NCBI GenBank assembly: GCA_009377605.1
Contig: WHTT01000074.1
Span: 1-32,608 of the forward strand
Source of the DNA: Luteitalea sp.
GTDB taxonomy: Bacteria; Acidobacteriota; Vicinamibacteria; Vicinamibacterales; Vicinamibacteraceae
Reading direction: 5' to 3'
Length of the DNA stretch: 32,608 bases
The notes beneath the pieces are model-generated. The model ran no database searches and had not been told where the DNA came from. It was given only the letters and a program-made list of their open reading frames with translations. The stretch's first letter is position 1. Each line of letters opens with the position of its first letter. The translations under genes and the position numbers were made by a program. This document shows positions 1 to 32,608 of the stretch, in pieces.

Positions 1-2
1 TA

Positions 3-47
3 GGGGACATTTCTATTTCGCTCGCGAGGGGACATTATCACTTCGCT
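3..47. repeat. Pair of direct repeats resembling an insertion-sequence end
   Basis: Two 20-base copies, starting GGGGACATT and ending TTCGCT, sit at 3-22 and 28-47 and match at 16 of 20 positions. Short repeated GGGGACATT blocks of this kind are often seen at the edges of insertion sequences, so this is probably the end of an element lying mostly outside the window. No transposase is visible here and I cannot name the family. Confidence 0.4.
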
Positions 48-49
48 TC

Positions 50-105
50 AACAGCCAGGCGGGGGTCAACAACAGCCAGGCGGGGGTCAGGCAGGCGTGG
101 GTCAA
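50..105. repeat. Short tandem repeat, period 21 bases
   Basis: A 19-base unit, AACAGCCAGGCGGGGGTCA, is present exactly at 50-68 and again at 71-89. A degenerate third copy follows (GGCAGGCGTGGGTCAA at 90-105). It directly adjoins the element-like direct repeats, so it may be part of the same element's end or a local slippage product. Confidence 0.6.
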
Positions 106-407
106 CTGCGGGGGTGCTCGTGCGGGTGCACCGAGCGGTTGGCGCAAACTCTGCGCCAAGCTCGTTCCGGAACGAGTTTATGCAGATACAACATGCGAAA
201 CGGCAAAACGATTCCTTCGCGTTCTCTTTTGCCTGGGGGGTCCAATCCGATAACCTATGGCATCTCTCGCTCGCGGTCGTCCTTTGCGATGCCTCCCTGG
301 TGTGCTGGATTCCCGCCAGGCGCACCACGGCGATCAGTCCCGCGGAGGCGCTGCGCACAGAGTAACTCGGGGGTGCCTTGGAGCCCGCCAGGAAAGGAGC
401 AATAAAC
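106..407. other. Non-coding stretch before the first gene
   Basis: Reading frames here are short, mutually overlapping and show no recognisable protein. The end of the stretch carries the ribosome binding site GGAAAGGAG for the gene at 408. I see no clear promoter. Confidence 0.5.
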
Positions 408-827
408 ATGATACCGAGAGCAATGACTCTGAGATCGATGACACGGCGAAGCCTGGTGATGGTCTGCGGCCTCCTGCTGTTCGCAGGGCCGGCGCCCGCG
501 CAGACGGGCGGCGCAGAGGCCGATCCCATCTCCGGGACCTGGATGGATGATGATGGGGGTGGCGCCGGTCTCGAGCTGAAGTTCGACGGCAAGAGCACCG
601 TGTCAGGCACGGTGCTCATCGTCGGTCGAGAACCGGATCAGAATCCGGCGATCGAGACCGGAACGTTCGATGCGAAGACGGGCGCGCTGAAGCTCGAAGG
701 AGAAACCACGGACCCGGATGGCATCACGGTGAAGTACGTCATCGAAGGCACGCTGGAGAAGGACATCCTTGCCGGTACCTTTGCCTTCGGAGAGAGCAAG
801 GGCACGTTCAAGTTTGTGAAGAAGTAG
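408..827 (+). CDS. Small secreted protein of unknown function
   Basis: Predicted exported protein of 139 residues. The ATG at 408 is chosen because AGGAAAGGAG lies 7 bases upstream; an earlier in-frame TTG at 378 has no such site. The N-terminus has basic residues (RSMTRRS) followed by a hydrophobic stretch (LVMVCGLLLFAG) and an A-x-A-like cleavage site (APAQ), i.e. a Sec signal peptide. The mature part starts with an ISGTWMDDDGGGAG stretch and then alternates short Gly/Thr/Lys-rich strands ending GTFKFVKK. This pattern suggests a small beta-rich, lipocalin-like fold, but no family is certain. It stands alone and is convergent with the next gene, with a strong hairpin between them. Confidence 0.8.
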   Translation: MIPRAMTLRSMTRRSLVMVCGLLLFAGPAPAQTGGAEADPISGTWMDDDGGGAGLELKFDGKSTVSGTVLIVGREPDQNPAIETGTFDAKTGALKLEGETTDPDGITVKYVIEGTLEKDILAGTFAFGESKGTFKFVKK

Positions 828-834
828 ATGGTAG

Positions 835-855
835 GGCGCGCTCGCCGAGCGCGCC
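835..855. terminator. GC-rich perfect hairpin between convergent genes
   Basis: GGCGCGCTCG and CGAGCGCGCC form a perfect 10-base inverted repeat around one base, directly after the stop at 827 and before the convergent stop at 887. There is no T-run, so it may act as a bidirectional transcription barrier, or be a copy of an intergenic palindromic repeat. Confidence 0.5.
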
Positions 856-886
856 GTGCAGCCAATTCCTCGGGGCAGCCAGGTTC

Positions 887-1726
887 TCACGCTGGCGGCC
901 AGCCACGCGGATCGCGGCCGTATATACGGCGATAGGCCTGCACGAGCGCGGGCGGCGGACGATCCATCGCGTCTTCTCGCGCACTGGCGTTCATCTCGGC
1001 GAGCTCAGCGCGGAGACCCGCTATCTCGGCCTCGTGCTCGTGCACCCTTCGCTCGGCGGCGAGCGCTTCAGCGTCCGCCCGCAACGACGAGAAGTCCACC
1101 AGGTGGAGCTCGGGAAAGTGATAGATCCAGTCGGCGCCGATTGATCGGAGCCTGGAAAAGATCATTGCGTAGACCGGCGTGAGGTCCGCACGCCCAGCGA
1201 TCCAGATCGTCCCCATGTAGAACCGCATGCAATCGCCCTCGCGCCATGTGCCGCCGTGCGTGTCACTCAGGTATCTGTCGAGAAAGGCAGAGGCGGCGCG
1301 AAACGATCCGATATGCGCGGCGCGTCCGTCACTGATGATGACCTCGTGGTTGTCGGAGAAGACGTCCCACAGACACTGGCCCACCACCTCGGTCACCTCT
1401 ACATCCTGTTGCACGGGCTGTGCCTGATACTCGCGACCCACCTCGTCCAAGGTTGGCTCTGGCTCGCACGAGTCATCGGCCTTCGGGCCATCGTCATGGG
1501 CACTGCGCGCGCGACGCAGTGCCTCGATGTTCCGGTGTATCTGCAAGGTCTCGTCAAACAGGCGTTCGACGGATGGGTGAAAACAGGCCAGCAGCGGTGA
1601 CCGCTCCCACCCTTCAGGAGCGACTTCTGCGAGCACGTCGGCACCCGCGAGACCGTGCGGAAACAGTCGGTCGAAGAGCGTTCCCAGTTCCGCACCCGCG
1701 AGTCGCTCGGTCTGCTTGGTACCCAT
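887..1726 (-). CDS. Conserved-looking protein of unknown function, 279 residues
   Basis: I do not recognise a named family. Visible parts are an acidic, low-complexity linker (about residues 75-110), a compact central domain with CLWDVFSDNHEV (118-129) and FYMGTIWIAGRAD (169-181), and a C-terminal Ala/Glu/Arg-rich helix with heptad character (about 214-252). The central domain is rich in Trp, His and Asp and looks like a folded soluble domain; the helix is probably a coiled coil. The protein ends GRDPRGWPPA. There is no signal peptide or membrane segment. The ATG at 1726 has only a weak GGGG upstream, so the start could be internal. It lies 104 bases downstream of vapC on the same strand. Confidence 0.65.
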   Translation of the reverse strand: MGTKQTERLAGAELGTLFDRLFPHGLAGADVLAEVAPEGWERSPLLACFHPSVERLFDETLQIHRNIEALRRARSAHDDGPKADDSCEPEPTLDEVGREYQAQPVQQDVEVTEVVGQCLWDVFSDNHEVIISDGRAAHIGSFRAASAFLDRYLSDTHGGTWREGDCMRFYMGTIWIAGRADLTPVYAMIFSRLRSIGADWIYHFPELHLVDFSSLRADAEALAAERRVHEHEAEIAGLRAELAEMNASAREDAMDRPPPALVQAYRRIYGRDPRGWPPA

Positions 1727-1830
1727 CGCCCCGTGAATGAATGAAGAAACCGCCAGGCCATTGCCCGGCGCGCCGAAGGATATCGGACGACGATGTCATC
1801 GTCCTGCGAGCGAGTCAAGGTGCGGGGAGA

Positions 1831-2247
1831 TCAGGCGGGGGAGACGACTGACCAGTTCTCGAGTGCGAGCCCATCGACGCGTTCGAACTCACCGGTGTTG
1901 TTCGTGACCAGGGTGAGGCCGAGGCTGCGTGCGTGCGCTGCAATGAAGAGATCGTTGGCGCCGATCATGGTGCCGCGCTTCTTCAAGTCGGCACGAATGC
2001 GCGCGTAGTGCGCTGCAGCCTCGGCAGGGAAGTCCCGTACTTCGACGTGACGAAGGAAAGCCTCGAGGGCGGTCTCATCCTTTGTTCGGCGCGGAGAGAT
2101 CTCGACGCCAAAAAGCAGCTCAGACTTCGTGATCACCGAGATACAGACATCCGCGATCGGCACTGCCTGCAGCCTGTTCAAGATAGCTTGGCTCGACCGC
2201 TTCATGATGTACGAGCACGTGTCCGTGTCCAGCATGTAACGCGCCAT
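1831..2247 (-). CDS. vapC: VapC-type PIN-domain ribonuclease toxin
   Basis: Toxin of a type II toxin-antitoxin module; PIN-domain VapC proteins are Mg-dependent RNases that cut tRNA or other RNA. Seen: 138 residues, the usual PIN length. The first conserved Asp is in MLDTDTCSYI, the conserved Glu in ISVITKSELLFG, and a later acidic residue in the GANDLFIAAHA motif, followed by LTLVTNNTGEF. The ATG at 2247 shares one base with the antitoxin stop (TGATG), indicating translational coupling. All catalytic acidic residues appear present, so it is probably functional. Confidence 0.92.
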   Translation of the reverse strand: MARYMLDTDTCSYIMKRSSQAILNRLQAVPIADVCISVITKSELLFGVEISPRRTKDETALEAFLRHVEVRDFPAEAAAHYARIRADLKKRGTMIGANDLFIAAHARSLGLTLVTNNTGEFERVDGLALENWSVVSPA

Positions 2248-2474
2248 CAGTGATCGCGCTCCTGCACAGGCAGATCGTCGACACCCTCCATGAACTCGTC
2301 GGAAGCCACCGGGCCGCCCGCGAGGTAGGCATGCCAATCCCGTGGACGGGGCGACAGGATCACATCGTCACCCTCCCGGCGGATGAACACTTCCTGGGTG
2401 TCGAACTGGAACTCCTTCGGCAGTCGTACCGCCTGGCTGCGGTTGTTCTTGAAAATCTTTGCGGTTCGTTGCAT
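2247..2474 (-). CDS. vapB: VapB-type antitoxin, AbrB-like DNA-binding
   Basis: Antitoxin partner of the downstream PIN toxin. It is 75 residues long. The N-terminal AbrB/SpoVT-like swapped-hairpin motif is clear (KIFKNNRSQAVRLPKEF), followed by VFIRREGDDVILSPRP. The acidic C-terminal tail (about residues 50-75) is the part that normally wraps the toxin. The ATG at 2474 is preceded by GGAGGACAGG, a strong ribosome binding site. VapB proteins normally repress their own operon, alone and with VapC; the dyad just upstream at 2495-2512 fits that. Confidence 0.92.
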   Translation of the reverse strand: MQRTAKIFKNNRSQAVRLPKEFQFDTQEVFIRREGDDVILSPRPRDWHAYLAGGPVASDEFMEGVDDLPVQERDH

Positions 2475-2494
2475 CCTGTCCTCCAGTCGATGCC

Positions 2495-2512
2495 GTATAC
2501 ACTAGTATATGC
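2495..2512. promoter_or_regulatory. Imperfect palindrome, likely VapBC operator and -10 box
   Basis: GTATACACTAGTATATGC is an inverted repeat around central ACTAGT with 7 of 9 base pairs matching. It is an AT-rich island in GC-rich DNA, 20 bases upstream of vapB. On the minus strand it contains TATACT at 2509-2504, a good -10 hexamer. Overlap of operator and -10 is the usual arrangement in autoregulated toxin-antitoxin operons. No clear -35 is seen. Confidence 0.6.
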
Positions 2513-2659
2513 CATCTGCAGACGAACACGGCGGGCTGACGTGACACAGCGCGTGTGGCTGGACCCTTCACGACCAGCTGCGGTTCGAGCTGTAGGTCTT
2601 CGCTGCACATGGCACGGCGGAGCCACACGTTGACCACGCGCGCCCGAGGGACCGCTTAC

Positions 2660-4186
2660 TTACGTGGATTCCCGCCCGACGACGGCGGATTCAATGCGTA
2701 GGATGCCGGCAATCTTTTGGAGGGTGCTCGCATGATGACCGACGCCGAGGGCGAAATGGTGCGTCGGGCCTTCCGCCACCCAGCGCCTCAGGAACGTCCG
2801 GACGTCTGGCCGGAAGAACCCGCGCGTGTTCGTGTTGCCCGTCGGTGGAATCGGGCCGTGCACGCTTTCACCTTCTGCGATGACAAACTTGAAGCGACCG
2901 TCACCCGTGATGCCTATGCTCAGCATCGTGATCGGACCCTCTTTGATCTTGAACTCGACACTCGCGCCGGCGCCTGGCTTGCCGTGATACTTCAGCAGAC
3001 TGCGGAGGACGGGCCTACCTTCGGCGATGTTGATGTGGTGCGGTCCATCGTGACCCACGAGCACGAACCCCTCGTTGAAGTCTATTGGATGGAACTCCGC
3101 AAAACTGCCGCCGATGTCCAGCCGATCTTCGATGAGCATGGCGACACACGTCTTGAGGTCCGATTCGCCGCACATGGGGAAGCCCGCCGCCGTCAAAAGG
3201 GAGTTCCCCACGATCAGGTTCGTCACCAATCTGCGCGTCAGGCTGTCTTGTTCGCCTTCGTAGTAGTACGCGAGCCCATCCAGCTCGTGCTGGCCCACGA
3301 AGCGGTCCAGTGCGACCGCGACCCGCGCGGCAGTATCGAGATCATCGTCGGTCAGCCGGCAGGTGATGGGGTCCGACTTGGGATCCGGTGTGTCGAACAC
3401 GCGCAGAATCTCTCGTTTCTTCGTGTCGGCGTCGTGATCGGTGACCGATCGCCAGTGGGGCAGCAGGTCGTCTGCCTCGGTCTGCACGACGTGACAACCG
3501 AACGCGCCCATGAGCGCCGTCTGATCCGTCTGCATGTCGAGCATGTGCTCGATCGGATGTCCGAAGTGTCCGATTCGCGAGCGCTTCAGATCGTGCAGCA
3601 CCCGCGCAATCCGGCACCACTCCGCAATCTCTGCGTCAGCCACAGGGTCGTCCTCGAGCGAGCCGAGAATGACCGGCGGCGCCGGTCTGCGCATTCTGAG
3701 CGCCACGCCGGTGAACTCCGGCACCGCGCAGAAGTCATCGTTGCACAACTGCATGTACGTCGAGGCAACCGTGTAGTCCATCGCCTTCCTTGGCTGAAGC
3801 GCCACCAGAACGATTGGGACGTCTAGGTCGCGGATCAACGCCGCAAAGGTCGCGGAGGTCGCGTAGGTGACCATGTCGCAGAAGATCAAGTCGAGCTGCG
3901 CCGCCTGCATCCGATCGCGAACGGCGTACGCGACCTGGGCCCGATCGACCATGCCAAACCCCAACACCTCGACGCCACACGCCCTCACCTTGCCTTCGAA
4001 TGCCTGCAGCTTCTGATGCAGTTGATCGAGGAGGCCTTCGAACTGCGACCAGTAGGTGTGGTGTCCCACGGCAAACACGCCGACCCGTGCCGTGAGCGGT
4101 TTCCGACGCGGGATCAGCCGCGCACCCTGTGCCGACAATCGTTGATCACTTGCGAGGGCCTCCGTGTGCTCGGTCGGTTCCTTCAC
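2660..4186 (-). CDS. Sugar isomerase of the L-arabinose/L-fucose isomerase family
   Basis: Probable cytoplasmic aldose-ketose isomerase using a divalent metal. It is 508 residues, close to the usual AraA length. The four metal ligands of AraA appear matched: Glu341 (CGESDLKT), Glu364 (GGSFAEFHP), His379 (LVGHDGPHH) and a His in THHFALGVGHH (about 476-485). A conserved N-terminal Rossmann-like half (VGVFAVGHHTYW, FCDMVTYATSATFAAL) is also present. The start is the GTG at 4186 because GAGGAG lies 5 bases before it. The real substrate is not readable from sequence. Next to an alpha-L-rhamnosidase and a TonB receptor it may act on a deoxy- or pentose sugar released from a glycan. It follows the receptor gene by 87 bases and is probably co-transcribed. 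Confidence 0.85.
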   Translation of the reverse strand: MKEPTEHTEALASDQRLSAQGARLIPRRKPLTARVGVFAVGHHTYWSQFEGLLDQLHQKLQAFEGKVRACGVEVLGFGMVDRAQVAYAVRDRMQAAQLDLIFCDMVTYATSATFAALIRDLDVPIVLVALQPRKAMDYTVASTYMQLCNDDFCAVPEFTGVALRMRRPAPPVILGSLEDDPVADAEIAEWCRIARVLHDLKRSRIGHFGHPIEHMLDMQTDQTALMGAFGCHVVQTEADDLLPHWRSVTDHDADTKKREILRVFDTPDPKSDPITCRLTDDDLDTAARVAVALDRFVGQHELDGLAYYYEGEQDSLTRRLVTNLIVGNSLLTAAGFPMCGESDLKTCVAMLIEDRLDIGGSFAEFHPIDFNEGFVLVGHDGPHHINIAEGRPVLRSLLKYHGKPGAGASVEFKIKEGPITMLSIGITGDGRFKFVIAEGESVHGPIPPTGNTNTRGFFRPDVRTFLRRWVAEGPTHHFALGVGHHASTLQKIAGILRIESAVVGREST

Positions 4187-4273
4187 TCGTACTCCTCGTC
4201 GCGCCCGCAAGATTGTTCGCGCGGTCAGGTGAACAGCATCAGTGTTGGTTGTGTCGATGTCGGCCGGCGTTGA

Positions 4274-7200
4274 TCAAAACAGGAGCTTCAGCCCGAGCTG
4301 CAGCTCACGCCCTCCGATCCTCGTGCTTCGGATCGCGCCAAACTGCGGCGTGTCCACGTCCCTGTTGGGATCACCAAATGAGGGATGATTGAAGGCGTTG
4401 AACGCCTCGACCCGGATCTGTAGCGTTATCTCCCGGCCGGCAACAGCGATACGGTTGTTCTTCATCAGGGTCAGGTCGAACGTCTGGAGCCCCGGTCCTT
4501 CGATGACGCTATTGCCGGAGTTGCCGAAGCGGCCGAAGGGATGATTCACGAAGCAGGACGTGTCGAACCAGCGGTCGATGGATCGCGCGTCGCCGTCGAG
4601 GTTGCCGTCGCACACCCGATCGGGACGGTTTTGATCTTGCCGTCCCACGTTCGAGGAGACGGTCGACCGCGGCGTCAGCGGGAATCCGGTGTGCGCAAGG
4701 AACGTGCCCTGCAAGGACCAGCCAGTTGCGAGCGCGCCAGCGAGCCCGCCGAGGTTGCCGCCGAACGACTTTCCTCTCCCGAACGGGAGCTCATAGATCC
4801 ACGCGACGGTCATGCGGTGCGTCTGATCGAACTCGAGCCGCGCGTGCTCTGCTGCTCGGTTCCTCGCGTCCTGCGCGTTCGACTGATCGCCGAAGAGCGC
4901 CCCGCCCGTCCCCGTGGCCTTCGACCAGGTGTACGCACCCAGCACGGACAGCCCGTGGGAAAATCTCTTGTCGAGCTTGACGTTGAGCGCGTGATATTCG
5001 GACCCATCGATCGACTTCACCACGTTGACGTCCGCGACATTCGGGTTGGGACGCCTCGACTGTACTGGAGTCGGCTGCAGCGTATCGGGATCCGGGACTG
5101 CTTGATTGACCAGGTCTCGCCCGGTCAGCCCGTGGGCGCTGTTCCCCACATAGGCGACATCGAGGAGCAGGGTCGGCGCGATCTGCCGTTGCACGCCGAC
5201 GTTCCATTGGTATGTGTAATTCGTACGAAACGCTGGATCGAGTGTGAAGACGTTGGTCGTGGGGGAGACGGCAATGTTACCCGCTTCGTCTCTCACGGCC
5301 GGAGCGGGGAACAGCGTGTCGTCCAAGTCAGGAACGTTCGGATCGGACGTCAACGTTTGATCCACCACGAACGGCGGCGACAGTTGAAACGACGTGAACT
5401 CTGCGCCCCTCGGTTGCCCGTAGAACACCCCGCCTCCTGCACGCAGCACCGTGCCTGGCCCCAGCGTCCATGCGACGCCTACTCGGGGTGCGAAGTTGTT
5501 CCGATCCGGCTCGTGCAGATCATCGATGTCTGTGCCAACTTCAAGGAATGTCCCCGTCGCCGGGTCGAAGATTGCCAGGTCGCTGAATCGTTCTTTGAAC
5601 GGTGTCTGATATTCGTATCGGAGCCCGAGATTCACGGTGAGGTTTCCTGCCAGCCGGATCTCGTCCTGAATGTAGTATCCCGTGTAGAAATACTTCAGGC
5701 TGACTTGACCGTTGCTCTCGGCGAACAGCGTCGCGCGGCCACTCGACACAGCGCCAAGCAGCATGTCCGCAACCGCGTGTCCTGTCTCCGTTGCGCCCGG
5801 CTGCGCGGCGAACCGGTTCTCGAACGTCAGGATGCCGTTCGGCGTCACCTGAACCAATCCCGCCGGCCGGTAGTATCGACCGTCGAAGCCGAGCTTGATC
5901 GCATGCTTGCCCGCGATCCAGGTGAAGTCGTCAGCCATGCTGTAGACGTGCTGGCGCGCGCCTCCGGGTCCAAAGGGGCTCGCACCGATGTTGCTCAGTC
6001 CCACCGTCTCGATCCGTGGCAGACCCAGAGCAAATGACGGCGGGTTCAAATTGTGCAGCCCGAATTCGGTCACCGCGAGATTGCTGTCAGCGAGCGGAAA
6101 TGTCCCCGTGGTATCGGAGAAGGTCCAGCCGGCCCGGAAGTGGTTCAGCATGCTCTGACTGAACGCATGAAGCTCCTGCACGGTCACGCTGTGAACAGTC
6201 GTCGTGTTGATCGATCCGGTGAGCGGCAGGCCTGAGGGCGTCTCGGCGCTGCCGTCGGTGTACGAGTATCGTCCAAACAGCTGCGAGCGGTCGCTGAGAT
6301 GGTGGTCGACACGGACGTGAAGCTGATCCGAATCGTCCGTTGTCGTGGTGCTCGTCGCATAGTTGAAGCCACCAACTGGCGGCGTGTTCGGCGCAGGGAA
6401 GTACTCGAGCGCGGCACTGCCGATCTGGCTGAATCGTTCCGTGGGAATGATATTGCTCGGAAACGGCTGCCTCCTGTTTGTCTCCGGGTTATAAGTCGCC
6501 GGATCGAAGATCGGGTCGTCGTCTGAGAAGTCTCCTCGTCGCTGCTCTTCCGTGGGCACACTATGAAAGACGGTTGCATCACGGCGTGTCCTCAACCCTT
6601 CGTAGTTTGCCGTGAAGAACGTCCTGTTGCGGAGAATTGGACCGCCAACGACGACGCCAAACTGATTGCGGCTCAACGGGTCGACCGTGGGCGAGAAATA
6701 GTCGCGCGCGTCGAACGCGTCGTTCCGCACGAACTCGAAGATGCTCCCGTGGAGCTCGTTCGTGCCGGGTCTCAGCGTCAGATTGATGGCGGCCGGCGTG
6801 CGGCCATATTCGGCCGAGAAGCTGTTTTCTTGGATCCGGAACTCCTGGATCGCTTCGACAGATGGACGAAACGCCGGCTTGCCGGGGTCCTCGGTACGTG
6901 TGTCGATACCGTCGAAGTAGAACCCGATCTGGTTGGCGCGTTGGCCGTTGATGGCGAGTCCTGTGCTCTGAGACGACCCGGCGAGCTCGGCGACTCCAGG
7001 GACGAGCTTGGCGAGGTCGAGAAAGTCTCGTCCATTCAATGGCAGTTCGACAATCTGTCGCTGTCCGATGACCTGAGACACGTCGGCGCTGCGTTGGTTG
7101 AGCAGCGGGACAGCCGCGGACACCTCCACCGTGGTTTCCACCTCCCCGAGCTCCATCCGGACGTCATGGGTGACCTGCTGCGCGACCTCCACCTCGAGTC

Positions 7201-7492
7201 CCCCGACCGCATACGTCTTGAATCCTGCGGTCTCCACACTGAGCGTGTACACGCCGGGCGGAACGCTCGGAAACAGGTATCGACCAGCCGCGTCGCTGGT
7301 GGTGGTACGCTCGATGCCGGTCTGTTCGTTCAGCAGAAGCAAGCTGGCGCCAGGCACCGCTGCGCCGGCCGGATCCACGAGCGCTCCTGCCACGCTTCCG
7401 TTCGTCCCTTGCGCAAAGGAGACGCTCGCACACGTCACGAGCACGGACAACGCAAGCCCTCCCCCCCAAACCACCAATCGGCGTTTCCTCAT
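4274..7492 (-). CDS. TonB-dependent receptor with carboxypeptidase-regulatory-like N-terminus
   Basis: Outer-membrane active transporter, 1072 residues, of the Oar/CarboxypepD type that is abundant in Acidobacteriota. Domains: signal peptide (about 1-28, ending SFAQG); a carboxypeptidase-regulatory-like beta domain (about 32-112, with GSVAGALVDPAGAAVPGA and GVYTLSVETAGFK); a plug domain with the family hallmark VELPLNGRDFLDLAKLVPGV (about 150-170); then a long beta barrel ending GLKLLF with a terminal Phe. The ATG at 7492 is preceded by GGGGAGG at 5 bases; a GTG two codons earlier is less likely. It sits downstream of the sugar-sensing regulator, and two candidate operators lie 130-240 bases upstream. 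Likely cargo: oligosaccharides from the glycan attacked by the neighbouring rhamnosidase (inference). Confidence 0.92.
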   Translation of the reverse strand: MRKRRLVVWGGGLALSVLVTCASVSFAQGTNGSVAGALVDPAGAAVPGASLLLLNEQTGIERTTTSDAAGRYLFPSVPPGVYTLSVETAGFKTYAVGGLEVEVAQQVTHDVRMELGEVETTVEVSAAVPLLNQRSADVSQVIGQRQIVELPLNGRDFLDLAKLVPGVAELAGSSQSTGLAINGQRANQIGFYFDGIDTRTEDPGKPAFRPSVEAIQEFRIQENSFSAEYGRTPAAINLTLRPGTNELHGSIFEFVRNDAFDARDYFSPTVDPLSRNQFGVVVGGPILRNRTFFTANYEGLRTRRDATVFHSVPTEEQRRGDFSDDDPIFDPATYNPETNRRQPFPSNIIPTERFSQIGSAALEYFPAPNTPPVGGFNYATSTTTTDDSDQLHVRVDHHLSDRSQLFGRYSYTDGSAETPSGLPLTGSINTTTVHSVTVQELHAFSQSMLNHFRAGWTFSDTTGTFPLADSNLAVTEFGLHNLNPPSFALGLPRIETVGLSNIGASPFGPGGARQHVYSMADDFTWIAGKHAIKLGFDGRYYRPAGLVQVTPNGILTFENRFAAQPGATETGHAVADMLLGAVSSGRATLFAESNGQVSLKYFYTGYYIQDEIRLAGNLTVNLGLRYEYQTPFKERFSDLAIFDPATGTFLEVGTDIDDLHEPDRNNFAPRVGVAWTLGPGTVLRAGGGVFYGQPRGAEFTSFQLSPPFVVDQTLTSDPNVPDLDDTLFPAPAVRDEAGNIAVSPTTNVFTLDPAFRTNYTYQWNVGVQRQIAPTLLLDVAYVGNSAHGLTGRDLVNQAVPDPDTLQPTPVQSRRPNPNVADVNVVKSIDGSEYHALNVKLDKRFSHGLSVLGAYTWSKATGTGGALFGDQSNAQDARNRAAEHARLEFDQTHRMTVAWIYELPFGRGKSFGGNLGGLAGALATGWSLQGTFLAHTGFPLTPRSTVSSNVGRQDQNRPDRVCDGNLDGDARSIDRWFDTSCFVNHPFGRFGNSGNSVIEGPGLQTFDLTLMKNNRIAVAGREITLQIRVEAFNAFNHPSFGDPNRDVDTPQFGAIRSTRIGGRELQLGLKLLF

Positions 7493-7619
7493 GCGCACCT
7501 CCCCGTCACGTCGCTCCGGCCGAACGCTTGACGCTCGCGCGCGTATTCACCAACGCGTGTGGGAGCGGTTGTAATGGACGGGTAACGTGTGGGCAACGAG
7601 GAAAACGGGTACGGCCAGG

Positions 7620-7638
7620 TGTCTCGCAGGGCAAGACC
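7620..7638. promoter_or_regulatory. Degenerate operator copy upstream of the TonB receptor
   Basis: TGTCTCG-CAGGG-CAAGACC. The left half-site is identical to the two better copies at 7706 and 8989, and the right half matches CGAGACA at 5 of 7 positions with the same 5-base spacer. It lies 128 bases before the receptor start. Confidence 0.45.
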
Positions 7639-7705
7639 CCGGTTGCGCACCTACCTGCTTGTGCGGCCGTCACTGGCTAACGGCCCGCTGTTTTCCGCGC
7701 GTTGG

Positions 7706-7728
7706 AGTGTCTCGAGGCGCGAGACACT
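7706..7728. promoter_or_regulatory. Perfect inverted repeat, candidate operator
   Basis: AGTGTCTCG-AGGCG-CGAGACACT has perfect 9-base arms with a 5-base spacer. It overlaps the stop codon of the regulator gene (TAG at 7729-7727) and lies 214 bases upstream of the receptor. The core TGTCTCG-N5-CGAGACA recurs upstream of the divergent transporter, which argues for a protein-binding site rather than a terminator. There is no T-run after it. Confidence 0.65.
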
Positions 7729-8866
7729 AGGGGGCGGCAGCGGTCGACAATGCCTCGGGAAGCAGTCTGTCCAAAGGATACAGCTTGTCGACATTGCCTT
7801 TCGTCACGAGCTCGTGCCGAGTGAACATCGCGGGGGGCACCGGTTTCCCGGCGAGGATGGTTTCGGTCAGCCGTATGACTCTGTCCCCATAACGCTCAGG
7901 GAAGTACGCCACCGAGCCGATCAGGGGCGTTCCCTTTCGCCGCAGCTCCGCCCGCGCGTCCTGCGACGCGTTCTGCCCCATGACGGCGCACCGCGCGGTG
8001 CGCCCCGCTTCCTCGAACGCGCGGATCGCACCCAACGCCATCGGATCATTGCCGGCGAGCACCGCCGTCACCCGTGGTGGCAACAGCCGGAGCCGGCGCC
8101 GCACCGTCTCGAACGTCTTCTCGAGCGATCCATTCCCGTCGATCTCGACCGTCTGCGCCTGTTCAGCGGCAGGCAGCGTCTCGTGCAAGCCGGCCAGCAT
8201 CCCGCTGACTCTGAGTCTTGGGAGAGGGCCCGCGGCTTCCTCCCTGAGGAGCATGACGGCGTCGGCGCGGCCGTTCCAGTTGTCCTTGATCCACCGACCC
8301 ATCGCTTGTCCGCCGATGAGACCGGCTTGGTAGTTGTTCGCGCCGAAGAAGGTCGCGCCTGGATGTGGGATCTCGATGGCAATCACCGGAATCCCTGCCT
8401 CGATGAATCGCGCCGCGACGAGCGGCGCCAGCCGCTCATGACTCTGGAACTCGATCACGAGTTGCACGCCCTCGGTCACCAAGGCTTCGGCATGCCGCAG
8501 CGCCGTCCGCGCGCTTCGATGACTGTTGAGCGTCACCAGCTCGAATCCGGCTTCCATCGCCGCGCGCTCGACGCTTTCGGTGACGGCGCGGGAGAACGGG
8601 GTATCGATGCCCCGCGTGGCGAATCCGATCCGATATACCGTTCGCGCCGGTCCCCGGATCGCGCTTCGGAAGCCGGCCGCGCCAACACGCTCGACCATCC
8701 CTTCGCTCTCGAGCGTTCGCATCAGGCGCGATGCCGTCGCCTTGTGCATCGAGGTGCGCTCAGCGAGGTCCCGAAGGCGCAACACTTCTCCCTCGCGCTG
8801 GAACGCCCGCAGCAGGCAACACGCACGCTGGACCGCTTGAACCGCATCGGCGCCCTGTCGAGCCAT
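7727..8866 (-). CDS. Chimeric regulator: IclR-type helix-turn-helix plus sugar-binding domain
   Basis: Predicted transcription factor of 379 residues. The N-terminal part (about 8-60) is an IclR-type winged helix (AVQRACCLLRAFQ, LRLRDLAERTSMHKATASRL, MRTLESEGMVERV). Instead of the IclR effector domain, residues about 75-370 form a LacI/RbsB-like periplasmic-binding-protein fold: VYRIGFATRGIDTPFSRAV, LVTEGVQLVIEF, IPVIAIEIPHP, VTAVLAGNDPMALGAIRAFEEAG, IGSVAYFPERYG. The start is the ATG at 8866, with GGAGG 7 bases upstream. It is divergent from the MFS transporter and upstream of the TonB receptor, with matching inverted repeats on both sides. It likely senses a sugar and controls this catabolic locus. 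There is no signal peptide, so the binding domain is cytoplasmic. Confidence 0.85.
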   Translation of the reverse strand: MARQGADAVQAVQRACCLLRAFQREGEVLRLRDLAERTSMHKATASRLMRTLESEGMVERVGAAGFRSAIRGPARTVYRIGFATRGIDTPFSRAVTESVERAAMEAGFELVTLNSHRSARTALRHAEALVTEGVQLVIEFQSHERLAPLVAARFIEAGIPVIAIEIPHPGATFFGANNYQAGLIGGQAMGRWIKDNWNGRADAVMLLREEAAGPLPRLRVSGMLAGLHETLPAAEQAQTVEIDGNGSLEKTFETVRRRLRLLPPRVTAVLAGNDPMALGAIRAFEEAGRTARCAVMGQNASQDARAELRRKGTPLIGSVAYFPERYGDRVIRLTETILAGKPVPPAMFTRHELVTKGNVDKLYPLDRLLPEALSTAAAP

Positions 8867-8988
8867 CGTCAACCTCCGTATCGCGATGAGAGACAGCGTG
8901 CCCACGGACGTCGTGCCGCCGAGCCAGAGTCTCCCGGTGCGATCTCAATAAAGAAACGTGAGCGAACGCATTATCTCCGAGATTGACG

Positions 8989-9007
8989 TGTCTCGCACCA
9001 CGAGACA
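8989..9007. promoter_or_regulatory. Inverted repeat, candidate operator between regulator and transporter
   Basis: TGTCTCG-CACCA-CGAGACA has perfect 7-base arms with a 5-base spacer, in the 192-base divergent gap between the regulator (start 8866) and the transporter (start 9059). It has the same half-sites and spacing as the dyad at 7706-7728. A smaller ATCTC-C-GAGAT dyad lies about 15 bases to its left. Confidence 0.65.
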
Positions 9008-9058
9008 GACGGGATCTCGACGGAGGACTGTTGACGTCGCCCGTGGTGCTGCCGCCTA

Positions 9059-10378
9059 ATGCCGCGTCATAGTCGCCCAATGCCGATTCCGCACTTCCGA
9101 TGGCTGATCGCGATGGTGCTGTTTGCCGCCACGGCTCTCAGCTTCTTCGACCGGCAAGTACTGTCGGTGCTCGCGCCGCCGATCGGCAATGAGCTCGGGA
9201 TGGACAATGTCGCCTACTCGTGGGTGGTGTTCGCGTTCATCCTCAGCTACAGCGTGATGTTCACCGTCGGCGGGTGGCTCATCGACCGGCTCGGCACCCG
9301 CAACGGCCTGGCGCTCTCGGTGGGCCTGTGGAGCGTGGCCAGCCTGCTCCACGGCACGGCGAACAGCACGACGCAGTTGGCGGGCTACCGGTTCTTGCTC
9401 GGTGTCGGTGAAGGAGGCTGCTTCCCCGGCGCCGCCAAGGGCGTGGTCGAATGGTTTCCGAAGCGTGAGCGGGCCCTGGCGATGGGCCTGGTCGCCTCTG
9501 GAGGCTCCGCAATCGGGGCGGTGGCGGCGCCCCCGCTCATCGTCTGGACGTCGTTTCACATCGGCTGGCGTGGCGCCTTTCTGATGACGGGGCTCATCGG
9601 CGGCGTCTGGCTCCTGGCCTGGTTGATCTGCTATTCACGTCCTGAACAATCTCGGTTCCTCTCCGAAGAGGAGCGGCAATACATCGAACAGGATCGCAAC
9701 GCGCCGTCCCCACGCGACGCGTCGTCGGTCGCGCTCGACCCGCGCGTCCCGTGGAAGGCGCTTCTGAGGCAGCCGGAAGTGTGGGGCCTGATCGGGTCCC
9801 GCTTCCTCTTCGATCCGGTCTTCTACTTCTATATGTTCTGGATTCCGCAATACCTCAGTCAGGAGCGCGGTGCCTCGCTCGAGCGAATCGGCGAGCTGAC
9901 GTGGATACCGTTCCTGACCTTGGGCGTCTCGTCGGTCATCGGCGGCTGGATGTCGGACCGATTGGTCGCGTCCGGTGTTTCGGTGAACGGCGCTCGCAAG
10001 GCGATCCTGCTCGCCTCCGCCTTGCTCACACCCATTTCCGTGTTGACGGTGTATGTCGCTGACGTAGAGACCGCCATCGCGCTCATGAGCCTGCTCATGT
10101 TCGCGCATGGCTTCTGGATCACCAACTTCATGACGATGATCGGAGATCTCTTTCCGAGTCGTACGGTTGCCACCGTTGTGGGGATGACCGGAACGGCCGG
10201 CGGCGTTGGGGGGTTCCTCACCAGCTTGCTCATCGGGAACGTCGTTGAACGAATCTCCTTTACTCCTGTGTTCATTGCCACTGCCGTGATCTATCCGATC
10301 TGTGCGTTGGTTCTGTTTCTCGCGATTCGGGACATAAAGCCACTGGACCTGGATCGTGCTGCGGACTCCTATGCATAA
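9059..10378 (+). CDS. MFS transporter, anion:cation symporter (ACS) type
   Basis: Inner-membrane secondary transporter, 439 residues with about 12 hydrophobic helices. ACS-family hallmarks are visible: LSFFDRQVLSVLAPPI in helix 1, WLIDRLGTRNGLALSVGLWS (loop 2-3 with D-R-x-G-x-R/K-like pattern), GVGEGGCFPGAAKGVVEWFPKRERA, and YSRPEQSRFLSEEERQYIEQDR in the central loop. Relatives (ExuT, GudP, RhmT-like) import hexuronates, aldarates or related sugar acids by H+ symport. The ATG at 9059 is used; another at 9080 is possible and no strong ribosome binding site decides it. The 3' end overlaps the rhamnosidase gene, so the two form an operon. The candidate operator lies 52 bases upstream. Confidence 0.9.
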   Translation: MPRHSRPMPIPHFRWLIAMVLFAATALSFFDRQVLSVLAPPIGNELGMDNVAYSWVVFAFILSYSVMFTVGGWLIDRLGTRNGLALSVGLWSVASLLHGTANSTTQLAGYRFLLGVGEGGCFPGAAKGVVEWFPKRERALAMGLVASGGSAIGAVAAPPLIVWTSFHIGWRGAFLMTGLIGGVWLLAWLICYSRPEQSRFLSEEERQYIEQDRNAPSPRDASSVALDPRVPWKALLRQPEVWGLIGSRFLFDPVFYFYMFWIPQYLSQERGASLERIGELTWIPFLTLGVSSVIGGWMSDRLVASGVSVNGARKAILLASALLTPISVLTVYVADVETAIALMSLLMFAHGFWITNFMTMIGDLFPSRTVATVVGMTGTAGGVGGFLTSLLIGNVVERISFTPVFIATAVIYPICALVLFLAIRDIKPLDLDRAADSYA

Positions 10379-13300
10379 GACAGCGAACGTCATCCTCCGA
10401 GCGCTGGTTGTGCCTCTCGTGGTCTGTGCTGCTTGTTGGGCGGCGGCCGCCAGCGGCTGGTCGCAAACCGCAGAGAGCGGCGTGACGCGTCTCGCCCGCG
10501 GATTCGAAAATCCGCCGCCCGAGGCGCGTCCGCACGTCTACTGGCTCTGGCTGAACGGGTACATCGACCGCGCGACCGCGCTGGAGGAGCTGAAGGCGAT
10601 GAAGGCCGCCGGCTTCAGCGGCGTGCTCGCGTTCGACATGGGCGCCCGCGGGCCGAAGGAGCTGCAGCCGCCCGCGGGCCCAGCGTTTCTGAGCGCCGAC
10701 TGGCTCCGCACGTTCCACGAGGTCGTCGGCGCGGCGCGCGACCTCGGTGTGCAGGTCGACTTCTCGGTCATCAACAGTTGGGATCTCGGCGGACCGTGGG
10801 TGGAGCCGCGTCACGCCAGCATGGGTCTGTACCCGAGCGAGACGACCATTCAAGGCGGCCGACGCATCGACCTCGTCCTGCCGTTTCCGTACGGATCGGC
10901 GTCGGCGCCGAGGGGGGACGAAGGCAAGCCGCTCTTCTGGAAGGATGTGGCGACGGTGGCGCTGCCGACAGCGCGTGTGGCGGGTCACGAGCTCGTGCTG
11001 CGGCTGGATCCCGATCGCGTGAACGACCTGCGTGAGGCAGTCTTCGACAACGGCACGGCGAACGCGGAGCCGCCGCTGGCCGACACGATGACGCCTACGC
11101 GCGAGGTCGCGCTGGCCGTGTCCTCGTCTGGCGCGCGCGAGCAGGACTTTCAGGAAGTGCTCCGCGTGAGCCTGCCGGCCGCAGCAGGTCCGACGCGGTT
11201 CCCGCTGCCAACGGGCACTCGGGCGCGCTACGTGCGCCTCACACTGCTCAGCGGACATGACGCGACGCGACAGCGGTTGACACTCGGCGAGCTCTCGCTG
11301 ATCGACGAGCGAGGCGAGAACGTTGCCGCCTCGCGACATATCGATCGCCAGCGTCCCGGCGCGCTGATACTGCGCCATTCGACGCCGCTCGGATACGACG
11401 CTGAATGGAATCTCGACAACCTCCACGACGGCGACGTGAGCGGTCCCGACGGCCTGTTCGCAACTGCGGGTCTGCCGCCGCTCCGCGTCCGCGACGCGAG
11501 CGCGGTGATTGACCTCACGGGGCGCGTAGACGACTCGGGACGGCTGCAGTGGGACGCCCCGGCCGGTGAGTGGACGGTGCTGCGCTATGTCTGTATGAAC
11601 ACCGGCGAGCGCCTGAAGGTGCCCAGCCCGAACTCCGACGGCTGGGCAACCGATCACCTCAATGCCGAGGCGACGCGCGTGTACATGCAGCACGTGGTGT
11701 CGCGCCTGAGGGAGACGTTTGGCGATCTGCGCGAGAGCGGCCTTCGCAATCTGTATCTCGCGAGCTATGAAGTCCGTGGACCCGTCTGGTCGCCGACGTT
11801 CACCGAAGAGTTCCGGCGACGCCGCGGCTACGACATGACACCGTATTTGCCGCTCGTCTTTGGTGGACGGCTCGACAGTGAGGAGATGACCGAGCGATTC
11901 CTCTTCGACTATCGCAAGACGCTCGGCGAGGTGCTGGTCGACGCGTACTACCGCGCGGCGCGGGAGGTTGCGGCAGCGGCCGGTCTCACGATCAAGTCGG
12001 AGGCTGGCGGTCCTGGTCCGCCCGTCCACAACGTGCCAGTGGATGCCCTCCTCGCAAACGGCGCGGTCGACGAGATCCAAGGAGAGTTCTGGCCGCGGCG
12101 CTGGAACATGGATCCCCTCTGGGTCGTGAAGGAGACAGCCTCGGCGGGCCATATCTACGGGAAGCGGCTGATCCACATGGAAGCGTTCACGTCACACGAA
12201 AGTTGGGTCGGCGCGCCGCAGAGTCTGAAAGCCTCGGCTGACCGCGTCTTCACCGAGGGAGGCAACCACATGGTCTGGCACACCTGGTCGCACGCGCCGC
12301 CGGAGGGTGGTCAGCCGGGATGGGCGTACTATGCCGGCACGCACATCAACCGAAAGGTGACCTGGTGGCCGAAGGTCAAGCCTTGGGTGGACTATCTGTC
12401 GCGCGCATCCTTCCTACTGCAGCAGGGAACGTTCGTGGCCGACGTTCTGTACTACTACGGTGACGGCGGCTATAACTTCGTGGGACCTCGGAGGAACGAC
12501 CCGTCGCTCGGTCCGGGTTACGACTACGACGTCATCAACACGGACGTGCTCCTCTCATCACTCACCGTCCGAGACGACGGGCGTGTCGCGATCCCGAACG
12601 GCACTGACTACGCCGTTCTGGTGCTGCCCGACCGCCGCGAGATGCACCCAGAGGCGCTGGCCAAGGTGGAGCAACTGGTGGCGGCTGGCGCCACGGTGGT
12701 TGGTCCCAAGCCTGGACGAGCGGCCGGCTTTGAAGACTATCCCGCCTCGGATCGACGCGTGCGGCAGCTTGCAGACGAGCTCTGGGGATCAGGGGAGCCA
12801 TCCGCTCGCGGTCGGCGCGCGTACCGCAAAGGGACGGTGATCTGGGGAACACCGCTTCGTGAGATCCTTGCGGCGCTGCGGGTCGCGCCCGACTTCGTGC
12901 AACAAGAGCTCGACGGCGAGGGTGGACCATTCGACTTCATCCATCGCCGCGACGGGACCACCGAGATGTACTTCATTCGGAACACGCTCGATCGCGAGGC
13001 GTCGACCGTGGTGACGTTTCGCGTTGCTGGACGCCAGCCGGAGCTCTGGGATCCCATGACCGGCGAGCGCCAGACCCAGGCGCTCTACGAGATCGCTGAC
13101 GATCGGACACGGCTGACGCTGACTCTCCCCGCACACGGCTCGACGTTCGTCATCTTTTCAAGAGCTGTCGAGCAACCGACATGGACGAGTGTGCATCCCA
13201 CTGCGCAGGTCGTACACATAGACGGGGAGCCAATGCTCGAAGCGGATCGTGCGGGCGACTTCACGTTTGTGGGCGCCACCGGTGAGCGGTCGTCTGTGAC

Positions 13301-13850
13301 GATCGACCCCGTACCGGCGGCCGTGACCATCGACACGGGATGGACGTTGCAGCTCCCCGAGGCGATGGGCATGCCCCGGCAGGTGGCGTTGCCACGTCTG
13401 ATCTCTTGGACGGATCACGACAACCCCGCTATTCGCTATTTCTCCGGCACTGCGCGGTACAGGGCACGCTTCTCGCTACCGTCCGACTGGGACACGGCGA
13501 GCAACAACCCAAAACTCCGCCGCGTGTATCTCGATCTTGGCGCGCTCTGGAGCATCGGCGAGGTGTGGATGAACGACCACTCGCTCGGCATCGTGTGGAC
13601 CGATCCATTCCGCGTAGACTGCACCGAATCGCTCCGCCCAGGTGAGAACGAGCTCATCGTCGAGGTGACCAACACCTGGCAGAATCGGCTGGTCGGTGAC
13701 GCGGCGTTGCCACCGGCGCAGCGCGTCACGCGGACGAACGTTGTGACATCGGACGCCACGCCGTGGAGTGAGTTGCAACCGATGCGCTCAGGCCTCTTCG
13801 GCCCGGTGACGCTGAGGATCGTCTCACACGCCGCCATTCCTAGGCGCTGA
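10371..13850 (+). CDS. Secreted glycoside hydrolase family 106, alpha-L-rhamnosidase
   Basis: Exported enzyme of 1159 residues expected to remove terminal alpha-L-rhamnose from plant or algal glycans or glycosides. The signal peptide is clear (ILRALVVPLVVCAACWAAAA, cleavage near GWSQT). The mature N-terminus has the family signature FENPPPEARPHVYWLWLNG and then AGFSGVLAFDMG; a (beta/alpha)8 region follows with SYEVRGPVWSPTFTEEFRRR and LIHMEAFTSH. The C-terminal beta-sandwich carries YFSGTARYRARF, RRVYLDLGAL, VEVTNTWQNRLVGD, typical of GH106. The ATG at 10371 overlaps the transporter stop by 8 bases; an in-frame GTG at 10356 is an alternative. Length is normal and I see no break. It is probably controlled with the transporter by the upstream operator. 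Confidence 0.88.
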   Translation: MHKTANVILRALVVPLVVCAACWAAAASGWSQTAESGVTRLARGFENPPPEARPHVYWLWLNGYIDRATALEELKAMKAAGFSGVLAFDMGARGPKELQPPAGPAFLSADWLRTFHEVVGAARDLGVQVDFSVINSWDLGGPWVEPRHASMGLYPSETTIQGGRRIDLVLPFPYGSASAPRGDEGKPLFWKDVATVALPTARVAGHELVLRLDPDRVNDLREAVFDNGTANAEPPLADTMTPTREVALAVSSSGAREQDFQEVLRVSLPAAAGPTRFPLPTGTRARYVRLTLLSGHDATRQRLTLGELSLIDERGENVAASRHIDRQRPGALILRHSTPLGYDAEWNLDNLHDGDVSGPDGLFATAGLPPLRVRDASAVIDLTGRVDDSGRLQWDAPAGEWTVLRYVCMNTGERLKVPSPNSDGWATDHLNAEATRVYMQHVVSRLRETFGDLRESGLRNLYLASYEVRGPVWSPTFTEEFRRRRGYDMTPYLPLVFGGRLDSEEMTERFLFDYRKTLGEVLVDAYYRAAREVAAAAGLTIKSEAGGPGPPVHNVPVDALLANGAVDEIQGEFWPRRWNMDPLWVVKETASAGHIYGKRLIHMEAFTSHESWVGAPQSLKASADRVFTEGGNHMVWHTWSHAPPEGGQPGWAYYAGTHINRKVTWWPKVKPWVDYLSRASFLLQQGTFVADVLYYYGDGGYNFVGPRRNDPSLGPGYDYDVINTDVLLSSLTVRDDGRVAIPNGTDYAVLVLPDRREMHPEALAKVEQLVAAGATVVGPKPGRAAGFEDYPASDRRVRQLADELWGSGEPSARGRRAYRKGTVIWGTPLREILAALRVAPDFVQQELDGEGGPFDFIHRRDGTTEMYFIRNTLDREASTVVTFRVAGRQPELWDPMTGERQTQALYEIADDRTRLTLTLPAHGSTFVIFSRAVEQPTWTSVHPTAQVVHIDGEPMLEADRAGDFTFVGATGERSSVTIDPVPAAVTIDTGWTLQLPEAMGMPRQVALPRLISWTDHDNPAIRYFSGTARYRARFSLPSDWDTASNNPKLRRVYLDLGALWSIGEVWMNDHSLGIVWTDPFRVDCTESLRPGENELIVEVTNTWQNRLVGDAALPPAQRVTRTNVVTSDATPWSELQPMRSGLFGPVTLRIVSHAAIPRR

Positions 13851-13880
13851 TCATGAGCGCGCGCGGCATTGGCAGGACGG

Positions 13881-14267
13881 CTAGTGCCGATGGCTGTCCG
13901 GCATTCCGAGTCGCTGCACCGTCTCGCGCTCGAAATCGAACTCGATCAGCACCGCGGGCTCCGCGCCGACGACCCAGCCGTCGTGCCCCGGCTCGATCGC
14001 GACCACCTGGGGCGCCGCGAGATCTAGCGAGCAGCCATCCGGATACTCGATCCTGATCTGCCCACGGGCAAGGAATCCCACGTGCGCATGCATGCAGAGC
14101 TCGGTGCCGACCATCGCCTTCATGTGCGTCGACCAGCGGAATCCAGGGGGATAGACCATGCGCTTCACGCGACCGCTGCCGGCGCTGACGACATCGAGCG
14201 CGACACCGCCGACATCGCGGTGGTCGGCGCCTCTCATTGGGGCGAGAAGTGGGTCCGTTGGATGCAT
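13881..14267 (-). CDS. Small cupin-domain protein
   Basis: Cytoplasmic protein of 128 residues with a single cupin barrel: RMVYPPGFRWSTHMKAMVG, then CMHAHVGFLARGQIRIEYPDG and VVAIEPGHDGWVVG, corresponding to the two cupin motifs. Metal-binding His candidates are in STHM, CMHAH and PGHDGW. The start at 14267 is chosen because AGGAGG lies 6 bases upstream; longer forms lack it. Function within the broad cupin fold cannot be read from sequence. It is convergent with the rhamnosidase (30-base gap) and does not look like part of that operon. Confidence 0.82.
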   Translation of the reverse strand: MHPTDPLLAPMRGADHRDVGGVALDVVSAGSGRVKRMVYPPGFRWSTHMKAMVGTELCMHAHVGFLARGQIRIEYPDGCSLDLAAPQVVAIEPGHDGWVVGAEPAVLIEFDFERETVQRLGMPDSHRH

Positions 14268-14435
14268 GTTGGGCCTCCTGTTCGTCCACGATTCCTTGAT
14301 GTGTTCGTTATGGGCTGAAGCTCCGCGCTGAAGCAATTGCAGCGTCGAAGGCTTGCGGGGGCACTGTCAATGGGTCTCAGGTAAGTGTCTCAGGCCAGAA
14401 CGACGAGAGCATCGTCCAGTCTGTCGAAGAGTGCG

Positions 14436-15203
14436 TCACGCAGCCAGTTCTTGCCGCACTGCATCACGACTACCCCACACTACTGGCACGATGTCGTAGC
14501 TTCGCAAGGCATCCACGATGGACGTCGAAGGAGAGCGATTCTCGTCATTCAGGAACGCGTAGAATCTGGACGCTGCAGGACGGACCTCCTTCGTGTCGAT
14601 CCAGGAGAAGGCCAGGGATTCAGCAAGGTCTCGGCTCGGGCGATTGACGGCCCGGATGAGGCGTTCGGACGCTCGGCGTGAAGCGGGCACGACGAAGTCG
14701 AATGTGTGGTCGTAGCCGCTTCGACCGGTGAACTTCACATTTGGCGTGAAGCGAATGTCGTGCAGCTCGAGCCACGCGGTGACGTCCTCAAGGAACAGGC
14801 TCGCCACGACCGGGACGGCCAGATAGAACAAGTCGTTGACAGCGAGAATGGCTTGAACCAGGTTGTGCTTGCGTGGCGAGAAATCTTGCGGCGTTGCCTT
14901 CACGAGCATCGCGTCACCCTCACGTCGTATCCCGAATCCGTTGAGGGTTGAAGTGAGGAGATCCTTACGCTTCGACGTTTCAAGATCACAGCCGGCGGCG
15001 CGCAGGTCTTGAATCGTCTCGCCGCCATCGGTAAGCACGAATGCGCCATTGTCTCGGCGAACGTAGATTTGTGTGTAGTCGTTATGCCGGTCGAGGTAGG
15101 GAGTGGTGATCTCGACGTACTGGTCATTGACCTCGCGCAAGACACTCTTGTCCCGCACCCACTGCGCGTACTGGTCGAGTAGCCCACGAACTTCGTCGAT
15201 CAC
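14436..15203 (-). CDS. DUF1828/DUF1829 domain protein
   Basis: Protein of 255 residues. The N-terminal half (about 25-115) fits DUF1828: EITTPYLDRHNDYTQIYV, FVLTDGGETIQDLRAAG, GFGIRREGDAMLVKA. The C-terminal half (about 140-240) fits DUF1829: DIRFTPNVKFTGRSGYDHTF, AESLAFSWIDTK, DIVPVVWG. These domains usually occur together, often in phage or genomic islands; no biochemical role is established that I can name. The GTG at 15203 overlaps the upstream stop in a GTGA junction, so translation is coupled. The strand alternation with conserved Asp/Glu resembles a nuclease-like fold, but I cannot confirm this. Confidence 0.82.
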   Translation of the reverse strand: MIDEVRGLLDQYAQWVRDKSVLREVNDQYVEITTPYLDRHNDYTQIYVRRDNGAFVLTDGGETIQDLRAAGCDLETSKRKDLLTSTLNGFGIRREGDAMLVKATPQDFSPRKHNLVQAILAVNDLFYLAVPVVASLFLEDVTAWLELHDIRFTPNVKFTGRSGYDHTFDFVVPASRRASERLIRAVNRPSRDLAESLAFSWIDTKEVRPAASRFYAFLNDENRSPSTSIVDALRSYDIVPVVWGSRDAVRQELAA

Positions 15204-15649
15204 GTGAATAGGCCCCTTCGGATCTCCGGCGGCGCGGTGACATTCACGAACTGCATGAACTCTAACAGGAGCAGCCAAGAATCGCCAGGATTGCTGAACC
15301 GGCCCGACGGGAGCGGAACAGCCCAGCGATCGCCATAGCCCTCGCGGTAGAGGTGCAGATGTGGGCACGGAACCTCTTCGTCATCGGGATTGCGGTGAGG
15401 AGCTCCGTCGAAATCGAGGCGGGCAAGGATGACCACACTCCTCGCCCTGTTCTGGTAAGTGCCCTTAGTGAGCTTTACCTGGCTCCGGGTGATGTCGAGA
15501 AAGAACGACTCGCGTTTGTCTGGACTCTGCAACGGGACACGAACTGCGCCTCCGAGGCTCGGGTACTCATGAATGCTGTCGTCTATCCTATGCTTCTCCA
15601 TCGCCAAGAGCGCATCCGCGTCGGATTGCGTGAGGTTGATGTCTGCCAT
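15200..15649 (-). CDS. DUF6978-like protein, partner of the DUF1828 gene
   Basis: Protein of 149 residues. Conserved-looking stretches are LTQSDADALLAMEKHRID at the N-terminus, GTYQNRARSVVILARLDF, GAPHRNPDDEEVPCPHLHLY and REGYGDRWAVPLP. The PCPHLHLYREGYGD block, with paired His and nearby acidic residues, could bind metal. From memory this matches a family called DUF6978 that is often found just upstream of DUF1828 genes; treat the name as provisional. The ATG at 15649 has AGGAG 5 bases upstream. With its coupled partner it forms a two-gene cassette that may be mobile or defensive; that is inference from context only. Confidence 0.75.
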   Translation of the reverse strand: MADINLTQSDADALLAMEKHRIDDSIHEYPSLGGAVRVPLQSPDKRESFFLDITRSQVKLTKGTYQNRARSVVILARLDFDGAPHRNPDDEEVPCPHLHLYREGYGDRWAVPLPSGRFSNPGDSWLLLLEFMQFVNVTAPPEIRRGLFT

Positions 15650-15779
15650 GTCGTCTCCTAGCCCTCGCAGAACCCCTCGCACGATGCCCCTTCGAAGGGC
15701 CACGATTCTTTCCCGTTCCGTGCCACGCCCAACTTGGCTTCACAGAAGCATACTCCCACGGTTTGGCATCACATCGAAC

Positions 15780-16074
15780 GGCAGTAGCGCCTACGCCACT
15801 GTGACGATCGGCCTGGCACTAGCCTCGTCTGCGCCCACGAAGCATTGCGGCCACAGTCCGCGAAAATGCTCTCTGAGGTCCGCGTCAGATGCGACGGTCT
15901 TCCTATTGGCGCTAACCGGCCCGCTGATGTGGCGACCAGTATCAAGTGCGTCAGCCGGTCCCTCATCGCATCGGAGGTTGTCGGGTATCCCAACTCTGTG
16001 ACGAGTTGACCAACGTCGTCCGCATCACCAATAACCGCGTTTCGGATGTCCGCGCCAGCCAACTTCATATCCAT
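15780..16074 (-). pseudogene. Degenerate GNAT N-acetyltransferase remnant
   Basis: The first 50 or so codons look like the start of a GNAT acetyltransferase (ADIRNAVIGDADDVGQLVTE, then LGYPTTSDAMRDRL and LILVATSAGRL). After that, where the acetyl-CoA binding motif (R/Q-x-x-G-x-G/A) should follow, the sequence runs into unrelated Arg/Ser-rich residues and stops. An alternative frame continues with SDADLREHFRGLWPQCFVG but is not GNAT-like either. No clear ribosome binding site precedes the start. I read it as a truncated and frame-disturbed copy. Confidence 0.45.
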
Positions 16075-16267
16075 GATGAGCGTTCAATTCGCCTGACGGC
16101 CTGACGGCGCGCCGACTCGGCGAGCCCGGCGCCGTGTCCGCCTTTGGGACGAGGCTGTTCGGCAGCGCACAAGAGAACGGTGGCCTTTCGTCTACGGTCC
16201 CAAGAGACCGTGTGCACGTCTAGATGGTACGGTACGTGCTTTGTCGAGGTCTCAAGAACTCGAGGAC

Positions 16268-16285
16268 TCGTCGCAACTGCGACGA
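16268..16285. promoter_or_regulatory. Inverted repeat upstream of the ABC permease
   Basis: TCGTCGCA-AC-TGCGACGA has perfect 8-base arms with a 2-base centre, 75 bases before the permease start. Permeases of this type are commonly controlled by PadR-like repressors that bind such dyads; no PadR gene is seen in the window, so the role is open. Confidence 0.35.
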
Positions 16286-16359
16286 CTCGCTTCTCGGTTG
16301 GTGGTGCTCTTCCGGAAGGGCCACCTTCGGCACCACGCTGGTTCGCGAGGGAGGGCCAG

Positions 16360-18872
16360 ATGAAGAAGCGCTACCAGGGTAGCCGGGGACTGGCGTGGCT
16401 CGAGGATCTCGCACGCGACATGCGATACGGCATGCGGACGCTCGCGAACGCACCGCGCTACGCGGCCGTGGCGATCCTGACGCTCGCGCTCGGGATTGGG
16501 GCGACGACAGCGCTCTTCACTGCTGTCCGGGACGTGCTGTCGCGAAGCCTGCCGGTCGAACGCCCAGAGGAACTGATCGAGCTGGGGTGCGTCAACCCGC
16601 TAGCCGACCCTAGCGACGCAGGCCGTTGCAACACCTCCTTTGCCGGAGTCAACATGTATGGCGCCGATCGAGACGTCGTTGCAGGCGCCTTCGCGTTTGC
16701 ACCCATCGACGACATAGGCTTGTCGTATCGCGGTGTCTCCGAGATCGCGCACGGTATGCTCACGTCCGGCGAGACGTACGGCGTGCTCGGCGTTGTCCAT
16801 ACCTCGGGCGGCTGTTGGTCCGTGCGGACGACCGCACCGGAGCGCCGCTGGTCGCCGTGTTGAGCCATGCTTACTGGCAGCGGCAGTTCGGGGGCGACGC
16901 CGCCATCATCGGACAGTCGATCCGGCTAAACCAACAACCTGCCACCATTGTCGGCGTGACGCCGCCGGCGTTTCGCGGGCTGACCCTTGGCGATGAGGCC
17001 GATGTCACCGTGCCACTTGCCAGCGCGGACCTGTTTCGCGGGCGCGGCACGATTGGCAACCGGAACAACTGGTGGCTCCGCGTCATGATCAGGCGGAAGC
17101 CGGATGTCACGATGGCGCGTGTGAAGCAGACGCTGGAGCCGGTGTTCCACCGCACGGTTGACGAGATGCTTGCATCAGCGCCGCCGCAGTTCGCGCGAGG
17201 CATTCGAGAGTTTGCCGGCCAACTGCGCTTTGACGTGCGCTCGGCGGCTACGGGGTCGGCATCGGCGTTCCGGCAGTCGCTGGATCGGCCGCTGCGGATA
17301 CTGATGGGGACAGTCGTCATCTTCCTCCTGATTGCCTGCGCGAACCTGGCAGGGCTGATCGCCTCGCGCACGATGAGCCGTAGCCGAGGGCTCAGCCTCA
17401 GGCTCGCGCTCGGCGCAACGCGCTCGCGACTGGTTCGGCAGACGCTCGCCGAAAGCGTGTTGCTCGCTGCCATTGGAGGTGCGCTGGGTCTGGTCGTCGC
17501 GCAGTGGGTGGGCCCCGCCTTCGTCCAACTTCTCGCTGGCGACGCGGGCCTCCTCGCCGTTGATCTGCGGCCAGACGGCTGGGTGCTCACGTTTGTTGGG
17601 TCGGTGTCGGTCCTGACAGGTGTCGTCGCCGGGATGGGCGCGCTCGTGCGTGCGGCGCGAACCGACCCGCAGGAGGCGCTGAAGAAGACCAAGGGGCAAG
17701 TCCGGAATTCGCTATGGGGAAGGGTACTGTTGGCCGGGCAGTTTGCTCTGAGCGTGATGCTGCTGATGGGCGCAGCGCTCTTTCTGCAGACACTCGCGAA
17801 CTACCGCGGTTTGAATCCTGGATTCGCCGTCGAAGGACGCATCGTCGCGAGCGTCGCGCCGCGCCTCGCGGGGTACGACGAGGACAAGCTGCTCCCGTAT
17901 CTCAACGGCATCGTCGAACGGCTGGAAGCGGTGCCGGGCGTGCAGTCCGTGACGTTCTCGGGGTCTACGCTAGGCAGCCTGGACGCTACGACACTCGTGG
18001 AATTGCCCGGCTTCGAGGCGGCGCCAGCGGAAGCGCGGGAGACCGGCCGGAATTCGGTTGGGCCGCGATTTATCGAAACCGCCGGGCTCCGCCTGCTGCA
18101 CGGACGAGGCATAGGAGCCAACGATACTCCGACGTCCGAGCGTGTCGCGCTGGTGAACCAGACATTCGCGCGCCACTTCTTCGGCACATCGAATGCGGTC
18201 GGCCAGCGGTTTCGGCTCATTGGTCAGCGGACGGCCCACACGATTGTCGGGGTCATCCGGGATGCACGCGACCGGGGCGTGACGGAGCCGTCTCAACGCA
18301 TGGTTTACGAGGCGTTCTCGCAGAGTCCAGATATGAGGCCAGCGATCACGGTTCGGAGCACACCAGACCTGGCGAACCCGGTGCCCGCCGTTGAGCACGT
18401 CATTCAGCAGAGCGATCCTGCTGTACCGGTTCGCGGCGTTCGGCTGCTTGCAGCCGACATGGACGCGCGACTGCGTCGAGAACGTGTGCTCAGCCTCCTG
18501 ACCACCTCGTTCGCCGCGCTGGCGCTGCTACTCGTGGCCATAGGTCTCTATGGCACGCTCAGTGGCATCGTGGTGCGCCGGACGTCAGAGATTGGCATCC
18601 GCATGGCGCTCGGATCCACTGGGAGCCGCGTAATATGGCTGGTGACGCGCGGCACGCTGGGATTCGTCATCTGCGGCCTCGCCGCCGGGATTGCCGGAGC
18701 GTTTGCGCTCACCCGCCTGATTCAGAGTCAGCTCTATGAGGTGTCGGCATCCGATCCAAAGATTGTCGCCGTCGCCCTTACCGTGCTCATGACTGTGGCT
18801 CTTTGCGCCGCCGTCCCGCCGGCACGGCGGGCGTCACGCGTCGATCCGATTGCGGCGCTGCGCGAAGAATGA
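16360..18872 (+). pseudogene. ADOP-type ABC permease with a single-base frameshift
   Basis: Inner-membrane permease of the MacB/FtsX type found as long orphan genes in Acidobacteriota. Frame 1 runs from ATG 16360 (GGGAGGG upstream) through LARDMRYGMRTLANAPRYAA, LTLALGIGATTALFTAV and GETYGVLGVV. The reading then continues only in another frame with PYLGRLLVRADDRTGAPLVA, AVLSHAYWQRQFGG, FtsX domain 1 (VVIFLLIACANLAGLIASR), MacB domain 2 (GQFALSVMLLMGAALFLQT) and FtsX domain 2 (GLYGTLSGIVVRRTSEIGIR), ending DPIAALREE. One missing base near 16797 (CGTTGTCCAT) explains the break. Repaired length would be about 837 residues, normal for the family. The rest is intact, so this is a recent mutation or a sequence error. 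Confidence 0.85.
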
Positions 18873-19131
18873 TGTGGGCGAGCGCCTGCCCGACGTCCCT
18901 GGACGTATCGTAAATGGACGGATGAGAAGGCGCAAATGTTCAGTGCGGGTGGGCGATGTCAGCGCGATTCCCGGGGCGTATCCACGGAGGCGAGTTGGCA
19001 TGATGTAGTGTCACTTGGTCGCGTCTGTCCCATTGCGCAACGAGTAGCGTGAGTAACGAGCCAAGCTTGGTTATCGTCGCACTGATTGCCATACCAAGTC
19101 GCCCACGCGGGCGGGAAAGGATGCCGCGCGC

Positions 19132-19906
19132 GTGCCGCTGACAACGGCGGTGTGGATACTGATCTTCCTCGCCGCGCTGTCGTTGTGGTGGCCACCGCTA
19201 CGCCTGGTCAGCATCGCCCTCTTCAGCGGCGGATATCTTCTGGCGCTTAATGCGAGCTTGCTCGACTGGCGCGCCGTCGCCATCCTCGTTGTGCTGCTCG
19301 CGTCGGCCTATGGGATTGCTCCGCAGCGTGCCAGGCCGTGGCGCATCGCCGCCCATGTCCTGTTCATCACGGTCGCGTTGGGACTCGGCTTCCATCTGCT
19401 GCCCGGCTTCGACAATCCGCAGGTGATTGGACCGCTACAGCTCACGCCGGATGCGGTGCCGTTCACGATGTACCTCAATCTCGACAAGCCACTGGCCGGG
19501 TACTGGCTGCTGATCGCCTGGCCGGCGCTTTGCCTCCGCCGCAGCGGCTGGCGTGGCCTGGCATGCGGTTCGTCGATTGGTGTCGTCACGGCGCTGGTTT
19601 GTCTTGGTCTGGGACTTGGGTTGGGCAAGCTCGCCTTCGCGCCGAAATGGCCCGACGTCGCATGGCTATGGGCGCTCAACAATCTGCTGCTTGTGTGCAT
19701 GACAGAGGAAGCGCTGTTCCGCGGCTATCTGCAGGAAGCACTGAGCCGCCGGCTTACCAAACACCTACACGGCGAAGCGTTCGCCATTGGCATTGCGGCC
19801 ACGCTCTTTGGACTGGCGCACGCCGCAGGCGGCAGCGGTGCTCGCGCATTTCAGCCTGAACCTGGTGCATTTCACGCTCTTCACTTATCCGATGCTGGCG
19901 AGTTGA
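19132..19906 (+). pseudogene. CPBP (CAAX-like) intramembrane protease with internal deletion
   Basis: Membrane protease-like protein. Several hydrophobic helices precede motif 1 (TEEALFRGYLQE, catalytic Glu-Glu) and motif 2 (TLFGLAHAAGG, FxxxH). The original frame then becomes nonsense. A shifted frame supplies the family's last helix and third motif (AAVLAHFSLNLVHFTLFTYP, HxxxN) and a natural stop at 19904-19906. About 25 residues that should lie between motifs 2 and 3 are missing. The likely junction is in the GC-rich GCAGGCGGCAGCG at about 19828-19840. In the first frame translation would run on to 20076, antisense over the response regulator, which is not a natural end. The GTG start at 19132 has GGGAAAGGA upstream. 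Confidence 0.75.
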
Positions 19907-19932
19907 GAGCCCACTGGGGAGCTATTGATACC

Positions 19933-20700
19933 TTAACCGAGACCAAACACTTGGCGAACCCGAGCGCGATAACTGCGGCCGGACGTGAGACGCACGCCAT
20001 TCTTGAGACGAATCACGTACTGTCCAGACGTCAACGGTTCGACCTCTTCCACACGATCGATGCGCACGATCCGTGACCGATGGACGCGGAGAAAGACACG
20101 CGGGTCGAGGCGAAGCTCGAAGCGGTTCATGGTCTCGCGCAAGAAGAACGAGCGTCCTCCGGTGAATAGCTCGACATAGTTCGCCCTCGCGAGCGCGTAA
20201 TCGATCTCTTCAGTCGCGATGAGGCGCATGCGCGGCCCGACCGGGACCGCCAGACGGGCCAGACAATCGCTCGCGGGCAGCGCTGCTTCTACCGTGCCGG
20301 TCTCGGCCGGACCCTGCACCACGCGCGTCTTCAGGAGCTGCCGCCGGGCGCGTATCAGTGCACGATGCAGACGTTCGGCCGCAACCGGCTTCAGGAGATA
20401 GTCGATGGCCTGCGCGTCGAACGCGCGCACGGCATGCTCCGGATACGCGGTCACGAAAATGATCAGCGGGCGCTCTGCCGGAGGCAGATAGTCGAATAGG
20501 TCGAAGCCATCGCCACCGGGCATCTGAATGTCCAAGAGGACGATGTTCGGGTGGAGGCTGCTGGCGGCGAGCGCGGCCTCCTCTGCGGTCGCGCACTCAC
20601 CGACGACTTCCAAATCACGCTCCTCCCGTAACAACCGCTTCAGCCGCGCCCTCGCCAGCGGCTCGTCATCCACGATGAGCGTTCGAAGAAGCGGCAGCAT
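19933..20700 (-). CDS. LytTR-family response regulator
   Basis: DNA-binding response regulator of 255 residues. The receiver domain (1-120) has acidic pocket DDE at 11-13, phospho-acceptor Asp57 (IVLLDIQMPGGDGF), Thr84 (IIFVTAYPEHA) and Lys104 (AIDYLLKPV). The LytTR domain (about 150-255) has EEIDYALARANYVELFTG, VFLRVHRSRIVRIDRV and GRSYRARVRQVF. It is expected to bind direct repeats at target promoters once phosphorylated. It starts 2 bases after the kinase stop (TGATCATG), so the pair is one operon. Tail-to-tail with the broken protease gene. Confidence 0.93.
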   Translation of the reverse strand: MLPLLRTLIVDDEPLARARLKRLLREERDLEVVGECATAEEAALAASSLHPNIVLLDIQMPGGDGFDLFDYLPPAERPLIIFVTAYPEHAVRAFDAQAIDYLLKPVAAERLHRALIRARRQLLKTRVVQGPAETGTVEAALPASDCLARLAVPVGPRMRLIATEEIDYALARANYVELFTGGRSFFLRETMNRFELRLDPRVFLRVHRSRIVRIDRVEEVEPLTSGQYVIRLKNGVRLTSGRSYRARVRQVFGLG

Positions 20701-20702
20701 GA

Positions 20703-21767
20703 TCAACTATACGCAGGCTGCAGGTTCGGCCGGTCCGGAATGGTCAGACGTGCCGTCGTGCCACCCGGGTCGGTCGTCAGTGTGAGTTGAACGCCCTTTC
20801 CGTACAGGCATTCCAGCCGCGCCCGTGTGTTCGCCAGCCCAATGCCGCGGTTACCCTTCGTCGGTGGCGTCCCTGCTCCATCGTCAGTCACTTCGAGCAC
20901 GAGACATCCGTCGCGGCGGTACGCTGCGACACACACATGAGTGGGCGTGATACGCGGCGCCACCGCGTATCGGATGGCGTTCTCGACCAGCGGCTGCAGG
21001 ATCAGGTGTGGGACAGGCGCATGGAGGGTATTCCTCTCGACGTTCCAAGCCAGTTGGAGGCGGTCTCCTAGGCGCATGTGCTCAATCTCCACGTAGTGGC
21101 GTAGGAGGCGGAGCTCTTCGCGGAGTGGAATCTGCTGTCCGCCTGCGGTATCGAGGCTGTGATGAAGCAGCTCGCTCAGCCGCACGAGCATGCGCTCGGC
21201 AGCCTGTGGATCTTGATGGACCAGCTCCGCGATTGAGTTGAGCGAATTGAACAGAAAGTGCGGGTTGAGCTGGGCTGCAAGCGCCTGCAGGCGCGCCTGC
21301 GCGAGATGGCCTCGAAGCTCTGAAGCCTGCCGCTCCCGCTGGTGAGCGCGCTCGGCGAAGAGCAGTGCGTGCGCGACGCCCACGAGCACCCATCCGAAGA
21401 AAAAGTTGCTGAACAGGCTCTGCAGGAGCACCGCGCCGAACGAGGGGAGCTCATCGTACCAGCGAATCCAGTCGTTCAGCACGAAATGTGTGATGGCCCG
21501 AACGACAATGATCGAGAGAACTGCGCCCGCGTGAATCGAAATCGACATGGCAAGCCGACCCCGCTCGATCGGATAGCGCTGGACCAACCAGAACGCCGCC
21601 ATCGTCAGCGGTACCCAGGTCCAGGAGCTGCCGAGGCCGTAGGTCAACGCGACCTCCCAGCTGCCGAACCTGTCACCCAGGCTGCGTACCTCGGTGGCGA
21701 GCACGAGGCCATTCAACGTCCACCAGACCGGCAGCCCGATCCACATGACCCAGGCGCGAGAGAGCAT
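20703..21767 (-). CDS. LytS-like sensor histidine kinase
   Basis: Membrane histidine kinase of 354 residues. About four transmembrane helices occupy residues 1-140 without a recognisable extracellular sensor domain. A short linker follows, then the His_kinase box LNPHFLFNSLNSI (phospho-acceptor His170) and an HATPase_c domain with N-box VENAIRYAV (Asn263), DDGAGTPP and GIGLANTRARL. It is expected to phosphorylate the response regulator encoded immediately downstream. All catalytic motifs are present, unlike the second kinase at 30.9-31.3 kb. The ATG at 21767 has no strong ribosome binding site. Confidence 0.92.
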   Translation of the reverse strand: MLSRAWVMWIGLPVWWTLNGLVLATEVRSLGDRFGSWEVALTYGLGSSWTWVPLTMAAFWLVQRYPIERGRLAMSISIHAGAVLSIIVVRAITHFVLNDWIRWYDELPSFGAVLLQSLFSNFFFGWVLVGVAHALLFAERAHQRERQASELRGHLAQARLQALAAQLNPHFLFNSLNSIAELVHQDPQAAERMLVRLSELLHHSLDTAGGQQIPLREELRLLRHYVEIEHMRLGDRLQLAWNVERNTLHAPVPHLILQPLVENAIRYAVAPRITPTHVCVAAYRRDGCLVLEVTDDGAGTPPTKGNRGIGLANTRARLECLYGKGVQLTLTTDPGGTTARLTIPDRPNLQPAYS

Positions 21768-22137
21768 CTGGCGCTCACGATACTTCGGTGATCGTGACCG
21801 TGCAAGACAGGAAGGTGACGATGGTCTCAGGATCGCGACGCTTTGTCCCAGCTTGATTGGTCAGCGTCTCGGGAGCCGGCCATGCTGGCTGATCGCCGGC
21901 CACCGACCATTCCCTGAAGTGCCGAGCTTGCCTGCCGCCCGTCACGGTCTCAATGACGTCTGTGCCACCGTGTGGACAGTTCGTCCCAGCACGTTTGTGG
22001 CTGGCGCGGCGGCTACGGATACTGCCGGCGGATTCGATGGAGAGCCAAACCAGGACGATGACGTTGAGATCTGTTGCCAAGGGACTGCATTTCGAGAGCC
22101 CCGAAACAAGTTTCGGGTTCTCAAAGGTTCTAGCCCT
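21768..22137. other. Divergent intergenic region without a convincing gene
   Basis: The gap separates the kinase operon from the broken monooxygenase. A 101-codon frame on the minus strand (21775-22080) is open but has no recognisable motif, signal peptide or ribosome binding site. The right end carries a hairpin at 22094-22122. It probably holds both promoters. Confidence 0.4.
22094..22122. promoter_or_regulatory. Inverted repeat just before the monooxygenase start
   Basis: CCCGAAAC-AA-GTTTCGGG (22100-22117) is a perfect 8-base inverted repeat, extended by GAGA/TCTC after a small mismatch. It ends 15 bases before the ATG at 22138. It could be a repressor operator or an RNA hairpin close to the ribosome binding site (AAAGG). 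Confidence 0.45.
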
Positions 22138-22771
22138 ATGAAGGTCTTGATTGGCGGTGGTGGGATCGGCGGGCTAGTCACCGCGCTCTATCTGCACGAG
22201 GCTGGGATCGACTGCACGGTGTTCGAGCAAAGCGACATCACTGGCGAGCTCGGCGTCGGCATCAACCTCTTGCCACACGCGATCACGAAGTCGTGTGGAG
22301 GATCTCCTGCCGTACCTGGAGCTCTTCTCGCTGCCCCACGTCGACCTGAAGGGCCTGGTTGGCGCCACGCCGGAGTTCTACGAACTTCCAATGTGCGACC
22401 GTGACCCGCTGCCATTCTGGAGCGATGAGCGGGTGACTCTCCTCGGTGACGCCGCCCATCCAATGTATCCGGTGGGCTCGAATGGGGCAGGGCAAGCCGT
22501 CCTGGATGCGGCCGGTCTGGTCGGTCATCTCAGGCAGCACCGCGACCCGGTGACCGCGCTGCGCGCCTACCAGGACGACCGGCCGGCGACGGCAGAGATC
22601 GTGCGGATGAACCGCGCCGGTGGACCGGAACGTGTGATCGACGAGGTGGAGCGCCGGGCACCCGACGGGTTCGACCGTATCGACGACGTCGTCAAGATCA
22701 ACGAGCTGAAGTCGATCGTGAAGGGATACGCGAAGGTGTCCCGCTTTGCCCTCGAGCAGGTCAATCGTTAG
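22138..22771 (+). pseudogene. FAD-dependent monooxygenase missing its central half
   Basis: The first 48 codons are the start of a class A flavin monooxygenase: KVLIGGGGIGGLVTALYL (dinucleotide-binding GxGxxG), then TVFEQSDITGELGVGINLLP. At about 22290 this frame is lost. Another frame resumes with DLLPYLELFSLPHVDLKGL, FAD-contacting VTLLGDAAHPMYPVGSNGAG and a normal C-terminus ending at 22771. Relatives are about 400 residues long; here only about 205 are encoded, so roughly 200 residues (including the middle FAD and substrate-binding part) are gone and the ends are out of frame. The junction is near AAGTCGTGTGGAGG (22288-22301). Surely inactive. Confidence 0.85.
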
Positions 22772-22793
22772 GGGAAAGCCGCACGCGATTCCC

Positions 22794-22846
22794 TTGACAC
22801 GCGGCCCCGCACGCGAATATATTCGCGCAGGGCGAAAAAATTCGCC
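22794..22846 (+). promoter_or_regulatory. BlaI/BlaR promoter with two operator dyads
   Basis: The -35 is TTGACA at 22794-22799 and the -10 is TATATT at 22818-22823, spaced 18 bases. A perfect 16-base palindrome CGCGAATATATTCGCG (22812-22827) covers the -10. A second dyad GGCGAA-AAAA-TTCGCC lies at 22831-22846. Both share the GCGAA/TTCGC core, so repressor binding at both sites would block this promoter. BlaI/MecI repressors normally autoregulate through such paired dyads. Confidence 0.75.
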
Positions 22847-22866
22847 GCAGACGCCTGCGGAGCCGT

Positions 22867-23262
22867 ATGCCGAAGCTGACCACCGTCGACCTCACCCGCC
22901 GCGAAAGCCAGATCATGGAGATCCTGTATCGCCGCCGCCGCGCGACGGTCGAGGGGATCCGATCCGAGCTGCCGGATGCGCCGAGCCCCTCCAGTGTGCG
23001 CAAGTTGCTGGACATCATGATCGAGCGTGGCCTTCTTGCCCGCGAGTACGACGGTCCGCGCTATGTGTACTTTCCCGCCGTGAGGCCTGAAGAAGCGAGC
23101 CGATCTGCACTGAAACAACTGGTGCGGACGTTCTTCGACAACTCACCCGGATCGGCGATTGCGGCGCTGCTCGACATGACGTCGACGCCGCTGTCGGCCG
23201 CCGAGTATCGACGCCTGAGCAGCATGCTGAAACGCGTCCGCACACAGGGAGATGAGTCATGA
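22867..23262 (+). CDS. BlaI/MecI-family transcriptional repressor
   Basis: Winged-helix repressor of 131 residues. The DNA-binding domain (about 8-75) shows LTRRESQIMEILYRRRRATV, then SVRKLLDIMIERGLLARE and RYVYFPAV, as in the BlaI/MecI family. The C-terminal helical part (FFDNSPGSAIAALLDM) provides dimerisation and, in relatives, the site cut upon induction. The ATG at 22867 has CGGAG 5 bases upstream. It overlaps the sensor gene by four bases (ATGA), so the pair is translationally coupled. The dyads at 22812-22846 are its probable operators. No beta-lactamase gene is present, so the regulated target is unknown. Confidence 0.93.
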   Translation: MPKLTTVDLTRRESQIMEILYRRRRATVEGIRSELPDAPSPSSVRKLLDIMIERGLLAREYDGPRYVYFPAVRPEEASRSALKQLVRTFFDNSPGSAIAALLDMTSTPLSAAEYRRLSSMLKRVRTQGDES

Positions 23263-25592
23263 GCCCCTTCTTTCTCGATCCCGCCATGTCCGCCGCTCTC
23301 TGGATCACCATCAAAGCGTCGGCGCTGCTGGGTGTCGCCGCAATCGTGCAGGGCGTCATGTACCGGCGGACGTCCGCCGCGACACGCCACCTGGTGTGGA
23401 CGCTTGCCATTGTCGGTGTGCTACTGCTTCCGATCCTGTCGATCGCGCTGCCGGAATGGGCGGTCGTGATTCGCCCGGCGTCGGCGAAAGCTGCAGACCG
23501 AGCGCCGGTCGTGGATCCTGTCCAGGAACCAGCAGGCCTGGCACGCGCGTCAGCGCCTCTTGCCGCAAGACCCCAGTCCGAGCCCGTTGCGCCGCCGGCC
23601 GTCAGCATTTCGTGGCCCACCGTGATTACCAGCGTGTACGCAGCGGGCGTGCTCCTCATGCTGATGCATCTCGCGATGCAACGGTGGAGCGTCCGGCGGC
23701 TCGCGCGTCTGGCGAGCGACGTGGGGGATCGGGAATGGACACGGCTCCTGAGTGAGTGCGCGTCCACCATGGGCGTCCTGCGCCCGCTCCGGCTGCTTCG
23801 AAGTCGCGAGCGCAGCATGCCGATGGCCTTCGGCACACGCCGTCCGACAATTCTGATGCCTGCCATGGCCGACACGTGGCCGGAGGACAGACGACGAGCG
23901 GTGGTCCTTCATGAGGTGGCGCACGTCGCGCGGTACGACTGCTTCACGCAGACGCTGGCGTTTGCGGCGTGCACGATGTACTGGTTCCATCCGGCTGCGT
24001 GGTGGGTGGCGCGGCGGCTGCGCATCGAGCGAGAGCTGGCCTGTGACGATCGCGTGATTGCGGCGGGCACCCCGGCGCGCGAATACGCCAGCCACCTGCT
24101 CGAGATCGCGTACGCGTTCGACAGATATCGGGCTCCGGCCCTTGCGGTGAGCATGGCGCGTCCGCGTCAGCTCGAAGGTCGAATGCTTGCCGTGCTCGAT
24201 GCCGCGCGCAACCGGCGTGTTCCCGCGCCGCGCGTGCGTCTCGCCGGGACGGCGATGGCGGCGGCAGTGCTGCTTCCGCTGGCGAGTGCCACGGCAACGG
24301 TTGACGCAGCGGATCCGCAAACGGATCGCATTCCCGCTGCGGCTGCTCCGTCGCCGGCTCCGAAGCAGGACCGGGTGATCGGTCCGCATTTGAAGGCTGT
24401 GGAATGGCCGCTGGCGGAGTCTGCGCAGCGCATTGCGCGTGCTGCCGCGGCAGCGATGCGTGTCCCCCAGGACACGTTGCCCGGCACGTGGGAGATCCGT
24501 CAAACCGACACGACAGGCACGGTCCATCTGCGACTCGTGGAAGGGAATTCCTCCTCCAGCTCGAACATTTCCATCGAGCAGCTGGAAGGGCTCACGGCCG
24601 CGCAGCTCGCGGATGCGGACGGATCCGTTCAGTTCCGGTTGCGGCGCGACGCAGGCACGTTCACGTTCGAAGGCATCCTGCGACGTGGCGTCGGCGCCGG
24701 CACGTTCTCATTCATGCCTGACCCGAGCTTCCCTGCGGAGCTGGCGAAGCGCGGCTTTGCCAGGCCGGACGCGCGCGAGCAGTACCAGATGGCGCGACAC
24801 GACGTGGGGTACGCGTTTCTGGACGAGTTGAACACGCAGGGGTACGCGAAGCCGGAGACCGCTGAGCTCGTTCGTGCCGGCCAGCACGGCGTGGACGTCA
24901 CCTATGTGAAAGACCTGGGCGCGCTCGGCTACCGGCTCGGCTCCCTCGCGCCATTGATCGAGCTCAGGGACCACGGCGTCACGCCTACCTTCATCCGTGG
25001 GCTGGCGGACCAAGGGTACGAGGGGCTGTCGGCCGATGATCTTCGGCAGGCACGCGATCACGGCGTCACACCGGAGTACGTGCGGGCGATGCGCGACGCC
25101 GGCTACGGCTCCGAAACGATGGACGAGTTGATCAACGCCAGGGACCATGGGGTCAGTGCGGAATTCGTTCGTGAGCTCGCTGACGCCGGTCACCGCAAAT
25201 TGCCACTCGACCAGCTGATTGGCGTGCGCGATCACGGCGTGTCCCCGGAGTTCGTGCGGGAGATGCGCCAGCTCGGATATGCACTTCCGACCACTGAGCT
25301 CATTCGGGCGCGCGACCACGGCGTGAACGTCGACTTCGTGCGCGAGCTGACCGCGCTCGGCTACCGCCGCCTCCCGATGGATTCGCTGGTTCGCCTTCGT
25401 GATCACGGCGTGACGCCGAAGTACGTGCAGGAACTAACGGCGCTCGGGTACGAGCGTGTGGCGATCGACGATCTGGTGATGCTACGCGACCACGGTCTGA
25501 CGCCTGACCGCATCCGCACCGCGACCGCGCGCGCTGGCACCCGCTTGCCGATCGACCTGCTCAAGTCGCTCGCGGACGGCGGGATGCGCTAG
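23259..25592 (+). CDS. BlaR1-like M56 membrane metallopeptidase with C-terminal repeats
   Basis: Signal-transducing membrane protease of 777 residues. Hydrophobic helices lie at about 10-32, 45-66, 118-140 and 328-346. The zinc site is HEVAH (218-222), with the third ligand Glu in RERELACDDR-like ERELACDD (about 258-264). No penicillin-binding sensor domain follows. Instead there is a Pro/Ala linker, a beta-rich segment (about 408-490) and then nine repeats of about 29 residues built on RDHGVTPEFVREL (clear at 570, 599, 628, 657, 685, 714 and 743; degenerate at about 512 and 540). M56 proteins with such tails occur in Acidobacteriota, where the signal is not known. It probably cleaves the co-encoded BlaI when induced. 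Confidence 0.92.
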   Translation: MSPFFLDPAMSAALWITIKASALLGVAAIVQGVMYRRTSAATRHLVWTLAIVGVLLLPILSIALPEWAVVIRPASAKAADRAPVVDPVQEPAGLARASAPLAARPQSEPVAPPAVSISWPTVITSVYAAGVLLMLMHLAMQRWSVRRLARLASDVGDREWTRLLSECASTMGVLRPLRLLRSRERSMPMAFGTRRPTILMPAMADTWPEDRRRAVVLHEVAHVARYDCFTQTLAFAACTMYWFHPAAWWVARRLRIERELACDDRVIAAGTPAREYASHLLEIAYAFDRYRAPALAVSMARPRQLEGRMLAVLDAARNRRVPAPRVRLAGTAMAAAVLLPLASATATVDAADPQTDRIPAAAAPSPAPKQDRVIGPHLKAVEWPLAESAQRIARAAAAAMRVPQDTLPGTWEIRQTDTTGTVHLRLVEGNSSSSSNISIEQLEGLTAAQLADADGSVQFRLRRDAGTFTFEGILRRGVGAGTFSFMPDPSFPAELAKRGFARPDAREQYQMARHDVGYAFLDELNTQGYAKPETAELVRAGQHGVDVTYVKDLGALGYRLGSLAPLIELRDHGVTPTFIRGLADQGYEGLSADDLRQARDHGVTPEYVRAMRDAGYGSETMDELINARDHGVSAEFVRELADAGHRKLPLDQLIGVRDHGVSPEFVREMRQLGYALPTTELIRARDHGVNVDFVRELTALGYRRLPMDSLVRLRDHGVTPKYVQELTALGYERVAIDDLVMLRDHGLTPDRIRTATARAGTRLPIDLLKSLADGGMR

Positions 25593-25630
25593 CCCACTAG
25601 CACGACCGCGCGGTCGAGGGCCATGAGCCT

Positions 25631-25747
25631 TCACGCCGCAGACCCGAGCTTGTGCAGCCTGCGCGCGTTGTCGGCGAGGATCATGCGAGCATACGTGACC
25701 GCCTCGTCTCCCGTCAGCACGCCCTCATCGACCAGCACCGCCAGCCC
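25631..25747 (-). pseudogene. C-terminal remnant, possibly of an amidohydrolase
   Basis: About 38 codons without a start encode a helix-rich end, GLAVLVDEGVLTGDEAV followed by TYARMILADNARRLHKLG and a natural stop. The MILADNARRL pattern resembles the last helix of TIM-barrel amidohydrolases. The 5' side is cut off at the short repeat copy at 25725-25814. The assignment rests on one short motif. Confidence 0.35.
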
Positions 25748-25814
25748 GCCGGAGCCCCTCGATCTGCCGCAGCCACCCGTCCAGCTGGTTCCAACTGGCA
25801 AAAATGCGGCTCAC
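25725..25814 (-). repeat. Short coding-like repeat, copy A
   Basis: Read on the minus strand from GTG at 25814, with GAGG 8 bases upstream, it encodes SRIFASWNQLDGWLRQ followed by IEGLRRA and reads on to a stop at 25725. Two further copies lie at 29191-29270 and 29965-30042. Copies A and C differ mostly at synonymous positions. I do not recognise the protein; it may be a micro-gene or the 3' end of a repeated gene. Confidence 0.6.
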
Positions 25815-26001
25815 CACTTTTCCTCAACACTCTGATTCGGCGCCAAGATGACATCTATTCAGTCACCGACGGGCGTCATGCGGCAGCCGTCACGGCGCGG
25901 CCCGACCGCTTGCTCCATCACGCGCAGGTGCTCGAGGGCCGGGAGCTGGTCGACGCGTAGATTCCTGATCATCCCCGCCGCCGTCGCCGCCGCCCCAGTT
26001 T

Positions 26002-26685
26002 CTAGAAGTCCCTGACCCGCACGAGCACCGCTGCCGCCACCAGCGACGACAGGACGCCGGCGAGCAGCAGGCCGAGGATGTCCCATCGCGCCGGCTCGAA
26101 CTCCAGGAACCGGACGACGTGAATCCAGCCGGTTGATTCATCGTCCAGGGTTCGGCCGATGGAGAGAACTACCCCGACGGGAGCCAGCGACAGCAGGGCC
26201 GGGCTGAACCGCTCGGTGACCAGAGGCAGCATCAGACCGGTCAGCGCCTGGATGCTGACCGAGACGGCCAGGGCGAGGAGCATCGACGCTGCCATCGAGC
26301 CGAGCGGCACCCCGCGACCGGCCGACCAGAGCGCGGCGACGACCGCGATGAAGACCCCGAAGACGAGGGCGAATGCGATCGCCGCCGCCGTGAAGAGCCG
26401 CGTCCCGCTGAGCATGAACCGGCTGACTGGCAGGGTGAGGGTGTAGTAGACGGACCGATGCGCGATCTCGAGTCCCGATCGAATGCCGGTGCCCCCGAAG
26501 ACGAGGCCTGCCACGACGACGGCAAGACTGAGAGCCCATGCGTGTACCAGGACCGGGGACACCCTCGGCGATAGCGCGACCGCGAAGAACGCGGTCACGG
26601 CGCAGAGGACGATCCAGGGCCCCAGGGTTGCGAGAACCAGGAACCGAAGTTCCAGCCAGTGACGGTACAGGATGGCGCCCAGCAC
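26002..26685 (-). CDS. ABC-2 type transporter permease, second subunit
   Basis: Integral membrane protein of 227 residues with about six hydrophobic helices (VLATLGPWIVLCAVTAFFAV, AWALSLAVVVAGLVFGG, AAIAFALVFGVFIAVVAALW, MAASMLLALAVSVSIQAL and others). A short motif RSVYYTLTLPVSRFML between helices matches VVYTLTLPISRSRL of the neighbouring permease, so the two are paralogues that likely form one heterodimeric channel. The start is GTG at 26685, 6 bases after the upstream stop. The ATPase that should drive it survives only as a C-terminal fragment in this operon, so the transporter is probably without an engine unless another ATPase serves it. Confidence 0.82.
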   Translation of the reverse strand: MLGAILYRHWLELRFLVLATLGPWIVLCAVTAFFAVALSPRVSPVLVHAWALSLAVVVAGLVFGGTGIRSGLEIAHRSVYYTLTLPVSRFMLSGTRLFTAAAIAFALVFGVFIAVVAALWSAGRGVPLGSMAASMLLALAVSVSIQALTGLMLPLVTERFSPALLSLAPVGVVLSIGRTLDDESTGWIHVVRFLEFEPARWDILGLLLAGVLSSLVAAAVLVRVRDF

Positions 26686-26690
26686 GCGAG

Positions 26691-27374
26691 TCAGTACTCC
26701 CGCGCCCTGACGTACGATAGCGTGAACAGCACCGTGGCGACCAGCGCCATCACGTAGCCGGCGACCGCCAGCCAGGGGACATCGTCCCGCGCCGGCGCGG
26801 AGACGACGTAGCTGTTGGGAATGGCGAGGGCCAACACCGCGAGGAGCCCCAGGAACGCCCACGCCGTGGGTAGCGCCGTGATGGCTGCCGACACGATCGC
26901 GAGCATGGCGGCCAGGACCACCACACCGAGCACCAGCGACTGGAGCACCTCCACCATCGGTACGGTCTGGCCTCGCATCGTGAACCAGGCGACGCCGCCC
27001 GCCGTGAGCGCCGTCGCGCCGACACACGCCACGGCGAGGCCGGCGGCGAGGCGAGTCCAGATGAGCCGGCTGCGCGAGATCGGAAGCGTCAGCGTGTAGA
27101 CGACCGGTGCGACCGGCATGAAGAACGTCCGGAACCCGGCGCCCGACAAGGCGAGACTGGCCGCCAGGCTGAAGGGCAGAATGCGGCCTGCGAACTCGGC
27201 CCACACCAGCACCTGATCGGCGCCGATCGCCTGCCCGAGCGGTGTAAGCGGTAGGGGCTGGCCGAATTCCAGCGAATGCCAGGGCCCGAGGATGGAGACG
27301 CCGAGCCACACGCAGAGCCCGACGAACACCAGCGCGCCCAGACGCATCTCGACCCAATGGCAGTACCAGATCAT
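26691..27374 (-). CDS. ABC-2 type transporter permease, first subunit
   Basis: Integral membrane protein of 227 residues with about six helices (LGALVFVGLCVWLGVSILG, FSLAASLALSGAGF, LAAGLAVACVGATALTAGGV, VVLAAMLAIVSAAITAL and others). It contains the cytoplasmic loop PVVYTLTLPISRSRLIWTRL, typical of ABC-2 efflux permeases. It is the same length as its paralogue downstream. The ATG at 27374 overlaps the stop of the upstream ATPase-tail gene as ATGA, the normal coupling in ATPase-permease operons. The product itself looks intact. Substrate unknown. Confidence 0.85.
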   Translation of the reverse strand: MIWYCHWVEMRLGALVFVGLCVWLGVSILGPWHSLEFGQPLPLTPLGQAIGADQVLVWAEFAGRILPFSLAASLALSGAGFRTFFMPVAPVVYTLTLPISRSRLIWTRLAAGLAVACVGATALTAGGVAWFTMRGQTVPMVEVLQSLVLGVVVLAAMLAIVSAAITALPTAWAFLGLLAVLALAIPNSYVVSAPARDDVPWLAVAGYVMALVATVLFTLSYVRAREY

Positions 27375-28156
27375 GACGCTTTCACCTGATCGAAGAAGAT
27401 TTCCTTGAGCGTGGCCGGTTCGGCATCCATGACCGTGATGCCGGTTCCGGCGAGCTGCGCCTCCAAGTCGGTCGCGTCGTGCGGCGAGAAGCCGGTGAGA
27501 ACCCGTCCCTCCTGGCGCCAGCCCGCCGCCACGGCCGGCAGCGGCGCGTCGGGGACTTCCATCACGCAGCGAACCCGTTTCCACCGCTGCCGGACGTCGT
27601 CGATGGCGCCCTCGACGACGCACTGGCCGCGCCGGATGATCACGATGTGGTCCGCGATCTGCTCGATGTCCGTCAGCTGGTGCACGACATCCCAGATCGG
27701 CGACGGGCCCGTCCGTTCCTCCCCGGGTACATTCAGCACGCTCATGAGAGCCCGCCGCTGAGCAGTTCTATCCGTCGAGAATCCCTCGTCGGTCCGCAGG
27801 GACCGGCCGAAGCTGCCGACCATCACCGCCGCGTCATCCTGGAGCGTGGTCAGGACCTGATTGCGGATCGTGTCAGCGACGGACCTCGCGGAGGTGTCGC
27901 CGGGCCAGAACGTCGAGGTGGTCACATCGACAAGGACGACCAGGCTCATGGCGCCCGCCTCGTACGTCGCCTTGCTGAGGTCGATGGGATGACCGTCCAC
28001 GCTGACTGAGAAGTCCGCGGCGGTCAGGCCTTCGACCGGTCGTCCATCCTGATGCTCCACCGCGACCGCGACGGTCACCGAGCGCTGGGGTGCACCGGCA
28101 GCAGCCAGGGTGTGAGAAGTCCCGCCAGAACCAACGCGATCGTCATCGCCGCTCAC
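27371..28156 (-). pseudogene. Chimera: VWFA-related N-terminal half joined to ABC ATPase tail
   Basis: Two unrelated genes meet in frame. Codons for 27683-28125 encode the first half of an acidobacterial VWFA-related protein: SVTVAVAVEHQDGRPVEGLT, ADFSVSVDGHPIDLS, MSLVVLVDVTTSTF (MIDAS-like), VMVGSFGRSL. From 27682 the sequence is the end of an ABC ATPase, from the H-loop (HQLTDIEQIADHIVIIRRG) to the stop. Walker A, signature and Walker B motifs are absent. The VWFA signal peptide is present but out of frame: ATG 28146 begins MTIALVLAGLLTPWLLPVHP and meets a stop, and a one-base shift would join it to SVTVAV. An open frame from GTG 28156 exists but lacks the signal. Overlap with the permease shows the tail belongs to that operon. 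Confidence 0.8.
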
Positions 28157-28675
28157 CGACCGTGAACTCCCGGCGCGCGCGCACCCGATGGCCGTCGCTC
28201 TTTACGCGCGCGTCGATCCGCTACGTGCCCCTGACCTTGTCGTCGGGCCGGAATCCGATCAGGTATTGCCGGCGGAGCTCATCCGCCACGCGCGAAAACG
28301 TCGCCTCGAGATCCGGATCGTCTGACAGCTCGAAGCGGGCGCCGCCGGAGTCGTCGACGAGCATGGCGAGATCCGGGTCGACCGGACTCGTCAGGGTGCT
28401 CCCGCGGACGCCGATCGCGTAGAGCATGAAGCTGCCCTCGATGACCCGCTGTCGAACGTGGCCGATGTTCAGCGGGTATCCCGGCAGTTCCCCCGCGGCC
28501 GCACCGTCGGTCAGAATCAGGACGACACGACGGCCGGGCTCGCCTTGAAGGGACTTGACGGCGGCGCCGACGGCGCCCCACAACGGCGTCGCTCCACCGG
28601 GCCACAGTTTCTCACGCAGCACGCGCTCGAGCACGGCCTGGTCGCTGGTCAGGATGGGGTTGACGAAGGTTCCTG
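28143..28675 (-). pseudogene. VWFA-related protein, 3' half only, with in-frame stop
   Basis: The C-terminal half of an acidobacterial VWFA-related protein: ILTSDQAVLERVLREKLWPG, then GGATPLWGAVGAAVKSL, GRRVVLILTDGAAAGELPGY, SFMLYAIGVRGS and ATFSRVADELRRQYLIGFRP. Upstream of about 28675 the homology ends abruptly and the frame continues into unrelated Arg-rich residues. A TAG at 28223-28221 interrupts the gene, but the same frame goes on for 25 family-like codons (RIDARVKSDGHRVRARREF) to a TGA at 28145-28143. That TGA overlaps the next gene's ATG as ATGA. The original pair was therefore a tandem VWFA operon. Confidence 0.78.
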
Positions 28676-28689
28676 TGCGACGCCGAGCG

Positions 28690-29190
28690 GGACGGCAGGC
28701 GACGGCCTCCAAGGAGCGAGACCTGGACTGGGCGCCGCGGCTGTTGTGCGCGAGCCAGATGCAGACTGTCTTGGCCGGCAAGAGTTCTTGCGGTGCGCTC
28801 ACGAATTGGCGCTCGTGGCGAGCATGGCCTTGCGGCCTGGATCGTGGCCCTCGGCTCGGCAGCTCACGGTCAACGGGTTTCACCTTCTGGCGAAGCATTG
28901 CTGCACATCAGACCAGCGAGAAACTCAAGACCGCCCTTTCTGCGACGTCAAGTGCCGATCGGCTTGCGCACCTGCTGGGTCATGTCTTCGACATCGCGAC
29001 CTATGTGTGCGTACCGAAATACAAGCTGGTGCGGTGGTGCATCTTGTGCCTGCGCGTTGGGGTCGTCCTGTCGGGTGTCGCCCTTGTCGTCAACGACGCA
29101 CCCCGGCGGCCGTGACAGCGCCCTCAAAGCCGTGAGACCTCAGACAACGGGTGAGGTTTGCGGAACTCTGGAAGGCGGCTCTTGTGGGCG
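28690..29190. other. Region without recognisable genes
   Basis: Several frames are open, as expected at this base composition, but none shows family motifs, a ribosome binding site or consistent codon use. The left edge is the breakpoint of the truncated VWFA gene and the right edge is a short repeat copy. It may be debris of further deleted genes. Confidence 0.4.
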
Positions 29191-29270
29191 TCAGGCCACC
29201 CGCCGCAATCCCTCAACCTGCCGCAACCACCCGTCCATCTGGTTCCCCAACTTGCGAAAATGCGGCTCAC
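29191..29270 (-). repeat. Short coding-like repeat, copy B (frameshifted)
   Basis: Same repeat as at 25725 and 29965. From GTG 29270 it begins SRIFASW. Two extra G bases (AGTTGGGGAACC against AGTTGGAACC in copy A) then shift the frame. Ignoring them it continues NQMDGWLRQVEGLRRVA and stops at 29191, the same relative place as copy C. Confidence 0.6.
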
Positions 29271-29399
29271 CAGCACTTCACCCTCTCTTCTCAACAGCTT
29301 CTAGCCGGCGATGGTGACGACCGCAGACGGGAATCGAACCGCGTTGGTGGGCCGCACGGGTATCGATCGGGCCGTCTCAGGATCGGCTATTCTGGTGCC

Positions 29400-29669
29400 A
29401 TGAACGCCAACGTCAGCATCGAGGTCGACAGGCACACTGCAGATGTGCTCCAGACCCGAGCAGCCGAGCTCGGCGTGACCATTTCGGAACTGATCGCCGA
29501 ACTTGCGGCCCTTGACGGCGCTCCCAGGGAAGCGGACGCCAATGAGGTTGCAGAGCTCGATCGTCGATCGGCCAGGGCCGCGGAAGGCTCGCGCGTGCCG
29601 CACGGCGATGTGGTGCAGTGGCTCCGCACGTGGGGCACGCCCGGGTTTCGACCGTGGCCGGGCCGGTAG
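29400..29669 (+). CDS. Antitoxin of a RelE/ParE-type module
   Basis: Protein of 89 residues. The N-terminus has a ribbon-helix-helix-like pattern (VSIEVDRHTADVLQTRAAEL then GVTISELIAELAAL). The C-terminal tail VPHGDVVQWLRTWGTPGFRP is typical of antitoxins paired with ParE toxins. It probably binds its own promoter and neutralises the downstream toxin. No ribosome binding site precedes ATG 29400, but TATTCT sits 6 bases before it, so the message may be leaderless (inference). The end overlaps the toxin gene. Confidence 0.82.
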   Translation: MNANVSIEVDRHTADVLQTRAAELGVTISELIAELAALDGAPREADANEVAELDRRSARAAEGSRVPHGDVVQWLRTWGTPGFRPWPGR

Positions 29670-29947
29670 AGATCGAGTGGTCGCTCGAAGCGCTCGCCGA
29701 CCTCGATCGATTTGCTGCATTCCTCCACGAACGGTTTCCCGACCTCGCGGCGCGCGTCGCGAACGAACTTGTCGAGAGGACTGACGTCCTCCGCCGACAT
29801 CCGAAGCTCGGACGAGCCGTAGCAGGCCGGGAGGAATACCGCGAACTCCTCCTCCAAGTGCTCGGTGGCACATACGCCCTTCAGTACCGGTACGATGGCG
29901 GCTCCATTCTGATGCTCCGGGTTTTCCACGGACGCGAAGCGAGGTAG
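29654..29947 (+). CDS. RelE/ParE-family toxin
   Basis: Toxin of about 97 residues with the RelE/ParE fold: VEIEWSLEALADLDRFAAFL at the N-terminus, FPDLAARVANELVERTDVLR in the helix pair, HPKLGRAVAGREEYRELLLQ, and the terminal strand YALQYRYDGGSILMLRVFHG with the conserved Arg-x-Phe-His-x-Arg. ParE members inhibit gyrase and RelE members cut mRNA on the ribosome; sequence alone favours ParE weakly. The start is taken as GTG 29654, overlapping the antitoxin by 16 bases; GTG 29630 is an alternative. It looks intact. Confidence 0.87.
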   Translation: MAGPVEIEWSLEALADLDRFAAFLHERFPDLAARVANELVERTDVLRRHPKLGRAVAGREEYRELLLQVLGGTYALQYRYDGGSILMLRVFHGREAR

Positions 29948-29964
29948 GGGCGCGATCCAAGCAC

Positions 29965-30042
29965 TCACGCCGCTCGTCGAAGGCTCTCAACCTGCCGCAA
30001 CCACCCGTCGAGTTGGTTCCAGCTCGCGAAAATATGGCTCAC
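29965..30042 (-). repeat. Short coding-like repeat, copy C
   Basis: From GTG 30042 on the minus strand it encodes SHIFASWNQLDGWLRQ then VESLRRAA and a TGA at 29967-29965. Relative to copy A, 10 of 13 differing codons are synonymous, which indicates selection on the peptide. It lies between the toxin gene and the LytTR regulator. Confidence 0.6.
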
Positions 30043-30051
30043 TCAACGAAG

Positions 30052-30078
30052 GAGGGCCTGAGGGGCGCTCAGGCCCTC
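30052..30078 (-). terminator. Strong hairpin at the end of the second LytTR operon
   Basis: GAGGGCCTGAG and CTCAGGCCCTC form a perfect 11-base stem with a 5-base loop, overlapping the stop codon of the regulator. Only a weak T-rich tail (CTTCGTT) follows on the minus strand, so it is a probable but not classical terminator. Confidence 0.6.
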
Positions 30079-30857
30079 GACCGCTTCCCCACGGCATTGA
30101 CCACGTAGGCGCGGTAGGTGCGGCTGACCTTCAGCACCGTGCCGTCGCTGAGCGTGAGGCGCTGATCGCCGGAGGCCAGCGGCTCGATTTCGCGGATGCA
30201 CGCGACATTCGCGATCGCGGAGCGGTGCACCCGCACGAACCCGCTGCGGTCCAGCGAGTTTCCCAGCGCGCGCAGCGAGTCGCGGACGAGGAACGTGCGT
30301 TCGCGCAGGTGGATCCGCGCGCAGTAGTCCTCCGCCTCGATCCAGAGGATCTCATCGTGCGGGATGACGACGGTACGGCCGCCATCGCGGACCACGAGCT
30401 GGCGGCGCTCCTGCGCCTCCGTCGCCGATAGGAGAGCTGACAGCCGTCCGACCATCGATGCGAAGGTGCGCTCGCGCAGGCGCACGCGCGTTCGCTCGAG
30501 GACGATGGCGAACCGCTCGTCCGAGAACGGCTTCAGCAGGTAATCGAGCGCGTGCTGCTCGAACGCTTGCAGCGCGTACCGATCGAACGCCGTTACGAAG
30601 ATGACCGCTGGCACCGTGCCAGGCTCGAGACGGCGCAGCACCTCGAAACCGTCGACCTCCGGCATCTGCACATCCAGGAACAGCACGTCGGGGCACTCGC
30701 GCCGGATCGCGTCGATGGCGTCCGCACCGTGGCCGCACTCGGCGACGATCGCGAAGTCCGCCTCGCGCGCGAGGAGCAGCCGCAGCGTCTGCCGCGCCAG
30801 CGGCTCGTCGTCCACGACGACCGTCCGCCACGGGCCCCCGGGCGAGGCGCCAGTCAT
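30069..30857 (-). CDS. LytTR-family response regulator
   Basis: DNA-binding response regulator of 262 residues. Receiver: DDE at 16-18, phospho-acceptor Asp62 (VLFLDVQMPEVDGFE), Thr89 (VIFVTAFDRYA), Lys109 (ALDYLLKPF). LytTR domain (about 155-260): DEILWIEAEDYCARIHLRE, GFVRVHRSAIANVACIREI and LKVSRTYRAYVVNAVG. All key residues are present. The ATG at 30857 overlaps the stop of the preceding kinase fragment as ATGA, the usual coupling of such pairs. Its cognate kinase is truncated, so it may now be an orphan or respond to another kinase. Confidence 0.93.
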   Translation of the reverse strand: MTGASPGGPWRTVVVDDEPLARQTLRLLLAREADFAIVAECGHGADAIDAIRRECPDVLFLDVQMPEVDGFEVLRRLEPGTVPAVIFVTAFDRYALQAFEQHALDYLLKPFSDERFAIVLERTRVRLRERTFASMVGRLSALLSATEAQERRQLVVRDGGRTVVIPHDEILWIEAEDYCARIHLRERTFLVRDSLRALGNSLDRSGFVRVHRSAIANVACIREIEPLASGDQRLTLSDGTVLKVSRTYRAYVVNAVGKRSRA

Positions 30858-31264
30858 GACGGTACGTAGGGCAGCGTCACGGTCGCCCGCACGCCGCCTT
30901 CCTCCCGAGGACCCACATGGAGCGCCGCCGCGTCGCCGAATTCCGCGGCGAGGCGCGACGCCAAGTTGCGAAGACCGGTACCGGTCGCGTCGTGCAGGCT
31001 CCATCCCGGCGGCAGCCCGACGCCGGTGTCCTCGACGTCGATCCGCGTCCATTCATTGTCACGAACGGCACGGATGACCAGCGAACCCTCACGCACTCGT
31101 GGGGCGAGGCCGTGCCGCACGGCGTTCTCCACGAGCGGCTGAACGATGAGCAGCGGCACGCGGGCATCGGCCACGTCTGGCGCCAAGTCGACCGTGACCT
31201 CGAGCCGATCGGTGAAGCGCGCGTGTTGAATCTCGAGGTAGCGCTGACGCGGCTCGCTGCATGC
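30854..31264 (-). pseudogene. LytS-like histidine kinase, ATPase-domain remnant
   Basis: About 136 codons of the end of a LytS-type kinase: RQRYLEIQHARFTDRLEVTV, LLIVQPLVENAVRHGLAPRV (N-box), DVEDTGVGLPPG and GTGLRNLASRLAAEF, ending at the regulator. The membrane part and the LNPHFLFN phospho-acceptor box are absent; an in-frame TGA lies at 31267-31265, just before the surviving homology. No proper start codon or ribosome binding site is present. The break lies about 60 bases from the divergent DinB-like gene. Confidence 0.82.
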
Positions 31265-31325
31265 TCATTGCGCGGCAATACCGCGCCTGCCACGATGGCA
31301 AGGTCCCATTCATTTGGAGGCCTAG

Positions 31326-31904
31326 ATGCACAATACAACTGTCTGCGCGTTGCTGTTCGTACTGTTCGTGATCCCGAGCAGAGCGGCCTCACAACAGGAA
31401 CCGGCTCCGACCGGCAAGACCTTCACGCTCTTGGGCCAGATGCTGGATGGCTACAAAGAGACGCAGCGTAACCTCGCCGAGGCAGCGGAGAAGATGCCGG
31501 AGGAGCACTATGGGTTCAGGCCAACGCCCGACATCAGGCCGTTCGGTCAGCTCGTCGCGCATGTCGCGTTGTCCCAGTTCGGCACCTGTGCCGCGCTGAG
31601 CGGAGAGCCAAACCCGAAGAAAGACGAGGAGGAAGACGCCACGCGTACCAAGACCGACGCGATCGCGCTGCTCGAGGCGTCGGCCGAGTACTGCGATCCG
31701 CCAGTGAACACGCTCACGGAGCAGACCATGACCGAGCTGACGAAGGTGGGCGACAACCAAGCCGCGAAGGGGCTCCTCCCTGTGAGCCTCGTCACGCACG
31801 GCATGCAGACGTACGCAACGATGGCGGTGTACCTGCGCTTGAAGGGCATCGTGCCGCCGACGACCGAGCGGCAGAATCAAGAGATGAAGAAGAAGGGCCA
31901 GTAA
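31326..31904 (+). CDS. Secreted DinB-like protein
   Basis: Protein of 192 residues with a signal peptide (VCALLFVLFVIPSRAASQQ) and a DinB-like four-helix bundle: LLGQMLDGYKETQRNLAEAA, EEHYGFRPTPDIRPFGQLVA and THGMQTYATMAVYLRLKGIV. Family members usually bind a metal with three His. Here His is seen in LVAHV and in VTHG, but the third expected position (HxxxHY in relatives) reads HGMQTY, so one ligand may be missing. The C-terminus is charged (QNQEMKKKGQ). The ATG at 31326 has GGAGG 5 bases upstream. The biological role of exported DinB-like proteins is not known to me. Confidence 0.85.
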   Translation: MHNTTVCALLFVLFVIPSRAASQQEPAPTGKTFTLLGQMLDGYKETQRNLAEAAEKMPEEHYGFRPTPDIRPFGQLVAHVALSQFGTCAALSGEPNPKKDEEEDATRTKTDAIALLEASAEYCDPPVNTLTEQTMTELTKVGDNQAAKGLLPVSLVTHGMQTYATMAVYLRLKGIVPPTTERQNQEMKKKGQ

Positions 31905-31925
31905 AGGCTCAACTCGATTCCCTTC

Positions 31926-32525
31926 GTGGCGGCGCCTCAGTTCGGAGTCTTGGCTTCAGCATGGATCGCGCAGGAGCGCAGGCAGGCCGAGCTCGATGCG
32001 CCCAAGCTCGTCGAGGTGCTGGAGTTGAAGCCCGGCATGACCGTGGCCGATGTCGGGTCCGGCTTCGGCGCGATGACGGTGGTGCTCGGGCATTGGATCG
32101 GCTCGGGCCGCGTGTTCGCCACCGACATTACCGAGCATGCGCTGCGGCAAACGCGCGAGGACGTGAAGAAGGAAGGGTTGACGAACGTGACCGTGATCGA
32201 AGGCGCAGAGGCAGCGACGAATCTGCCCGACGCGTGCTGCGATGCGATTGTCCTCCGTAACGTCTATCACCACATCACGGCAGTCGACGCGTTCAACAGG
32301 AGCCTGGTCGCGTCGCTGAAACCTGGCGGACGGTTGGCCATCATCGACCTCGAGGATCGCAGCGGAGGTCAGATTCCCAAGGGTGTGCCCGCCAATCGGG
32401 GCGGACATGGCGTCCCGCCGGGCATCGTGGTCGACGAACTCAAGGCCGTGGGCCTCACTCACATCAGAACGGCCGAAAAATGGCCGCCAGGGGAGCCGAC
32501 CTTTCTCGCGCTGTTCCGACAATAG
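31926..32525 (+). CDS. Class I SAM-dependent methyltransferase
   Basis: Methyltransferase of 199 residues. Motif I is VADVGSGFGAMTVVLG, the acidic residue after strand 2 is in RVFATDITEHAL, motif IV-like is CDAIVLRNVYHHI, and LKPGGRLAIIDLEDRSGG follows. The C-terminal strands end at FLALFRQ. Relatives in this phylum are usually longer at the N-terminus, often with a signal peptide; here the GTG start at 31926 is only 22 bases after the previous stop and has no clear ribosome binding site, so the N-terminus may be shortened. Substrate unknown. Probably co-transcribed with the DinB-like gene. Confidence 0.85.
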   Translation: MAAPQFGVLASAWIAQERRQAELDAPKLVEVLELKPGMTVADVGSGFGAMTVVLGHWIGSGRVFATDITEHALRQTREDVKKEGLTNVTVIEGAEAATNLPDACCDAIVLRNVYHHITAVDAFNRSLVASLKPGGRLAIIDLEDRSGGQIPKGVPANRGGHGVPPGIVVDELKAVGLTHIRTAEKWPPGEPTFLALFRQ

Positions 32526-32608
32526 GACCCCAGATCGCACCTATGGCACCTTAGGGTCCCCTTGGCACTCGTGTCCTGATCGCGAAGAAAGTGAAACAAG
32601 TGGCGCGG

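What the first reader, a model, noticed from the sequence alone, without database searches (positions are those of the whole stretch)
14436..15649. Coupled DUF6978-like and DUF1828/DUF1829 pair of unknown function
Two genes with a GTGA overlap encode families of unknown function that tend to travel together in phage and island regions. Strict coupling suggests they work as a complex. A defence or toxin-antitoxin role is possible but unproven. The PCPHLHLYREGYGD motif in the first protein is a candidate metal site.
Basis: inference. Interest (0 to 1): 0.5.

Follow-up and report, generated by a model that had tools for sequence, protein, structure and literature searches.

The report
Toxin-antitoxin-like phage-defence gene pair
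Two overlapping bacterial genes belong to an already listed but untested phage-defence candidate (PDC-M24) that often sits inside restriction-enzyme operons and in prophages, and that most likely works as a poison-and-antidote pair, although nothing was tested at the bench.

Summary
On the minus strand a DUF6978 gene (A, 15649-15200) overlaps a DUF1828-DUF1829 gene (B, 15203-14436) by GTGA. Both match PADLOC candidate PDC-M24 (1e-55, 7e-97), a term found in no paper searched. Defence linkage of the family is strong: of 80 B-anchored genome loci, 40 have type I HsdS upstream and/or HsdR downstream within 1.5 kb on the same strand; 44 of 73 scorable loci are hsd-associated, in 18 named phyla. 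Five prophage-type records among eight fetched carry the pair between the repressor/HTH region and the integrase. The window itself shows no hsd or other defence gene in 20 neighbouring ORFs scanned. B models as a chaperone-like domain plus a restriction-endonuclease fold lacking (D/E)xK. A is a confident, unrecognised fold with invariant histidines. A was not seen without B (0 of 26); B lacked an intact A in 9 of 77 genome loci; some phage contigs carry DUF1828 alone. Best reading: toxin-like A restrained by antitoxin-like B, about 50%. Polarity, toxicity and target are inferred.

The parts
15200..15649 (-). Gene A, 149 aa, DUF6978 / PDC-M24A; proposed toxin-like effector
   Evidence: model pLDDT 93.4
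14436..15203 (-). Gene B, 255 aa, DUF1828-DUF1829 / PDC-M24B; proposed antitoxin-like regulator
   Evidence: model pLDDT 91.9, pTM 0.52
15200..15203 (-). GTGA overlap of A's stop and B's start
   Evidence: sequence; 4-nt overlap in 58 of 68 relatives
15347..15397 (-). Conserved stretch of A, residues 85-101 (HxNPD ... HxHxY), candidate active or metal site
   Evidence: conservation
14814..15203 (-). B residues 1-130, DUF1828, secretion-chaperone/YbjN-like fold
   Evidence: Z 6.8-9.2
14439..14813 (-). B residues 131-255, DUF1829, restriction-endonuclease fold without the (D/E)xK motif
   Evidence: (Z up to 11.9)

Best explanation
The pair is a complete, solitary copy of PDC-M24, a two-gene defence module that most likely works as a toxin-antitoxin or abortive-infection unit. 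Shown: the two genes, their coupling, the family's repeated placement between hsdS and hsdR of type I restriction operons and in prophage lysogeny modules, the two-domain build of B in a model, and the conserved His-rich stretch of A. Inferred: A is the toxic effector, probably an RNase-like enzyme using residues among Arg77, His85, Asn87, Asp89, His97, His99 and Tyr101; B restrains it through its chaperone-like DUF1828 domain, while the nuclease-fold but apparently non-catalytic DUF1829 domain binds nucleic acid to sense or regulate. Where nested in an hsd operon the pair would be a second line released when a phage disables restriction, as PrrC is in EcoprrI. In this genome it stands alone, so its trigger would have to be something else, such as loss of B.
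For: PADLOC PDC-M24A/B. Near neighbours (136 of 242 ORFs, cut to 480 aa): Pfam HSDR_N 20, Methylase_S 17, PADLOC REase_I 20, Specificity_I 19 at 1e-10; in 136 of 196 far ORFs of the same loci neither REase_I nor Specificity_I is among the 25 families shown of 69. Order hsdS-A-B-hsdR on one strand; the label changes at least 15 times on the B tree, at least 5 forced by supported branches. Prophage position. A not seen without B, B seen without A, as expected if A is the harmful partner. DUF1829 also occurs in DS-6B, partner of a HipA-like kinase in a system that defends against phage (PMC13092281, passages); in a related HipA/DUF3037 pair deletion of the DUF3037 gene was toxic (PMC12548924, passages). 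Ntox24 is the only second Pfam family recurring in A: 22 of 90 members at E up to 1, best 0.0077.
Against: No toxicity or phage assay of this pair was found. The Ntox24 link is weak: 12.7 bits against a cut-off of 24, profile comparison probabilities 12.5% and 1.5%. A has no recognised fold. A nuclease fold in B fits an effector role for B as well. In three viral loci A and B are convergent (L115, L117, L144), so a shared transcript is not required. No hsd or other defence gene was found in the 20 neighbouring ORFs scanned in the window. A- and B-anchored counts come from differently drawn samples, six of the 11 A-anchored viral contigs are the same as B-anchored ones, and some missing or short A genes may be assembly errors in metagenome bins.
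Confidence: 0.5

Rival explanations
1. B is the effector: its DUF1829 domain is a working or unusual PD-(D/E)XK nuclease, and A is the sensor or restraining partner.
For: Restriction-endonuclease fold, with Can2, Card1, PspGI and BstEII among the best matches. Asp169 (D 83, E 9 of 98), Glu180 (86 of 98), Arg/Lys181 (97 of 98) and Glu139 (86 of 98) are conserved.
Against: No (D/E)xK: position 182 is hydrophobic. B persists without an intact A in 9 of 77 genome loci. Phage contigs with DUF1828 alone lack DUF1829.
Confidence: 0.2
2. A and B form one defence complex that acts on phage nucleic acid directly; neither is toxic alone and both are needed, so it is not a toxin-antitoxin pair.
For: Conserved 4-nt overlap, joint placement in type I restriction operons, nucleic-acid-type fold in B. 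DS-5 in PMC13092281 is a two-gene system in which losing the partner did not unleash toxicity (passage).
Against: B without an intact A in 9 of 77 genome loci would be useless under this model unless those copies are decaying.
Confidence: 0.18
3. The pair is mainly a selfish addiction or maintenance module of prophages, plasmids and restriction operons, or a regulator of restriction, without a direct anti-phage role.
For: Presence on plasmids and between repressor and integrase in prophages; the solitary copy here has no recognised defence neighbour.
Against: Regular position inside hsd operons in many phyla and DUF1828-only proteins in phage contigs are better explained by phage conflict.
Confidence: 0.1

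Closest known systems
PDC-M24 (PADLOC phage defence candidate)
   Same: Both proteins match its two components over nearly full length, in the same order
   Different: Nothing found; this is a member. No paper with the term PDC-M24 in the library searched; the preprint behind the PDC names is recalled, not held
DS-6 / HipAD / PDC-M66 (HipA-like kinase with a DUF3037-type protein)
   Same: Two-gene unit; DS-6B carries DUF1829 (PMC13092281, passages); defends against phage
   Different: First gene here is DUF6978, not a kinase; second gene has DUF1828 in place of DUF3037
PrrC of EcoprrI
   Same: Suicide gene embedded in a type I restriction operon (PMC3874165, passage); its exact slot between hsdS and hsdR is recalled
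   Different: Two genes, no PrrC match in the Pfam scan; the copy in the window is not next to recognised hsd genes
Ntox24 polymorphic/TA toxin domain
   Same: Described as all-beta with Y, H, H and found in toxin-antitoxin systems (PMC3482391, passages); 22 of 90 A proteins match weakly
   Different: Below the Pfam cut-off; profile comparison does not confirm kinship
DarTG and the phage antitoxin AdfB
   Same: Precedent for a phage protein acting as antitoxin against a TA defence (PMC11481870, abstract)
   Different: Unrelated proteins; the role of DUF1828-only phage proteins is only proposed here

Membership tests
PDC-M24 | PDC-M24A and PDC-M24B profile matches | tested here: met
   1e-55 (residues 5-148 of 149) and 7.3e-97 (5-255 of 255)
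PDC-M24 | Two genes adjacent on one strand | tested here: met
   GTGA overlap
PDC-M24 | Protects against phage | not testable with these tools
   no assay possible; no paper for the term
Type II toxin-antitoxin | Toxic protein neutralised by its partner | not testable with these tools
   operon layout fits; toxicity and neutralisation cannot be tested here
Type II toxin-antitoxin | Harmful partner not kept without the antidote | tested here: inconclusive
   A without B 0 of 26 (13 genome, 11 viral of which 4 identical, 2 plasmid); B without intact A 9 of 77 genome loci; differently drawn samples
Ntox24 (PF15529) | Score above the curated cut-off | tested here: not met
   12.7 bits against 24 for P0001; best E among 90 members 0.0077
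PD-(D/E)XK fold (DUF1829) | alpha-beta-beta-beta-alpha-beta core | tested here: met
   topology; 1y88 Z 11.9, 110 residues, 3.0 A, with nucleases next; a predicted model
PD-(D/E)XK nuclease, canonical active site | D ... (D/E)xK | tested here: not met
   Asp169 conserved, but after Glu180 position 181 is Arg/Lys and 182 hydrophobic
Type III secretion chaperone / YbjN-like fold (DUF1828) | Overall fold | tested here: inconclusive
   Z 9.2, 8.3, 7.9, 6.8 over 102-107 residues; the domain was not predicted or searched alone
PrrC-like embedded effector | Gene inside a type I restriction operon | tested here: not met
   no hsd match in 20 window ORFs scanned; met in 44 of 73 scorable relatives
HipAD / DS-6 / PDC-M66 | HipA-like kinase and DUF3037 | tested here: not met
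   neither in the Pfam scan of the two proteins

The most novel reading that the evidence does not exclude
PDC-M24 is a portable toxin-antitoxin 'dead-man switch' that has come to lie, many times over, in the same slot of type I restriction operons, with a toxin of an undescribed fold; phages answer it with stand-alone DUF1828 proteins that act as antitoxin decoys. Seven such proteins (matched or full lengths 119-163 aa) keep most of the domain's conserved core, and in the eight records searched whole no DUF6978 or DUF1829 match was found, while two control records gave both. In the contigs whose neighbours I read, they lie among genes that look by eye like phage recombination, nuclease and methylase genes.
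Probability: 0.25. Interest if true: 0.7.

Novelty: new member of a known kind. Interest (0 to 1): 0.42.

Why it matters
If right, a widespread but untested defence candidate gains a concrete, testable design: which gene kills, which domain restrains it, where the active site lies, and why it is so often wired into restriction operons. It also names a possible phage counter-measure (DUF1828-only proteins) that can be tested directly, and it links DUF1829 to two different partners (DUF6978 here, a HipA-like kinase in DS-6/HipAD).

Tried and rejected
Ntox24 membership of A was considered for a weak Pfam match and dropped as a claim (the unrelated control comparison of A with B gave 0.14%). No named fold could be given to A: Foldseek best E 0.043, VIA-align best Z 4.9, an OspA sheet. 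Searches of solved-structure sequences with both proteins and both profiles gave nothing; NCBIfam gave nothing. A fused A-B alignment meant for a complex model appeared to place the A rows wrongly (identities of 7-23% where about 40% was expected) and was not folded; so no complex was modelled. A viral search from one Ntox24 domain found no relative. The empty-site test was only partly informative: sister genome G001 shares sequence with the window up to the end of the GH106 gene (13813), with no match beyond it in the 13 kb compared, so no clean insertion boundary was found; a first attempt through the histidine kinase gene gave no wider synteny.

Rows dropped: three of 80 genome loci (L021, L034, L052) begin at or near B and were left out of the A-presence count; the A match in G415 (below cut-off, stops inside) and G010 (A at one contig end, B at another) were left out of the A-anchored count; L065 (a 121-aa HsdR-like ORF only) was counted as not hsd-associated, and eight of 81 tree rows had too little flank to be called 'no', which slightly favours the hsd share. 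L121 and L149, two further DUF1828-only viral loci, were not searched as whole records. The PADLOC methylase profile PDLC03019 matched 17 near ORFs, but only 2 have Pfam N6_Mtase, so I do not count it as evidence for hsdM. The far control set is not free of defence genes: it has mad3 4, pAgo-type 3, SoFic 1 and type III and type I methylase 1 each. Pfam was not run on the far set.

Literature: 'DUF1828' two papers, neither opened; 'DUF6978'/'DUF1829'/'PDC-M24' two papers, of which one was read in passages and one not opened; 'PDC-M24' alone none; a search for genes between hsdS and hsdR returned irrelevant papers; the RloC paper was read in one passage and gave no prr gene order. PMC11514479 was read in passages and lists other PDC systems, not this one.

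Full report
What is there. The window encodes, on the minus strand, gene A (15649-15200, 149 aa) and gene B (15203-14436, 255 aa) with a GTGA overlap. A is DUF6978 (E 2.6e-42, 144.7 bits against a cut-off of 29.6); B is DUF1828 plus DUF1829, both well above cut-off. Both match PADLOC's candidate system PDC-M24 (1e-55 and 7.3e-97) and phage-protein families of unknown function (phrog_21094 9.9e-12, phrog_5059 1.4e-63). The genome has one match to B. The pair's G+C is 58.7% against 64.3% for the window.

Setting in the window. On one side lie GH106 rhamnosidase, MFS transporter and TonB-type receptor genes, on the other a MacB/FtsX-type permease gene. Twenty neighbouring ORFs were scanned against Pfam and none is a restriction, integrase or other recognised defence gene; ORFs that I did not pick were not scanned. 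The sister genome G001 shares sequence up to the end of GH106 (window 13813) and no match follows in the 13 kb compared, so the region with the pair is not shared there, but no clean boundary was found.

Relatives. A scan of GTDB genomes found 286 B relatives among 303 pattern matches, the best 80 kept; IMG/VR gave 49 loci, phage records 17, plasmids 10. The 80 genome loci fall in 24 named phyla, with 3 in Methanobacteriota. A is found upstream of B on the same strand in 72 of 80, in four of which it is only a short piece (L024, L026, L084, L091); of the other eight, three begin at or near B. In 58 of 68 pairs with A of at least 120 aa the overlap is exactly 4 nt. In the window's phylum the families are rare: DUF6978 above cut-off in 9 of 396 genomes, DUF1829 in 7 of 396.

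Defence context. Of 136 nearby ORFs (from 242), 20 match HsdR and 17 HsdS domains in Pfam, and 20 and 19 match the PADLOC type I restriction and specificity profiles at 1e-10. Among 136 ORFs (from 196) more than 6 kb away in the same loci neither of the latter is among the 25 families shown of 69; that set does hold some defence genes (mad3 4, pAgo-type 3). With profiles grown from one HsdR and one HsdS, 21 of 80 loci have S-AB-R within 1.5 kb, 11 AB-R, 8 S-AB and 40 neither. HsdR hits downstream (43 loci) are all on the strand of the pair; exceptions to the order are L021 (HsdS downstream; the contig begins near B), L031 (HsdR upstream) and a 95-aa HsdR-like piece upstream in L043. In 16 loci the hsdR frame opens at or within the last codons of B (distance -42 to 0 nt). 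On a tree of B the hsd label (44 of 73 scorable, 18 named phyla) needs at least 15 changes against a shuffled mean of 23.1 (0 of 500 shuffles as low), with at least 5 forced by supported branches: clustered, but changed repeatedly. The closest relative, L021 (85% identical in B), has HsdS and HsdR on its contig; the next, L022, has neither detected. Other recurrent neighbours are nucleotidyltransferases (8 and 5), DUF3644 (4), Abi_C (3), Fic (3), DarT (2) and RhuM (2).

Mobile context. Eight records were fetched. In five (four phage records and one prophage-like plasmid record) the pair lies between the repressor or HTH region and the integrase (A found by profile). On IncP plasmid pRSB223 and Acetobacter plasmid pAOF1 it lies some kilobases from integrase, resolvase or transposase genes. 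On a Lactobacillus intestinalis plasmid B stands without A.

Which partner needs which. Each A that could be scored has B beside it: 13 of 13 genome copies (for the matches; 44, 110, 119 for B), 11 of 11 viral loci (8 non-identical, 6 on contigs also found through B) and 2 of 2 plasmid records. B lacks an intact A in 9 of 77 scorable genome loci: none in L023, L063, L066, L083, L100, a short piece in L024, L026, L084, L091. Some of these may be assembly errors. All 40 viral loci with full-length B have an A match (fragmented in L101); the other 9 of 49 have a DUF1828-only match and no A. For eight records with DUF1828-only proteins (seven of the nine, plus L184) whole-record searches found neither DUF6978 nor DUF1829, while two control records gave both; the records may be fragments, and four of the eight carry proteins 91-100% identical to one another's reference.

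Structures. A models at pLDDT 93.4 and pTM 0.89, mostly strands with two helices, without a convincing relative among solved structures. Its most conserved residues (Lys19, Arg68, Arg77, His85, Asn87, Pro88, Asp89, His97, His99, Tyr101) lie largely on two successive strands and the loop between them; that they form one pocket is inferred from strand order, as coordinates were not inspected. B models at pLDDT 91.9 but pTM 0.52: two domains of uncertain mutual orientation. Residues 131-255 have the restriction-endonuclease fold (1y88 Z 11.9, 3.0 A over 110 residues; then PspGI, Can2, BstEII, Cdn1, EndoMS), but (D/E)xK is absent. Residues 12-131 resemble secretion chaperones and YbjN (Z 6.8-9.2), a weaker match.

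Mechanism. The one-sided dependence, the nesting in restriction operons, the DUF1828-only phage proteins and the sharing of DUF1829 with a HipA-like kinase system (PMC13092281, passages; AlphaFold3 there predicted DS-6B to bind both the kinase and DNA) favour a toxin (A) held by an antitoxin-like regulator (B). Zhang et al. 2012 describe Ntox24 as all-beta with Y, H, H, found also in toxin-antitoxin systems and conceivably a metal-independent RNase (PMC3482391, passages); 22 of 90 A proteins match it weakly, but profile comparison does not confirm kinship, so it is a lead only. In EcoprrI a latent suicide nuclease embedded in a type I operon is held by the enzyme and released on T4 infection (PMC3874165, passage); the same logic may apply to hsd-embedded copies, but not, as it stands, to the window's copy.

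Verdict. What is added here is the regular hsdS-A-B-hsdR placement, the modelled folds of B, the one-sided dependence of A on B and the phage DUF1828-only proteins. Toxicity, target and protection remain untested.

Noticed in passing
window 16144-18872 (+): A MacB/FtsX-type permease seems split over two overlapping frames (16144-16863, no Pfam match at 0.01 but MacB-like by eye, and 16626-18872), suggesting a frameshift or an assembly error.
   Followed up: no
window 15769-16074 (-): Short ORF that reads by eye like the start of a GNAT acetyltransferase (recalled; no Pfam match), possibly a broken gene beside the pair.
   Followed up: no
L115, L117, L144: In three viral loci A and B are convergent with touching 3' ends, so the pair can be kept without co-transcription.
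   Followed up: no
L023:8457-14398: B without A sits between HsdS plus a 122-aa ORF (DUF4268-like by eye) and HsdR, as if A had been replaced.
   Followed up: partly
L066:1827-4336: Intact B without A, followed by a nucleotidyltransferase/HEPN-like pair (by eye) and a second, degraded B match.
   Followed up: no
L169 (G389): B matches in two separate frames (open frames of 135 and 497 codons) and no A match is found.
   Followed up: no
L018:5953-6774: A Lactobacillus intestinalis plasmid carries B without A, about 2.5 kb from a Fic-family gene.
   Followed up: no
far neighbours of L021-L100: ORFs more than 6 kb away include mad3/mad8-type and argonaute matches, so some loci may be wider defence islands.
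   Followed up: no
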